From Candidatus Rifleibacteriota bacterium (GTDB lineage: Bacteria; Muiribacteriota; Ozemobacteria; Ozemobacterales; Ozemobacteraceae): a stretch of DNA of 64,000 bases. Positions 1-64,000 of the stretch are shown piece after piece. Numbering within the stretch: position 1 is the first letter of the stretch; each line of letters begins with the position of its first letter. Location of the stretch: the NCBI GenBank assembly GCA_012520995.1, contig JAAYNI010000044.1, forward strand, positions 1 to 64,000, written 5' to 3'. The position numbers were made by a program, and so were the translations under genes. The notes under the pieces were generated by a model. The model saw only the letters and a program-made list of their open reading frames with translations, did no database searches and had not been told where the DNA came from.

Positions 1-191
1 ATTACCAATAAATACAAAAAGACCAGCCGCTTCAAGCATTCATGCCTGATTGTGACTGGTCTCTTTTTGCTCCGCTTGAAGCTGTTCAGTTAAGTTTTTC
101 TTTCAATCCCTAAGTGAACGCTTCTTTAGCGGCTCTCATTTAACACTTAGAGTTTTTTTACTTCAGAACTTTAGTAGTTTATTCAGAAGAA

Positions 192-2600
192 TCATCTGCT
201 TTGCATAAGGCGATCATATTCGCGCTTAGCTTTGTTCATCTCGCTCGACATCTTCACTGCTTCTTCTGTTTTTCCAGAGTTCATCAGACTATTATATCTG
301 ACATAGAGCTGATAATATTTGTCATATGCTGAACCAATTTGCTCATCAAGAGTTGCAGCTTCGCCTTCTGGAGCATAGACTACAGGCGCCTGTTCAGATA
401 TTACAACCTGAGTATTAGGACCAGTTTCTACAGTTTCAATTTCAACAGGTTTTCTGGAAGGAGGCAACTGAACCTTGCCTGCATATCCGCCAGAGTTATC
501 AACGCCACCTCTATTAGCATCTGCAATTTGAGGCAATCGAGCTTCTTCTTTTTTGCCAAACAAACCAGCTATTTTGCCAGCAGCCCAGCTACCAAGATAT
601 CCGCCCACCATACCGCCGAGCATGGTTCCAACGTAAGGGATGGGAATTAATGAGCCGAGAGCCGCGCCAATCGTAGATCCCACAGCCTGCCCTGTAACAC
701 CTACCCAGTCGATTCTGCTGAAAGCTTCCTTAAGGGGGAGTTTCCAACCGTCTCTGTTAGCAAGAGAGTAAGCACCTACTGAAGAACCTATTACTGAACC
801 GAATGTGGGAGCCAGAGCACCAAGTACACCGCCAACCACAGGTATAGCGTTCAAGAAAGGAACCGCAAAGCTGCCCGCTGCGGCACCAAGAGTGGAGCCA
901 GCCACGCTGCCAGCAAATTCTGCTGTAAATATTGACTGGAGAGCTTTTCGAAGACTGGGATCTTCGCCTCTCATAACTTGCGCTACATAGTCAACGCCTA
1001 CAGTGATACCAGCGGTTACCAAGAGGTTCTTAGGACTGAAACCTGATTTCAGACTGTCCTTAACATTCTGAGTACCCTGTTTAGCCATAGCCTTTCCAGA
1101 CTGATAACCATTCTGGAATTTTGCTCCTATTCCAGGCTTAGCTTCTTTTGCGCCAGGAGCCTGAGCTGCCTGACCTGCTTGTCCTGCCTGACCAGCTTGT
1201 CCTGCCTGACCAGCTTGTCCAGCTTGTCCTGCTTGTCCTGCTTGACCAGCTTGTCCTGCCTGTCCAGCTTGTCCAGCTTGTCCTGCCTGTCCAGCTTGTC
1301 CAGCTTGTCCTGCCTGTCCTGCCTGTCCAGCTTGTCCAGCTTGTCCTGCCTGTGCAGCCTGTCCAGCGTTAGGAGAAGATATAATTCCCATCTCAGCAGC
1401 TCGAGCTTTGCTGATAAATCTGCCTGTTTGAGGATCTCTATAGCGAACTCCTCTGGGAGTATCAACTATATACTGATTATTGTCGGGAACTATACCGGAA
1501 ACTTTGCCTACAGCAGGAGCTTGAGCAGCTTGTCCTGCCTGTGAAGCTTGTCCAGCTTGAGAAGCCTGAGCAGGCTTGCCTACTTGAGCCGTCTGACCAG
1601 CTTGTGAAGCTTGACCTGCCTGAGGAGCTTGACCTTTGCTGAGCAATCCGAGTTCAGCTGCTTTGGTTTGAGAAATAAATCTTCCCGTTTGAGGATCTCT
1701 GTAGCGAACTCCGTTAGCAGTCTCAACCACATAAGGATTATTATTAGATGATGGAGCAGAAATACCTGCAGGTGCATTCGGCTGAGTCTGAGAAGTCTGA
1801 ACTACCTGAGCAGACTGAGAAGTTTGCTGAGGAGTCTTAACAACCTGACCAGAGGTTTGTCCTGTTCCAGCTACAGAAGAATTATTACTTGGAGAAGAAG
1901 AAGAGGAAACACCTGCCGGAGCATTAGGCTTGTTTTGATAAGAAGGCTGGTCATACTTGGAGTAACCAGTAGTAAGCTCTAATTCGGGCTTGCCAGCAGG
2001 AAGTTCTGCTACAGGCTGAGTATTAACAGGAGCTTGAGGCTTAGAGATTATACCTAATTCGGCAGCTCTTGTTTTGCTAATAAATCTGCCCGTTTGCGGA
2101 TCTCTGTAGCGAATTCCTCTAGGAGTATCAACTATATACTTATTGTTATCGGGAACTATAGCAGAAGGAGCTTTGGCTACTTGCTGAGCAGCTTGTCCAG
2201 CTTGCGAAGCCTTACCAGCCTGACCAGCTTGTCCTGCTTGAGCGGCTTGCGACGCTTGTCCTGCTTGAGCGGCTTGCGACGCTTGTCCAGCTTGTCCTGC
2301 TTGAGATCCAGTGCCCCCAAGACTGGGAGGCAATTGCACATCTGTGCCAAAAATAATGCTGTGATATGTCTGGATATCGACAGCAACAGGCTGTCCATTG
2401 ACATATCTGATGTTGTAGGAATTAGACCCCGTAGGCGTTTTAACGGTTACCCATTGCCCAGGAGTGACCTTGTATACCTGGTTACCTATCTTTACATTTA
2501 TCTTGTCACTGATAGCAGCAGACAATGGTTCTTGGAAAATTCCAAGTGTAAAGGTAAGAGCCAGGAGGATTGAGACCACTCTAAGTGTTTTCTTTCTCAT
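192..2600 (-). CDS. Secreted repeat protein: signal peptide, three YRDPQTGRFIS repeats, long (GQA)n tract, C-terminal glycine-zipper region
   Basis: ORF 192..2633; start set at MRKKTLRV (2600), preceded by AAGGAG. Signal-peptide-like N-terminus; repeats and GxxxG-rich hydrophobic C-terminal half read from the translation. Confidence 0.85.
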   Translation of the reverse strand: MRKKTLRVVSILLALTFTLGIFQEPLSAAISDKINVKIGNQVYKVTPGQWVTVKTPTGSNSYNIRYVNGQPVAVDIQTYHSIIFGTDVQLPPSLGGTGSQAGQAGQASQAAQAGQASQAAQAGQAGQAGKASQAGQAAQQVAKAPSAIVPDNNKYIVDTPRGIRYRDPQTGRFISKTRAAELGIISKPQAPVNTQPVAELPAGKPELELTTGYSKYDQPSYQNKPNAPAGVSSSSSPSNNSSVAGTGQTSGQVVKTPQQTSQSAQVVQTSQTQPNAPAGISAPSSNNNPYVVETANGVRYRDPQTGRFISQTKAAELGLLSKGQAPQAGQASQAGQTAQVGKPAQASQAGQASQAGQAAQAPAVGKVSGIVPDNNQYIVDTPRGVRYRDPQTGRFISKARAAEMGIISSPNAGQAAQAGQAGQAGQAGQAGQAGQAGQAGQAGQAGQAGQAGQAGQAGQAGQAGQAGQAGQAGQAGQAAQAPGAKEAKPGIGAKFQNGYQSGKAMAKQGTQNVKDSLKSGFSPKNLLVTAGITVGVDYVAQVMRGEDPSLRKALQSIFTAEFAGSVAGSTLGAAAGSFAVPFLNAIPVVGGVLGALAPTFGSVIGSSVGAYSLANRDGWKLPLKEAFSRIDWVGVTGQAVGSTIGAALGSLIPIPYVGTMLGGMVGGYLGSWAAGKIAGLFGKKEEARLPQIADANRGGVDNSGGYAGKVQLPPSRKPVEIETVETGPNTQVVISEQAPVVYAPEGEAATLDEQIGSAYDKYYQLYVRYNSLMNSGKTEEAVKMSSEMNKAKREYDRLMQSR
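1160..1369. repeat. 9-bp coding tandem repeat (CCTGCTTGT/CCAGCTTGT variants) encoding (GQA)n
   Basis: Direct reading of about 20 tandem 9-mers inside the 813-aa ORF. Confidence 0.95.
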
Positions 2601-2716
2601 AGTAAAACTCCTTGTTGTTCTTACAGAAAACATTGATATGTATATTTGTACACATCATTACTATAATTGTAATGACCAGAAAAAAAAACGCAAGGGGGCA
2701 AAGAAGATTTTTTTCT

Positions 2717-2795
2717 ATCCACAGATTACACAGATTTTTATTTGATAATTTGCAATGTTTAAAAATCCGCAGATTACGCAGATTTTCGCAGATAT
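2717..2795 (-). repeat. Isolated tail module of the intergenic repeat family (ATCTGTGTAATCTGTGGATAGAAAA and ATCTGCGTAATCTGCGGAT)
   Basis: Reverse complement matches the tails of copies G and H. Confidence 0.7.
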
Positions 2796-2835
2796 CAGAA
2801 ACCAATGCTTAAAAACAACGGTTATTTATTATCTC

Positions 2836-2975
2836 AAAGCAATTATCACTTGCAGCAATTGAGTCTAAACAATTCAATTCGCCACCCGCCACACGTCACG
2901 ATTTATAGGAGATATGGAGTGTGGAGTTTGTCCTTGCTACTTACTACTCCCTACGCCCTAATCCCTATCCCCTGA
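2836..2975. repeat. Mosaic heptad-core intergenic repeat, copy B
   Basis: TCGCCAC-CCGCCAC-ACGTCAC (2879-2899) and ACTACTC-CCTACGC-CCTAATC-CCTATCC-CCTGATT series; flank shared with copy F. Confidence 0.82.
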
Positions 2976-2978
2976 TTC

Positions 2979-3380
2979 TCATCTGTCTATCGTGACGGCT
3001 ATTTTTTCGTTTTCGCCTACCTTGAAAATATTTTTAAAAATTAAATAGGCAATGCTGGCAGCTGACTTTTTGTCAAAACCCAATTCAGCATTTATGACTT
3101 GATTTTCTCGGTTTTCAAAAGATCTAACATCCGTTATAGGGTTGCCATCCTCCATGCTTCTTATGACTTTCGCATATTGAGAAACAATAAGCTCTGCCTG
3201 CCTAGCTTCCGCTTCTGAAGAGAGCTGCTTCAAAGGAAAATCAAAAAAAAGACCTTGAGAAGAATTAAAAGCAAATTGAAGAAAATGAAGATTGTCAGAA
3301 CTTTCAAAAAGAATAAACCATGAATCGCCACTCTGCATAAACAAGAGTTCCAGAGAAGTTTCTATTTGTCGTTTGAGCAT
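2979..3380 (-). CDS. Hypothetical protein, 133 aa
   Basis: ORF, collinear with the neighbouring minus-strand genes. Confidence 0.6.
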   Translation of the reverse strand: MLKRQIETSLELLFMQSGDSWFILFESSDNLHFLQFAFNSSQGLFFDFPLKQLSSEAEARQAELIVSQYAKVIRSMEDGNPITDVRSFENRENQVINAELGFDKKSAASIAYLIFKNIFKVGENEKIAVTIDR

Positions 3381-3391
3381 AGGATTCTAAT

Positions 3392-4288
3392 TCAATCATA
3401 AAATTCTTTTGCTATAAGAGCACATACCTTGGCATTCATTTTAACCAATTCAACATTTGTCTTCAAGCTTTCGCCATCGGTAATTTCATAAAGTTTTCCC
3501 AAAAGAAATGGCGTGGTTTTTCCGCCTTTGATACCTAGCTTTTCAGCCTCTGCTAAAGCTTCTTCAATTTTGTTTTCTATAAAATTTTTATCCAGCTCAA
3601 ATATTTCCGGTACAGGATTTCCCAAAAGCATTCCGCTTCGGTACCCTAGATTTTGATGAGTTTTAAAAATATCTGCTGCTTCTTTAGGATTTTTACAATT
3701 CCAATCTACCTTACAGCCGCTATTTCGATAATAAAAAGCAGGCAAATAGTCGCTATTATACCCCAACACTGTAACTCCCATCGTCTCTAAATATTCCATA
3801 GTTAAAGGTATATCCAAAATTGCTTTGGGACCTGCAGAAACTACAAAAACCGGAGTTTTAGCCAATTCTTGCAAATCAGCAGAAATATCGAAAGACTGCC
3901 CTGCCCCTCTGTGAACTCCGCCAATACCACCCGTAGCGAAGAATTTAATACCAGCCAGATTTGCCGCTATCATAGTTGCTGAAACAGTCGTAGAAGCAGA
4001 TTTTTTTAGCGCCAAAGCTACAGGAAGGTCTCTTCTCGAAGCTTTTACAACTGATTTGTCTTTCGCCAGAAACTCCAAATCTCTATCATCGAGACCCACC
4101 TTAATCTTACCTTCTATAACAGCGATAGTGGCAGGTATCGCACCATTTTCTCTGACAACCTCTTCAAGAGCTTTTGCTGTTTCAATGTTTTCAGGATAAG
4201 GCATTCCATGAGAAATTATAGTAGATTCAAGAGCCACTACAGGCTGATTCTTGTTTATAGCATTCTTGATTTCATCGGAAATAATCAT
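3392..4288 (-). CDS. psuG: Pseudouridine-5'-phosphate glycosidase
   Basis: ALESTIISHGMPYPEN and GGIGGVHRG family motifs; start set at MIISDEIK (4288) after GGGAG. Confidence 0.92.
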   Translation of the reverse strand: MIISDEIKNAINKNQPVVALESTIISHGMPYPENIETAKALEEVVRENGAIPATIAVIEGKIKVGLDDRDLEFLAKDKSVVKASRRDLPVALALKKSASTTVSATMIAANLAGIKFFATGGIGGVHRGAGQSFDISADLQELAKTPVFVVSAGPKAILDIPLTMEYLETMGVTVLGYNSDYLPAFYYRNSGCKVDWNCKNPKEAADIFKTHQNLGYRSGMLLGNPVPEIFELDKNFIENKIEEALAEAEKLGIKGGKTTPFLLGKLYEITDGESLKTNVELVKMNAKVCALIAKEFYD

Positions 4289-4318
4289 AAAAACTCCCAA
4301 CATATAAAATAAATTAAG

Positions 4319-4338
4319 GCTCGTCATTTCTGACGAGC
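4319..4338 (-). terminator. Hairpin GCTCGTCA-GAAA-TGACGAGC downstream of the SDR gene
   Basis: Perfect 8-bp inverted repeat with a 4-nt loop in the psuG/SDR gap, followed by a weak T-rich stretch on the minus strand. Confidence 0.55.
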
Positions 4339-4365
4339 TTTAATTATAGCATTTTTTAAAAAAAA

Positions 4366-5124
4366 TTATTTAATTGCTGACCAGCCGCCGTCTATAGGCA
4401 AAGCTACTCCTGTTACATATGAGGATTCTTTGGCTGCCAAGAAAATAGCTCCAGAATTGAGTTCACCCTCTTTACCATAACGCTTGAGAGGAACAACTCC
4501 GTCCATATACTGCTGAAACTCATTAGTATTAAGGGTATCAGTAGTAAGTTCAGTTTCAAAATAACCTGGACAAATAACATTTACAGTGACTCCGTAAGGA
4601 GCAAGTTCAGCCGCAGCTGCACGAGTAAAATTGACCACGCCTGCTTTAGAAGCATGATAACCGGTATTGCTTTGGTTGGTGCCAAGAAGACCGTACATTG
4701 AAGCTATGTTGATAATTCTGCCATAACCTGCATCTTTCATAACTCTGCAGTAGGCTCTGGTCATCTTGAAAACCGAAGTAAGATCCAAGTTAATGGTGAA
4801 GTCCCAAGCTTCATTAGTCATTTCCCAAAGAGGACCATCTTTTGCGCCGCCAGCATTATTGATAAGAACATCAACTTTGCCATATTTCTTCATTATTGCA
4901 TCCAAAGAATTTTGGATACTATCGTCTTTCGTTACGTCTAGCGCCACGGCCAAAGGATCTGTTCCCTTTGCTTTCAACTCTTCCGCCAAAGCCTGAAGTC
5001 TTTCTAACCTTCGAGCCATGAGCACTACATTTGCACCACGCTCTGCAAAAGCTTTTGCCATCTGAGCACCCAAACCGCTGGATGCACCTGTTATTGCTAC
5101 TACTTGTCCTTTGAAATTAAACAT
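4366..5124 (-). CDS. SDR-family oxidoreductase (3-oxoacyl-ACP reductase-like)
   Basis: N-terminal TGASSGLG, NNAGG, YHASKAGV and C-terminal GGWSA; start MFNFKGQ at 5124. Confidence 0.88.
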   Translation of the reverse strand: MFNFKGQVVAITGASSGLGAQMAKAFAERGANVVLMARRLERLQALAEELKAKGTDPLAVALDVTKDDSIQNSLDAIMKKYGKVDVLINNAGGAKDGPLWEMTNEAWDFTINLDLTSVFKMTRAYCRVMKDAGYGRIINIASMYGLLGTNQSNTGYHASKAGVVNFTRAAAAELAPYGVTVNVICPGYFETELTTDTLNTNEFQQYMDGVVPLKRYGKEGELNSGAIFLAAKESSYVTGVALPIDGGWSAIK

Positions 5125-5195
5125 GTTTGACGGACCCCTTTGTGAAAAACTTAACAAAGTTCTATCATTTTTTAGAGAAAATAGCAATAAGAAAG

Positions 5196-5636
5196 TCAAT
5201 CCTTAATGTTGTAGTAACAAGATGAGTTAATACAATATTTTGAATGAAAGCATCTCCCGCCTAAGATTGCCACTGCCCATCTAGATGGCTCTTCAGGTTG
5301 TTCAAAATCTTTCAAAATTGCCTCAATAGCTTTTTTGTCTTTAAAAGATAACTCAACCTTGTCTGTAGCAAATTTTGAATCCGCACACCAATAAATATAA
5401 GCCACATCTTCCACCATGGTGACTGGAACAGTAAGCTTTTCTGAGTTTTTGCATTTATCGCAAAATAAAGCAAAAAACGCCCCGGAAGGCAAAAGCTTTC
5501 TGCCGAAGCAGCCGCAATATTTGCACTGATCCGAAGCGATTTTTATTTTAGCTTCTCTAGCAAGTTCGGGACAAGGGTCTTGAACGACCCCTATCCCGAT
5601 AAATGTTTGCTTGTTGCCCAATTCAGGCTTAGCCAA
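5196..5636 (-). CDS. Cys-rich hypothetical protein (CxxCxC, CxxC and C-terminal Cys cluster), 146 aa
   Basis: ORF begins 3 bp after oadB ends; CKYCGC, CDKC and CFHSKYCINSSC motifs. Confidence 0.7.
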   Translation of the reverse strand: MAKPELGNKQTFIGIGVVQDPCPELAREAKIKIASDQCKYCGCFGRKLLPSGAFFALFCDKCKNSEKLTVPVTMVEDVAYIYWCADSKFATDKVELSFKDKKAIEAILKDFEQPEEPSRWAVAILGGRCFHSKYCINSSCYYNIKD

Positions 5637-5639
5637 GAA

Positions 5640-6878
5640 TCAGCCGCCAAGAATTGAAATCAAAACGCCCGATGCAACAGCCGAACCTATAACACCTGAA
5701 ACGTTTGGTCCCATAGCATGCATAAGCAGAAAGTTATTGGGATCTGACTCCAGACCCACGTTATTAGATACTCTAGCAGCCATAGGAACAGCTGAAATGC
5801 CTGCAGAACCAATAAGAGGATTTACACGTTTCTTTGGATCTTTGCAGAATATCGGTAAATTCATAATCTTGGCCATCAAAACACCTGCTGCAGAACCAGC
5901 CGAGAAAGCCAAAAGACCCAAGAATACTATAGCAACTGTTCTGGGAGTCAAAAATTGTGCTGCCGAAAGCTTAGAGCCTACAGCAAGTCCGAGCAATATA
6001 GTGACTATATTCATCATAGCGTTTTGAACAGTGTCTGAGAGCCTGTCTGTAACGGTGGATTCTTTTAAAAGATTGCCGAACATCAAGGCACCGACCAAGG
6101 AAGCTGACTCAGGAACCAAAATACCGCAAAGCAATGTAACCGCGATAGGAAACACTATCTTTTCTATCTTGGAAACGGGTCTAAGCTGCAGCATTTTGAT
6201 CTTTTTATCTTCTTCGGTTGTCAGAGCTCTCATAATAGGAGGCTGTATAACAGGCACCAAAGCCATATAAGAATAAGCTGCAACTGCTATAGAAGGGACT
6301 AGATGAGGAGCTAATTTTTGAGCTGTATAAATAGCCGTAGGACCGTCAGCTCCGCCTATAATGGCAATTGAAGCACATTCTTTGAGAGTAAAGGTTATTC
6401 CAGGAATGAAGTCTGAAAGGAAAGCCGCTCCAACCAAGGTGCCAAATATACCAAACTGAGCCGCAGCACCAAGAAGTGCTGTTTTTGGATTGGCTATAAG
6501 CGGTCCAAAGTCAGTCATAGCTCCAATACCAATAAAGATCATAATAGGGAACAATGTGTTATGAACACCCAGTTCGCTTATAAGATGCAAAAATCCTGTT
6601 CCGCCTATATCAACCAAAGGAATGTTAGCCAAAAGGCCACCGAAACCTATGGGAATCAGCAAAAGAGGTTCAAAGCCTTTGGCAAGAGCTAAATAAAGGA
6701 GCACCAGACAAACCAGAATCATTGTGACTTGTCCCCAGCTCATATTCATGAAGCCAGAAGATTTCTGTATAAAAGACCAAAGACTGAAGTCGAGTTGAGC
6801 GGTAGCAGTAGCTAGTTCTCCAGCTACTTTGGCAGTAGCAGTAGCTATAGCCTCAGGTATTATCAATGTTGGTTCCAT
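5640..6878 (-). CDS. oadB: Sodium-ion-translocating decarboxylase, beta subunit
   Basis: Polytopic membrane protein with [27 protein letters not shown] and [18 protein letters not shown] characteristic of OadB/GcdB. Confidence 0.93.
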
Positions 6879-6893
6879 TTTATTCTCCCTTAC

Positions 6894-8699
6894 TCAGTTA
6901 AGAACCATGACTTTGTCATCGGTTTTCAGCTGGGCACCCTTATCAACAAGAATTTCTTTAACTGTGCCTGAAGCAGAGGCTTTAACATCGCTTTCCATTT
7001 TCATAGCTTCCACAACAAAGAGCACATCACCTTCATTTACTTGGTCGCCCACTTTAACTTCCAGTCTGACAAGCGTGCCAGGCAGAGGTGAAATGACAGG
7101 AATGTCTCCGCCTGATGATTTAGCCGCTTTGTTAGATGCAGAACCTGCTTTGAGAGGAGCAACGGTGAAATCGAATGATTTACCATTAACAGTAGCTTTA
7201 GCTCCATCAAGATGGACATCATAAGCTTTACCGCCAAGCGTAACAGTATAGGCATCTGCTTTTTCCAAAGGTTTTACAGATTTAGCTGCTTCGTCAGAAA
7301 GCTTTCTGACACCGTAAGGTTTCTCACCTTTAAGGAAGTCAATTCCTTTGTCTTGGCAAGTAGCCACTATGAAAATATTTTCATCAGTAACCGGCAAGCC
7401 GTTATCTTTCAAAAGTTGAGTATTGTATTTAATGCCTTTTTTAGGATCAGCATCGTTGAGTTCAAGAACCGTTTTGGTTGTAGGCTCAAGACCAAGCTGC
7501 TCAGAAGCAAGTTTTACTATTTCCGCATCAGGAGCAACAGGTGTCTTACCAAAATAACCAAGAACCATTTTGCCGTAGCCAGGAGTAATTTTCTTCCAAG
7601 CACCGGACATTACATTGGCATAAGCCTGTTGGAAATAGAACTGAGAAACGGGAGTAACCGAAGTGCCAAAGCCGCCTTTTTTGACAACTTCACTCATAGC
7701 CGCTATAACTTCCGGTAACTTATCTAGTGTGCCGTTATCACGCATCATTTGTGTATTTGCTGTATAAGCTCCGCCTGGCAAAGGCGAGAATACTATTTCC
7801 GGTGTGACTTTTCTGGATTCAGGAGGCATGAAGTAATCTTTCATACATTCTTCGAATACCGCTTCAGCCTTGAGAATCTTGTTAATATCAACACCAAGAT
7901 CATAGTCAGTGCCTTTAAGAGCGTGCCACATAGTAATGATATCAGGGTGGCAAGTTCCGCCTGAAACAGGACTCATAGCCAAGTCAAGACCTGTGGCTCC
8001 CGCATCAAGAGCAGCTTTATGGGAAACAACTGAACAACCGGCTGTTTCATGCGAGTGGAACACTATATGAACATCTTTGCCGACTCTTTCTCTGGCTGCT
8101 TTTATTGTATCAAAGACTTTTTTCGGCGATGAAGTTCCCGAAGCATCTTTGAAGCAAATCGAATCAAAGTGCAATCCTGAATCAAGAATCTGGTTAAGAA
8201 TATTTATATAAAATTCAGGAGTATGAGCACCCTCGCATCCAGGAGGCAATTCCATCATGGTAATTGTGACTTCATGTTTAAGGCCGGCATTTACAATACA
8301 CTGTCCGCTGTAAAGCAGATTGTTTATATCGTTGAGAGCATCAAAGTTGCGGATGGTTGTAATTCCGTGTTTTTTGAACATCTTCGCATGCAAATCAATA
8401 ATATCGCTGCTCTGAGATTCAAGACCCACAACGTTTACACCTCTGGCTAAAGTTTGAAGCTGAATATCAGGGCCAACCGTTTTACGGAAAGTATCCATCA
8501 TGTCGAAGGCATCTTCTTGGCAATAAAAATAAAGCGACTGGAAACGAGCTCCGCCGCCTGATTCGAAATGTGTTATGCCTGCTTCTACAGCTGCCTCTAG
8601 TGCCGGCAAAAAGTCTTTAGTCAGAACTCTTGCACCGTATACGGACTGAAATCCGTCACGGAATGAGGTATCCATGAATTTGATTCTTTTTTTAGCCAT
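6894..8699 (-). CDS. oadA: Oxaloacetate decarboxylase alpha / pyruvate carboxylase subunit B-like carboxyltransferase with biotinyl domain
   Basis: DTSFRDGFQS N-terminus, HLB domain with EAMKMES, adjacent to oadB and oadG. Confidence 0.92.
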   Translation of the reverse strand: MAKKRIKFMDTSFRDGFQSVYGARVLTKDFLPALEAAVEAGITHFESGGGARFQSLYFYCQEDAFDMMDTFRKTVGPDIQLQTLARGVNVVGLESQSSDIIDLHAKMFKKHGITTIRNFDALNDINNLLYSGQCIVNAGLKHEVTITMMELPPGCEGAHTPEFYINILNQILDSGLHFDSICFKDASGTSSPKKVFDTIKAARERVGKDVHIVFHSHETAGCSVVSHKAALDAGATGLDLAMSPVSGGTCHPDIITMWHALKGTDYDLGVDINKILKAEAVFEECMKDYFMPPESRKVTPEIVFSPLPGGAYTANTQMMRDNGTLDKLPEVIAAMSEVVKKGGFGTSVTPVSQFYFQQAYANVMSGAWKKITPGYGKMVLGYFGKTPVAPDAEIVKLASEQLGLEPTTKTVLELNDADPKKGIKYNTQLLKDNGLPVTDENIFIVATCQDKGIDFLKGEKPYGVRKLSDEAAKSVKPLEKADAYTVTLGGKAYDVHLDGAKATVNGKSFDFTVAPLKAGSASNKAAKSSGGDIPVISPLPGTLVRLEVKVGDQVNEGDVLFVVEAMKMESDVKASASGTVKEILVDKGAQLKTDDKVMVLN

Positions 8700-8700
8700 G

Positions 8701-8937
8701 TTAGTTTTTCTCCGTTAATGCTTTAACAATTGCAACTGCTGCTGCAACTTCTGCTTCATTGCCTGTTGCGGAACCAGAGGTTGTTGTCTTTGTTGTTTTG
8801 GTTACTGTTGCTTCTTCTGGGAACCATTTGTTAAGAAGAGGGAAAAGGCCGTAAATCATCCAGCACATGAGTGCCAAAAAAACGTAGACTACAAACATTC
8901 CGAGCAACATAATGATCATCGAATCTCCAAAGATCAT
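8701..8937 (-). CDS. oadG: OadG-family decarboxylase gamma subunit
   Basis: Small single-TM protein directly upstream of oadA; start MIFGDSMI (8937) with AAAAGGAG RBS. Confidence 0.8.
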   Translation of the reverse strand: MIFGDSMIIMLLGMFVVYVFLALMCWMIYGLFPLLNKWFPEEATVTKTTKTTTSGSATGNEAEVAAAVAIVKALTEKN

Positions 8938-8982
8938 AGTGTACTCCTTTTGCCACATATTCACTCAGTAAATAAAAAGTAA

Positions 8983-9025
8983 AGCCTCAATTATTAAATC
9001 CCGCAGGATTATAACAGTTGAGGCT
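8983..9025 (-). terminator. Inverted repeat AGCCTCAA...TTGAGGCT between the glm cluster and the oad operon
   Basis: 8-bp perfect arms with an inner ATCC/GGAT pairing; T-rich on the minus-strand 3' side. Confidence 0.5.
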
Positions 9026-9036
9026 AAAAAATTCAA
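9008..9036 (-). promoter_or_regulatory. Sigma-70-like promoter TTGAAT-N17-TATAAT for oadGAB
   Basis: Read on the minus strand: ttgaat tttttagcctcaactgt tataat; about 70 bp upstream of the oadG start. Confidence 0.6.
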
Positions 9037-9103
9037 GATAAGCAAGATAAGATAGTATCGGAATTTAGATAAGAATTAGAATTATTCAGCTAATGATAGC
9101 ATC

Positions 9104-10063
9104 TCACTCATTGCCAAAAACATAATCAATACTGGGAAAACTGTCAGGAACTTCTTCTCCTACCATGCCCACAAGCAAATATTCGTCCCAAACAGGGTCA
9201 TAGACAAAGTTATCAAGCAATCTGAAGTTTTCAATTTGTCCTGAAGACTTCACGTGAGTCCGTGGTCCCGTACAATGCATTTCAGCAGTGCCTATACTGA
9301 TTTTGTCATAGCCTGATTGTCCGATAGGAACATCCTTTTTTATTATCTCTTTGACCTTTTGTTCCAAGTCTTTGATCTTAATATCCGGTTTATCTTCAAA
9401 TTTTATTACAAAACCATGCTTCACGTCTGAGTGCAGAACCTGGCGTTTATAACCATAATCAGTATTGAGAAGCAAACTGGTTATATCTTCTGCCGAGTGA
9501 GCCATTATTCTGTATTTGGAAGTTTTTTCACAGTATTTTTTCAATGCTGTGGGAAAAGGACCAAACATAGTCGGACGGGTGACTATCAACTCTTCACCTA
9601 TAGCAAATAGAAGCTGCGCATTAAAGCCCAAGTGATCATAGATCAAATCGAAGTGTTCCATAATCACCCGTCTGCCATCGCCAATAACCTTATTTACGGC
9701 TTCGACAATTTCGAATGGCTGGTGAAATGCAAGCTCATAGCGAATATCCAAGTGGAAAGTATGAGGCGCGAAATAGTCTTCCGGCTCAAATTTGTAAATA
9801 CGAGCTTCAGGCATATTCACGCCGTTATCGTCGTTGGTAAGCTCAAGTCCCGGGAAAAGAGCTTTGATCAAGGTAGATTTCCCGGCACCTTCGCCGCCAA
9901 CTATTCCTATTATGAGATCGCTGGGCAGAAGATAACGCTGAGCCATAGTGCGACCCAGCATGTACATTCTCTGTCTCCCTCTCGGAGCGTAATACATCGA
10001 ATAGATGAGAGTTTCCGACCAGTAGGAAGCATCCCTTGAAAAAGATCTTCTGAAGTTTCCCAT
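9104..10063 (-). CDS. P-loop NTPase-like protein of the glutamate-mutase cluster (possibly the family annotated as 'alanine-tRNA synthetase second additional domain' protein)
   Basis: GIVGGEGAGKSTLIKAL Walker A; position in the cluster. Confidence 0.6.
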   Translation of the reverse strand: MGNFRRSFSRDASYWSETLIYSMYYAPRGRQRMYMLGRTMAQRYLLPSDLIIGIVGGEGAGKSTLIKALFPGLELTNDDNGVNMPEARIYKFEPEDYFAPHTFHLDIRYELAFHQPFEIVEAVNKVIGDGRRVIMEHFDLIYDHLGFNAQLLFAIGEELIVTRPTMFGPFPTALKKYCEKTSKYRIMAHSAEDITSLLLNTDYGYKRQVLHSDVKHGFVIKFEDKPDIKIKDLEQKVKEIIKKDVPIGQSGYDKISIGTAEMHCTGPRTHVKSSGQIENFRLLDNFVYDPVWDEYLLVGMVGEEVPDSFPSIDYVFGNE

Positions 10064-10064
10064 A

Positions 10065-10373
10065 TCAGAACTTTATGTTAAACAAAGGAGCATGCTGTTG
10101 AGCTCCGTAGATGTCCGTCTCTCCAAGAGCGCCTGAAGACATAGGACGTTTAATAGTGATTTTGACAGCGTGAGCCGGCTCAAACCAAATTATCCCCAAG
10201 ATATCTTCGACAGGAATTTTATAAAGTTCTGCGAACATCTCTTTATTTATGATTTTCTTGTCTTTGAACATCTTGAAATCTTCATGAGTCTTGAACATTA
10301 TGTCAAAGGTCAGCTCGTAGGGACCGGAGTTTTTAGATCTTATAACTTTAGCTACTTCAATTATATTCCTCAT
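10065..10373 (-). CDS. DUF4387-like protein
   Basis: About 100 aa, next to a DUF1446 gene; family recognised from the overall sequence pattern. Confidence 0.7.
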   Translation of the reverse strand: MRNIIEVAKVIRSKNSGPYELTFDIMFKTHEDFKMFKDKKIINKEMFAELYKIPVEDILGIIWFEPAHAVKITIKRPMSSGALGETDIYGAQQHAPLFNIKF

Positions 10374-10387
10374 TTGTTTTCTCCTTT

Positions 10388-11788
10388 TCAGACCAATTCA
10401 CCGTCTTTGAAGGTTTCGATTTTGTAATTGAAAATGGATTTTTCGGAATCTATTTCCATAATGTGATAAACCGCAAATTCGAAAACTTTTCCAACAGTGA
10501 TATCTGAAGGCGAGAATGGGAAGGCCAAATTACCTGCTGTAGAAACTCTGCCCTCATATCCATAATGCAGCATTGTAGATCTTGCAAGGCTGCAAAGCGA
10601 GTTTGCCTTGTCTTGGGTAGGAGCAACAGCTTCTATTACTACACAAAGTTCATGAGAAGTTATTTCCTTAACAGGTTCCAGAGCACCCATTACTCCATTT
10701 TTGCCATAAACATGGAATATAAGACCATCTGCAAGATAAGGATCGTTGGATATAAGATTTACCCTTTGTTTGACCTGTTCCAGAACCTTGTCAATTTTAG
10801 AGATCATTATGGGGTCTTTTGTACCAGCAATGCTAATAGTTCTATAGCCTATAAGTTTTGCCCCTTCAAGTTTCACCGTATATTTCTTAGCAGGAACAAA
10901 CTTGCTGCCCTTCACCTCAACCCTGCCGTTGCCTATATCTTTGAAAGAACAGGCTGTCAGGTCTATTTCACCGCCAGGACCTGGCAAATGATAAGGATCC
11001 GATTTTTCATAGAGGGTATGAGCCGCTGCTGATTCAGTCGTAAAAACTCTGTCATCAGAAAGAGCTTCAAGTATAAATGAATCTTTTGTCAGAGTGCCCA
11101 TAGCACAATCAGCGCCTGAACCTGGAGTAGCAGCTATAGCCGCACATTCAAGAATTTTTCCCATGTGCAAGGCCAATCCGGGATCAAAGCCTTTCATTAT
11201 AGGCAAAGCTGCGAAGCATGCAGGGTCATAGGCTCTTCCAGCCAGAACGACATCGCATCCTGCTTTCAAGGCCTCTTGCATAGTAGCTACGCCTATTTGG
11301 GCAACTATTTCGGTTGCATCATCAATATCTTGCTCAGTAAGTTCAGGAACATAGGTTAAAGGTGCAATCTTCCCGTCTTTCAAAGCTTTTTTCACTGTAT
11401 CTTTGCTTACAACGGAAGAAATTGTGCCAACTTTGAAAGAAAGCTTATTTTCAGCTGCAATTTCTTTGAGAATCTCATAACACCATTTAAAGTGTTCTGT
11501 TCCGCCTGAACCGCCAGCAGTTCCAACTACAACTGGAATTTTATTTTTAACCCCGGCAACAACCATACGACTCAAATCCTGCTTAACAAAAGCACGATCT
11601 GTAAAGGATTTTCCAGCTCCGAGATAATAGGGGCCGGGGTCAGTTGACCCCGCATCCACAGCTATTAAGTGCGGCTTTTTCTCCACACCTCTTTTAAAAG
11701 AGGCATCGGGGAATCCATATCCAAGAATCGCCGTAGGCGAAAGGACTCTGAATTCATTATTTCCGCTCATATTATTTTTCTTCTCCAT
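10388..11788 (-). CDS. AtuA-like protein (DUF1446, acyclic terpene utilization family)
   Basis: GYGFPDASFKRG and AVDAGSTDPGPYYLG family motifs; overlaps mal by 17 bp. Confidence 0.82.
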   Translation of the reverse strand: MEKKNNMSGNNEFRVLSPTAILGYGFPDASFKRGVEKKPHLIAVDAGSTDPGPYYLGAGKSFTDRAFVKQDLSRMVVAGVKNKIPVVVGTAGGSGGTEHFKWCYEILKEIAAENKLSFKVGTISSVVSKDTVKKALKDGKIAPLTYVPELTEQDIDDATEIVAQIGVATMQEALKAGCDVVLAGRAYDPACFAALPIMKGFDPGLALHMGKILECAAIAATPGSGADCAMGTLTKDSFILEALSDDRVFTTESAAAHTLYEKSDPYHLPGPGGEIDLTACSFKDIGNGRVEVKGSKFVPAKKYTVKLEGAKLIGYRTISIAGTKDPIMISKIDKVLEQVKQRVNLISNDPYLADGLIFHVYGKNGVMGALEPVKEITSHELCVVIEAVAPTQDKANSLCSLARSTMLHYGYEGRVSTAGNLAFPFSPSDITVGKVFEFAVYHIMEIDSEKSIFNYKIETFKDGELV

Positions 11789-13022
11789 GTTTCATTTCAA
11801 GTATAGCGACTGTTCGCTGCATTTCGTTATTAACAATAGTAAAAGCTTCGTCAAAGCCCATACCCGGTTTTGCCAAGAATCTGCAAGCTTGAGCTGCTAT
11901 CGCAATCTGTACACACATTTTAGTAGAGTTGTCAGTTTCGTTGCATGTTCCACCCTGATAGGCCTCAACGCCTTTTTCTTTGCAATAAACAACTGAATCT
12001 ATAATATTCTGAATTCCTCCAAGGTCAGGAGTCTTAATTTGAATCATGTGGCAAGCACCCGCATCAGCAAACTCTTTGATATCTTCTTTTGTGTTGCACC
12101 ATTCGTCAGCGACGATCTTGGCACCTGAACCCATAGCATCAAGATGTTCTTTAACGGCCTTCATAACCTTGATCTGGTCTTTTTTATTGCCGACATCAAC
12201 TGGACCTTCTATATATACCTCATAGTCGCCTGCGACCTTAGCAATTTTAGTAATATATTCAGCTACTTTCTGAGGATCATTGTTGAATATCTGTCCAATG
12301 GTTCCATAAACGTCAAAATGCAAAACGGGTTTATAATCAACTCTTTGTCTGAGATCGGCTATTCTGCGCACAAGCCATTTAACATAGTCAAGCATATGCT
12401 CGCCGTCTTTGCCGAGCTTCTCAACGCTGTTGTAAAGGGCATGAGGCAAAGCGTCAACTTCTTTGAGAATCATTTTGTCTGCATTGTCATATCTGTCATC
12501 GCCAGTCTGTCCAAATATAGGAACTGCTTTAGGAATTATAGGAAGACCGTATTCTTCGCAAAGAACTTCGCAAGGAAGCTTGAATTGCTGTTTTGCTCTG
12601 GCATCAAGAAGAGCCATAGAAAGACCATATTGGATTGCCTTATGAAGAGGCTTGCCATCAACTCTTATGGCACAGAATTTTTCTGTCATTTCTCTGAATG
12701 GAGCAATTTCCATACCTTCGAGTTTAGGTTTAAGATGCTCATTCATAAAGGGAATAAAGTCATCAGCCAAGAACAATGGATCGCGTCCGCCAGCACCTGA
12801 ATACTGAACTGCCGCACAGTCGCCTGTGGCTATCTGGCCATCTTCGAGCAAGAAAACTACGGAAATGCTCTGACCTGCTTGTCTGATCTGTGTAAAACCG
12901 GGAGTCTGAGGCTCTCCGACATAGACAAAACCGTCGTGCAAAGCACCAGATTTAATCGCTTTCTGGTCATCAAAATAAAATCCGCTGCTGCCCTTTGTGA
13001 AAACTACTTTTTTAATTTTCAT
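11772..13022 (-). CDS. mal: Methylaspartate ammonia-lyase
   Basis: Enolase-superfamily protein with FGQTGDDRYDNADKMI and KIVADEWCNT; cluster context. Confidence 0.92.
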   Translation of the reverse strand: MKIKKVVFTKGSSGFYFDDQKAIKSGALHDGFVYVGEPQTPGFTQIRQAGQSISVVFLLEDGQIATGDCAAVQYSGAGGRDPLFLADDFIPFMNEHLKPKLEGMEIAPFREMTEKFCAIRVDGKPLHKAIQYGLSMALLDARAKQQFKLPCEVLCEEYGLPIIPKAVPIFGQTGDDRYDNADKMILKEVDALPHALYNSVEKLGKDGEHMLDYVKWLVRRIADLRQRVDYKPVLHFDVYGTIGQIFNNDPQKVAEYITKIAKVAGDYEVYIEGPVDVGNKKDQIKVMKAVKEHLDAMGSGAKIVADEWCNTKEDIKEFADAGACHMIQIKTPDLGGIQNIIDSVVYCKEKGVEAYQGGTCNETDNSTKMCVQIAIAAQACRFLAKPGMGFDEAFTIVNNEMQRTVAILEMKHGEEK

Positions 13023-14473
13023 TTTGTTCTACCTATTAACCTTCCTTTGCTAATTGCATAAATATCATCGGTAACCATTTGGAAACTGACTTTTCTACGT
13101 TCATAATTGGCTCTCTCTTCCAGCCTTGCTTTGTGATATTCCATAACTTCGTCGCTAAGAGCCAATGAGCCTTTATTGTATATGCGGATCAAACCTTCAT
13201 TATCGCGCATAGGCAATATTTTACCATTGTTATAAATTGAAGGCGCGAAAGGCACGTCAAGAGTGCCCGCCTCAAATGCTGCCACAGTACCCTTTTCTAT
13301 GTCGCCGTCACCCAGTTCGTAAATCTTATCCATCAAGTCGGATATTTCGCGTTTGAGCAAGTCAAACTCTTCCTGGTATCTGCCGCCGAGAAGTATATTT
13401 TGTCCCTGTAAGAGATTAGCAACCTGTTTGGAACACTTGATACCTTGAGCATTTGCTTCCTTAGTGGGAATGCCTCTTGCTTCGTGAGGTGTTTTAACAA
13501 TAATTTTGTCAGCGCCTGCCATAACGCCTGCCGCCGTGCCCCATGAGATAACCGCAAAAGCTTTTGCTTCATCTGCTGGGAATCCACCCATCCATTGGTG
13601 GAAAACCGTTGTTAATTCATAATCTTCGAAGCCTTCTTTTTTGAAATAATAGTTAGCAACTTCTTTCAATGCTTTGAGAGCTACTACGTCCTGTAAAAGA
13701 TTTCCGCCTTGCCCGTATCCGAGTGTCAAGGATTTAACACCTTGTCTCAATGCCAATATGCCTTCGATTATTCCAACAACGTGGCTTATGCAAGGAGGAA
13801 CCAAGGTGCCCGTCAAAGGACCGAAAGGTTCCCTGTTAATTGAAATACCGCGTTCTTCATAAGCTCCCACAAGTCTGTCAACATACTTCCAGTCGTCAAT
13901 TGATTTTTGTATGGGAACTTTTTTAGCATAAGGCACGTTATAAGATATGCCGCCGCCCTCAAAGCTTGTAAAACCGCCCGCCAAAGAAATTTCGGCCAAA
14001 AGCCTGGCATCTGGCGTGCCATGTCTTATTTGAACAGGGACCTTAAGAGATTCAGTTACGATTCTGCATCCCTTTACTCCATGATTTACTGCAGGGAATC
14101 CGTTTAAAAGAGATGTTTTGGCCGCCAGCGATTTTTCGACTCCATCTGCTGCATTTTCATATTTATTCAGCCTTGTATAAGCGTCAATAGTTGTCGGGAG
14201 CAAATCAGCCTCGCCTTCGCTCTCCAGATATTGTAAAAGCTCAATATGGTCTTTTATAAGCGCTACACCTGCACGAGGCTGCAACAAAGTCACGCCATTC
14301 TTATGGGCTTTCCACAGGACTTTAGCGAAGTTTTTATTTTCCGGAATAGCTTTTTGGTATTCAACCGCCTCATCAAAATCTACTTCAGCCCCTGTAGGCC
14401 AAGTTTGAAGCACTTCATTGCGAATTTTATTGAATTCCTGTTCAGAAAGTTTATAATCACCCATTCCCAACAC
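13019..14473 (-). CDS. glmE: Methylaspartate (glutamate) mutase epsilon subunit
   Basis: Motifs RHGTPDARLL and GGGISYNVPYAK; 484 aa; upstream of mal. Confidence 0.94.
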   Translation of the reverse strand: MLGMGDYKLSEQEFNKIRNEVLQTWPTGAEVDFDEAVEYQKAIPENKNFAKVLWKAHKNGVTLLQPRAGVALIKDHIELLQYLESEGEADLLPTTIDAYTRLNKYENAADGVEKSLAAKTSLLNGFPAVNHGVKGCRIVTESLKVPVQIRHGTPDARLLAEISLAGGFTSFEGGGISYNVPYAKKVPIQKSIDDWKYVDRLVGAYEERGISINREPFGPLTGTLVPPCISHVVGIIEGILALRQGVKSLTLGYGQGGNLLQDVVALKALKEVANYYFKKEGFEDYELTTVFHQWMGGFPADEAKAFAVISWGTAAGVMAGADKIIVKTPHEARGIPTKEANAQGIKCSKQVANLLQGQNILLGGRYQEEFDLLKREISDLMDKIYELGDGDIEKGTVAAFEAGTLDVPFAPSIYNNGKILPMRDNEGLIRIYNKGSLALSDEVMEYHKARLEERANYERRKVSFQMVTDDIYAISKGRLIGRTK

Positions 14474-14476
14474 TCC

Positions 14477-15907
14477 TTAGTCCTTGATTTTGATTTGATT
14501 TAAAAGTTCAATAGCCAACTTTGCTGATTGTTTCGGATATTTTTCCGCCAAATTGCCAACCAGGGGCAATATATATTGGGTATCAGCATAATAAAGATAG
14601 TCAGTCGGAACAAGACTTATGGCATCAGACTTATCTTCATATTGAGGCACTGCAAGAGCTTTATTTTCTCTTCCCAGTGAAGCCAAATAGCCGCCTGTTC
14701 CTATAATTTTGTTTATTTTTCGCAAATCCTTGCCTGTCTGCACCCATACTCTGCCATTAGCCGTATAAGCTTGCTTCATGGTTCCCGCATGTCTGGTTAC
14801 AGCATGCCTGGCACAAATACCTCCCAAGTGAAAGTCAAAGGCTTTTTCTTCCGGCAAATCAGGCAAATAGCTAGTGTCAGCCGCCACTTTTTCAGTGTAT
14901 TCATGCATAGCAAGAGCTTCATCTTCACTCAGAGTTTCCGAGTTAACAAGTTCCTCTCGGCCTATCTCAAAAGAAGATACCGCAGTTACTCTCATGCCCA
15001 AATCTCCCTCTACAGTTCTCTTTAGCTTGGGTTCAGCCACTCCCTTAAGCATAGAGTCGGAAGAATCGGGATCAAAAGATTCACAAAACGAATAAAAATC
15101 GGTTGTAGCACCGCCTATATCCAGCATACCGAAAGAATCCCAACCAGGCACATTCTCTCCAATAGCTTTAGCAAGGTTATAAACAGCCAGAGGTGTCGGC
15201 AAAGGACGGCTATCAAATTTATTGACTAACTCTTTAAGACCTCTGCCTGCTACTATCTGCTCCAAAAAAATCTCTCTTATAGCAGTTCTAACTGGTTCTA
15301 TGTTAAGCTCGCCAAACTCAGGCATAACATTCTCTGTAATCACAAGCTTTTTGTCTTCGAGAATTTCTTCTATTTCTTCATCAACAGTAGAGTTGCCAGC
15401 ATAAATTATAGTGCCTGAAAAAGAAGAGGCAGCGAGTTTTTCAGCATTTGCCTGAACATAAAATTCATTTCCGCCATCTGTTCCGCCGCAAAGCAAGAGG
15501 ATGTCCAAATCTGCAGATTCAATTTCCCTGATATGCTTTCTGGCAAGTTTATATGGATAGGAAAAATATACTTTGGCTCCCGCTGAAAAAGCCGCAAGCC
15601 TGCCAATATGCAGTGACATGTCAGGCACCAAGCCAACAACGGCCATCTTGAGACCGCCTTTTGCAGAGGAAGAGAAAAAAACAGGAAGCTCGTCATGATC
15701 ATAATCGGGACGTTTCCAGTCTTGCGAAGGAACCAGTTTCTTTGCCACGGAATAAAAACCGTCAGGCAAATGCTCTACAGTTGTTGGAGAGAGTTGTCTG
15801 TCGAGAAGCTCCAACTTGCCGTCTTTTAATGCGAAAAGAGCACCCTTCGTGTAAGTAGAGCCAATATCTACGCAAATAAGCTGTTGCGAGTCAGTCTTTG
15901 TTTTCAC
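14477..15907 (-). CDS. glmL: Glutamate mutase reactivase-like protein GlmL
   Basis: [19 protein letters not shown]-type N-terminus and [12 protein letters not shown]; located between glmS and glmE. Confidence 0.9.
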
Positions 15908-16331
15908 GTTCTTGTCGTCTTTTGCGAATATCTTGTCTTAAAAGCTCTGCCATATCCTCTAGCGGAAACTCCGGACTGAAAACTCGGTTGTACCCCATTT
16001 TTTTAAATTTCTCTTCTACAAGGGAATAATCAGTCTTCCCTACTACCAAGTTACCGCCTACATAGAGAATGATATCGTCCAAGCCCTGCTCAATACATTT
16101 TTCACGCAATCCGGCACAGTCAATTTCACCGTGACCGTACAATGATGAAACAAGGATTGCTTCCGCACCAGTTTCTATAGCGGCTGCAATATATTCTTCT
16201 TGGGAAACCATAACCCCTAGATTTACGACCTTGAATCCCTGTTCCGTAAAAAAGACGTTGAGTATCGTATTGCCTACTGAGTGACAATCGGAACCTATAA
16301 CGCCCAACACTACTGTCATTGGCTTCGACAT
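15891..16331 (-). CDS. glmS: Glutamate mutase sigma subunit (B12-binding)
   Basis: SDCHSVGN (DxHxxG) cobalamin-binding motif; 146 aa; first gene of the cluster. Confidence 0.93.
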
Positions 16332-16402
16332 ATTTCTTTCCTCACCCTATTATGTACATTCTTTTTTTAATTCCAAAAAACATGGATATTCTAATCAGCT
16401 TT

Positions 16403-16430
16403 ATAATAACAGATAGAATAAAATAATCAA
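16403..16430 (-). promoter_or_regulatory. Candidate promoter TTGATT-N16-TATTAT upstream of glmS
   Basis: Minus-strand reading: ttgatt attttattctatctgt tattat. Confidence 0.4.
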
Positions 16431-16439
16431 GAAATTAAC

Positions 16440-17252
16440 TTATTCTTTCAAGCTTCCCGCAGTCATTCCATTTATTATTTGTTTCTGAAAAAACCAGAAA
16501 ATCAAAACAAGCGGTAAGGAACTCACTCCAGATGCTGCCATAAGAATACCCCAATCTGTTGCATAAGCCCCTTGAGAAAAATAAGAAAGAGCTACAGGCA
16601 AAGTCCTGGCTTTAGAGGTTTCAGTAAGAATAAGAGGAAAAATAAAGGAATTCCATGTAGTTATAACAGTATTTATGGCCACAATGGCTAATGCAGGTCT
16701 TGTCAAAGGAAAAACCACATGCCTTAATATTGCAAACTCCCCTGCCCCATCTACTCTAGCGGTATGTTCTAAATCCTCGGGCAAAGCATCTATATATCTT
16801 TTCAGGAAAAAAACATTAAATCCGTTTAGCGCGAAAGGAATTATAAGAGCAAAAAGAGTGTCATAAATATTGGTTTTAACAGCAATATTGAGTATAGGAA
16901 ACAGCATTATATGATAAGGCAAAACTAAGGACAGCAAGACGGTTGCATACAAAAGTTTTTTAAAAGGAAACTCATATCTGGAAAACGCATAAGCGACTGG
17001 AACAGAAAAGAATATATTCGCAAACAAAACTGCGACCAGAACTATAAGACTATTCAAAAAGTAATGCCCAAACTTCGCTCCCGTAAGAACAGTTTCATAA
17101 TTAAACAGCGTCGGAGAATAGTTAAAAAGACTAGCCTGATCAAATCTCAAAAAAGATCGGAGAAGCATATAAAGAAAAGGAGAAAGATATAAAAAAGCTA
17201 AAATAGGCATTAATATAAAATAAAGACTCTTTGAGCGAAAATGCTTCTTCAC
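16440..17252 (-). CDS. Carbohydrate ABC transporter permease, MalG-like
   Basis: TM-rich; EAA-loop region DGAGEFAILRHVVFPLTRPAL. GTG start at 17252 overlaps the upstream stop (GTGA), so the longer ORF to 17522 is over-extended. Confidence 0.88.
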   Translation of the reverse strand: MKKHFRSKSLYFILMPILAFLYLSPFLYMLLRSFLRFDQASLFNYSPTLFNYETVLTGAKFGHYFLNSLIVLVAVLFANIFFSVPVAYAFSRYEFPFKKLLYATVLLSLVLPYHIMLFPILNIAVKTNIYDTLFALIIPFALNGFNVFFLKRYIDALPEDLEHTARVDGAGEFAILRHVVFPLTRPALAIVAINTVITTWNSFIFPLILTETSKARTLPVALSYFSQGAYATDWGILMAASGVSSLPLVLIFWFFQKQIINGMTAGSLKE

Positions 17253-19513
17253 AACAAAGCTTCCTTTTTTCTTAAAAGCCTGCTCTGTAAATAAGCAAGA
17301 GCCATAAGAGTCACGGCTACTACATAACCTATTGCAGAGGCATACCCCATGTTGTGATATCTGAAGCCTACTTGATAGAGATAATGAACAATAGTATTGG
17401 TATTGCCAAGAGGGCCTCCTCCCGTCAAAGTGAAAATTTCTGAAAATACTTGCCAACTTCTGATTGAGTTCATAATAAGTATCAAAACTGTCATTGGCAT
17501 TATAGACGGCAAAGTAATCCATCTAAGCTTTTGCCATTCGCCTGCCCCGTCCAACTCCGCAGACTCATAAAGTTCTTGGGGAACTGAAGTAAAAGCCGCC
17601 AAAAATAATATTGAGTAATAACCTGTATAAGTCCAAATGTTCATCAACATAATTGCAGGGAGAGCCAATTTGGCTTCTACAAGCCAAGCACGAGCTTCAA
17701 TTCCGAAAATAGACAAAAGAGCGTTAAAGAGTCCAAATGGAGAATAAAAAGCTTTAAAAATAGTCGCTACCACAACAATTGAAATAACTGAAGGAAAGAA
17801 AAATACAGACTTAAAAAAGGACGCAGCCGATTTCAAACGCGACAACATAAAGGCCAGAACCAGAGCCAAAAGTGTCGTTGCAGGGACAGTCCCCCCCACA
17901 AAAACAACAGTGTTAAAAAGAGCTTGCAGAAACTCACGATCTTTCAGCAGGGAGAAGTAATTTGAAAAACCGGTAAACGAGAGAAGATCAGGCATAAATA
18001 TGTCATATTTATAAAAACTCATTAAAAATGAAAAGACTGCCGGATAAAACCAAAAAACAGCAAAAATGATCAACCAAGGAGATAAAAAAATCATAGTATG
18101 AAGCGGATAGAGAATTCTGTTTTTTTTCTGAAGTTTACCGATTCCCAAATAATGAGGTCGGTTTTTAATAATAAAATAAAGCAACAAAGCGTTAATAATC
18201 AGAAAAATAACAATTATAGAAAGCAGCGCCACTTCGGATGAAGTCCTTAAGGCAGTCTCCTTGTCGCCAATAGATAGCGGCTGAGCATTAGAAGGATTAA
18301 GAACAGATCCTGCCGCATGTTCCGCAGCAAAAAGCTCTTGATGAAGTTCTTCACCGTACATTACTCGTTCGACAGTTTTATTCAGTATCCTCTCCAACTC
18401 TACCCATTCAGATACTATGGGAGGATGAACAGCGGTTTCCATTTGTTTGAGAAAAACATTAAGCTTTGGTTCTTCTCTGAAAACAGGCATGTTCAAAATA
18501 GCTTTATCGGCAGGAAAATTAAGCCAAGCTTCCTCTGTAATCGGCATGCTGTTGGCAATTTGTGTCATATGATGCACAAATTCGACCGCCAACTCTGGAT
18601 GTTTTGAGGTTTTAAAAACAGTCAAAACTTCGCCGCCCAGAAAAGAAGCATTATAGCCTTTATCGTGCGAAGGCTTAGGAATCAAGGCGACATCATAATT
18701 CAGGTTTGGAGCCTCTTTTGGATATCTTGAAAAATTCCATGAACCTGAAATATTTAGAGCGAGCTTCCCCCTTTTAAAAAGCTCGTCTAAAAAATCTTGT
18801 TTTTCTGAATAGGAATATTTCTGAAGCTCTTTATAAAAATCTAATGCTTCAGCTGTTTCTTTGCTGTTAAAAACAAAAGAGTTCTCTTCGTCAAGAATCT
18901 CTCCGCCGTTACCCCACACAAAAGGCATAAACTTTTTGTAAAGCACATGAGGTTCACCCGCGTTCATTCCGAAACCAAAAATGCCCTTGCGAGGTTCATT
19001 GGTTTTTTGGGCCGCATACAGTAGCTCTTGCCAAGTCTCAGGCGGCGAATAAATACCTGCTTTTTCCAAAAGATCTTTATTATAAAACAAGACTCTTGTG
19101 CTTACAAGCCAAGGCATGCCATAAAGGGTATCATCCCAAGTGACGGCCTCACTCATAAAATATTTGTCGCTGATATCAGCAGAACCCAAGGGGTACAAAA
19201 CCCCGGCATTCATGAATTTACCCATCCAGGTAGAGCCCATTTCACAGATATCGGGCTCCTTGCCATTCGCCATGGAAACCAAAATTTTATCCAAGGCGCT
19301 GCCCCAACTGACCTGCTCGTTTTTTATTTTAACGCCAGGATGCTCGGCCTCAAATCTTTCTATTGCTGGCAGAATCAGCTTAGGATCCCAATAATTCCAA
19401 AAAACCAACTCAATAGTTTCCGCAAAGAGAAACCGAGGGAGAAAAAATGCTATGAATATGAGCGCAGAGAATATTCTGCACCATCTAAATGGTATCTTAT
19501 TTTTTTTATCCAC
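17249..19513 (-). CDS. Fusion protein: extracellular sugar-binding domain plus MalF-like permease
   Basis: N-terminal signal peptide and SBP_bac family region (ELVFWNYWDPK...ERFEAEHPGVKI). C-terminal TMs with EAA loop SAELDGAGEWQKLRWITLPSIMP, in one uninterrupted 754-codon ORF. Confidence 0.9.
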   Translation of the reverse strand: MDKKNKIPFRWCRIFSALIFIAFFLPRFLFAETIELVFWNYWDPKLILPAIERFEAEHPGVKIKNEQVSWGSALDKILVSMANGKEPDICEMGSTWMGKFMNAGVLYPLGSADISDKYFMSEAVTWDDTLYGMPWLVSTRVLFYNKDLLEKAGIYSPPETWQELLYAAQKTNEPRKGIFGFGMNAGEPHVLYKKFMPFVWGNGGEILDEENSFVFNSKETAEALDFYKELQKYSYSEKQDFLDELFKRGKLALNISGSWNFSRYPKEAPNLNYDVALIPKPSHDKGYNASFLGGEVLTVFKTSKHPELAVEFVHHMTQIANSMPITEEAWLNFPADKAILNMPVFREEPKLNVFLKQMETAVHPPIVSEWVELERILNKTVERVMYGEELHQELFAAEHAAGSVLNPSNAQPLSIGDKETALRTSSEVALLSIIVIFLIINALLLYFIIKNRPHYLGIGKLQKKNRILYPLHTMIFLSPWLIIFAVFWFYPAVFSFLMSFYKYDIFMPDLLSFTGFSNYFSLLKDREFLQALFNTVVFVGGTVPATTLLALVLAFMLSRLKSAASFFKSVFFFPSVISIVVVATIFKAFYSPFGLFNALLSIFGIEARAWLVEAKLALPAIMLMNIWTYTGYYSILFLAAFTSVPQELYESAELDGAGEWQKLRWITLPSIMPMTVLILIMNSIRSWQVFSEIFTLTGGGPLGNTNTIVHYLYQVGFRYHNMGYASAIGYVVAVTLMALAYLQSRLLRKKEALL

Positions 19514-19649
19514 AGATTGTAAAAAAGGTGATTAGCGGCGAGTGGACTACAGACAGTGCTGTACAGCAAGGAAACAATGATATATTGTCTTGTGCAATTG
19601 GCACTGTATTTCACAAAACTTTCACTTGAAACACAGTGCCAGTTTGCTT

Positions 19650-20000
19650 CTATTTAAACATTGAACCGAAGCCAGCCGCCATTTTTCTGGCAAGCTCAGC
19701 AATAATTGCATCTTTCTTTCTCAAGAATGTAGGAACTGCGGACTTCGGCACTTTCGGCAAATCAGCTATCTTCGTTACTAACTCTCTCAATGAAAGCGAT
19801 GTATCGATCATAGCTACTGGAATATCCAAAAAACTCATTTTCTCAAACTTTACTGTAGCAAAGCGAAAATCAAGTTCGTCAAAATCAACATCAAATTGCT
19901 CTTTTATTGGTTTATCAATATTGAAGGGCTCGTCTTTCATGCTTTCAGACTCTATAGTCTGCAAGAAATCTTCCAATAAAGTATCTATTCGGGCAGTCAT
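19650..20000 (-). CDS. Hypothetical protein, 116 aa
   Basis: AAGGAGCC RBS directly upstream of the ATG; the opposite-strand ORF 19636..20013 lacks comparable support. Confidence 0.6.
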   Translation of the reverse strand: MTARIDTLLEDFLQTIESESMKDEPFNIDKPIKEQFDVDFDELDFRFATVKFEKMSFLDIPVAMIDTSLSLRELVTKIADLPKVPKSAVPTFLRKKDAIIAELARKMAAGFGSMFK

Positions 20001-20071
20001 AAAGGCTCCTTAGGAATTATTAAGTCTCTCAAAGAAAAGAAAGTTTTAACAAAATAAAAAGTTATGAGTTT

Positions 20072-20962
20072 TTAAAGTTCATAAGGTGTAAGGGACTCGT
20101 AACCGCTTTCCGTAATAACAAAAGTTTGTTCATATTGAGCGGAAAGAGATCCATCAACAGTCACCGCTGTCCAATCATCATCCAGCACTCTGGAATGCGG
20201 CAAACCAAGGTTCAGCATTGGCTCTACTGTAAAAACCATTCCTGGAACAAGCTTGATTCCTGTGCCCTTTTTCCCATAATGAGGAACATTTGGCGACTCA
20301 TGGAAATTCTTACCTATGCCATGGCCAACATATTCTCTAACCACGGAGCAACCTTCACCCTCAGCATAATCCTGAATAACAGCTCCTATATCACCTATAC
20401 GATTTCCTGGTTTTAAAACAGCACAGGCTTTTTTGAGGGAATTGCGCGCCACTTCCATAAGTCTTAGAGCCTCGGGAGAACAATCACCCACAGGAAAAGT
20501 CATGTTTGCGTCAGCATAATAACCATTCAATATAGAGGTTACGTCAACATTTATTATATCGCCGTCTTTCAAGATCTGCTCCGATGAAGGTATACCGTGA
20601 CATATAACATCATTGACTGATGTACAGACACTTTTAGGAAAGCCGTTATAGTTCAGCGGAGCAGGTATAGCTCCATTTTGCAGTGTATATTCATGAACAA
20701 CTTTATTGATATCTTCAGTTGTTATACCAGGCTTGATCATGTCGCGAGCTTTAAAAAGCGTATCAACAACAAGCTTGCCAGCAACACGCATGGCTGCAAT
20801 ATCTTGAGGTGTTTTCAGATATATCTGATAGCGTCTTAGGTATTCATCACTTAGCCTTCGTTCAGAAGGAGCTAAATTTTTATGCATACAACATTTTTTA
20901 AACTTGAGACCGCTACCGCAAGGGCAAGAATCGTTTCTTCCTACCCCTTCATAAAGAGTCAT
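20072..20962 (-). CDS. map: Type I methionine aminopeptidase with N-terminal SEC-C zinc motif
   Basis: [22 protein letters not shown] motif plus the MAP catalytic domain ([29 protein letters not shown]). Confidence 0.95.
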
Positions 20963-20981
20963 TCTTTTTCTCCGTCAATAT

Positions 20982-21758
20982 TTAATTTTGCGGTATTGTA
21001 TCACTTTTAACCTTAGAAACAAAGTTCTCTTCTTTAATGATGCGATAAAACTCACTCTTTTGTTCTTTGGGATATAAAAGCAACTCCGGCGTTTTTTGCA
21101 CTATGTACAGAATCAGCAAGAAAAAATTAAGATAAAGAAATGTTTTCAAATCTCCTTTCAAGTCAAATGGAATCTTAAAAAATCCCAAAAGAATAAGTTT
21201 AAGCCAAAGCACTTGGATAAAAACCCTGAAACCAATCCCAAGAAAAGCAGCCAGCAAATTAGCAAAAGATGAGTTTCCATCTGCATTTAGACAAGGAGTA
21301 TAAAGGTCAGCCGTTCTCAAGGGTATTATGTAATAAAATCTGTTCAGAAAACTCTTAACCCAAGAAAAAGATTCTTTTTCTTTAGTATCATTCAAAGTTT
21401 TTTCTTCTCTGTGAAAAAATTTACGAATAAGAAAAGCTCCGAAATATGAAGCCAATACTTGTGAAATAGAAACATAAAAGAATGCCCTCAAGGGAGTAGA
21501 AAGAAAAAGAAAAAAAGCTGTAATAAATATTGAAGGAAAACCCGCCAAGGCTCCCAGAAAGGCTAAAAAAACAAATAGCAAATGAATCCACCAAGAAGCG
21601 TCTTCAAACGAGACAGAAAGCCAAGTCCGCAATCCTATAAAATCTTTATGGGTTCGCAAGCCGTATTTGTACGCAAAAAACAAAGAAAACAAAAGAATTG
21701 CTGCTACCGCCAAAAAGCTCAAAAGACCTATTCTGCGTTGAGTTTTATATTTCCACAT
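20982..21758 (-). CDS. TVP38/TMEM64 (VTT)-like membrane protein
   Basis: Polytopic, GxxAGFPSIFITAFFLF segment; family by general resemblance. Confidence 0.6.
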   Translation of the reverse strand: MWKYKTQRRIGLLSFLAVAAILLFSLFFAYKYGLRTHKDFIGLRTWLSVSFEDASWWIHLLFVFLAFLGALAGFPSIFITAFFLFLSTPLRAFFYVSISQVLASYFGAFLIRKFFHREEKTLNDTKEKESFSWVKSFLNRFYYIIPLRTADLYTPCLNADGNSSFANLLAAFLGIGFRVFIQVLWLKLILLGFFKIPFDLKGDLKTFLYLNFFLLILYIVQKTPELLLYPKEQKSEFYRIIKEENFVSKVKSDTIPQN

Positions 21759-21894
21759 AGCCTAGCTATCGGACAATAGATTTGTTTTTTGTATCTTAAT
21801 AGCAAATTATTAGAGTTGTCTTATAGCTCATTTTGTGCTAGTTTTATCTGTAGCTGTGTATCAATCAGTCAGATTAACTTGGAGCTAGTGTTAT

Positions 21895-22239
21895 ATGTCA
21901 GATGAGTTTTCCCTGTCGTATCGTACAGAAGATGACCTTTTATTTATCAAAACATCCGGATATCTAAACGACTTGGGCGCCGAAAAAGTTGATGCCGTCT
22001 GCATGGAAAAGCTCAGCGAGGGAATTACGAAAGTAATTATCAACCTGCAAGACTCTCCGATGATTAACAGTATCGGCATATCAATACTTATAGGTGTTAT
22101 AGAAGCCATTGAAGAAGCAGAAGGCACCCTTGCCTTCACAAACATGACCCCAACAAACAAAAAAACCTTTGAAATGATGGGGCTTCTTCAATTTGCGAAG
22201 GCATTTGACTCAGAAGAAGAAGCTGCAGCAAGCATTTAG
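21895..22239 (+). CDS. STAS-domain protein (anti-sigma factor antagonist-like)
   Basis: NLQDSPMINSIGISILIGVIEAI STAS core; no classic DxSxxDSxG phosphosite serine in the usual context. Confidence 0.8.
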   Translation: MSDEFSLSYRTEDDLLFIKTSGYLNDLGAEKVDAVCMEKLSEGITKVIINLQDSPMINSIGISILIGVIEAIEEAEGTLAFTNMTPTNKKTFEMMGLLQFAKAFDSEEEAAASI

Positions 22240-22265
22240 AGCAAAAGAAAGGGCTCGTTGTTATT

Positions 22266-23843
22266 ATGCCGGATTCCTTGTCTGCCCTGAAACAACAAAA
22301 TCTCAAATATGAGTATATACTCGGAGCTTTGAGTGATATCGGGGCTGAGCTCTGTAAAGAAACTGGTTTTGACCGCCAACTAAAATCAATGCTGCATCTT
22401 TTATTGGGTACTTTAGGCTCAATTAAAGGCGGCATTTTTTTCTTGGAGTCAAAAGATTCTAAGCATTATTTAAAACTTCAGTGCTCGTGGAAACTGAAAA
22501 AAGACACTGAACCTATTTTCATACCGCCAGAAGTCTATAAAAACCTTGAAGAGCTTCCTGACACCCAAACTTCTAAAATAACCGACACCGAACATTTCAA
22601 AGACTTGCCTCGTTATTTTGACGACGAACAGCTCGACAGCATAGCGATTCTCAAAGTCAGAACCAAAATTATTGGTGCCTTGGTAGTAGGAAAAAAACTA
22701 AAAGACACTGAGTTAACCAAAGAAGAAGTAGACTTTCTGCAGACCCTTTCCAGGAACGTAGCTGTTGCCATAAACAACTATTTTATGCTCTCTGACTTAC
22801 GTGAAACCAATGCCCGTTTAGATGACAAAATACGCGAAGTCAGCATACTTTACAAAGCCACTCAAATTATTTCCTCAGAACTTCAACTGCATGCCCTTTT
22901 GGATCTGGCCCTGACAACTATTGGCGAAATAGTAAAACTAACCAGCGGTTCTATGTGGCTCTATGACGACGAGACCCAATCCCTGAATCTTATAAGTAAA
23001 ATAACCAACGGAAGAGTAAGAACAAACCCGCGAGGCAAAATAGACAAAAAAACTTCCGTCTTTGTTAAAACCTTATTAGATCGCAAATCAACCCTTATTA
23101 AGTATCATGATGCTCCTTTGGAAGTCACTGAAAACGATCAAAAGTTTTTTGGTGACACCTTTGCATTAATTCCTATTATGAATAAAGGCACCTTCCTTGG
23201 GGCTATACACTTGGAGAATGAGGCGGATGAGCCATTCCAAGACAGAGATTTGCGTCTAATTCAAGTTTTCGCGCTTCAACTGGGTGCTGCCGTACAGAAT
23301 GCCAAACTTTATGAACAAGCAATAACTGACGGCATGACAAAACTTTACTTGCACAGATACTTCAAGCAGCGTCTAAAGGATGAAATAAAAAGAGCAAGCC
23401 GTTATGGACATGAGTTAGCTCTTATAATGATTGACATTGACTATTTCAAGAAGTTAAACGACACATACGGTCACCAAGCAGGAGACGAAGTCCTTAAACA
23501 GGTTGCCCAAATTCTTAAAACTGGCTTGCGCCTTCACGACCTGCCTGTCAGATATGGCGGCGAAGAGTTTGCTCTCCTGCTTCCTGAAACAGGGATAACT
23601 GGAGCAAAAAATGTTGCCCAACGAATCAGAAAAGCCATTGAAGCTAGTGTATTAGAATATGAAGGGAACATTATTCGACAAACAGCCAGTTTCGGCATCG
23701 CTGTTTTCCCTGCAGATGCCAAAGACGATGACTCTATCATAAGATCTGCTGATATCGCCTTATATTACTCCAAGGAAAGTGGCAGAAACCGCGTTAGCTG
23801 TTTCAAAGAGATTCCAGAAGAAAGCAAGAACGGCAAACAATAG
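22266..23843 (+). CDS. GAF-domain diguanylate cyclase (GGDEF family, motif GGEEF)
   Basis: RYGGEEFALLLPETG, DIDYFKKLNDTYGHQAGD; two GAF-like regions N-terminal. Confidence 0.92.
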   Translation: MPDSLSALKQQNLKYEYILGALSDIGAELCKETGFDRQLKSMLHLLLGTLGSIKGGIFFLESKDSKHYLKLQCSWKLKKDTEPIFIPPEVYKNLEELPDTQTSKITDTEHFKDLPRYFDDEQLDSIAILKVRTKIIGALVVGKKLKDTELTKEEVDFLQTLSRNVAVAINNYFMLSDLRETNARLDDKIREVSILYKATQIISSELQLHALLDLALTTIGEIVKLTSGSMWLYDDETQSLNLISKITNGRVRTNPRGKIDKKTSVFVKTLLDRKSTLIKYHDAPLEVTENDQKFFGDTFALIPIMNKGTFLGAIHLENEADEPFQDRDLRLIQVFALQLGAAVQNAKLYEQAITDGMTKLYLHRYFKQRLKDEIKRASRYGHELALIMIDIDYFKKLNDTYGHQAGDEVLKQVAQILKTGLRLHDLPVRYGGEEFALLLPETGITGAKNVAQRIRKAIEASVLEYEGNIIRQTASFGIAVFPADAKDDDSIIRSADIALYYSKESGRNRVSCFKEIPEESKNGKQ

Positions 23844-23922
23844 CTGGTGCTTTGTTTTCTCTAAAACTTTCCTGTCAGCCTTTCAAAATTCACAAGACAA
23901 TATCCGCTTATAAGATCACACC

Positions 23923-24102
23923 GTGATGAGTGGTGCGTGGCGGTTGGCGAGCTTAATTAAATTAGAAACTAAAAAGTATAAATTAGAAATAAATGTTGTA
24001 GTTTTTTCTGCAGTTTCTGTCCTATGTCTTTGTTTGGGGCTTGCTCCCCCCGCACCCTACACCCCACGCCCTACTCCCTGATTTTAAGCTGTGCTTAAAA
24101 TC
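23923..24102 (+). repeat. Mosaic heptad-core intergenic repeat, copy C
   Basis: GTGATGA-GTGGTGC-GTGGCGG-TTGGCGA then ATTAGAA-type and CCCT-type 7-bp series and the GATTTTAAGC..GCTTAAAATC palindrome. Confidence 0.85.
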
Positions 24103-24937
24103 AGCCTTCAGGGAATTTAACCTTCCAACGATTCAAGGACAAACCGCTTCTGGAACGTTCTATTATAAGAATACGTTCCAAAGCATCCACAGCAAAATCA
24201 CGAGGAGCCTCTTGTCTTGGCAGACGCAGTTTCCAAAACATTCTGCCGTTATTTCCTATAGATATAGCGAATCTTTTTGAATTTTCCTCAATGCCAGAAA
24301 TTAAAAGCTCATTATCAGGGCCCTCTGGACCAAGTTGCAAATTCACAGGCTGATAAGTAGAGGCAAAGTCAAAAACAGGCGACATCATATTGCCAAAACA
24401 ATCATAAATATCAGCCCGCCAGTTTCCCTTTTCTGTCAAAGCCATTGTCCAAAAGAATCCGTCTTGAACAGGCAAGAGAAATGGCATATCTTTTATTTCA
24501 ACAACCTCTGCCGAACTCTTTGGCAAATAGTAAGCATCTCCTGAACCGTATAGCATAAGTCCTGCTGAGCAAGCCTCTATACGGCTAGCATTGAAAGAAA
24601 GAGAAGCCCACTCGCTGAAGATATGTCCGCCCAAAGAACCTGCATCATTCAGGTATATAAGCTCCCCGTTATAAACATCAAAATCAACTATGGAACCGGA
24701 TACTTTTACAGAACCTTCCTTCATGCTTTGATCAGCTGTATTTAAAATTATATAGTTGCCTGATTCCGAGAGTATATACACATGGTTATTTTCATATCGA
24801 AAGCCAAGCAAACCTTGGGAAATCATTTTCTGAGGAATCTCAAGCAGAACTTCTCTGGTAATAGATTGAGCAGTCAGTTCAAATGAAAAGAGAGAAAGAA
24901 AAGTTATCAAGAAAAAAACATGTATTCGTTTAATCAT
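24101..24937 (-). CDS. Secreted hypothetical protein, beta-propeller-like
   Basis: Signal peptide; repeated beta-rich segments; tandem with an NHL-like gene. Confidence 0.65.
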   Translation of the reverse strand: MIKRIHVFFLITFLSLFSFELTAQSITREVLLEIPQKMISQGLLGFRYENNHVYILSESGNYIILNTADQSMKEGSVKVSGSIVDFDVYNGELIYLNDAGSLGGHIFSEWASLSFNASRIEACSAGLMLYGSGDAYYLPKSSAEVVEIKDMPFLLPVQDGFFWTMALTEKGNWRADIYDCFGNMMSPVFDFASTYQPVNLQLGPEGPDNELLISGIEENSKRFAISIGNNGRMFWKLRLPRQEAPRDFAVDALERILIIERSRSGLSLNRWKVKFPEG

Positions 24938-24947
24938 TTTAAAACCC

Positions 24948-25922
24948 TTACTTCAGCTGAAAAACATTAAAAGTTCCATCAGGAGCCTCAAAATAGTCGG
25001 CATCTGTTTGGAATAAACTGCCTTCAGCAGAGACTGAAATAAACCTTGTCACATTAACAGGGGCTTTAAATATTAATGTTTCTGCCACAGTTCCGTCCAG
25101 TCTAATCACGTACAGAACTCTTTGACCCGCATAAATACCAGCAGGTTTAAAAGTCACATATAAGTCACCGTTTTTAGAGACATGCTCTATCCTTGCATTG
25201 GTCATTGCTCCCAACCCTATATGAATTGTTCTCTGCAATTGCCCTTTAGGTGAAAAAGTTTTACGAAAATAGCCAGCTTTGTCGCTATAGTACAAAGAGT
25301 GCAATCTTCCTCTATTATCCAATGCAAATCTGCTGCCTTGAAAATCTATTTGACGAAGCAGCTCACCAAAAGAAGAGAAAACAGATATTGTCTGTTTTGC
25401 CTCATCTGCAACATACAGTCTGCCGCCATCGTCGCAGTCAATTTGTGATATCTGTATAAACTTTCCTGGTTCTTCACCTGTACCACCCAGCTGCATCAAG
25501 GTCTTACCTGTTTCCATAGAGATTTTGTGCAAAGTAGACTCAGCATCATTGCAAACCCACACATTTTTCAATTCTTTGGCTGGCTCAAAGGCAAAATCTG
25601 AGTAAACACACCCTTCAGAGAGTTTTGGCAACTCTAAAGAGTAAAGCAACTTTCCGTCTTGCGAATATTGATTGAGAGAATTTCCTATGGAATTAAGAAC
25701 CCAAAGTTTGTCAGCTACGACCCGAAAAGCCTGAGGGCCAAAGGGAGCCGACTCTCTAAAGCTTTCATGGGTTTTAAGATTATACACAGCCAAGCTTCCA
25801 GGAGCAGTACCGTAAGGTATTTTCCATTTAGGCATTTCAATTTGAGCTAGAATCGGAGAGAAAGAAAGATAGAAAAAAAGGAAGAGAAATAATAAAGATG
25901 TTAGCTTATTTGATTGTTTCAA
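24948..25922 (-). CDS. Secreted NHL/6-bladed beta-propeller protein
   Basis: Signal peptide; repeated GxxYVADxxxxxISVFSxxGxxLRQI-type repeats. Confidence 0.75.
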   Translation of the reverse strand: MKQSNKLTSLLFLFLFFYLSFSPILAQIEMPKWKIPYGTAPGSLAVYNLKTHESFRESAPFGPQAFRVVADKLWVLNSIGNSLNQYSQDGKLLYSLELPKLSEGCVYSDFAFEPAKELKNVWVCNDAESTLHKISMETGKTLMQLGGTGEEPGKFIQISQIDCDDGGRLYVADEAKQTISVFSSFGELLRQIDFQGSRFALDNRGRLHSLYYSDKAGYFRKTFSPKGQLQRTIHIGLGAMTNARIEHVSKNGDLYVTFKPAGIYAGQRVLYVIRLDGTVAETLIFKAPVNVTRFISVSAEGSLFQTDADYFEAPDGTFNVFQLK

Positions 25923-25944
25923 GTAATAGAACCTCTTTCTTGTC

Positions 25945-27264
25945 TCAAGGTTTTCTGAGAATCCTGCAAATTTTCATGGAATGAGGATCTGAAAGAACAG
26001 GTGTACGTTTAGAGGAGCTATTATTCATAGCCTTGAAAGTATTGCCCTCTTTTACAATAATGCCTATATGACTATCTCCAGGCAAATAAGTAGTCCAGGT
26101 TATAACATCTCCTTCACGGAAGGGTTCAGAAACTTCTACCCAGCCTTTTGCTTTTAAAGCGTTCACAGAACCTGTGCAGTTCAGATAAACCTTATCTAGA
26201 GCTCCCGCATTTTTTAATGCTGTGGTAGCAACTTGAGCACAAGCGAGATTGCCATAATCTACTTCAGGCCCCCTGAACCTAGTGCTGCCAAGTAATGCTC
26301 TGGCACTTGATGCCACTTTTTGCTGCAAACTTCCAGAAGGTGTAGGTGGAGTAGGCACAGGTGCGGGTGCAGGTGCGGGAGTAGGTGTAACAGGCTTCGG
26401 TTTCAACACAGGGAGTTTATTAGTAGGCGCGGCACCAGGAGCAGGTTTTTGGCGATCAACATATTCAGCTGGAATATAAGCTGTTTTGCCTTCCCAGTCT
26501 ATTGTGTACCAGATTCCAACTTTGCCTGTGACTTTAACAGCTGCACCCTGCTTCAAAGTTCCACCTATTTTTCCCCAAGGAGACTGGCGAATATTCAAAG
26601 AGCTGGCAGTTATATAAGCAGTAAAAGAGTTTGCGTAGCTATCCGGCTTAGAAGGAGCAGGCGCGGAAGCTCCTTTTGCGTTATCTATATATTTTTTGGA
26701 AACATAGCCGTCGCTGCCTTTGTAGCTGATTCTATAAAAGTCTTTGGTTTCACCAAGAATATCAACTTCTTCACCCTGAGAAAGCGTTCCTATCACATCG
26801 CCCCCAGGCACACGCCTGACAGCTATGGAATTCCCGGAAACCCTGCCTTTTGTAATTGGATCAGAAGCAACACCTGGAATTGATAAAAATTTGTCAAGAA
26901 TATAACCGGCAGAACCTTTGTAGGAAATTTTATACCAGTCTCCTGACTGGCCAATTATTTTAACAGGAGTTCCTTTGGGTAATGTGCCTATTATATTGCC
27001 CCAAGGCACATCCCTGACATTCACGCTATCTGCCGAAACCTTGCCTTCCGTTGGAAGAGGGCTCTTCTTTGAGGAAATGGGCGTTTGTGCATTAACAGTG
27101 CCTTGTAGAGAAGAAGCTTCAACTTTTCCTGGTTCAGAATCCTCTATTATAACATCAAAAGGCTCTGGTTCTCCTGGAAGAGTCGCAGCCCCAAGAAAAG
27201 AAGAACACAAAATCAAAACTGGCAATAATACTGCCAGACATATAGCTTTTTTTTGTAATTTCAT
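25945..27264 (-). CDS. Secreted protein with three bacterial SH3 domains, Pro-rich linker and C-terminal NlpC/P60- or CHAP-like domain
   Basis: Three VSADSVNVRDVPWGNIIGTLPKGTPV-type repeats; PTPAPAPAPVPTPPTP linker; C-terminal NLACAQVATTALKNAG...GDSHIGIIV. Confidence 0.8.
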   Translation of the reverse strand: MKLQKKAICLAVLLPVLILCSSFLGAATLPGEPEPFDVIIEDSEPGKVEASSLQGTVNAQTPISSKKSPLPTEGKVSADSVNVRDVPWGNIIGTLPKGTPVKIIGQSGDWYKISYKGSAGYILDKFLSIPGVASDPITKGRVSGNSIAVRRVPGGDVIGTLSQGEEVDILGETKDFYRISYKGSDGYVSKKYIDNAKGASAPAPSKPDSYANSFTAYITASSLNIRQSPWGKIGGTLKQGAAVKVTGKVGIWYTIDWEGKTAYIPAEYVDRQKPAPGAAPTNKLPVLKPKPVTPTPAPAPAPVPTPPTPSGSLQQKVASSARALLGSTRFRGPEVDYGNLACAQVATTALKNAGALDKVYLNCTGSVNALKAKGWVEVSEPFREGDVITWTTYLPGDSHIGIIVKEGNTFKAMNNSSSKRTPVLSDPHSMKICRILRKP

Positions 27265-27414
27265 CTGTACCTCCGCAAGCCTGTTATTTCATTCTAACCA
27301 AAATTTGCAAGAGCGACAAGAGCTATTGATAAAACATTGATCTTTCAAGTAATGATCTGTTAAACTTGATGTTGCCGTACATGCAAAAAAAATTACAAAG
27401 GTGAAAGGTTCCTT

Positions 27415-28635
27415 ATGATAAACCTTGCTGAATTTTCCTTTCTAAGCACTTTGCCCACTAGAGAGCTAATGAAGCTTACCAAAACCTGCAGGATTCAAAA
27501 ATACAACTCAGGAACACGAATTGTAATTGAAGGAGAGAAAATTAACGATCTTTTACTTGTCGTCAAAGGTCAGCTCTCAATAATGAAATCCTATGGCGGC
27601 GAAAATAAAACTCTCTTTAATATAGACCCAGGCGATATTTATGGAGAAGTAGAACTTCTCAACGGCACTAAAGCTCTTTCAACCCTTGTTGGTTATAGAG
27701 AATTCGAACTCATGTTCATACCAAAAAATGAGTTTTTACGTCTCATTGGCACCTATGAACAATTCGCAATAGAAACAAGAGAACTATATACAAGACGAGC
27801 ATCCACTCTGCTTGAAGTCACAAAACACAAGGGTCAGCCTGCCAGAGTCATCACCTTTTACAACGTAAAAGGCGGTGCGGGAAAATCTGTTATTTCTGCA
27901 AACGTTGCCGTAATGCTTGCCCGCTTCTGGAAGAAAAAAGTTGTTCTATTGGATTTGAATCTTTCTTTCGGCGATCAAGCCATATTGCTGAACCTTCCAG
28001 TGGAAAAGCACATACACAAGCTTAAACAACTTAAGAGACCATACAACATAACCATGATAGAAGGACAAATGACCACTCATCCTGAGTCAGGCCTGAAAGT
28101 TCTTCTCCCTCCGCCAAGACCTGAATTAGCTGAAGAAATAAGCGGAGAAATGATTTCGCATATCATAGATATTCTTAGACCACACTACGACTTTATCATT
28201 ATTGATACTCACAATCAGATGACTGAGTTGGAACTCAAAATTTTGGACGCAAGCAACATTATTATGCTTATGATGACCATGGAAATCACTTTCGTTAAAA
28301 ACACGAGACTCCTCATTGACTTGTTCCAACGCCTCCATATCCCGCGAGAAAAAGTCAAAGTCGTCCTGAACAGAGCCTTCAAAAGTATGGGCTTAGAGCC
28401 CGCTAAAGTAGAAAAATCTCTCGCATATGCAATAAGCTATTTTATTCCTTCCGAAGGAGACATTGTTGTTCCGTCTATTAACAAGGGCGTGCCTTTTGTT
28501 CTTTCCAGAACAAGTGACGGTTCAACCATACTCGAATCTATAAAGCATATTTGTGCAAGCTTGGCTGGCGGCATGGAAAAGAAACAAACTTGGAGCATGT
28601 TCTCTCTCTTGAAAGAAGTTTTTAAATTAAACTAA
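27415..28635 (+). CDS. cNMP-binding domain fused to CpaE/MinD-like ATPase
   Basis: N-terminal cyclic-nucleotide-binding fold (GTRIVIEGEKINDLLLVVKGQLSI...GDIYGEVELLNG); C-terminal FYNVKGGAGKSVISANVAVMLA deviant Walker A. Confidence 0.87.
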   Translation: MINLAEFSFLSTLPTRELMKLTKTCRIQKYNSGTRIVIEGEKINDLLLVVKGQLSIMKSYGGENKTLFNIDPGDIYGEVELLNGTKALSTLVGYREFELMFIPKNEFLRLIGTYEQFAIETRELYTRRASTLLEVTKHKGQPARVITFYNVKGGAGKSVISANVAVMLARFWKKKVVLLDLNLSFGDQAILLNLPVEKHIHKLKQLKRPYNITMIEGQMTTHPESGLKVLLPPPRPELAEEISGEMISHIIDILRPHYDFIIIDTHNQMTELELKILDASNIIMLMMTMEITFVKNTRLLIDLFQRLHIPREKVKVVLNRAFKSMGLEPAKVEKSLAYAISYFIPSEGDIVVPSINKGVPFVLSRTSDGSTILESIKHICASLAGGMEKKQTWSMFSLLKEVFKLN

Positions 28636-28655
28636 TTTCCATTTCACTGAACTGA

Positions 28656-28689
28656 AAAAACCCTCTTGATTATCCTCAAGAGGGTTTTT
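28656..28689. terminator. Bidirectional intrinsic terminator AAAAACCCTCTTGA-TTATCC-TCAAGAGGGTTTTT
   Basis: Perfect 14-bp inverted repeat between convergent genes. Confidence 0.93.
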
Positions 28690-28712
28690 ATATTTTCTGC
28701 CGTATCTTCTAG

Positions 28713-29504
28713 TTAGTTTTTAAACATCTTCCTAATAGCTGAACAGAAGGTATCCCAGAAGCTAGGTTCTCTTTCATCAGGAAAGGCTTTGACTATGACT
28801 ATAGACACATTGTCTTTGCCTCCATGCTCCAAGGCTCTCTGTATCAGAGTATCAACAGCCACTTTCAAGCTTTCATTCTCATTTTTCAAAATTTCTTCTA
28901 TTTCACTGTCTTCCAGTTCATTGGTAAGACCATCAGAACAGAGAATAAAAACATCCCCTTCATGAACCGCTCCCGACATAATCTCAGGATTAATTTCGTC
29001 AACATTGCCAATATACCTGGTTATAGAATTTCTAAAGGGATGGTTAGCCTTCTCTGACTCATTAATCAAACCCCGCTCATAAAGTTCCTCAACATAAGAG
29101 TGATCCCTTGTAAGCTGCTTCAAAGAGTCTTTTCTGAACAAGTATACCCTGCTGTCGCCAACAAACCCCAAAGAAAACTCTTTGTCTCTGAAAGCCAAAA
29201 TAACGCAAGTAGCTCCCATTTCTTTGTTGGTGTCGCTCTTGTCCTGCTCTTCCCTTACACGCCTGTTAGCTTCCTGAATAGCTTGGCTTATCACTTCTTC
29301 AAGGGGCAGCGAGGCATTTGGCGCACCAAACACATCTTTTACCGCTTCCTTCGTAATAGCTGAGGCTACTTCTCCCGCAGCCAGTCCACCCATTCCATCA
29401 GAGACCAGAAAGTAAGAGCCTGCTTCAGATACCAAAAAGGCATCTTCATTATGATCGCGTACCCTTCCAACGTTTGTCTCTCCGATAGCTTTGTAAATCA
29501 TCAA
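28713..29504 (-). CDS. PP2C-family protein Ser/Thr phosphatase
   Basis: GRVRDHNEDAFL, SDGMGG, GDSRVYLFR, LCSDGLTNEL, GGKDNVSIVIV. Confidence 0.94.
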   Translation of the reverse strand: MMIYKAIGETNVGRVRDHNEDAFLVSEAGSYFLVSDGMGGLAAGEVASAITKEAVKDVFGAPNASLPLEEVISQAIQEANRRVREEQDKSDTNKEMGATCVILAFRDKEFSLGFVGDSRVYLFRKDSLKQLTRDHSYVEELYERGLINESEKANHPFRNSITRYIGNVDEINPEIMSGAVHEGDVFILCSDGLTNELEDSEIEEILKNENESLKVAVDTLIQRALEHGGKDNVSIVIVKAFPDEREPSFWDTFCSAIRKMFKN

Positions 29505-29510
29505 CTCACC

Positions 29511-31544
29511 TCACTGCCCCATAAGTTTCTGTTTTTCAGCCTTTAACTTATCAACAAGTTTTTTTATATCCTCTTGATTAGGATTAACATAAAGGGAATA
29601 TTCAAAATAGGAAACTGCTTTGTCAGGGTCTTTTTTTAATTCATCAAATGTCAAAAAATAATTGCCAAGCTTGTTGAGCAATATAGGGTCGTCTCTGTAC
29701 ATCAACCAAGCATCTGTATAATACTGTAGCGCCCTATCAAACTTCTTTTGTAAAAAGCTTACTGTGCCAGCATATGTAGAAACGTAGTGGTTAGTAGCAA
29801 ACTGCAAGTAACTGTTGTAAAAATCTTCTGCCAGCTCCAAGGAGGAAGTCTTAGAAGCAACTTCCACGAACTTTTCATGAAAACGGTAATCATCAATATT
29901 ATCTGTCAAAAGATCTTTTAGAGTTTTCCAACCAGTTTGAATTGCAAGCTCTCTCTCTTCATAATCTTTGAAAGCTTTTGAGTTTTTATTAGTCGGCTTC
30001 TTAGAAGGCTGCTTTGAAATATTCTGCTGAAGCTTGCTCAAAGTCTCATCAAAAGTTTTCATGTCCTTAGGATTGTCAGCCAATAAAACACGCTTAATTT
30101 TTATAGTTTCTCTTAAGCCGTAATCTTGTTTATTAATTATAACAGTGGCTGTGGCATAATCCTCTTTGCCTATTAGAATCCGGAAGTTTTCACCATATTT
30201 CCTGGTAAGTTTCAAAGGAGTAATACCCATAGGAACAAGCGTCTGCACGGGAGGCTCTTCAGGGTTTTCCGAATGCTGTTGCTCAACAAAGTAAACAGAA
30301 GCACCGCGAGGAGTTATATCAAAGTCCAAGAATAACTGGCTGCCTAAATATATGCCTAAAATAATGAGAAGAGTCATAACAGCTATGCTTAAAAAAAAGA
30401 TGACTATTCTGACAAAGGCCACAATAAGTTTAGGAGGACTTACAGCAAATTTCCTTCGGGTCATCCCCGTATATGCGCCTGTTGAGCTAAAATCTCTTCC
30501 ATAATCGTCATCTTCGATTCCGGGCTCCATCTTAGAAAGATCCAAGACAGTTGTACGGCTTGGAGCTATCATCGGAGCTGTCGGCTGAGCCTCATATGAT
30601 TTAGGCTCAGAGATAGCTTCCCGCGGTCTCGTAGCGGCACTGATATCCAAATACTGTGTTTTAGGATAACTCTGTGCTGCACGTTCCTGATGTTTGACAT
30701 CTGCCAGAACATCATCCAGAGCCAAAGACATCTCATCGCAAGAGCTATACCGCTGGGTCTTATCCTTGCTCATAGCCTTTAAAATCAAGTAATTAAGGCT
30801 TTCAGGAACAACGGAATTTATTTCTATTGGTGGCTTAGGAGCCTCTTGAATGTGTTTTAAAGCAACCGCATTGGCATTATCTGCTATAAAAGGCAATCTG
30901 TCACAGACAATTTGATATAGAGTGACACCCAAGGAATAAATATCCGACCTGTGATCTAGATCGGCCTTTCCCAAGGCTTGTTCGGGCGACATATAGTCCG
31001 TAGAACCAAGAGTCATCCCCTCGCCTGTTCTGCTGGTATTCTGATGGGCTTTTGCGATACCGAAATCTGTCAGTTTTAAAACACCGTCAAGCGTAAACAT
31101 GAAGTTGCTCGGCTTGACGTCTCTATGAATAATACCGTGATTATGGCAATATTGAAGAGCGGAGAGAGCCGCTTTCATAACCTTTATAATTTCTTCCAGA
31201 GAGAAACCTTCTGACGACTTTATAACGTCCTCTAAAGTTTCGCCCTCCAAGTATTCCATGATGAAGTAAGGAGGCAATCCCTCCTCCTTACACTTCTCCA
31301 TGGTGGCAATATCTATGATTTTAACAATATTGGCGTGCTCATGGACTTGCTCCATTGTTCTAGCTTCATCAAAAAAGCGGTTAACAACATCTGGCTCACT
31401 GAGCCACTCCTCAAGCAGGAGCTTAACCGCAGCTTTTTTTTCAAGAACCGTATGTTGAGCGAGGTAAACAGTAGCGAAGCCGCCATCGCCGAGCTTTCTG
31501 ATTATTGTATAGTTGCCCGCCCGCTTATTGCTATAATCAGCCAA
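29511..31544 (-). CDS. Hanks-type Ser/Thr protein kinase with TM segment and extracytoplasmic TPR-like region
   Basis: HRDVKPSNFMF, TDFGIAKA, GSTDYMSPEQ; TM segment IVIFFLSIAVMTLLIILGIYLG; C-terminal TPR-like repeats. Confidence 0.94.
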   Translation of the reverse strand: MADYSNKRAGNYTIIRKLGDGGFATVYLAQHTVLEKKAAVKLLLEEWLSEPDVVNRFFDEARTMEQVHEHANIVKIIDIATMEKCKEEGLPPYFIMEYLEGETLEDVIKSSEGFSLEEIIKVMKAALSALQYCHNHGIIHRDVKPSNFMFTLDGVLKLTDFGIAKAHQNTSRTGEGMTLGSTDYMSPEQALGKADLDHRSDIYSLGVTLYQIVCDRLPFIADNANAVALKHIQEAPKPPIEINSVVPESLNYLILKAMSKDKTQRYSSCDEMSLALDDVLADVKHQERAAQSYPKTQYLDISAATRPREAISEPKSYEAQPTAPMIAPSRTTVLDLSKMEPGIEDDDYGRDFSSTGAYTGMTRRKFAVSPPKLIVAFVRIVIFFLSIAVMTLLIILGIYLGSQLFLDFDITPRGASVYFVEQQHSENPEEPPVQTLVPMGITPLKLTRKYGENFRILIGKEDYATATVIINKQDYGLRETIKIKRVLLADNPKDMKTFDETLSKLQQNISKQPSKKPTNKNSKAFKDYEERELAIQTGWKTLKDLLTDNIDDYRFHEKFVEVASKTSSLELAEDFYNSYLQFATNHYVSTYAGTVSFLQKKFDRALQYYTDAWLMYRDDPILLNKLGNYFLTFDELKKDPDKAVSYFEYSLYVNPNQEDIKKLVDKLKAEKQKLMGQ

Positions 31545-31563
31545 ATACCTTATACCTTATACT

Positions 31564-32814
31564 TTACATGCCAATAAGAGCTTTCAGTTTTGCAAATATT
31601 CCGCCAGCAGGCGCAGCAGTCTCTTCGCCGAGTATGTCTTTTGCCAATTCCATGTAGCCGCCATAGAGCGGAGAGGAAGGTTTGGCTGTCATCAACATTT
31701 GAGCTGAGTTTGTGGTCAAAATAGCTGCTTCAGGATCATATGGCAAAGTAAGAACTTTGCGCTTAACCATGCTCTCCACATCTTCCTTGGTGGACAGTTC
31801 TTTTCTTCCCATTTTATTGAAAACCATTTTAAACTTGGTTTCAGGGAACTTAAAGGTATTCATTATATCCTGCATGGAGTTAGCGGCCATTATATGGCTT
31901 ATTTCCGGAACGCTTATCAAATAAATAAGATTGGATATTTCCCAAGCTGTAATAGTTATTTCATCAATCTCTGCCTTGAGATCCAAAAGCACATAATCGT
32001 ATTTTGCCTGCAAACTCCAGACTATAGACTTGACATGATTTGCATTTACAAGCTCAGCCAATTCAGTTTTTCTGGGAGCAGCTAGAAAATCAAATCCTTC
32101 AGCCTTGGTCAAGAACTTAGTGGCTATTTCAGGTATTATTTCTTGCTCTTGAATCAGCTCGATTATAGTTCTGTTGGTTGTAGAGTTTACAAATATTCTG
32201 ACATTGCCGAATCTCAAATCAAGGTCAATGACGCACACCTTTTTGTCATATTTTTCAGCAAGTATATTTGCAATGTTGACTACAGACGATGTAATACCTG
32301 TACCGCCTTTTGGACTGTAGAAAGAAACTATCTGAGACCCCTCTCTTGAAAGAGGTTTCAATGTCTGCCACAGATCACCTACTGCCGTGTCAACAAAGAT
32401 AAACTCAAATGTATCGAATCTGATGACATCGGTATGGTTAAGAGTCAAGGGGGTAAGAGCCGGCAAACGCTCTCCATTTACAAAAGTGCCATTAGAGCTG
32501 TCTTGGTCGGTCAACAAACAGGCACCTTCTTTGACGACTATATTGGCATGGCTTCTGGAAACCATTCCGCTCGGAAGCTGCAAAGTTCTGCCTTCTTCAC
32601 GGCCAATAGTAAATGGCTCCGTCATAGAGATTTCAAAAGGTTTGCCCAAGTAGGGGGCTGTATTTCCCACGAGGAATTTCTTTTTAAGTTCCTCAGTAAC
32701 TATAATTTTTCTAAAAATAGTCTTCGCACTATTGTCAACCGCAGCAGGTTTAGGGGGGACAACAGGCTTTTCACTAGTGTTATTGTTGTTTATATTGTTA
32801 TTTTCTTCTGGCAT
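31564..32814 (-). CDS. FHA domain fused to CpaE/TadZ-like ATPase (degenerate P-loop)
   Basis: FTIGREEGRTLQLPSGMVSRSHANI...DQDSSNGTFVNG FHA; FYSPKGGTGITSSVVNIANILA with Ile at the P-loop Lys position. Confidence 0.9.
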   Translation of the reverse strand: MPEENNNINNNNTSEKPVVPPKPAAVDNSAKTIFRKIIVTEELKKKFLVGNTAPYLGKPFEISMTEPFTIGREEGRTLQLPSGMVSRSHANIVVKEGACLLTDQDSSNGTFVNGERLPALTPLTLNHTDVIRFDTFEFIFVDTAVGDLWQTLKPLSREGSQIVSFYSPKGGTGITSSVVNIANILAEKYDKKVCVIDLDLRFGNVRIFVNSTTNRTIIELIQEQEIIPEIATKFLTKAEGFDFLAAPRKTELAELVNANHVKSIVWSLQAKYDYVLLDLKAEIDEITITAWEISNLIYLISVPEISHIMAANSMQDIMNTFKFPETKFKMVFNKMGRKELSTKEDVESMVKRKVLTLPYDPEAAILTTNSAQMLMTAKPSSPLYGGYMELAKDILGEETAAPAGGIFAKLKALIGM

Positions 32815-32969
32815 CTTGTGACTCCCGGTTTTTTTGCATCAAAATAATACCATAAATAACACGAAAAATCTCACTTTTGTCAAAGCGAGCACTAAATTCG
32901 CCTTAATTATGTACCTCACAATAATGTTTGACAGTTTTACTCAGAGGATTTAATATAGACTTCCTTACA

Positions 32970-33572
32970 GTGAAAAGCAAAGATTTTTTTTCTAATCGTA
33001 AATTTCTATGGCTGGGAGCTATCGGACTACTTCTGGCCGTTTTTCTGATCTTAATTTTTGTATTATTAAGCAACAAAACAGGATCAAAAAGCAAAACTCG
33101 TTCTCAACATCAGCCTAGCACTGACTTGTCCGATTCAAACGAACAAGATAGTATGCTGAAACAAATGAACTTTAAGGAAAAATATGACCGTTATCAGGCT
33201 GAATATCTAAAAATGGTCAGGCGGATAAATGAACGCGACCAAAAGCTTCTTACCGCCAGCGAAGCAGCAGATATCACATCTGCTTTGCAAGCCGCAAAAG
33301 CTGAATATGAAGATGTGCTTCGCAAATACGAGAAAGATGAAATGAACGCTCGCCTCAAGTGCTTCTCTGAGATGAAGGACATGATCAGAGCAGTTCTATA
33401 TTATGATAAAAAAACTGGCGCAAAGATGACCCGTCTCAATTTGCGCAAATTAAAAGCTGCGGGTGCCATAGTAAAAACTCCGACCTGCCCAAAAGACGGT
33501 CGTTATTCTATTATATACAAAGACGGCTCAAGAATCTTCAACTGTTCGGTACATGGCGTTCTGAGATACTAA
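32970..33572 (+). CDS. Single-TM protein with pilin-like C-terminal Cys motif
   Basis: ORF open from TTG 32928; GTG 32970 more plausible (VKSKDFFSNRKFLWLGAIGLLLAVFLILIFVLL). C-terminal GAIVKTPTCPKDGRYSIIYKDGSRIFNCSVHG. Confidence 0.65.
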   Translation: MKSKDFFSNRKFLWLGAIGLLLAVFLILIFVLLSNKTGSKSKTRSQHQPSTDLSDSNEQDSMLKQMNFKEKYDRYQAEYLKMVRRINERDQKLLTASEAADITSALQAAKAEYEDVLRKYEKDEMNARLKCFSEMKDMIRAVLYYDKKTGAKMTRLNLRKLKAAGAIVKTPTCPKDGRYSIIYKDGSRIFNCSVHGVLRY

Positions 33573-33577
33573 CAAAT

Positions 33578-33659
33578 AGTGCGGTGCAACATATAAAGTT
33601 GCTTATTATATCTCCAAGCTAATAAACTAAATGTTGCATGACATATTTGCCACCGCACT
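33578..33659. repeat. Inverted repeat AGTGCGGTG-CAACAT...ATGTTG...CACCGCACT
   Basis: 9-bp perfect outer arms and 6-bp inner arms immediately after the pilin-like gene. Confidence 0.75.
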
Positions 33660-33662
33660 AGA

Positions 33663-33732
33663 GTGACGAGTGGTGAGTGGCGGGCGGCGGGTGGCGGGCA
33701 AGAACCAACATCCATAACAGCCGATCTAGCCT
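33663..33732 (+). repeat. Mosaic heptad-core intergenic repeat, copy D
   Basis: GTGACGA-GTGGTGA-GTGGCGG-GCGGCGG-GTGGCGG then GCAAGAACCAACATCCATAACAGCCGATCT. Confidence 0.88.
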
Positions 33733-33843
33733 CTGATTAAGAACTGATACTTAAAAAACAGTGGCAAGGGATTAGTGGATAGTAGCAGAGAGAGCAACGA
33801 ACAGCCAGAAATGAGTGGCAAGTAATGCATGGAAACTAGAGCT

Positions 33844-33981
33844 TCAGTTCTTTTTATGCCTAATTTCTCCATTTATCATGAGCTCAAACATGTCCAGGAT
33901 CGTCCTGACGAACAAAACGCTCACCCCTGCGGAAAAGATCAAAGTCAAAGTCACGACAACGGCAAGTTCCCTAAACATCAT
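33844..33981 (-). CDS. Small hydrophobic membrane protein, 45 aa (MMFRELAVVVTLTLIFSAGVSVLFVRTILDMFELMINGEIRHKKN)
   Basis: Not in the supplied ORF track. AAGGAGATAAAACCAAT RBS directly upstream, one predicted TM helix, complete ORF. Confidence 0.65.
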   Translation of the reverse strand: MMFRELAVVVTLTLIFSAGVSVLFVRTILDMFELMINGEIRHKKN

Positions 33982-34045
33982 ATTGGTTTTATCTCCTTGA
34001 AGATTTCTGAATGAAATATCGGCAACTTGCTGTCAGTAATCCAGC

Positions 34046-34080
34046 AAAAAAATAGCCGCCACTAAAACTGGCGGCTAAAT
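34046..34080 (-). terminator. Intrinsic terminator TAGCCGCCA-N7-TGGCGGCTA plus T-run downstream of htrA
   Basis: Perfect 9-bp arms with T7 on the minus strand. Confidence 0.88.
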
Positions 34081-34105
34081 TAAATAGGATATTTTCAGGG
34101 AGCAA

Positions 34106-35572
34106 TTATTTGCTTTCGTGGTTTAAAACCAAGAAAAGCGGCGATGAAGAACGCTGAATCAGAAAAACCGAACTTTTCTTGCCTCTATCTGCCTCCTGCA
34201 GAGTTTTTCGCAAAGTTTCAACATCTTTAATTTCTTTGTCATTTACTTGAAGCAAAATATCACCTGGGCGCAACCCTGAAATTGCTCCAGGTTTCCCTTG
34301 GACTACGGATGAAATAAAAACCCCCTTCTGTTCCTTCAATCCATATTTTCTGGAATTTTCCTTTGTAATTTCTTCGACTGAAAAACCAAGTTTTTCCCAT
34401 ATAGCAGGCTCTTTTTCAGCTTCTTTGCGCCTGCGTCTGGAAGGTCTCACTGTCTTTTCAGATAAACCAAAGCTTTCAGGCATTTGTTTCAAATTGACTT
34501 TTAAATTGCGTTTTTTGCCATTTCGCATAATTTCCATATCAATTGTTTCACCGACCTTTTTGGTGAATATCGCTTTCTGCACATCACTGGTCGTCTCAAC
34601 TTGAGTTCCCGCCACCGACACAATAATATCCATAGGTTTCAAGCCAGCTTCGTCCGCTGGGCTATCAGAATAAACCTCCATTACAACAGCACCTTTTCTT
34701 GTGATATTGTAATGCTTAGCCAAATCTTCAGTAACAGGGCTCATGCTTATCCCTAGGAAGGGTCTGGAAACCTCTCCGCTCTCAGCAAGCTGAACAGCTA
34801 TATTTGAGACTAAATTTGATGGAATTGCAAAATTGATGCTGGAACCAGGAGCAGTGAAAATCATCGTGTTTATTCCCATAACTTCGCCATCGATATTCAC
34901 AAGCGGGCCACCTGAGTTGCCAGGATTAATATTTGCGTCAGTCTGGATATAATCCTCTATAGTTGCCATGCCGAAGCCAGAGCGGCCCGTAGCACTCACC
35001 ACCCCGACTGTAACTGTCTGCTCAAGTCCCAATGGACTGCCGATAGCAATAGCCCACTCGCCTGGCTCAACCTTGTCAGAATCAGCAAACTTTGCAGGTT
35101 TCAGAGGCTTTTTCGGTTCTATTTTGATCACGGCTATATCAACTTGAGGATCTTGTCCCAAAATTTCCGCTTCGTATTCTTCCCCATTGGAAAGCTTTAC
35201 GGTTATTTTATCTGCATGTTGGACAACGTGATTATTAGTAATAATTGTACCGTCCGATTTAAATATAACGCCAGAACCTCCACCGACTATTTTTCTCGGC
35301 TTCATCCTATGCTCTGGAACATTAAAAAATCTTCTGAGCAACTCATTGAAATCATCTCCGCCGTACATATCTCTGTTTTCCTCAAGCACAAGCCTTGAAG
35401 GTTCCTTGCCCTCCACTGTGATATTCACCACAGACGGCTGAAGTGACTTGGCTAATTCCACAAAAGCACTGCGAAAACTGCCTGGAAGGGGTGCCGAAGA
35501 AGCAGGAAAAGAAGTGAATATACAAAGTGCAGTCACAATTGCTGTTATTGCAAATATTTTTTTATTTTTCAT
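34106..35572 (-). CDS. degP: Do-family serine protease (HtrA/DegP) with two PDZ domains
   Basis: ITNNHVVQHAD, DIAVIKIE, NPGNSGGPLVN; two PDZ regions; signal peptide. Confidence 0.95.
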   Translation of the reverse strand: MKNKKIFAITAIVTALCIFTSFPASSAPLPGSFRSAFVELAKSLQPSVVNITVEGKEPSRLVLEENRDMYGGDDFNELLRRFFNVPEHRMKPRKIVGGGSGVIFKSDGTIITNNHVVQHADKITVKLSNGEEYEAEILGQDPQVDIAVIKIEPKKPLKPAKFADSDKVEPGEWAIAIGSPLGLEQTVTVGVVSATGRSGFGMATIEDYIQTDANINPGNSGGPLVNIDGEVMGINTMIFTAPGSSINFAIPSNLVSNIAVQLAESGEVSRPFLGISMSPVTEDLAKHYNITRKGAVVMEVYSDSPADEAGLKPMDIIVSVAGTQVETTSDVQKAIFTKKVGETIDMEIMRNGKKRNLKVNLKQMPESFGLSEKTVRPSRRRRKEAEKEPAIWEKLGFSVEEITKENSRKYGLKEQKGVFISSVVQGKPGAISGLRPGDILLQVNDKEIKDVETLRKTLQEADRGKKSSVFLIQRSSSPLFLVLNHESK

Positions 35573-35708
35573 TTAAGTACCTCCAAATTACATTGGACAA
35601 GTTAGCTTTCAAAAAGTTCCAAAAAATATTTGGACTTTACAAATCTCTTTATTATCCTTAGCATGTGCCTGTTGAATCACATTTTTTTATAATCGGGGTT
35701 AGATCAAC

Positions 35709-36650
35709 ATGATAATAGCAGTTACCGGCGGTGCGGGCTTCGTAGGCTCTCATCTTGTCAAATCCCTTTTGGAAGAAGGACATGAAGTCATAGCCATTGA
35801 CAACTTTGTCACAGGAACAATAAAAAACTTTTATTTCCTGCCAAAAGATTTTAAAGAAAGATTTACTCTGCTTGAACAAGACATATCAGAAGAAACTGTC
35901 AACATTGACTTTAAACTAGACAGAATCTATCATCTTGCCTCTCCTGCCAGTCCAATTGATTATGCCAACATCCCCATTGAAACACTTAAAGTTGGATCGA
36001 TTGGAACTTACAACATTCTGAACTTGGCTATGAAACATAAAGCAAGATTTCTCATGGCATCAACTTCAGAAGTCTACGGCGATCCTCTTGAACACCCGCA
36101 AAAAGAAACCTATTGGGGAAACGTAAATCCTATAGGTCCAAGAAGCTGCTATGATGAAGCAAAAAGATTTTCTGAAGCCATGATTATGGCTTACCATAGA
36201 GTTCACGGCCTAGACATGAGAATAGCACGCATTTTCAACACCTATGGTCCAAACATGCGCCTTAATGACGGGCGTGTAGTGCCTGCTTTTATTTCTCAAG
36301 CTTTAAAAGGTGAGCCTATCACTGTCTTCGGTGACGGCAACCAAACACGCAGCTTTTGTTATGTTTCCGATTTGGTCAGAGGCTTGAAAAGCTTGATGGA
36401 AACTCCTAATATCCATGAACCTGTTAACTTGGGTAATCCAGCAGAAACTACGATTAAAAATTTTGCAGAAATGCTTCTAACACTTACTGGCTCCACCTCA
36501 AAAATCGAATACAAACCTCTTCCTCAGGATGATCCTCTCAGACGCCGCCCAGATATAACCAAAGCAGTGCAGCTTCTAAACTGGCATCCTGAAATTCCTT
36601 TAAGCGTAGGATTAACTAAAACTATAGAATGGGCAAAACAATATGTATGA
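35709..36650 (+). CDS. NAD-dependent epimerase, UDP-glucuronate decarboxylase (UXS)-like
   Basis: [38 protein letters not shown]. Confidence 0.9.
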
Positions 36651-37203
36651 AATAATTCCAACAGCAGAAAAAATTATAGGACAAATTCTCCTTTCTGAAG
36701 AAACAATAGCCAAACGCATAAAAGAGATGGCTAATCAAATAACCAAGGACTTCAATGGCGAGTCAATAGTCGCCATAGTTGTAATGAGAGGCGCTTTCTT
36801 TTTTGCAAGTGACCTTTGCAAACAAATTAAATTACCGATGAAGCTAGACTTCCTTTCAGCATCCAGCTATGGAGACGGACAAGAAACTTCAGGCAAAGTA
36901 AAGCTAGCCAATAGCTTACGTGAAGATATAACAGGAAAAAATGTTCTCATTATTGACGACATGATTGATACAGGCAAAACCATGAAAAAGCTCATAGATT
37001 ATCTCAAGGCTTTCAACCCAAAGTCTATTAAGCTATGCGTTTTGTGCGAGAAAAAATCCAACAATACCGAGCATATAACCCCTGATTATTGCGGATTTGA
37101 CATTGAAGACCACTTTTTGATCGGATACGGTCTTGACTACAAGGGCTTCCTTCGCAATATCCCTTATATAGGAATAATTAACGACAAATTCAAAGAAGCT
37201 TGA
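36643..37203 (+). CDS. hpt: Hypoxanthine phosphoribosyltransferase
   Basis: [21 protein letters not shown] motif; [11 protein letters not shown]. Confidence 0.93.
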
Positions 37204-37204
37204 A

Positions 37205-37852
37205 ATGCAAACGGAAATTTTCAAAAACTTCACTTGCCAAAAATTCATCTTAGGTCTTTTAGAAACCAACTCTTATCTGCTTTATTCTGAAGATACAGGA
37301 GAAGCCCTGCTGATAGATCCTGCCGCTCCTTCAAAAGAGCTTGCCGCCCTAATAAAAGAAAAATCAATACAACCAGATATATATCTGACTCATGCTCATG
37401 CAGACCATATTGCAGGACTTGAGTTTTTTTGCAATTTATTGCCCGACAGCACAGTTTACATAGCAAAAGCTGACGAGCAAATGCTTGGAGATCCTATTTT
37501 AAACTTATCGTCTTTCATCTTTGATAAACCTCTGACCTTTATTCCGAAAAACTTGCAAACTATAAAAGAAGGCGACAAACTGACTATATTCAATGAATGT
37601 CCCTACTTTACTCTGCTGCCTGGACATACCCAAGGAGGCTCCGCACTGGTTTTTGAGGAAGCCGTATTTATAGGAGACAGTCTTTTTGCCGGATCAATAG
37701 GAAGAACTGACCATCCTGGAGGCAACTTAAACATGCTGCTGAACAGTTTAAAAGAACGCATTCTTGTTCTAGACAACAGAAAAGTGTTTTCAGGCCATGG
37801 CCCCAGTACTAGCATAAAAAAAGAAAGAGAAAACAATCCCTTTTTCTTTTAA
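37205..37852 (+). CDS. MBL-fold hydrolase (glyoxalase II-like)
   Basis: THAHADHIAG and LPGHTQGG motifs. Confidence 0.92.
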   Translation: MQTEIFKNFTCQKFILGLLETNSYLLYSEDTGEALLIDPAAPSKELAALIKEKSIQPDIYLTHAHADHIAGLEFFCNLLPDSTVYIAKADEQMLGDPILNLSSFIFDKPLTFIPKNLQTIKEGDKLTIFNECPYFTLLPGHTQGGSALVFEEAVFIGDSLFAGSIGRTDHPGGNLNMLLNSLKERILVLDNRKVFSGHGPSTSIKKERENNPFFF

Positions 37853-37928
37853 AACTTGTCACTCACATTTTTTATCTATATAATGACCTGCTTGCCGCTA
37901 AAGTTAAATATATTTGATTAGGTATATT

Positions 37929-38846
37929 ATGAATCTTTCACGTTTATTTAAATTAGGACCTCTGCCTTCCAAAAACTATGTTGACTATAATCTGTCAGCC
38001 ATTATTTGCGAAGACGCAGCCAATGTCTTCCCAGTTGACAAGTATCTTAGAGAAACCAAAATTTCAGCCGAACTTATTGGCTCCAGAGACATAATTAAAA
38101 GTCTCTTTCCTGATATAGAAAACAGAAAAAATGTAAAAATTACAGAAAGCATTTCGCAAAAAGATTCTATTCTCAAGCTTTTGGAAACTGCTAAAACTCA
38201 ATCAGACAAGCACACGGTTCTTTCTATTCCAACATCGCATTTATCAATTCTTGCTGCAGCTCTGCCTGAAGAATATTCTTTTACCTCTGTATCTATATTC
38301 ACCCTTCCAGAGTCAGAAAGAGCTGTTTTACTCACAGATGCCTTTTTGGATTACCAGCCCACTCCTGCCACCTTGGCAAAACTTGCTGAAAATGCCCATA
38401 GAATATTCAAGCTTTTCTCTGACAAAAAGCCGAAAACTGCCTTTTTATCAGCAAATGAAAAAGCTTCCGAAAAGGTTGCTTCAACATTAAGTGCTCAACA
38501 AGCAGCAGAACTCTCAAGAGAAAATATGCTAGCCGAAGGCCCTCTTTCTTTTGACTTGTCACTAAGTCCCGCTTCTGCTGATATCAAACAATATAAAGGC
38601 GAAATACGAGGTGATGCTGATATACTAGTCGCCCCTAGACGTGAAACAGCTTCGGCTTTATATTTTTCTTGGAAAAACTTTGCTAATCTTCATCCAATCA
38701 ATATAACTTTCATAAATAATACACCTTTATTTTATTGTGATCCATCAGACTCAGATATTTCCAAACTCTTATCTGCTGAATTTGCCATAACCTCAAAAGT
38801 TAAAGGACCTCTCAATAAAAATGACACAAACACCCAAGAAGCCTAG
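37929..38846 (+). CDS. Hypothetical protein, about 305 aa
   Basis: ORF in a tightly packed + strand operon; ATG at 37929; overlaps the next gene. Confidence 0.65.
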   Translation: MNLSRLFKLGPLPSKNYVDYNLSAIICEDAANVFPVDKYLRETKISAELIGSRDIIKSLFPDIENRKNVKITESISQKDSILKLLETAKTQSDKHTVLSIPTSHLSILAAALPEEYSFTSVSIFTLPESERAVLLTDAFLDYQPTPATLAKLAENAHRIFKLFSDKKPKTAFLSANEKASEKVASTLSAQQAAELSRENMLAEGPLSFDLSLSPASADIKQYKGEIRGDADILVAPRRETASALYFSWKNFANLHPINITFINNTPLFYCDPSDSDISKLLSAEFAITSKVKGPLNKNDTNTQEA

Positions 38847-39456
38847 CACTTCTGGAACAAAAACAGCTGAGCTGGGAGAAATCTTTAAGCACCCTGAAAA
38901 ATTACAGTATATTTTTCAAAGAATTGAGCAAGACACTAATCTTATCATGTACTTCAAACCCAGCTCTGTTACAGGCGTTGCTACTAATCGCGGCTATTGC
39001 CGTTGGATAACTCAAACATCCATAGGCAAAAGCCGATGCATTAAAACCTATGAGAAAATAGAAGCTAAACTTGAGAGACGACAGACCCCCTTTGTTACTA
39101 TGTGCTACGCAGGATTTTTGATATTTGCTGTACCTATTCTGATTGACTCCAAAATTATCGGCACACTGTTCACTCATCAGCTATTTCCAGCACCCATTAT
39201 CTCTACTTCTGAAAGCGATGAGAAATTCCTTTTTCTTAACAAACAGTTAAACATATCGCTTGACGACAATTTAAAAAAATCTTTTGCCAAAATCAACTGG
39301 ATTACTCCATGTAAACCGCGACACATGCTCTTAAATTACATGAAAACAATAGCAGATATGCTTCTCAATACTAAAACTGATGATCAAAGCCTTGAGAAAA
39401 CAGCTTCTGTTATCTGCTCCAATATTTCCAAGTTGGTTTACGACTCAAGGAATTAA
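38821..39456 (+). CDS. Stand-alone PocR-like sensory domain protein
   Basis: CRWITQTSIGKSRCIKTYEKIEAKLERRQTPFVTMCYAGFLIFAVPILID matches the PocR ligand-binding domain pattern. Confidence 0.8.
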   Translation: MTQTPKKPSTSGTKTAELGEIFKHPEKLQYIFQRIEQDTNLIMYFKPSSVTGVATNRGYCRWITQTSIGKSRCIKTYEKIEAKLERRQTPFVTMCYAGFLIFAVPILIDSKIIGTLFTHQLFPAPIISTSESDEKFLFLNKQLNISLDDNLKKSFAKINWITPCKPRHMLLNYMKTIADMLLNTKTDDQSLEKTASVICSNISKLVYDSRN

Positions 39457-39459
39457 TTA

Positions 39460-40704
39460 GTGCTTAAACTTCTAAAAAATGCTCTTGTCCTAAACGATGA
39501 CTTTTCAATCGCTCGGCGAAATCTCCTAATTAAAGACAAGTACATCGAAAAAATATCTGAAACCCCGATCGAAAACATCAACATCGATATAGAAGTAAAC
39601 CTAGAAGGACATGTTGTGTTTCCAGCACTTATAAATTCTCACGATCATCTAATAGACACAGGCTGGAAAAAAATGGGTGTAATGCCAGTGAATAACTGGT
39701 ATGAGTGGGATGCCTCCTTAAAAGACTGCAAAGACTTCAACCTTATGCAGCGTCTTTCCTCCACGGATCTCTATCTTTGTGGAATGTACAAAAATGCTGT
39801 TTCCGGTACTGTAACAGTCTTTGACCATTTTCCGCACGAAATATCAAATGCCTTTACTGATCATCCCCTCGTTTCCCTTATACGCTATTATTTTGCCGCT
39901 CATTCCCCCTCAAAGCACAGCCTTCAATGGTGTTCAGACTTGGCTTCCGCTTACAAAAAAACTATGGGTATAATGCCTTTTATAGTGCATGTTGCAGAAG
40001 GTCGCTCGCAAGAGCTAGGCAAAGAAACCGAATTATTGAAACGCATGGGTGTTTTAGCTTCTAATACTATTCTGGCAGATTGTGCCTTTCTAGACGAAGA
40101 TGCAATAGAAATAGTAGCTAACTCAGGTGCCAGCATCTCTTGGGTTCCTCTTTCATCCCAAAATATTTTCGAGAAACAGCCGCCAATAAAAAAAATAATG
40201 GATTGCGGCATACCCATCTGCATAGGCACTGACGCTTCCATAACAGGCTCTAGCTCTCTCCATGAAGAATTCAAGTTTATAAAACAATATTCAAAAGAAA
40301 ATCTGAACAACCGCCTCTCCGCAAAAGACATTTTAAAAATGGTCACATCAACACCCGCAAAACTATTCCGAATTGATAAAGAAACAGGCTCAATAACAAA
40401 AGGAAAACTGGCAAATTTCATAATTTTTAAACAAAACTCTGAAAACCCTGAGAACTTGGCAGAAGACTTTTTAAACCTGGAACCTGCTCTATATTCGATG
40501 GTAATACATAAAGGCAACATGATAATTGGCGATCATGAGTTCAGACCATTGACTTTTCCAGACTCCTCAAAGTATTCTGAAATTTGGTTCAACGGTCTGC
40601 CTAAGCTAATTATGGGCAGGCCATTGCAACTTTTAGAAAGAATAGCTTTCAAGCTTGAAAAGCAAGTGGTCTATCCTTTTTTTGATATAACCAGCGGCAA
40701 CTGA
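39460..40704 (+). CDS. Amidohydrolase-family protein
   Basis: VVFPALINSHDHLIDTG, CIGTDASITGSSSLHEEF; C-terminal GKLANFIIF. Confidence 0.82.
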   Translation: MLKLLKNALVLNDDFSIARRNLLIKDKYIEKISETPIENINIDIEVNLEGHVVFPALINSHDHLIDTGWKKMGVMPVNNWYEWDASLKDCKDFNLMQRLSSTDLYLCGMYKNAVSGTVTVFDHFPHEISNAFTDHPLVSLIRYYFAAHSPSKHSLQWCSDLASAYKKTMGIMPFIVHVAEGRSQELGKETELLKRMGVLASNTILADCAFLDEDAIEIVANSGASISWVPLSSQNIFEKQPPIKKIMDCGIPICIGTDASITGSSSLHEEFKFIKQYSKENLNNRLSAKDILKMVTSTPAKLFRIDKETGSITKGKLANFIIFKQNSENPENLAEDFLNLEPALYSMVIHKGNMIIGDHEFRPLTFPDSSKYSEIWFNGLPKLIMGRPLQLLERIAFKLEKQVVYPFFDITSGN

Positions 40705-41378
40705 TGTTTAGGAGTTACAATATGTCTTATTGTTATGAATACCCACGCGCTTCTATCACTCTTGATGCAGTAGTATTGAAATCAGAAAACCTTGAATTTC
40801 CAAAGGTTTTATTGATTAAAAGACTCAATCCGCCATTCAAAGGTCTTTGGGCACTACCGGGAGGCTTTATGGAAATGGAAGAAACCGCTTTGCATGGAGC
40901 CAAAAGAGAGCTAGAGGAAGAAACCTCTCTGCCTGATATGCCTCTGAAACCGATTTTTTCGTGCAGCGAACCCGAACGAGATCCGCGCGGGCGAACCCTC
41001 ACTGTCGTGTTTGGCTGTTTAACAGATAAACTCCCCTGCCCCCCTGCTGCTGCGGATGATGCCGCAGAGCTAGGTTTTTTCAGCCTCATGTCACCTCCGG
41101 AAATGGCTTTTGACCATGCCAGAGTCCTAGATGAAATTAAAGCCTCACTACTCTGGCAAGCTAAATATGCCATTATAGGACAAGACATTTTCAAACACTC
41201 CGGAGTATCAAAAAAAGACTTTTTAACACTTCATTCAAACATTTTAGGAGAAAACCTCTTGGATGACTTTATAGAAGAAAAGTTATCAAAAGACCTTATA
41301 GAACTGAGAGATGAAAAACTTTTCTATAAAACTCCGTCTGCCAGCAACTTTCCAGACTGGTCTCCTCTTATTTGGTAA
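40704..41378 (+). CDS. NUDIX hydrolase (start may be ATG 40722)
   Basis: GGFMEMEETALHGAKRELEEETSL Nudix box. Confidence 0.92.
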   Translation: MFRSYNMSYCYEYPRASITLDAVVLKSENLEFPKVLLIKRLNPPFKGLWALPGGFMEMEETALHGAKRELEEETSLPDMPLKPIFSCSEPERDPRGRTLTVVFGCLTDKLPCPPAAADDAAELGFFSLMSPPEMAFDHARVLDEIKASLLWQAKYAIIGQDIFKHSGVSKKDFLTLHSNILGENLLDDFIEEKLSKDLIELRDEKLFYKTPSASNFPDWSPLIW

Positions 41379-43093
41379 TGCGCATAGGCCATCTTATAAG
41401 ACCTAGATTAAAAAAAAGCTTCAGGCTTTTCAGCTCATACAACTCTTTTTTAAAGTTTTCTATGAGCATTGCCGCCTTGATCTTGGTAATTGTCTTTTTT
41501 ATCGTATTAAAATACTTTTTTAATTATATTGCTGAAGCCAAAGTCTTAGGACCTATTGCAGGCAGAGTTTTTGGTCCTATACTTCTTGAAAAACTGGTTG
41601 AGCTAATCATACTTGTATTCTTTTTTATGCTCTTCTTCAGCAATCTTGTCTCGGCTCTGACAGCCTTCTTTTTAGAAGAAGACTTGCCAATGCTGATTGT
41701 ATCCCCTCTTCCCCCAATGAGACTATTCATAGCAAGGTTTCTCACAGCGATGACAGAAAGTTCTTGGATGTCAACATTGGCTCTGACTCCAATTTTGCTT
41801 GCTTACCAAACTACAGTCGCCAGTCCTTGGTTCTCTTATTTGCTTTTGCCTTTTTTTCTGGCACTTCTTGTGTTGATTCCCTGTTTATTCTCCTCCGGCA
41901 CTGTTTTGCTGGTAGCAAATCTTTTTCCTGTCAGACGCATGAAAAAGATTTTTCAGTTTCTAGCTCTTTTATTTTTCGCTGCGATGGTTTTCTTTTTACG
42001 TTCCCTCAAAGCTGAAAAACTTTTAAACTTAAAATATTATGACGAAACCTTTAAAAATCTTATTGGCATGCAAATACCTTCTTCTCCATATTCTCCTCCC
42101 CATCGTCTTTACAAATTGCTTTACAATATTTCATCGGGAGATCTCTCACTCATAGCCAAAGAACTGGGAATAATATCCGCAGCCGCTTTAGCTCTATTTT
42201 TACTTTTAGCTATAGCCGCAAAATTCAATTATAGAAGAGCTTGGCAAAAAAGCTTTGAAACTTTGGACAACAAAGTCAGCGGCTTGGAATTCCTTCGCAA
42301 GCTTATGATTTGGCCTGCCAGCTATCTCCCCCAAAATGCCCAAGCAATAGTCAAGAAAGAAATAACAATATTTTTCAGAGACCCAGCTATATTCTCCCAG
42401 CTTTTTATGGTAGGCGCAGTTGTAGCAATTTATGCCTACAACCTTTTTATTTTGCCTCTAAAAGATGTTCCCCAGCTTTTCAGTGTTGCAGCAAATAATT
42501 GGCTTCTTTACCTTAATGCTCCATTTATAGGCTTTGTTTGCGCAGCTATAGCTATGCGATTTGTTTTTCCTTCCACAAGTATGGAGGGAAAAGCCTTTTG
42601 GATACTGAAAGCTTCCCCCATACGAATCGGAAAAGTGCTAAAAATTAAATTTTTCTTCTATTTGCTTCCTATGCTCTTATTATGTGCTCTTCTTTCCGCC
42701 TTTTCAGTCTACGTTTTTAATAACTCCAGTACACCGCTGATGATTCTTTCTGTCTTCAATGCCTTTTTGATTACATTTACTGTAACAGCTTTTGCAGTAA
42801 ACCTAGGAAGTGTTTACGCCAACTTTGAAGCTGATTCACCTTTAAAGGCCTCAGGATCTTTCGGCGGATTTGTCTATATGGTCATATCAATGCTTTACAT
42901 GCTATCATTAGTATTGTTGCAGATTTTTCCAATTTATATGTATATGTGGAAAAGTTTTTACTATACATCCGGTTATTTGAGCAGCACTCTCTTCACACTT
43001 TCTCTGCTCATGTCTCCTGCCATGACATGGATGTGGTGTCACCTTTCTTTCAAAAAGGGAGTAACTGCCTTGGAGAATTATCAGCATGACTGA
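41372..43093 (+). CDS. ABC exporter permease (ABC-2-like), 573 aa
   Basis: Polytopic membrane protein overlapping an ABC ATPase gene. Confidence 0.8.
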   Translation: MVMRIGHLIRPRLKKSFRLFSSYNSFLKFSMSIAALILVIVFFIVLKYFFNYIAEAKVLGPIAGRVFGPILLEKLVELIILVFFFMLFFSNLVSALTAFFLEEDLPMLIVSPLPPMRLFIARFLTAMTESSWMSTLALTPILLAYQTTVASPWFSYLLLPFFLALLVLIPCLFSSGTVLLVANLFPVRRMKKIFQFLALLFFAAMVFFLRSLKAEKLLNLKYYDETFKNLIGMQIPSSPYSPPHRLYKLLYNISSGDLSLIAKELGIISAAALALFLLLAIAAKFNYRRAWQKSFETLDNKVSGLEFLRKLMIWPASYLPQNAQAIVKKEITIFFRDPAIFSQLFMVGAVVAIYAYNLFILPLKDVPQLFSVAANNWLLYLNAPFIGFVCAAIAMRFVFPSTSMEGKAFWILKASPIRIGKVLKIKFFFYLLPMLLLCALLSAFSVYVFNNSSTPLMILSVFNAFLITFTVTAFAVNLGSVYANFEADSPLKASGSFGGFVYMVISMLYMLSLVLLQIFPIYMYMWKSFYYTSGYLSSTLFTLSLLMSPAMTWMWCHLSFKKGVTALENYQHD

Positions 43094-43865
43094 AGAGAAC
43101 ATTATAGAAATACAAAATCTATCAAAAAAATACGGTAAATTTGAAGCTCTTAAAGCTGTCAATCTTACCCTGAAGAAGGGCGAGCTTTTCTCTTTTATAG
43201 GCCCTAACGGCGCCGGCAAAACAACCTTAATCAGAATTTTGACGGGGATAATAAAACCCACATCAGGCGATGTGCTAGTAAAAGGAAAAAGCCTCTTAAA
43301 AGAGCCATCATTGGTAAAACCTCTTCTGGGCTATGTTCCTGACCGCCCCTACCTATATGAAAAACTTTCACCTTATGAATACTTTGAGTTTACTGCAGGA
43401 ATCTACAATGTGCCTCTCAAAGATGCGCTGGAACGTTGCGATCCACTGCTTGAAAAGTTCAAACTCTACGAAAGAAGAAATGATCTTATAGAAAGTTTCT
43501 CTCATGGGATGAAACAAAAAATTGCAATCATAGCAGCTGTCCTTCACGACCCTGAAATTTTTATAATAGATGAACCCACTGTTGGACTGGACCCATACAG
43601 TGTGAAAGTTATCAAACAATATTTTAAGGAACTGACAAGCCTAGGGAAAACTGTTTTTCTGACAACTCATGCCTTAGCTGTAGCTCAAGACGTTTCAGAC
43701 AGAATTTGTATAATAAATAAGGGCTCTATTGTTGCACTCGGTAAGCTTGACGAAGTCCAAAATGCTACCGGCATTCATTCCCAACATCTAGAAGAACTTT
43801 TTCTGCAGCTAACCCAAGAAGAAACAAGCCAATCAAATGAAGCAGTAAAACTTACGGAGAGCTAA
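43086..43865 (+). CDS. ABC transporter ATP-binding protein
   Basis: GPNGAGKTTL, SHGMKQK signature, IIDEPTVGLDP. Confidence 0.95.
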   Translation: MTEENIIEIQNLSKKYGKFEALKAVNLTLKKGELFSFIGPNGAGKTTLIRILTGIIKPTSGDVLVKGKSLLKEPSLVKPLLGYVPDRPYLYEKLSPYEYFEFTAGIYNVPLKDALERCDPLLEKFKLYERRNDLIESFSHGMKQKIAIIAAVLHDPEIFIIDEPTVGLDPYSVKVIKQYFKELTSLGKTVFLTTHALAVAQDVSDRICIINKGSIVALGKLDEVQNATGIHSQHLEELFLQLTQEETSQSNEAVKLTES

Positions 43866-43870
43866 AATCC

Positions 43871-45196
43871 TTGTATTGTTTTGATGTACACCCCTGTAAA
43901 AATGATGATTGCCCAATAAAACTGGCTAAAATAAAAAAATGCTGGGCTGCTTTCGAAAAAACTTTGGGCAGGCCTCCAGGAAAAGATGAATGTCCTTTCG
44001 CCCCATGCGACAAATGTCTATACAAAGCCGCTTGGGATATAGGACTTATAAACGAATCCCTATTTTCCGAAGATGACGAAACAACTCCTGAAGATCTTTT
44101 GCCCAAACGCGAAAGTATAAGCCAGCACTTTAAAGCCCTAAAAAACCCTGACAAAAACATGCGTTTTTGTTATGAAATTTTAAATTGCAATAATACGTCT
44201 TGTCCAGTTAGACAACAACAGATTATTAAATGCTTCAACTACTTTAATCCTAAGTTGGGCAAAAAAAACTGTGCACAATGTTTCTACAAAAAAGGCTGGG
44301 ATCTTGGAATAATAGATCAAAAAATCTTTGCAGATGTAATAAAATCAAAAAAACTTAAACGTGAACTGATTACAAGCCGAAAACAAAACACTCTTATAGA
44401 AGCCTATCTGGCTGAAGTTGCACACAAAGACTTAGACAGAGATGAGGAACTAAAAATAGCCAAGAGGCTCTTAGGCAAAAACAAAGACCCGCAAAAGGCT
44501 TATGAGCTGATTACTCAAGCTAATTTAAAACTTGTAGCGAGAATTTCAAAAAACTACTCGTACTCTCCAAGCATGCTGATGGATATTATTCAAGAAGGCA
44601 ATATAGGTTTGATGAAAGCCGCCAAAAACTTTAACTCGGAATTGGGTTATAAATTTTCCACATACGCCTCCTATTGGATTAGGTATTACATGCAAAAAGC
44701 TATAGCTGAACAAAGACATATCAGAATACCTCATCATCTCCTTACTTTTGTAAACAAACTTAAAAGGAAAATTAAAAACTTTACTGATAAAGAAGGCAGA
44801 AATCCGACCCTAGTAGAACTGTCTGAACTGACTGGAGCAAAAGAAGAGAAAATCTTGAATGCAATAAATGTTACCAATGCCCCTCTTACCATCTATTCTG
44901 AAGACAAAGATGATGAAAACTCTTCAGCAGAAATTTATATAAAGGACAAAACAACTCTGACTCCAGAAGAGGTTTCAGTGGAAAAAATTAAAAATGAAGC
45001 CTTACACAAAGCAGTATCAAAACTGCCTGAACGTCTGCAATATGTTATAAACTATTATTACGGTTTTGAGGATGACCTCTCGCTTGCTGAAATAGCACGC
45101 AGACTAGGTATTTCACGTGAAAGAGCCCGCCAACTTTTAAAGCAAGCTCTAGAAAAACTTCAGGAGCAGGACTCTCTCATCCTAAAGCTTCCTTGA
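43871..45196 (+). CDS. Sigma-70-family factor with duplicated N-terminal Cys-rich domain (TTG start)
   Basis: Region 2 ([35 protein letters not shown]), region 4 (EIARRLGISRERARQLLKQAL); two N-terminal Cys modules; ACGGAG RBS. Confidence 0.92.
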   Translation: MYCFDVHPCKNDDCPIKLAKIKKCWAAFEKTLGRPPGKDECPFAPCDKCLYKAAWDIGLINESLFSEDDETTPEDLLPKRESISQHFKALKNPDKNMRFCYEILNCNNTSCPVRQQQIIKCFNYFNPKLGKKNCAQCFYKKGWDLGIIDQKIFADVIKSKKLKRELITSRKQNTLIEAYLAEVAHKDLDRDEELKIAKRLLGKNKDPQKAYELITQANLKLVARISKNYSYSPSMLMDIIQEGNIGLMKAAKNFNSELGYKFSTYASYWIRYYMQKAIAEQRHIRIPHHLLTFVNKLKRKIKNFTDKEGRNPTLVELSELTGAKEEKILNAINVTNAPLTIYSEDKDDENSSAEIYIKDKTTLTPEEVSVEKIKNEALHKAVSKLPERLQYVINYYYGFEDDLSLAEIARRLGISRERARQLLKQALEKLQEQDSLILKLP

Positions 45197-45246
45197 AAAT
45201 CCGCGATAAGCTTGCAATAACCGCGAGTGGGCGCTACAATCTCGCC

Positions 45247-46509
45247 ATGAAAAGTAAAGATACAGAAAACTGGTTTTTAGCTCGAGGAGTTAAACAACCA
45301 CCCTACAACCTTGATCGCATAAAAGCTCTACTGAAAGCTTTGGGAAACCCTCAAAACAACTTTGCCTCCATTTTGGTCGGCGGCACAAATGGCAAAGGCT
45401 CAGTCACTGCAATGCTCGAATCAATAATGCTGCAAACTGAAATTTACAATATAGGCTCTTTCACCTCGCCACATCTTCTTTCACTAAAAGAAAGAATCAA
45501 AATTAACGGCAACGAGATTTCTGACAAGCTTCTTACAGAAACGGCCAAAAAAATACAAGCCCTCTTTTCTGAACCAAATGCTGAAGACATCAAAAAGTCA
45601 GCATTTTTTGAATCAATAACTGCAGCCGCCTTTTTAGCTTTCGAAGCTTCAGAAACCGATCTGGCAATCTTGGAAGTAGGACTCGGCGGCAGATATGATT
45701 CCACAAACACCGCAAGCCCTGAGTTCAGTATCATTACTAACGTAGGCACAGATCACAAAGAATTTTTAGGTAACACAAAAAAAGAAATTGCCATTGAGAA
45801 GTTGGAAATTGTCCACAAAAAGAGATCTTTAATTACTGCTGAAAAAGACCCTGAAATACTAGCACTTTTCAAAGATAAAACAGACTCTTGCTCTTCAGCC
45901 CTAATTAATGTCAATGAAAAAACATATTTTGAACTTATAGAAAGTAATCAACAAGGTCACAGGCTTAAACTTTTAAACAGTGAAATATTTTTGCACATGC
46001 CTGGAGATCACCAACTGGAAAATCTAAAAGTAGCTCTTGAAGGAATCAACCAACTAAGAATTAACGGTTTTGATATAAGCGATAAAGCCATAGTAACCGG
46101 TCTGGAAAAAGTCAAATGGCTTGGCAGACTCACAAAGCTCTCGGACAACCCGCCGTTTTTCATTGATGCTGCCCACAACATCGAAAGCGTTCAGGCTCTT
46201 ACCACGTATCTTACAACCTATTGGCCTAATAAAAAATTCAACATAATTTTTGGTTCCTTGCGTGATAAGCCTGCGGAAAATATGCTCAGCATTCTGGCTC
46301 CTCACGCCGCACACTTTTATTTCGCTGTTCCCCCAACTCCACGAGCTCTGACTGAAGAAGAGCTTTCTAAGTTGGATACAAGCGGAATAGCAAGCACTTT
46401 TTGCGAATCCGTTTCAAAAGCATTTACAAAATGCGAACAAGACAAATCTACACCTGTTATCTGCTGCGGTTCTATATACCTGATTTCAGAGGCTCTGAAA
46501 CTGCAGTGA
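45247..46509 (+). CDS. folC: Folylpolyglutamate/dihydrofolate synthase (start uncertain: 45193 TTG or 45247 ATG)
   Basis: LVGGTNGKGSVTAMLES, GSFTSPHLLSLKERI, LEVGLGGRYDSTN. Confidence 0.93.
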   Translation: MKSKDTENWFLARGVKQPPYNLDRIKALLKALGNPQNNFASILVGGTNGKGSVTAMLESIMLQTEIYNIGSFTSPHLLSLKERIKINGNEISDKLLTETAKKIQALFSEPNAEDIKKSAFFESITAAAFLAFEASETDLAILEVGLGGRYDSTNTASPEFSIITNVGTDHKEFLGNTKKEIAIEKLEIVHKKRSLITAEKDPEILALFKDKTDSCSSALINVNEKTYFELIESNQQGHRLKLLNSEIFLHMPGDHQLENLKVALEGINQLRINGFDISDKAIVTGLEKVKWLGRLTKLSDNPPFFIDAAHNIESVQALTTYLTTYWPNKKFNIIFGSLRDKPAENMLSILAPHAAHFYFAVPPTPRALTEEELSKLDTSGIASTFCESVSKAFTKCEQDKSTPVICCGSIYLISEALKLQ

Positions 46510-46549
46510 TTAAACTTTATAGCATTACTTTTCAAAATAAGGGGGAATT

Positions 46550-46885
46550 ATGCAAGCTCTGGTTATTATATTGAATCAGATGAACTTTTTTGAAGCTCTT
46601 CTACAGGAATTCAACGACAAGGAGCTTTACGGAGGCACCATAATTGATACTCAAGGCTTAGCTAGCGCAATTGCAGCCAACTGCGATGGAAACACATTCG
46701 GCACCTTGCGTATGATGTTGCACGGTTCACGCCCGTTTAACAAAACAATCGTCATGCTTTTGGAAGAAGATAAAGTTCAAGTAGCAATAGACTGCGTAAA
46801 AACAGTTATGGGAAATTTAAACGAACCAAACAAGGGTATAATTTTTACAACACCTATATCCTTCGTAGACGGATTAGACGACTAA
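46550..46885 (+). CDS. P-II-like small protein
   Basis: LLQEFNDKELYGGTIIDTQG resembles P-II-like fold proteins; GGGG-type RBS upstream. Confidence 0.6.
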   Translation: MQALVIILNQMNFFEALLQEFNDKELYGGTIIDTQGLASAIAANCDGNTFGTLRMMLHGSRPFNKTIVMLLEEDKVQVAIDCVKTVMGNLNEPNKGIIFTTPISFVDGLDD

Positions 46886-46924
46886 TTGTTATTTTCTCAC
46901 ACAACACCGTGTCTAAACAATAAC

Positions 46925-47078
46925 TCGCCACCCGCCACTCATCACTGCGGATAGATCTCGGCTGTTATAGATGTTGGTTCTTACCCGCCACCCGTCACTC
47001 ACCACGCGAAACTGATTTTTAAGCTAGCTTAAAAATCCCATCTGTGCCCATACGTGGATAGAAAAAATTGTACCCGAT
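46925..47078. repeat. Mosaic heptad-core intergenic repeat, copy E (two heptad cores)
   Basis: TCGCCAC-CCGCCAC-TCATCAC and CCGCCAC-CCGTCAC-TCACCAC; flank shared with copy D; tail GATTTTTAAGCTAGCTTAAAAATC...GTGGATAG. Confidence 0.87.
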
Positions 47079-47111
47079 AATAAACTTTTAGAGAAAAAAA
47101 AGCACTAGAAG

Positions 47112-49580
47112 TTACCATGTATCTTGAAACATAATCTGCGGAGGAGCTTGTTCAGTTTGTTGTTTCGGAGAGCCTGTTTCCACTTTTATTCTCGGCAGCA
47201 TCTGGCTGTCTTGAGTAAAGTTGTTTTTTGGAGAAACTGCAGGAAGCCCCTGCTCTTCGATCGGAGTAAATTGAACAGGATTGAATTGTCGCGGCTGGGT
47301 ATTCAAGACCTCTCCGACATTTCTCCCTGAAACAGAGGTCTTGGAGCTGTCATAAGTAGCACTGAAGAAATCATAAGGCACAGCTGCAGATGTATCTGCG
47401 ATTTCCTCTTCTTCCAGAACTTCCAAAGCAGCAGCCGCACGCTGATTCTTAGCTTCATATGCTGCATGCCTGCAAACCACGACAGGCTGAGAATCAACAG
47501 GAAACATCTGAGTAACTTTGAAAGACCACGGACAGGCAGATGAAGATAAATGCCCCGACAAAGAGCAGATATTACATCTCACCGCATTATTCGGAACAGG
47601 GAAATCTGTTTTAGGATAGTGCTCTAATGCCTTGCTCATAAACTCTTTCCAAGGCGGGCCCGCAACATTTCCGCCAGCTTTGCCTTTACCAAGCGTCTTA
47701 GGCACGTCAAAGCCGAATTCCACAATAGTCACAAGTTCTGGACTTATACCATTAAACCAAGCTTCTTTGTAATCATTTGTTGTTCCTGTTTTACCGCCCA
47801 CCACCCGATCTTTTATTTTGACTCGCCAGCCAGTACCGCGCTCAACAGCATTTCTTAGCATATCGCACATCATACCTGCTGTAACAGCAGACATAACTTC
47901 CTTGGCTTTGGGTAAATCTTCACTCAAAAGGTTGTTTTCACGGTCATATACTCTCAAAATAGAAACCGGCTTGCAGTAAATGCCAGAGTTAACAAAAACT
48001 CCATAGGCACTAGCCAACTCTAACAGGGTACATTGTCCAGATCCAAGAGCTAAGGAAAGATTCGGATCCATAGGGGAGTTTATGCCCAATTTTTTAATAA
48101 ACCGAACAAGCTTTGCAGGAGTAAGAGCATCAATAAGTTTAACAGCAGGAACGTTGTAACTTTTCATCAAAGCTTGCAAAAGAGTTATATAGCCATGAAA
48201 CTTGAGGTCTGAGTTTTGCGGAGACCAAACCTGCAATGTCCAAGGGTTTGTATAGGTTATAGGCTCATCCAAAATAACGTCTCCCGGCAAATAGCCCTCT
48301 TCTAAGGCAGCCGCAAAAACGAAAGGTTTAAACCCTGAACCTGTCTGTATCAGTGCCTGTGTAGTTCTATTAAACTGTGACTGCTCGAATGAACGGCCGC
48401 CATACATAGCCTTTATATGACCATTTTTCGGATCTAAGCAAATAAGAGCGCCATTCATGTCAGGAAACTCTTCCGCAGGATATTCTTTAAATATTGCGGC
48501 ATTATTCATAGCATCTTCAGCATATTTCTGAAAATCCAAGTCAATGGTTGTATATATTTTAAGACCGCCGTTATAAAGCATATTTGCTCCATACTTTTCC
48601 AAAAGCTGGTCTCTGATATAAGCAGCAAAATAGGGAGCAATCTGCTCTTCTTTTTCCATAGGCTTCAAAGCAGGCTCTTGAGCTTTAGCCTCCTCGTATT
48701 GGCTAGGAGTTATAAAACCCAGAGAAGCCATTTTAGAAAGCACCAATTCTCTGCGCCTAGCATTGTTTTCGGGATATTTATAAGGAGAGTAGTAAACCGG
48801 GCTCTTAGGTATAGAGCTAAGCATAGCACATTCAGATAAAGTCAGTTCTGATGGATCTGTCTTCCCAAAATAAAGCTCTGCTGCAGCGGCAAGACCGTAA
48901 GCTCCATGACCAAAGTAAATTTCGTTTAAATAAAGTGTCAATATTTCATCTTTGGAATATTTTCGCTCTATTTGAAAAGCCATCATAGCTTCAATTGCTT
49001 TGCGCTTATAACTTTTCTCGTTTGTGAGAAAAACGTTTTTGATAAGTTGCTGAGTCAAAGTCGAGGCACCTTGGACAATACGGCCTGCTTTCACATTAGC
49101 AAGCATGGCTCTGGCAATACCTATGACATCTATTCCATAATGTTCATAAAATCTTTCATCCTCTATGGCAACAACCGAATCTTTCATAATTTTCGGAATT
49201 TCTGTAGAGGAAAGTATTCTGGTACGGTTCTCAGTTGCATGCAGCTTCATAAAAAGCCTGCCCTTTGAGTCGAAAACCTGAGATGTTAAGTTAGGACGAT
49301 AAACAGCATCCGCAATGATAGGTATTCGTTCTGAAAAGGCTTTGACTACCCCAATGAATATCCCTACCAAAACTACCGTAGCAATAAAAGAAAAAATTAA
49401 AGTTACTTTGAAGAAGAACCAAAGCCATCCTATGATCTTCTGAGTCAAAGTTGAAGAATTATCTTCCTCATAGTGCTCTTCTTGCTCTGAGTGAGAAAGC
49501 TGGCTATTAACTGAGAGTTGTTTTGCTTCTATTATTAAAGTTTCTTTGCCGATTTCTCGCGGCTCATTTGGTGTATTCAT
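47112..49580 (-). CDS. Penicillin-binding protein 1A (transglycosylase/transpeptidase)
   Basis: EDERFYEHYGID, GASTLTQQLIKN, GSGFKPFVFAAAL, SYNVPAVK, GGKTGTTNDYKEAWF. Confidence 0.96.
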   Translation of the reverse strand: MNTPNEPREIGKETLIIEAKQLSVNSQLSHSEQEEHYEEDNSSTLTQKIIGWLWFFFKVTLIFSFIATVVLVGIFIGVVKAFSERIPIIADAVYRPNLTSQVFDSKGRLFMKLHATENRTRILSSTEIPKIMKDSVVAIEDERFYEHYGIDVIGIARAMLANVKAGRIVQGASTLTQQLIKNVFLTNEKSYKRKAIEAMMAFQIERKYSKDEILTLYLNEIYFGHGAYGLAAAAELYFGKTDPSELTLSECAMLSSIPKSPVYYSPYKYPENNARRRELVLSKMASLGFITPSQYEEAKAQEPALKPMEKEEQIAPYFAAYIRDQLLEKYGANMLYNGGLKIYTTIDLDFQKYAEDAMNNAAIFKEYPAEEFPDMNGALICLDPKNGHIKAMYGGRSFEQSQFNRTTQALIQTGSGFKPFVFAAALEEGYLPGDVILDEPITYTNPWTLQVWSPQNSDLKFHGYITLLQALMKSYNVPAVKLIDALTPAKLVRFIKKLGINSPMDPNLSLALGSGQCTLLELASAYGVFVNSGIYCKPVSILRVYDRENNLLSEDLPKAKEVMSAVTAGMMCDMLRNAVERGTGWRVKIKDRVVGGKTGTTNDYKEAWFNGISPELVTIVEFGFDVPKTLGKGKAGGNVAGPPWKEFMSKALEHYPKTDFPVPNNAVRCNICSLSGHLSSSACPWSFKVTQMFPVDSQPVVVCRHAAYEAKNQRAAAALEVLEEEEIADTSAAVPYDFFSATYDSSKTSVSGRNVGEVLNTQPRQFNPVQFTPIEEQGLPAVSPKNNFTQDSQMLPRIKVETGSPKQQTEQAPPQIMFQDTW

Positions 49581-49738
49581 ATTAGTGTACCCGTATAGAT
49601 TTTAACACATATTTCAGATTAGTTTTACAGGATAGATAATAAGACATTTCCGTTATTTTTCAAGCCTTTGCAAAAATCTCTTTTAAAGTGTAAACTACCC
49701 ACGTTCTATATAAAACGTAAGAAAGCGAGAAATTTCAC

Positions 49739-50257
49739 ATGTTAGATAAAAAAGTAATTGACCTTTTACAAAAACAAATAAATGAAGAATTCTATTCAGC
49801 ATACCTCTACCTTCAATTTGCAAATCATCTTGAACATGAAGGCTTTCCAGGCTTTGCGAACTGGTATTATGTTCAGGCACAAGAAGAAAATGATCATGCT
49901 CTTTACCTAATCAAATACCTCCTTGCAAACCAGATAATGCCCGAGCTTGCAACTGTTGCAAAACCTGAATATAAATATGAAGGCATAGAAAAAGTTCTCG
50001 AAGCTGCTCTAACACATGAACAACATATAACATCACTCATCAACGCTATATACAAAGCTGCTGATGAAGCCGCTGACTACAGAACAAAACGCTATCTCGA
50101 CTGGTTCGTAAAAGAACAATTCGAAGAAGAAATAAACGCAGAAGAGCTCATAGACCAATACAATCTTGTAAAAAAATGTGGCACTGGCATAGCTCATCTT
50201 GACAAGAATCTGGCCAAACGCAAGCACGAGCCTCTTTCTCGTGAAGTCACAGACTAA
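49739..50257 (+). CDS. ftn: Bacterial non-heme ferritin
   Basis: INEEFYSAYLYLQFA, EENDHALYLIKYL, FVKEQFEEEINAEELI. Confidence 0.95.
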   Translation: MLDKKVIDLLQKQINEEFYSAYLYLQFANHLEHEGFPGFANWYYVQAQEENDHALYLIKYLLANQIMPELATVAKPEYKYEGIEKVLEAALTHEQHITSLINAIYKAADEAADYRTKRYLDWFVKEQFEEEINAEELIDQYNLVKKCGTGIAHLDKNLAKRKHEPLSREVTD

Positions 50258-50395
50258 TAAAGCAGTGGATAGTGCTTAGCGGCAATGAAATGAATAGTGG
50301 AATTGTTTTAACTATAGACAGACTTTATAACCAATGTAAGCATAAGCACATAGATTCACAAAATCTGTAAAAAAAAATCAAAAAGACATTATATA

Positions 50396-50440
50396 AAGCG
50401 GTTTGAAGTATGAAAACCTCAACCCGCTTTTTTGTTTTTC
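50396..50440 (+). terminator. Hairpin AAGCGGTTTGAAG...CCTCAACCCGCTT plus T-run after ftn
   Basis: Imperfect stem followed by TTTTTTG. Confidence 0.55.
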
Positions 50441-50586
50441 TGCTTTTAACCTTTTTAAAACTTTACCCTCTATATTTTACATTATCAAAACTCACCACTG
50501 CTGCTAAAATTCCCACTCTTCCTTCAACTGTACATTTCATGTATAATTAAAAAATATATAATAACCAGGTATGAGGTGAAGATAAG

Positions 50587-52230
50587 ATGAAAAAGACCCT
50601 AGCAGTCCTTTTGTCCGCTCTGCTTTTTTCTACTCCCTTGTTTGCCGTAATGGAATCACCTACGCAAACAAAATATCCCAAGACAGAAAATCCTGTTGTA
50701 AAGCCATCTGAAGATTTTATCAAAAAAATTTTTGTAAATAAATCTTTCTCTGAAGGCATTGAATCTATAACCCTTACTGAAGATGGAACAGCATTATCCA
50801 GTGCTATGGGCACACTCTCCTCTCCTCTCATGGGTAATATGGAAAAAGCTGTAGAATCTTATATCAGAGAAAATGCAGTTCTATTCAATTTGCCAAGCAA
50901 CAAACGCTCAAGCGATATTCTCTCGCTGGAGAAAAAACAAAGTTCAGGAAACGCAAATCACTTCGTTTATAGAATGAAGATAGAAGACATTCCGGTAAGA
51001 GATGCTACTATTGCTATAAACTTGGACAAAGACAGAGCCGTATCTCTTGTTCACGGTTCCCTGCCCACAATAAAAGAAATAGTTAACGAAGTAGCATACT
51101 CAGAGTTTCAAGCTATGAAAGAAGCTAGAAAACTGGCTAAAGTCACTAAACTCAGAGCTCTTCCCAAAGCAGAAGTAGAACTTCTGCCCTTCGACCTCAA
51201 AAAAGGACTGGCAAAATATGTTTACAGCGTAAAACTTCCCGCACAAGAACCCCTTGGCGACTGGGAAGTCCTCCTTGATGCAGAAAACTATGAGCTAATC
51301 AGTTTGACAAACATGATGGTTTTCGCTCCAAACGGCAAAGGTGCTTGCTATCCGACAAACCCTCTAAAATCTAAAGTAACAGTAATTCCTCTCCACGACC
51401 TCACATCCTCTTCTCTACACGGCAAAGACTGCAGAGTAAACAACAGCAAAGAGAAAAATGCCTCCAACCCTGACAATATTCATATCTACGACCCATCTAC
51501 CACACACTTTGATGAGGTAGGAGCTTATCACTATATTTCAACAGGTTACGAATTTTACAGAAGCATGGGTCACCCTCCCATGAGAAATATCTTAGTTTAT
51601 GTCCACTATGGCGATAACTATGACAACGCCTTTTTCAGCCCTTTTGAAAACAGAATCTGCTTCGGCGCAGGCAATAAACTGAACAATCTTGCCCGTGAAG
51701 CAGCGGTCGCCTATCATGAATTTGCACACGCAACTTTGGCTACGATAGTCCGCTTGGCCTATTCCAAAGAAAGCGGTGCCATAAATGAAGGACAAGCAGA
51801 CTATTTCGGTTGCTCTATAACCGATGATCCTATAATAGGCGAATGGGTCTGCCAAAAAATCTCTCGCCCCCACCTCAGAAATCTGGAAGATGATCTTAAA
51901 TACCCCAAGGATATTAAAGGTGAAGTGCATGCTGACGGCAGAATTTGGGGTACAACTCTCTGGGATATTCGCAAAGCCATAGGAAAAAAAGACGCGGATT
52001 TGTTAATTTACAAGAGTCTTTTCTATCTTAAGCCAGGAAGTCCAACCTTCATGGATGGTTTCAATGCCTTGATATCTGCAGACAAAGATAATTTTAATGG
52101 CAAATATGCCAAGAGACTTTCAGCCATTTTCACAGAAAGAGGGATAACTCCCGAAGCATACAAAGGAGCTGTTCTTACCAATAGACAAGTAAGAGAAATC
52201 AGAAACTTCAACGAAATTTATAACAAATAA
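50587..52230 (+). CDS. Secreted gluzincin metallopeptidase (M4/M36-like) with FTP/PepSY-like propeptide
   Basis: Signal peptide; AYHEFAHATLA (HExxH) and GAINEGQADYFG glutamate motif. Confidence 0.83.
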   Translation: MKKTLAVLLSALLFSTPLFAVMESPTQTKYPKTENPVVKPSEDFIKKIFVNKSFSEGIESITLTEDGTALSSAMGTLSSPLMGNMEKAVESYIRENAVLFNLPSNKRSSDILSLEKKQSSGNANHFVYRMKIEDIPVRDATIAINLDKDRAVSLVHGSLPTIKEIVNEVAYSEFQAMKEARKLAKVTKLRALPKAEVELLPFDLKKGLAKYVYSVKLPAQEPLGDWEVLLDAENYELISLTNMMVFAPNGKGACYPTNPLKSKVTVIPLHDLTSSSLHGKDCRVNNSKEKNASNPDNIHIYDPSTTHFDEVGAYHYISTGYEFYRSMGHPPMRNILVYVHYGDNYDNAFFSPFENRICFGAGNKLNNLAREAAVAYHEFAHATLATIVRLAYSKESGAINEGQADYFGCSITDDPIIGEWVCQKISRPHLRNLEDDLKYPKDIKGEVHADGRIWGTTLWDIRKAIGKKDADLLIYKSLFYLKPGSPTFMDGFNALISADKDNFNGKYAKRLSAIFTERGITPEAYKGAVLTNRQVREIRNFNEIYNK

Positions 52231-52286
52231 AAGCTAAATAAAAAAATCGCCCGAGGCACACCTCAGGCGATTTTTTTATTTAGCTT
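52231..52286. terminator. 26-bp-stem hairpin, bidirectional terminator
   Basis: AAGCTAAATAAAAAAATCGCCCGAGG-CACA-CCTCAGGCGATTTTTTTATTTAGCTT; one mismatch. Confidence 0.92.
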
Positions 52287-52323
52287 TTCTATCCAAAAGT
52301 TTCAGCTGTTTATCAGCTGCTTA

Positions 52324-52387
52324 GAGCAATTATCAATTTCAGCAATTGAGCCTAAAACAATCGACTCGCCACTCACCACTCGTCACG
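52324..52387. repeat. Mosaic heptad-core intergenic repeat, copy F
   Basis: TCGCCAC-TCACCAC-TCGTCAC; flank AGCAATTATCA..TTCAGCAATTGAG shared with copy B. Confidence 0.85.
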
Positions 52388-52471
52388 GTGCTATGTATAC
52401 TTTTTAGCAGCTATTGTTTTGTGAATTTTGAATAGCTCTTAAGGTTTTAGCTGCAACACAGTATCAGCGAA

Positions 52472-53632
52472 TTACTCCATGTAGAACTCTTTCAGTTTCT
52501 TCGATCTGCTCGGATGTCTGAGCTTTCTAAGAGCTTTAGCTTCAATCTGTCTTATTCGTTCTCTTGTGACACCGAACTTTTGTCCGACTTCCTCAAGAGT
52601 CCGCTGCCAACCGTCCTCAAGACCAAATCTGTATTTAATAACCCTTGATTCGCGTTCAGTAAGAGTTGCCAATACTTTATTAATTTGTTCTTTTAGAATC
52701 AAGTTGAAAGCAGTTTCTGCTGGAGGCAGAGCTGTTTTATCTTCAATAAAATCGCCAAGACGAGAATCCTCTTCTCCGTTAATCGGTGTTTCCAGAGAAA
52801 TGGGGTCCATAGCGGTTTTCATGATATTCTTAACTTTATCAATCGGAAGAGCTACTTCCTCAGCCAACTCTTCAACGGAAGGATCTCGTCCCAGTTTCTG
52901 AACCAGTTTTCTGGAAGCCTTTCTCAGCTTATTGATAGTTTCAACCATATGAACGGGAATACGTATTGTTCTAGCCTGATCAGCAATTGCTCTGGTAATG
53001 GCTTGACGTATCCACCAAATAGCATAAGTCGAAAACTTGTAGCCTTTTCTGTATTTGAATTTTTCAACGGCTCTTATCAGACCTTGATTGCCTTCTTGAA
53101 TAAGATCGAGGAAAAGCAATCCGCGCTTAGTATACTTTTTAGCTACGGAAACCACCAAACGCAAGTTAGCTTCTATAAGCTTCCTTTGTGCATCCTGATC
53201 GCCATGTTCTATTCTCTTTGCAAGAGTAACTTCTTCCTGCATAGTCAAAAGCCGAATTTTACCAATTTCTCGCAAATAAACTCTGACTGAGTCATCAATA
53301 TCATCAAACTCTGCAGGTTTCTTTTCTTCTTTTACTTTCTTTTTCGAGCCGGCTACAGGAATAGTTTTTTCAGCCGAGTCGGTATCATCACCGTCAACCA
53401 GCTCAACTTCTTTTTCCATCAGCTCATTTATAAGCTGTTCGAAAATTTCAACAGGAAGACCGTCCGGCAAAGCTTTATTGATAGATTGATAAGACAAATA
53501 GCCTTGCTCAGTGCCTGTCTGTATCAAATCAGCTTTGATCTCATCCAGCGATCGCTGCTGTCTTTTCGCAGTGGCGGCAATAACAGCTCCTGGCGTTACC
53601 AACGCCTCTTCTTGCGCCTTCTGTGTATTCAT
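52472..53632 (-). CDS. rpoD: RNA polymerase primary sigma factor
   Basis: [63 protein letters not shown]; next to dnaG. Confidence 0.96.
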
Positions 53633-53647
53633 ATTTAGTCCTTAGGT

Positions 53648-55414
53648 TTAATTATGTTCGTTCAATATTTCCAGTTTTCTTTTCAGCGAAAGCATTCTCA
53701 TGCTCTTCTCTGCTGCTGCCGCATCATTGCCTGCAGCCTCAGCTTCGCTTATGGAACGCTGCAACAGTTCTAATTCATTGTTGAGTCTAGTTTTAATCAA
53801 TCCTTTAATACATTCCTCCATGGGCTCTTCAGGTCTGTTTTCAAGTTTAGTAATAAGTTCGCTAAGTCTTGAAACCAGCTCAGATTCATCAAGAGAGGCC
53901 AAGATTTCAGCGGGTCGCATAGAACCGCCAGACATTTCTTGATGTGCCGTCATAGCAAGATAAATCTTTCTAAGAAGTTCGTCAGAAAAGTCTTCTGGTA
54001 AAAGCATAGCCTTAACTCTGTCAATTTCGCCAGGTTGTTCAAGCAAATGCATCAGAATCCACTCCTGACGTTTTACTGTACCGTCCGCCCCCTGTTTGGA
54101 AAGTTTTTTTAAGGTTTTTCCCATTGAAATAGAAGAAACCTTGCCGCCTAGCTCTTTTCTCAATATGCCCTGGTCAATATCTAACAAAGCAGATATTTTT
54201 TTTATTATTTCACTTCTGGCAAGAGCAGTAGGAAAGGCAGGAAATATCTCCTTAAACTCTCTGAGCAACCTTTCTTTTATTTGTATCTCCAAGGGAAAAG
54301 TCAAACCCTCAGTTTTCGAGTCAATCAAAAAGGTATAAATATCCTTTGCTTTATCAAGCAAATTTCTGAATTTTTCAGCCCCTTCTCTTCTAAGAAAAGA
54401 GTCAGGGTCGTCCTCTTTGTTGTCAAAACATATAACTCTGGCATTCAATGGCATATCCTTTTGCAAGGATATGGCTCTCAAAGTAGCTCTTTGCCCAGCT
54501 TCATCAGCATCATAGCAAAAGTAGACATTTTGGCAATTTCTGGCCAAAAGGCTCATCTGAAATGAACTGATAGCTGTTCCCAAAGTTGCAGTCACATTTT
54601 TGAAACCATACTGCCAAAGAGTTATAGCGTCCATATAGCCCTCAACCACTATGGCCGAGTTCATTCTGCGGATCGCAGGCAAAGCCAAACGAAAGTTGAA
54701 AAGCATTTTTCTTTTATTAAAAATATCTGTTTCGCCTGAATTCAAATATTTCGGTTCATTATCTTTAGTAAGAACTCTTCCGCCGAAAGCAACATATCGG
54801 CCATGTATATCTTTGATAGGAACCATCAAACGGTTTCTAAAAGCATCATAATAGCCTGAAGAATCTGTTCTCTTTCGCAAAAGCCAAGCCGCTTCCATAA
54901 TAGTACGATCGTTTTCTGTCTTGCCAAGTTTTTTCAGCAGAAAATCCCAAGAATCAGGCGCATAACCTATCTCAAAAGTTTCCGCTGTCTCCAAAGATAT
55001 TCCCCTGGCTTCCAGATATGACATAGCAACGCCCCCTCGCAAAAATTCTTTGCGATATAACTCAGAAGCTTTTGCTGCCATAACATACAAAGGGTCGTTT
55101 TTAGAAAACTCCTGACCATCGGCTTCTATCTCTACTCCGACTTGATCAGCGAGAAACTTTACTGCCTCTACAAAAGAAATATTTTCTATTTCCATCAAAA
55201 ATGTAAAAATATCTCCACCTTTACCGCAGCCAAAGCAATGGTAAATCTGCTTATCAGGAACCACAAAGAAACTAGGAGTCTTTTCTTCGTGGAAAGGACA
55301 AAGGGCTTTATAGCTGTTTCCAGATGGAGAGAGTCTGACGTAACCGCCTATGACATTGACCATGTCAACTCTTTCTCTCACTTTGGATATAGTTTCACCA
55401 GAAATCAGTGCCAA
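53648..55414 (-). CDS. dnaG: DNA primase
   Basis: CPFHEEKTPSFFVVPDKQIYHCFGCGKGGD zinc finger; toprim VVEGYMDAI. Confidence 0.96.
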   Translation of the reverse strand: MALISGETISKVRERVDMVNVIGGYVRLSPSGNSYKALCPFHEEKTPSFFVVPDKQIYHCFGCGKGGDIFTFLMEIENISFVEAVKFLADQVGVEIEADGQEFSKNDPLYVMAAKASELYRKEFLRGGVAMSYLEARGISLETAETFEIGYAPDSWDFLLKKLGKTENDRTIMEAAWLLRKRTDSSGYYDAFRNRLMVPIKDIHGRYVAFGGRVLTKDNEPKYLNSGETDIFNKRKMLFNFRLALPAIRRMNSAIVVEGYMDAITLWQYGFKNVTATLGTAISSFQMSLLARNCQNVYFCYDADEAGQRATLRAISLQKDMPLNARVICFDNKEDDPDSFLRREGAEKFRNLLDKAKDIYTFLIDSKTEGLTFPLEIQIKERLLREFKEIFPAFPTALARSEIIKKISALLDIDQGILRKELGGKVSSISMGKTLKKLSKQGADGTVKRQEWILMHLLEQPGEIDRVKAMLLPEDFSDELLRKIYLAMTAHQEMSGGSMRPAEILASLDESELVSRLSELITKLENRPEEPMEECIKGLIKTRLNNELELLQRSISEAEAAGNDAAAAEKSMRMLSLKRKLEILNEHN

Positions 55415-55512
55415 ACTTTAGCCTCGCAAAACAGCATATAAATCAAAATCGCAGAATTATAATATATTTCAGAGCTTTTATCAAGTCCTTGTACACAAAC
55501 AACTAACAAATA

Positions 55513-55692
55513 GTGGTGATTGGTGAGTGGCGAGCTTCATTAAATTAGAAATTAGAAAGTAAAAATAAATGTTTTGGTCTTTTCTGTAATTTCTGTGACC
55601 TGTGTCTTGGGTTTTCGCTACTCCCCACACCCTACGCCCTACTCCCTGATTTTAAGCTATGCTTAAAATCCCGTCTGCGTAATCTGTGGATA
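55513..55692 (+). repeat. Mosaic heptad-core intergenic repeat, copy G
   Basis: GTGGTGA-TTGGTGA-GTGGCGA then AT-rich heptads, CCCT heptads, GATTTTAAGCTATGCTTAAAATC and ATCTGTGGATAG tail; closely parallels copy C. Confidence 0.87.
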
Positions 55693-55705
55693 GAAGAAAG
55701 AAGGT

Positions 55706-55732
55706 AAAAAAAAAGCGCCCTGTTAAGGGCGC
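55706..55732 (-). terminator. Intrinsic terminator downstream of the tRNA genes (GCGCCC-TTAACA-GGGCGC plus T-run)
   Basis: Perfect 6-bp GC stem followed by T9 on the minus strand. Confidence 0.85.
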
Positions 55733-55802
55733 CCCCAATGGGGTTCGAACCCATGTCGCAGCCTTGAAAGGGCTGTGTCCTAGGCCACTAGACGATGGGG
55801 GC
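55730..55802 (-). tRNA. tRNA-Glu (UUC)
   Basis: GCCCCCA/TGGGGGC acceptor; anticodon stem-loop CAGCC-CTTTCAA-GGCTG; T-arm ATGGG-TTCGAAC-CCCAT. Confidence 0.96.
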
Positions 55803-55812
55803 CTTCATCCAA

Positions 55813-55886
55813 TGGGCCCAGCTGGACTTGAACCGGCGACCGCCCGGTTATGAGCCGGGAGCTCTAACCAACTGAGCTATAGGCCC
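55813..55886 (-). tRNA. tRNA with CAU anticodon (Ile2/lysidine type or elongator Met)
   Basis: CCCGG-CTCATAA-CCGGG; T-arm GGTTCAAGTCC resembles E. coli tRNA-Ile2; 74 nt. Confidence 0.93.
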
Positions 55887-56167
55887 GTGGATGTGTAGTC
55901 GATATTAGCGCATGCTGATAAAAAAATCAAGCCCTTTTAGACTTTTTTCTTTAAAATGTCAAAAACAAGAAAATTATCATTTTTAGAATTCCAAAAGTCT
56001 TGCAAAAAAAAACATGTACATTTTTTTTTGTCTCTTATCCTCTTCATTGAAGCTCTTATAAAAGAAAAATAAGGCTTACTATTTCTCTTGCTGCTATTAA
56101 CAAATCCAAATTCATTTGCTATACTTTGTAAATATGCCAGTTCGTGCATACAAGGAGGAATGAATGA

Positions 56168-57514
56168 ATGAATAATTTAAGAAGACTTGCTCTGACGGCA
56201 TTTGTCTGTACCCTGGCGGCAGTGTTTTTAACGCCTGTTAATGCAGCTCCAAGCCCATCCGAAGTGAAGCGCATAAAGCTGATTGACAATAATCACTTGC
56301 CGCAAAAAGTATTTGTTGTAGATGCAGGACACAACAGAAGATTTGTAAGAGACCTTTTTAATGTCATAAAAGAGATCAACTTAAGCGAACAGTTGGTCGG
56401 TGACGGGGTAATCAAGCTGCACATAATTCCTAGCGGTTCCGATCCAATTAAAGGCTGCGGAATCTCACCTGAAGATGCTAAAAACTTTGTAGAAGTCAGC
56501 AAGATTTACTCAACTTCCGACATCTGGATGCAAGACTGTATGGAACTCTGCTCGGCAGTAACCAAAGATAACAAACTTATACCTGCAATTTATGACGCCA
56601 GACGCGGCAGAGGTTTAGGCAGATATCCCAAAGCCTTGGCACAAGATCAGGATTTGGTTTACTATTTGAATCCTGCTACAGTAGGCGATCATGGTGACTA
56701 CGGCGGAAACATTGAAGTCACTCCTTTTGATGATATTCTTGTAGTCGGCAATACAATTACCAAGCCTTGCTATAAAATGTTTGAAGAAAACGGCTACAAA
56801 GGCCGCATTTTCGTAGGCAAAGTTGATTGGCTCCAAGTAGGACACATAGACGAGTATTTAAGCTTCATACCTACTGCTTGGGCTCCAGGCGGTTATTCAA
56901 TAGTAAAAGCCGACCCTATCCTCGCATTAGATCTTATACGCAACTGCCCTCCAGAAGAACTTGAAAAAGTTTCTCACTATGACAAACAGTTTTTGCTCAA
57001 AGTTCAAGCCCTTCTTAAAAAGCAAATGACAAATCCAGATGCTGGCAAAGGCACTGCTGAAGGCGACTTCATAGCTCTCAACTATACCGTCAGCGATTAC
57101 ATCAATGACACAGTTGGCGAATTGAAGAAATACATCGTAGATGTTACAGGCAAGCCCAGAGATTTTGAAGAGGTAGCTTGGCCATGCCTTTTTGAAGGAA
57201 GAAACCCTTCAAATCCCCGCAATTGCCACGCATTCTTGCCTGGTGTCGTAAACCTTTTGGTTCTTCGCGACCATCTGATTGTTCCAGCAACCCATGTTCC
57301 GGCATTCGACAAAGTTATTTTGGCAAGACTGAGAGCTCAAGGCAACAAGGTTCACTTTGTTGATGACACCCCCTATCACACCTCTATGGGTGAAATTCAC
57401 TGTGGTACAAATACTCTGAGAAATCCTCACAAAGTTATACTCACCAAAAAGAGACTTGAAGCAATTCAGAAAACCAGAAGAACCTTCAACGAAATATACA
57501 ACAAAGACAAATAG
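56168..57514 (+). CDS. Secreted protein-arginine deiminase (PAD) family protein
   Basis: IWMQDCMEL, GGNIEVTP, VGHIDEYLSFIPT, GEIHCGTN align with eukaryotic PAD active-site segments; signal peptide. Confidence 0.9.
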   Translation: MNNLRRLALTAFVCTLAAVFLTPVNAAPSPSEVKRIKLIDNNHLPQKVFVVDAGHNRRFVRDLFNVIKEINLSEQLVGDGVIKLHIIPSGSDPIKGCGISPEDAKNFVEVSKIYSTSDIWMQDCMELCSAVTKDNKLIPAIYDARRGRGLGRYPKALAQDQDLVYYLNPATVGDHGDYGGNIEVTPFDDILVVGNTITKPCYKMFEENGYKGRIFVGKVDWLQVGHIDEYLSFIPTAWAPGGYSIVKADPILALDLIRNCPPEELEKVSHYDKQFLLKVQALLKKQMTNPDAGKGTAEGDFIALNYTVSDYINDTVGELKKYIVDVTGKPRDFEEVAWPCLFEGRNPSNPRNCHAFLPGVVNLLVLRDHLIVPATHVPAFDKVILARLRAQGNKVHFVDDTPYHTSMGEIHCGTNTLRNPHKVILTKKRLEAIQKTRRTFNEIYNKDK

Positions 57515-57517
57515 TCT

Positions 57518-57567
57518 TTCTTAATAAAAAAAGCCCTGGTTTAAACCAGGGCTTTTTCATTAAGAAA
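57518..57567. terminator. Bidirectional terminator AAAAAGCCCTGG-TTTAAA-CCAGGGCTTTTT with extended arms
   Basis: Perfect core stem; TTCTTAAT/ATTAAGAA outer extension. Confidence 0.93.
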
Positions 57568-57569
57568 TA

Positions 57570-57615
57570 GTGACGAGTGATGAGTGGCGAGTCTGTGTTA
57601 ATCTGCGGATGAAAA
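57570..57615 (+). repeat. Mosaic heptad-core intergenic repeat, copy H
   Basis: GTGACGA-GTGATGA-GTGGCGA followed by TCTGTGTTAATCTGCGGAT tail. Confidence 0.82.
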
Positions 57616-57672
57616 ATATTTCGTCCTTTCCGTGTATTCTGCGTGTTCTGTGGTTTAAAAAAGTTTTTTAAG

Positions 57673-58830
57673 TTATTTTACGCAGCGGAAACCAACGGTT
57701 GTGCTCTTATAGAATGGACTGCGTCTTATATCTCTGGCAGATGAGCGACAGCCTCTGGACGTATCATCCCACGAGCCGCCTTTTATTATAGGCATACCAT
57801 ATTTGCCGCCGAAAAGCTTAGCATTAGAAGCTCTTTCTTCGTAAGCAGTAGCTGTCCATTCAGCTACGTTGCCCGCCAAATCCAAAACGCCAAACGGAGA
57901 AGCTCCCTCAGGATATTTGCCCACTGCCGTTGGAGCGTTACCTATATGACATTTAGCTTTGTCAAAAGTATTTCCCCATGGGTATTCACGCAAATCGTTT
58001 CCTCTGGCTGCAATTTCCCATTCATTTTCAGTGGGAAGCCTCTTGCCAGCCCAGCTGGCATAAGCATAGGCATCATACCAGTCTACTAAAACAACGGGAT
58101 GATCTTCTTTCCCTCTAGGAGGTATGCCGTTATTCCAGCTGAATCGCTGAGCCCAAGCATATGTATGTGTGGGCGTGTGATCTTTGTTTTCCGGCTCATC
58201 TGGATGGCACCACTTGTGCCCATGCTCCTTTATATCTTTTAAAAAGCGTTCATACTGAGCCATAGTGACTTCACATTTGTCTATATAAAAACCTTCTGTG
58301 TAAACAGTTCTAGTCGGTCTTTCATCATGATTTGCACGATTGCTTCCTAAAACATAGTTACCGGCAGGAATCTTTTGCATGTCCATGTCACGTTGAGAAG
58401 AAATTGAAGCTACGAGAACCTTGCGTCTCTCCTCGGGACTTTTTTCAGGCAAGTCTATGTTAAACTTCAAAACAGAGTCACCTGCATTTAAAAAAGTCAC
58501 ATTGCAATTTCTTTTTCCATCTGCTCCAATTGAAACATGCAAAGGTTCGTCTTTTACAAGGTTTACAATACGCACAGGCAGCTGTTCGCCTTCAACATAG
58601 AGTTTATAGTCCAAAGGCATCTCAGTGAAATCTGCTATTATATCTTTTTCGAGTACCCTATCTGTGAATTCCAGCTTTTCACCATCTGCAGGACAGAAGT
58701 TAACTTCATCTTTGTACAGTTTATTGCAAACAGGACATTCTTTTGCCGCCATAATAGGCAATGCAAAAGAAAAAACAAAGAGTAATGCAAATAAAATTCG
58801 TATTTCAGAGCTCTTATCCATAAGCATCAA
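57673..58830 (-). CDS. SUMF1/FGE-fold protein with N-terminal zinc-ribbon-like CxxC motif
   Basis: CPVCNKLYKDEVNFCPADG; GNVAEWTATAYE...IKGGSWDDTSRGCRSSARDIRRSPFYKSTTVGFRCVK. Confidence 0.87.
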   Translation of the reverse strand: MMLMDKSSEIRILFALLFVFSFALPIMAAKECPVCNKLYKDEVNFCPADGEKLEFTDRVLEKDIIADFTEMPLDYKLYVEGEQLPVRIVNLVKDEPLHVSIGADGKRNCNVTFLNAGDSVLKFNIDLPEKSPEERRKVLVASISSQRDMDMQKIPAGNYVLGSNRANHDERPTRTVYTEGFYIDKCEVTMAQYERFLKDIKEHGHKWCHPDEPENKDHTPTHTYAWAQRFSWNNGIPPRGKEDHPVVLVDWYDAYAYASWAGKRLPTENEWEIAARGNDLREYPWGNTFDKAKCHIGNAPTAVGKYPEGASPFGVLDLAGNVAEWTATAYEERASNAKLFGGKYGMPIIKGGSWDDTSRGCRSSARDIRRSPFYKSTTVGFRCVK

Positions 58831-59126
58831 TGATAAGAGTCCAAATCAGCTCGTTTTTTGATAGCAGGAGCATTTTTAGCGCTCCCCTTTTCAACGAATG
58901 CCCTAACATCGCCGCTGGTTGCCATCAAGTTCTCCATACGATTTAACGCTTTGTAAGAAAGCGGGCTCTCGGGAAAATATCTGACCAGTCTTTCTAATGC
59001 TTCATACTCAGCTATTACATAGCCGAACCTTCGCATCATTCCAGCTTGAAAATAAAAGACCCTGTCTGCATAAACAAAGCCCAAAATGGCTACAATAGCG
59101 AACACGATCACTGCAGTTCTAATCAT
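58827..59126 (-). CDS. Hypothetical single-TM protein, 99 aa
   Basis: Overlaps the next gene by 4 bp; N-terminal TM. Confidence 0.6.
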   Translation of the reverse strand: MIRTAVIVFAIVAILGFVYADRVFYFQAGMMRRFGYVIAEYEALERLVRYFPESPLSYKALNRMENLMATSGDVRAFVEKGSAKNAPAIKKRADLDSYH

Positions 59127-59142
59127 GGCAAACAGCTCCTCA

Positions 59143-60003
59143 TTAGGGTTTCACAAGCTTAAGATTGCCTGTTTTATTTGCCGGTTTCTCCGGTCTTTCT
59201 ATTATAATAGCACTGATTAGAGAAATTTTTGTTTTTAGTTTAAATTTTTCTCTTAATTCAGCAGTTTTTTCTTTTCTGTCTTTTTCCAAATTAGAAATCA
59301 TTTTATCTATTTCCTCTTCTTTTTGGAAAAAATACAAATGGAACCCAGAGTTATCTTTCTTAGTTTCCAGCTCTTTCTTTTCTTCATCCAGATAAGTATT
59401 ATAAGCTGCCAACTCTTCCTTGTATTTATTTTCAGCCGATTTGCTTTTCTCTTTTATCTCATTGAGCAAATAAGTTTCAAGATTGTTGCAACTCATCAAG
59501 TAATATCTGAGTATCTCGGTAGGACTGGAAGCCTTAGAGTTTGAATCTTTGCTGCAATCTATATATTTTTCTTTTTCTGGCGCGAATAGGCCTTCATTGA
59601 GTTCAATTGTTTTGGCGCCTAAATCGCAAACTGTATGAAAGAGCATATCCTTCACGTTGCCGCCAACCATAGATACTTTAAAATTAAATACAGCATCTTC
59701 TGTCCACTTTATCCCTTTAGCATTCCCATCTGTTTTCAGCCTGACTTTTGCAGCCTTCGGTTCAGAAGAAATCTTCTCAACCACCTTGCGGAAGCTGTAG
59801 GAGTTTTCGGATATATATTCTATATTCCTGTGCAGCTCTGCTATATTTTTATTAAATGTAAACCTGAACTCTTCTGCTCCATTCAGAAGACTTTGCTTAT
59901 CCTTAGGAGGTTCAGCAAGCCAAACCTCCGGATTTTCTTCTTTATAAGGAATTTTTTGAGTGTCCAGAAAGTTAAAGAATACTTTTTTTACTCTCTCAAC
60001 CAT
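59143..60003 (-). CDS. Coiled-coil-containing hypothetical protein, 286 aa
   Basis: Overlaps the helicase gene by 8 bp; long charged helical segment. Confidence 0.65.
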   Translation of the reverse strand: MVERVKKVFFNFLDTQKIPYKEENPEVWLAEPPKDKQSLLNGAEEFRFTFNKNIAELHRNIEYISENSYSFRKVVEKISSEPKAAKVRLKTDGNAKGIKWTEDAVFNFKVSMVGGNVKDMLFHTVCDLGAKTIELNEGLFAPEKEKYIDCSKDSNSKASSPTEILRYYLMSCNNLETYLLNEIKEKSKSAENKYKEELAAYNTYLDEEKKELETKKDNSGFHLYFFQKEEEIDKMISNLEKDRKEKTAELREKFKLKTKISLISAIIIERPEKPANKTGNLKLVKP

Positions 60004-62152
60004 GGAAAATATCCTCTTGAGCTTCAGTTATCTCATTGTGCAGCTTGAGAGCCTTTTCAAGCTTATTGCCAAGAGTGTTGAATTTACGCTTCATGCTGTC
60101 GTTGTCGGATGACATAGTAACTATTTCAATAATAGTCTGTTCTAATGTCTTTTTCGAATTAAGATTTCCAAGAATCATTTCCAGCTCGCCAATAATCAAT
60201 TCAAAGAGATTAATTTTCTTGTCTAAGAGTTCAAGAACATACCCCTCAATAGTATCTTTTGCACTTAAATTGACTATATGGACGTCTCTAGTCTGACCAA
60301 GTCTGTGAATTCGACCAATTCTTTGTTCAATTTTCATTGGGTTCCACGGCAAATCGTAATTCACCATTACACGGCAGAACTGCAAGTTTCTACCTTCTCC
60401 GCAAGACTCAGTTGTGAGGAGTATTTGCTTTTCGTCTTTGAAAGAAGCAATACAGCTATCTTTTTCAGATTGGCTCATCTGACCGTTAAATAAAGCTACT
60501 GAGAAGCCTTTATTTTTGAGTTCCTGAGCCAAATATTCCTGAGTTCCTCTGAATTGAGTGAATATAATGACCTTTTCGTCAAACTGTTCCAGTATTTCGA
60601 AAAGAGCGTCTGTTTTATTTGAAGCTGTGACTTTATCCGCCATTTTCAGCAAACGCTGCAAAGTCTCATCAAAGTCATCTTTATAATTGTTGCTGGCCGC
60701 CATTTTCGCCAAAGTTTTTGACAAAGCGTAAACAGAACTGCCCATCAACTTTTGCAAAAGCACAAGCAAAAGCCTGTTAATACCGCGCGGGTTCTTTTGA
60801 GTCGGCAAACTGGCATATTTGCTTCTTACAAATCTGCTCAGTTCATCATAGAGAGCTTTTTCTTCAGGTGAAAATTCCACGCTATAGGTATGAACAAAGC
60901 GTTTTGGAAACTTAATAAGAGTATCAGCTCTCCTGTGTCTGATCATAACTTCAGAAAGAATTTCTCTAAGTTTCGCGGGATTTTTCGGCATACGTTTGTT
61001 ATTGTCAGCCAAGAACTCTTCTTTATAGTTGGCAAGAGTTGATAGATGCCCCTCTTTCAGAATTCCTATCAAGTTAAAAAGTTCCATCATGTCATTCTGA
61101 ATCGGAGTAGCAGTCAGCATAAGCAAATATTTGCTTTTTATTGAATTTACAAACTTCCAGTTTTTTGTTTTTCTGTTTTTGAGTTTGTGAGCTTCATCTA
61201 CTATCAAAAGATCGTAGTTCAGCTGTTTAATTTCATTGCTATTTTTGAAGCTTTTGGCTGTATCCAAAGAAGCTATAACAAGGTCTTCTGATTCCCAAGA
61301 TGAAATTTCTGTGTGATTCTTAAAGTTAAGATCGAACTTTATTCTGAGTTCCTCTTGCCATTGAGTGATTAAAGAAGCAGGAGTCAATATGAGAATTTTT
61401 TTAGCCATGCCTCTCAATAGATATTCTTTGAGTATCAGGCCAGCTTCGATAGTTTTTCCAAGCCCCACTTCATCTGCTAACAAGGCTCTTCCATTCAAAT
61501 CAAAGATTACTTTTTTAGCAGTATCTATCTGATGCTTATAACAAGTTATTCCAAAACAGCAATCAAGCGAGAGCAATTCCTGATCTGGAACTTTCATGAC
61601 AAGCTCTTCGCCATCTTTGAGAAGCTCCAGTTCATCCAAGGATGAAAATTCATTTGTTACCAACTTGCGCAACAGTGAAATATTGTCATTGTCATGCATT
61701 ATAGAACCGTGAGAAGAAGATGTTATTACCAACTCTGCGACTGCCGGCTTTGCTTTTGCTTGGTCTTTTACAAGTTTAAGATGCCTTTTATCTCTGAGGA
61801 GCTTCAAACGGTATGTTAGAGTCGAGGGCTCTTCTAGTTGTATTGAAACCATATCGCCTTCTTTTACTCGGTTTCTTTCCCACCATTCATTGAAAGTCAA
61901 GCAGACCATATATCCTCTGACCTTGTGGTAAACAGCGTAGTGTTTTATGTTATCCTCATCGAGAAAAGTTATTGTCTGCATTTTATAACTTGAAGGAAAT
62001 ATAGACTGCATCTCATTATTCAGGAAAAGATAGCCTTGTTGGAAAGCTCTTCCTTTTATAGCAAAGGTAAAACCAAAGGATGATTGTGATTCTGCTTTTA
62101 TAAGAGGCGCCTTTTCCGCGCGTTTTTTGAAAATTGCGTTGTTTTGAGCCAT
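59996..62152 (-). CDS. SNF2-family (RapA-like) DNA translocase/helicase
   Basis: ADEVGLGKTIEAGLILKEYL, LLIVDEAHKLKN, LTATPIQND, QRIGRIHRLGQTRDVHIVNL. Confidence 0.93.
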   Translation of the reverse strand: MAQNNAIFKKRAEKAPLIKAESQSSFGFTFAIKGRAFQQGYLFLNNEMQSIFPSSYKMQTITFLDEDNIKHYAVYHKVRGYMVCLTFNEWWERNRVKEGDMVSIQLEEPSTLTYRLKLLRDKRHLKLVKDQAKAKPAVAELVITSSSHGSIMHDNDNISLLRKLVTNEFSSLDELELLKDGEELVMKVPDQELLSLDCCFGITCYKHQIDTAKKVIFDLNGRALLADEVGLGKTIEAGLILKEYLLRGMAKKILILTPASLITQWQEELRIKFDLNFKNHTEISSWESEDLVIASLDTAKSFKNSNEIKQLNYDLLIVDEAHKLKNRKTKNWKFVNSIKSKYLLMLTATPIQNDMMELFNLIGILKEGHLSTLANYKEEFLADNNKRMPKNPAKLREILSEVMIRHRRADTLIKFPKRFVHTYSVEFSPEEKALYDELSRFVRSKYASLPTQKNPRGINRLLLVLLQKLMGSSVYALSKTLAKMAASNNYKDDFDETLQRLLKMADKVTASNKTDALFEILEQFDEKVIIFTQFRGTQEYLAQELKNKGFSVALFNGQMSQSEKDSCIASFKDEKQILLTTESCGEGRNLQFCRVMVNYDLPWNPMKIEQRIGRIHRLGQTRDVHIVNLSAKDTIEGYVLELLDKKINLFELIIGELEMILGNLNSKKTLEQTIIEIVTMSSDNDSMKRKFNTLGNKLEKALKLHNEITEAQEDIFHG

Positions 62153-62161
62153 TTTAGATCC

Positions 62162-63187
62162 TTATCCTCGCTTTCCCAAGGGTTTTACGTCAACAATGAT
62201 TTCTTCGCCTACTCTTACAGATGAACTGCGTTCAATAAAGTTAAGATCAGCTATTACGCGTGCTTTACCTGCACTGCCATAATATTTCTCAGCTATAGAA
62301 TTTAAAGTATCTCCGTCTTTTATAACGTATATTACAAGCTCTTCATCTATAGTTCTGAGTTTTTTGAATTCGTTAGGATCGATATTTCTGACAGCCTTGG
62401 CTACCTCTTCCATTGCTACGGGTTTGTTTTCTGAAACAACTGCAACTTTCGCTTTTTCAGCTTTTGTTGCTGTTTCAGCCTTTGCAACTGCTTTTGGCTC
62501 AACTTTGGCAGTCTTCTCAGGGGCTTTTATGCTCTGAGTCTTCACAATATTCGGCAACCCGGCTTTTTCGGCAGCTTTATCAGCTTTTTCTTCTTGCTTG
62601 GCCGCTTTTTGTGCTGACTTTTTATTCTCAAATGGGATTTCTGGCGGAGGAGCAACCTTAAAGGGTTCAGGAGCAGAATAAAGAGTAACCTGCTTGATTC
62701 CGGAGGCAGTTTCTTCTACAGGCTGAAAAGGCACAGAAGCAATTTTCTGAGGCTCTTCGTCTTTAAATTTTCTGGCGACTTCACCCGAGAAATCGGAAAA
62801 TTCAGACCAAGTGATTTTATTGCCTATTTTACTGAAAACTCTGAACTTGCCATTTTTCTTGTCGCTTTCAGAGAGGGGAACCGCCATTCTGAATGTTTTA
62901 AGCACATTCGAATCTATAGGGGTTTTAGGAGCCAAAGCGTAGGTAGTTATTTTTCCCTCGCCTTTCACCTCAACGCCTATTTCGTAATTGCCAGGCATCA
63001 CCGCTTGTTCACTTTGGTTTAGAACGTGAGCAAGCACTAGGCCTTTTCCCTTTTCCAAAGGTTGACTCGGACTTATTGCAGCCGACTTGCTCAAAAAATA
63101 ACCTTTGACCAAAGGTTCCGCCTCTATAACAGGCAGACAGGTCAAGAAAAGACCCAAAAGCGAAATCGCTTTGACAGATAGCCTCAT
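62162..63187 (-). CDS. Secreted LysM-domain protein
   Basis: Signal peptide from 63187 (CAAGGAG RBS); C-terminal YVIKDGDTLNSIAEKYYGSAGKARVIADLN. Confidence 0.83.
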   Translation of the reverse strand: MRLSVKAISLLGLFLTCLPVIEAEPLVKGYFLSKSAAISPSQPLEKGKGLVLAHVLNQSEQAVMPGNYEIGVEVKGEGKITTYALAPKTPIDSNVLKTFRMAVPLSESDKKNGKFRVFSKIGNKITWSEFSDFSGEVARKFKDEEPQKIASVPFQPVEETASGIKQVTLYSAPEPFKVAPPPEIPFENKKSAQKAAKQEEKADKAAEKAGLPNIVKTQSIKAPEKTAKVEPKAVAKAETATKAEKAKVAVVSENKPVAMEEVAKAVRNIDPNEFKKLRTIDEELVIYVIKDGDTLNSIAEKYYGSAGKARVIADLNFIERSSSVRVGEEIIVDVKPLGKRG

Positions 63188-63273
63188 TGTGTTTGACTCC
63201 TTGTATTGTTTTCTTATCTTCGTTAGATATCGGCACAACCCAAGGAATACATTAAAAAATTAAAATGCTTCTT

Positions 63274-63765
63274 TTAACTTTTCGTCAATTTCCTCAATAA
63301 AACAACCGCTTCGCATTCTATCGCAAGACCTGCTCCTATAGAGTCCATACCCTCATTCGTTCCAGCCTTTATAGATATTCTGTCGGGACTCAAAGAAAGA
63401 GCTTCAGCCAGTTTGGCTTTCATCTTTTCTCTATGCGGCATGATTTTTGGCTTTTCAGTGCGTATTGTGCTATCAATGTTTACAGTTTCATAACCCTTTT
63501 CTTTAATAAGGATCGCCACTTTTTTTAATAACTCCAAGGAGCTTATACCCTTATATGCGGGATCCGTATCAGGAAAATGAGTCCCAATATCATCTAAAGC
63601 CAAAGCTCCCAACATAGCGTCCATTATTGCATGTATCAATGCATCTGCATCAGAATGCCCTGCAAGCCCCTTGGGAAAATCTATCTTTACACCGCCTAAA
63701 ACCAGCGGTCTGCCTTCTTCAAATCTGTGTATATCATGTCCAAGACCTATCCTAAATTCAGGCAT
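63274..63765 (-). CDS. ispF: 2-C-methyl-D-erythritol 2,4-cyclodiphosphate synthase
   Basis: IGLGHDIHRFEEGRPLVLGG, GHSDADALIHAIMDAMLGA. Confidence 0.96.
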   Translation of the reverse strand: MPEFRIGLGHDIHRFEEGRPLVLGGVKIDFPKGLAGHSDADALIHAIMDAMLGALALDDIGTHFPDTDPAYKGISSLELLKKVAILIKEKGYETVNIDSTIRTEKPKIMPHREKMKAKLAEALSLSPDRISIKAGTNEGMDSIGAGLAIECEAVVLLRKLTKS

Positions 63766-63776
63766 TTCTAATTCCT

Positions 63777-64000
63777 TTATGAAATAAGTTCTGCAGCTTT
63801 TAGCCTAGCTTCTCTGTCCGCATCTAACAAATCTGCAAGAACAATGTTCTCCTTATTTTTGAAAGACTTAAGGGTATCAGCGACCACTTCAAAAATTTCC
63901 GTAAAAGATATACGTTCAGCCAAAAAGGCCGCTACAGCTTCTTCATTTGCCGCATTCATGACAGCCGGCATAATGCCGCAAGCTCTGCCAGCTGAATATG
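63777..64000 (-). CDS. dxr: 1-deoxy-D-xylulose 5-phosphate reductoisomerase, C-terminal part (runs off the window)
   Basis: Frame upstream of the listed ORF reads [26 protein letters not shown]; next to ispF. Confidence 0.85.

Follow-up and report, generated by a model that had tools for sequence, protein, structure and literature searches.

Composite, MITE-like intergenic elements with a heptanucleotide slot in a Candidatus Rifleibacteriota genome

Downstream of a GAF-GGDEF gene of a Candidatus Rifleibacteriota bacterium lies a G-rich array of 7-bp units, followed by an AT-rich and a pyrimidine-rich heptad series and by a palindrome. The question that this locus raises is whether the array is a repeat in its own right or a part of something larger. 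An earlier note on the window, by which we mean the whole 64,000-nucleotide stretch of DNA that was analysed, had described a family of mosaic intergenic repeats built around a core with a 7-bp period. The mosaic character is borne out, because profile searches of 411 intergenic stretches show 112 different module orders in the 119 regions that contain at least three modules. The heptad, on the other hand, does not define the family. What does define it are terminal inverted repeats on CTAG and a fairly fixed order of slots, of which the heptad array is one. The stretch first flagged is the interior of one copy of this larger composite unit; the copy is truncated, and the stretch makes up two thirds of it, on the right-hand side.

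The heptad array and its copies in the window

The four G-rich units (GTGATGA, GTGGTGC, GTGGCGG and TTGGCGA), the AT-rich series behind them and the pyrimidine series are present as first described (Table 1). So is the palindrome, the extent of which had been noted slightly short, as its 12-nt arms cover 24078–24089 and 24093–24104. All seven further heptad positions listed in the earlier note were matched by a scan of the window, in which the core occurs 11 times at up to three mismatches, compared with 0.01 expected from shuffles. The 2.84-Mb genome contains 156 matches at up to two mismatches, against one in a reversed-pattern control. The statistics given here for the sample come from 61 stretches (0.92 Mb, including the window) that were picked around core hits and in which genes were called with a simple purpose-made gene caller, and the rates apply to this sample. 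The core had been said to be always intergenic, which is nearly the case: two of its 108 copies in the sample fall in called genes, and the others are intergenic or lie at stretch ends. The autocorrelation of the intergenic DNA has a peak at lag 7 (z = 19.9) and harmonics at lag 14 (z = 7.3) and lag 21 (z = 4.4), and lags 2 and 3 are high too. The core is thus neither at chance frequency nor mostly coding, but strongly enriched and almost wholly intergenic.

Table 1. Parts of the type copy (first six lines) and other copies of the family in the window.
Feature	Position	Strand	Remarks
5′ terminal inverted repeat CTGGTGCTTTGTTTTCTCTAAAACTTTCCT	23844..23873	+	position-weight score 41; reversed sequence without hits
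Subterminal block La	23873..23919	+	nhmmer profile; 21–22 La copies in sample
G-rich heptad array, 4 units (flagged core)	23923..23950	+	
AT-rich heptad series ATTAGAA/ACTAAAA	23951..23992	+	module common to other copies
Pyrimidine heptad series, module Q	24048..24079	-	minus strand: GGG-N3-4-GGG repeats
Palindrome CTGATTTTAAGC-TGT-GCTTAAAATCAG, module X	24078..24104	.	
Composite copy: Q, H (2879–2899), R, C2, C2	2716..2972	-	without recognised inverted repeats
Fragment: inverted repeat (19610–19642), La remnant	19582..19642	-	7 nt from stop of gene 19650–20000
Composite copy: heptads (5 units), N, partial A	33663..33746	+	between convergent genes
Composite copy: heptads, N, heptads, palindrome, C, 3′ end	46925..47108	-	inverted repeat 47076–47108, its end 3 nt from stop of gene 47112–49580
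Composite copy: inverted repeat (52435–52467), La, heptads (52366–52386), R	52302..52467	-	between convergent genes; 4 nt from stop of gene 52472–53632
Composite copy: heptads, ATTAGAA series, Q′, palindrome, CACAGATTA-type module C2	55513..55692	+	
Composite copy: heptads (57570–57590), C, P	57570..57666	+	between convergent genes

The type copy begins directly after the TAG stop (23841–23843) of the GAF-GGDEF gene (22266–23843, Pfam), and its palindrome includes the TGA stop (24101–24103) of the convergent gene at 24101–24937. La, the heptads, the AT-rich and C-rich series and the palindrome take up the whole gap, and the copy has no 3′ end. Module Q is a possible G-quadruplex.

Two genes of the window may be mentioned here. 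The one at 57673–58830 (minus strand), the 3′ end of which faces a heptad copy, encodes a protein with an FGE-sulfatase (SUMF1-like) domain. The gene at 192–2633 (minus strand) contains long imperfect 9/27-bp tandem repeats, GCTTGTCCA, at 1177–2303, which encode a collagen-like low-complexity stretch.

A fairly fixed order of slots with a shuffled interior

When the flanks of all core copies were listed, many cores proved to have common upstream blocks beginning with CTAGTGCTGTGTTGCAGCTAAAACTT, and full copies close with this sequence in inverted orientation. The recurrent scheme runs from the terminal inverted repeat CTAGTGCTKTGTTGCARCTAAAACTT through one of at least four alternative subterminal blocks of 50–60 bp (La, Lb, Le or Lf) to the heptad array and module R, then through the optional modules K, A, D, P, AT, V and N, some of which are hairpins, to the C-rich heptads with the palindrome, a CACAGA-type module and the matching 3′ inverted repeat, which terminates in CTAG. 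The heptad slot takes arrays of three kinds, namely GTGRYGA, GGGNGTA or GTGGATA. Elements are roughly 250–570 bp in size; facing inverted-repeat pairs, a few of which look spurious, delimit units of 112–572 bp, many of them of 250–315 bp. A position-weight model finds 116–121 ends in the 0.92-Mb sample and none in the reversed sequence, from which we estimate by scaling about 220 ends in the 2.84-Mb genome; a plain end pattern (up to three mismatches) occurs 57 times genome-wide and not at all in the control. Only a minority of ends pair as complete elements, and one end is missing from many copies, among them the type copy. Repeats are the source of at least a quarter of the intergenic DNA in the sample.

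Inspection of a full-length 300-bp element revealed no gene. Terminal inverted repeats at both ends, a short length (about 100–600 bp), no coding capacity and a high, dispersed copy number are the features of a MITE, and these elements are probably a high-copy, non-autonomous, MITE-like family, the mobility of which we infer. At positions 11–18 of the inverted repeat, five discrete boxes (TTGCARC, TTTTGTC, TTTTCTC, TTTTCAC and AACATC) recur among about 120 ends; most of these variants occur at both ends, and two of them replace each other in copies that are near-identical elsewhere.

A group of 12 Le-type copies shows almost no differences in the part that extends from the inverted repeat to the end of the heptads. 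The 5′ flank can be read in 11 of the 12, and all 11 flanks are different and unrelated, which argues for recent spread. Many near-identical copies sit at contig ends, as expected where long identical repeats break the assembly. Even within this young group the parts vary: L054 and L085 have TTTTGTC in place of TTGCAAC in the inverted repeat, L068 has an Lf block, and the number of heptads is three or four. One young copy, L084, lacks module A, the borders of which bear the direct repeat CATCTGT, and this suggests a deletion between short repeats.

Across the family the same right-hand A module comes after each of La, Lb, Le and Lf, and the type of inverted-repeat box and the inner module assort loosely and independently. 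The chimerism of the copies is observed as such, and it is the mechanism of the shuffling that we infer. As every copy has a G-rich 7-bp array at the same place, it is possible, if somewhat doubtful, that the heptad slot is a dedicated recombination hinge at which left and right halves and inverted-repeat boxes are exchanged, giving a self-diversifying family that keeps only its ends and the order of its slots.

CTAG ends, stop codons and the search for a mobiliser

An exact CTAG is found at 81 of the 121 ends in the sample. It stands at both ends of the element, one CTAG can be common to neighbouring elements, and it can be read as a CTAG target, as a TA target or as part of the element. At 36 ends the TAG of CTAG (TAA in two cases) is the stop codon of the adjoining gene. 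Random landing in gene ends would make the other two reading phases equally common, but ends at gene stops fall into the three phases as 36:1:0 (p about 2e-16). An element end is also present on 30 of 57 stops of the form C-TAG compared with four of 67 other TAG stops (p = 3.5e-9), an enrichment that is partly circular because the element itself brings the CTAG, and the phase bias is the cleaner argument. In the sample, 39 of the 72 gaps between convergent genes hold elements, as do 13 of the 80 between divergent and 63 of the 562 between co-directional genes. The pattern is most simply read as the result of a CTAG target, with subsequent loss of those insertions that harm genes or promoters; a preference of the target for stop codons as such is possible, but the explanation does not require it.

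The same position, at stop codons and in convergent gaps, would suit a functional RNA or 3′-UTR element, such as a terminator or a signal for RNA stability or processing, that is selected at gene ends. Compared with shuffled sequences, both the type copy and a full-length copy have moderately better folds (z about -2.4 to -2.5), as is expected because of their inverted repeats, and hairpins and inverted repeats are in any case expected of MITEs. The search for RNA covariation that the earlier note had proposed gave a divided answer: the hairpin of module A shows five compensated pairs in 16 sequences, a modest support since the summed covariation term is unfavourable, whereas module R has neither a common structure nor covariation. 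Given further that the type copy has no predicted intrinsic terminator, that Rfam gave only chance-level matches and none over the gathering threshold, and that the order of modules varies almost freely, we regard a selected RNA element as unlikely.

High-copy palindromes (GATTTTTAAGCTAGCTTAAAAATC) in intergenic DNA also bring to mind a REP/REPIN system in which palindrome X would be the REP and a RAYT (Y1) transposase the mobiliser. The genome, however, has no Y1_Tnp gene, the palindrome is an optional module, and it is long inverted repeats on CTAG that form the conserved boundaries, so that such a system is highly improbable here.

For the MITE-like family that we favour, we propose that a transposase acting in trans would insert the element into CTAG and duplicate either CTAG or only TA. 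Insertions in coding DNA would be removed by selection, while one at a C-TAG stop codon would be tolerated because the stop is kept. The number of heptad units would then change via slippage, the interior would be reshuffled by recombination at short common sequences, and the element would be mainly selfish DNA rather than a dedicated regulator.

No autonomous partner with a matching inverted repeat was found among the DDE_3, DDE_Tnp_1, rve and Y1 families in the genome, which is a 101-contig draft of about 96% completeness, so the mobiliser gene may be unassembled. An IS630/mariner origin, suggested by the TA/CTAG target, finds no DDE_3 gene in the genome, and for an IS3/IS481-type origin there is a single rve gene with no inverted repeat nearby. 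Facing inverted repeats 0.7–5 kb apart, between which an autonomous element might lie, enclose only ordinary genes. Two exact-pattern scans of viral contigs, which address carriage by phages, gave no match, and a resemblance of GCCTAACAGCCA to attC is confined to one flank type.

An IS5-type origin was likewise rejected: the one DDE_Tnp_1 gene has ends of the form YTAG-GGYCTGTTGAAC, its inverted repeats differ, and the repeat of the family does not flank it. These ends and the family have CTGTTG and the TAG context in common, which is suggestive, and YTAG-GGYCTGTTG is close enough to the 3′ end of the family, CTAGTAGACTGTTG, to serve as a lead. The IS5-type IS (G000 C93, L236, about 1860–2730; DDE_Tnp_1) is present in a single copy with ends YTAG-GGYCTGTTGAACATT and adjoins degenerate family modules. 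It is possibly a relative of the missing mobiliser.

Distribution and likeness to known elements

Pattern scans, along the lines of the scan of genome and relatives that the earlier note had proposed, found ends and core to be abundant in this genome, whereas the end pattern (up to three mismatches) is absent from 39 other genomes of the phylum. Among the 40 genomes whole elements apparently occur only in this one, with one weak partial match in another (G007, E = 0.005). Single ingredients reach further, as CACAGATTA-type sequences are also found in genomes g4 and g7 and GGGAGTA heptads in g10, g11 and g17. A member of another genus of the same family (G014; L096 and L105) has mosaic intergenic repeats of its own, of CAAGCTTGGC type and GTCTCACAG type, which include the heptads CACTCAC and TTGTAAC and have no CTAG inverted repeat.

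The exact core occurs in at least 80 contigs from many phyla, and the three contigs that were read hold plain tandem arrays: L130, L135 and L162, from Desulfuromonadales, Flavobacteriales and Luteolibacter genomes, have perfect GTGGCGA arrays near contig ends. Cyanobacterial STRRs are heptanucleotide repeats, and the present arrays could be plain tandem repeats of that type, arisen by intergenic slippage, with secondary similarities between their flanks. Besides such perfect arrays in unrelated bacteria, this origin would fit the bare, short arrays that other genera of the same family have without any such inverted repeat, and the three or four units of otherwise near-identical copies. Most arrays, however, do not stand free as an STRR would, and adjoin element modules in a set order. 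Slippage leaves unexplained the inverted repeats on CTAG, the order of slots, the coincidence with stop codons and the near-identical non-repeat blocks at unrelated sites, and we find it quite unlikely as an account of the family. The heptad alone is a common simple repeat, and the element is the lineage-specific part.

We point out that free-floating heptad repeats, which occur in many phyla and have lacked a good explanation, are hereby tied in at least one lineage to a mobile-looking element, which offers a testable route of spread. Of interest to the specialist are the heptad slot, the extent of the shuffling and the landing at stop codons. The family is a clear case of a transposon-like element whose interior withstands almost unlimited reshuffling, and of the stop codon as a harmless landing place for an insertion.

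Heptanucleotide repeats have been described elsewhere, such as TAACTGA in Beggiatoaceae (PMC4679880) and GGGNATC in Xanthomonas and Nostoc (PMC4692102). They and the present family have in common short intergenic 7-bp arrays, some of them G-rich with four G runs like module Q, but the known repeats are described as free-standing, whereas in the present genome they form part of an element that looks mobile. Correia elements, RUP, Nezha and other bacterial MITEs are fairly uniform in sequence, and a partner IS has been proposed for RUP and Nezha, unlike here, where none turned up among the four transposase families searched. All of these are short, non-autonomous elements with inverted repeats, intergenic and in high copy (PMC3049150).

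The earlier note had taken the cyanobacterial STRRs as a precedent, which fits the heptad array by itself, and had thought the combination undescribed, which holds for the family but not for its type of architecture, since BOX (PMC3049150) and BrickBuilt (PMC4596501) are closer. BOX elements of Streptococcus pneumoniae and S. suis are composite intergenic MITE-like repeats with end modules and a variable number of internal modules, 67–637 bp in size in the pneumococcus and in S. suis with alternative end pairs around a shared boxB, and their mobilisation by a host IS has been inferred from similar inverted repeats (PMC3049150). The likeness, in ends and variable internal repeats, is one of architecture only. 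The present family belongs to an unrelated taxon and differs in its 7-bp array of three interchangeable kinds, its many more optional modules and its CTAG target, which often coincides with stop codons. The BrickBuilt MITE of Porphyromonas gingivalis has inverted ends and a tandem repeat flanked by a leader and a tail, and is always intergenic and confined to one species, with a 23-bp unit, 19 copies and a single architecture (PMC4596501). Here too the likeness, a tandem repeat within inverted ends, is architectural, and we claim membership of neither group for our family, in which the units are of 7 bp, the ends number an estimated 220 and the interior is shuffled. The copies make up a new family of composite MITE-like elements with presumed mobility, of a kind already known, which by its architecture can be set beside BOX and BrickBuilt.
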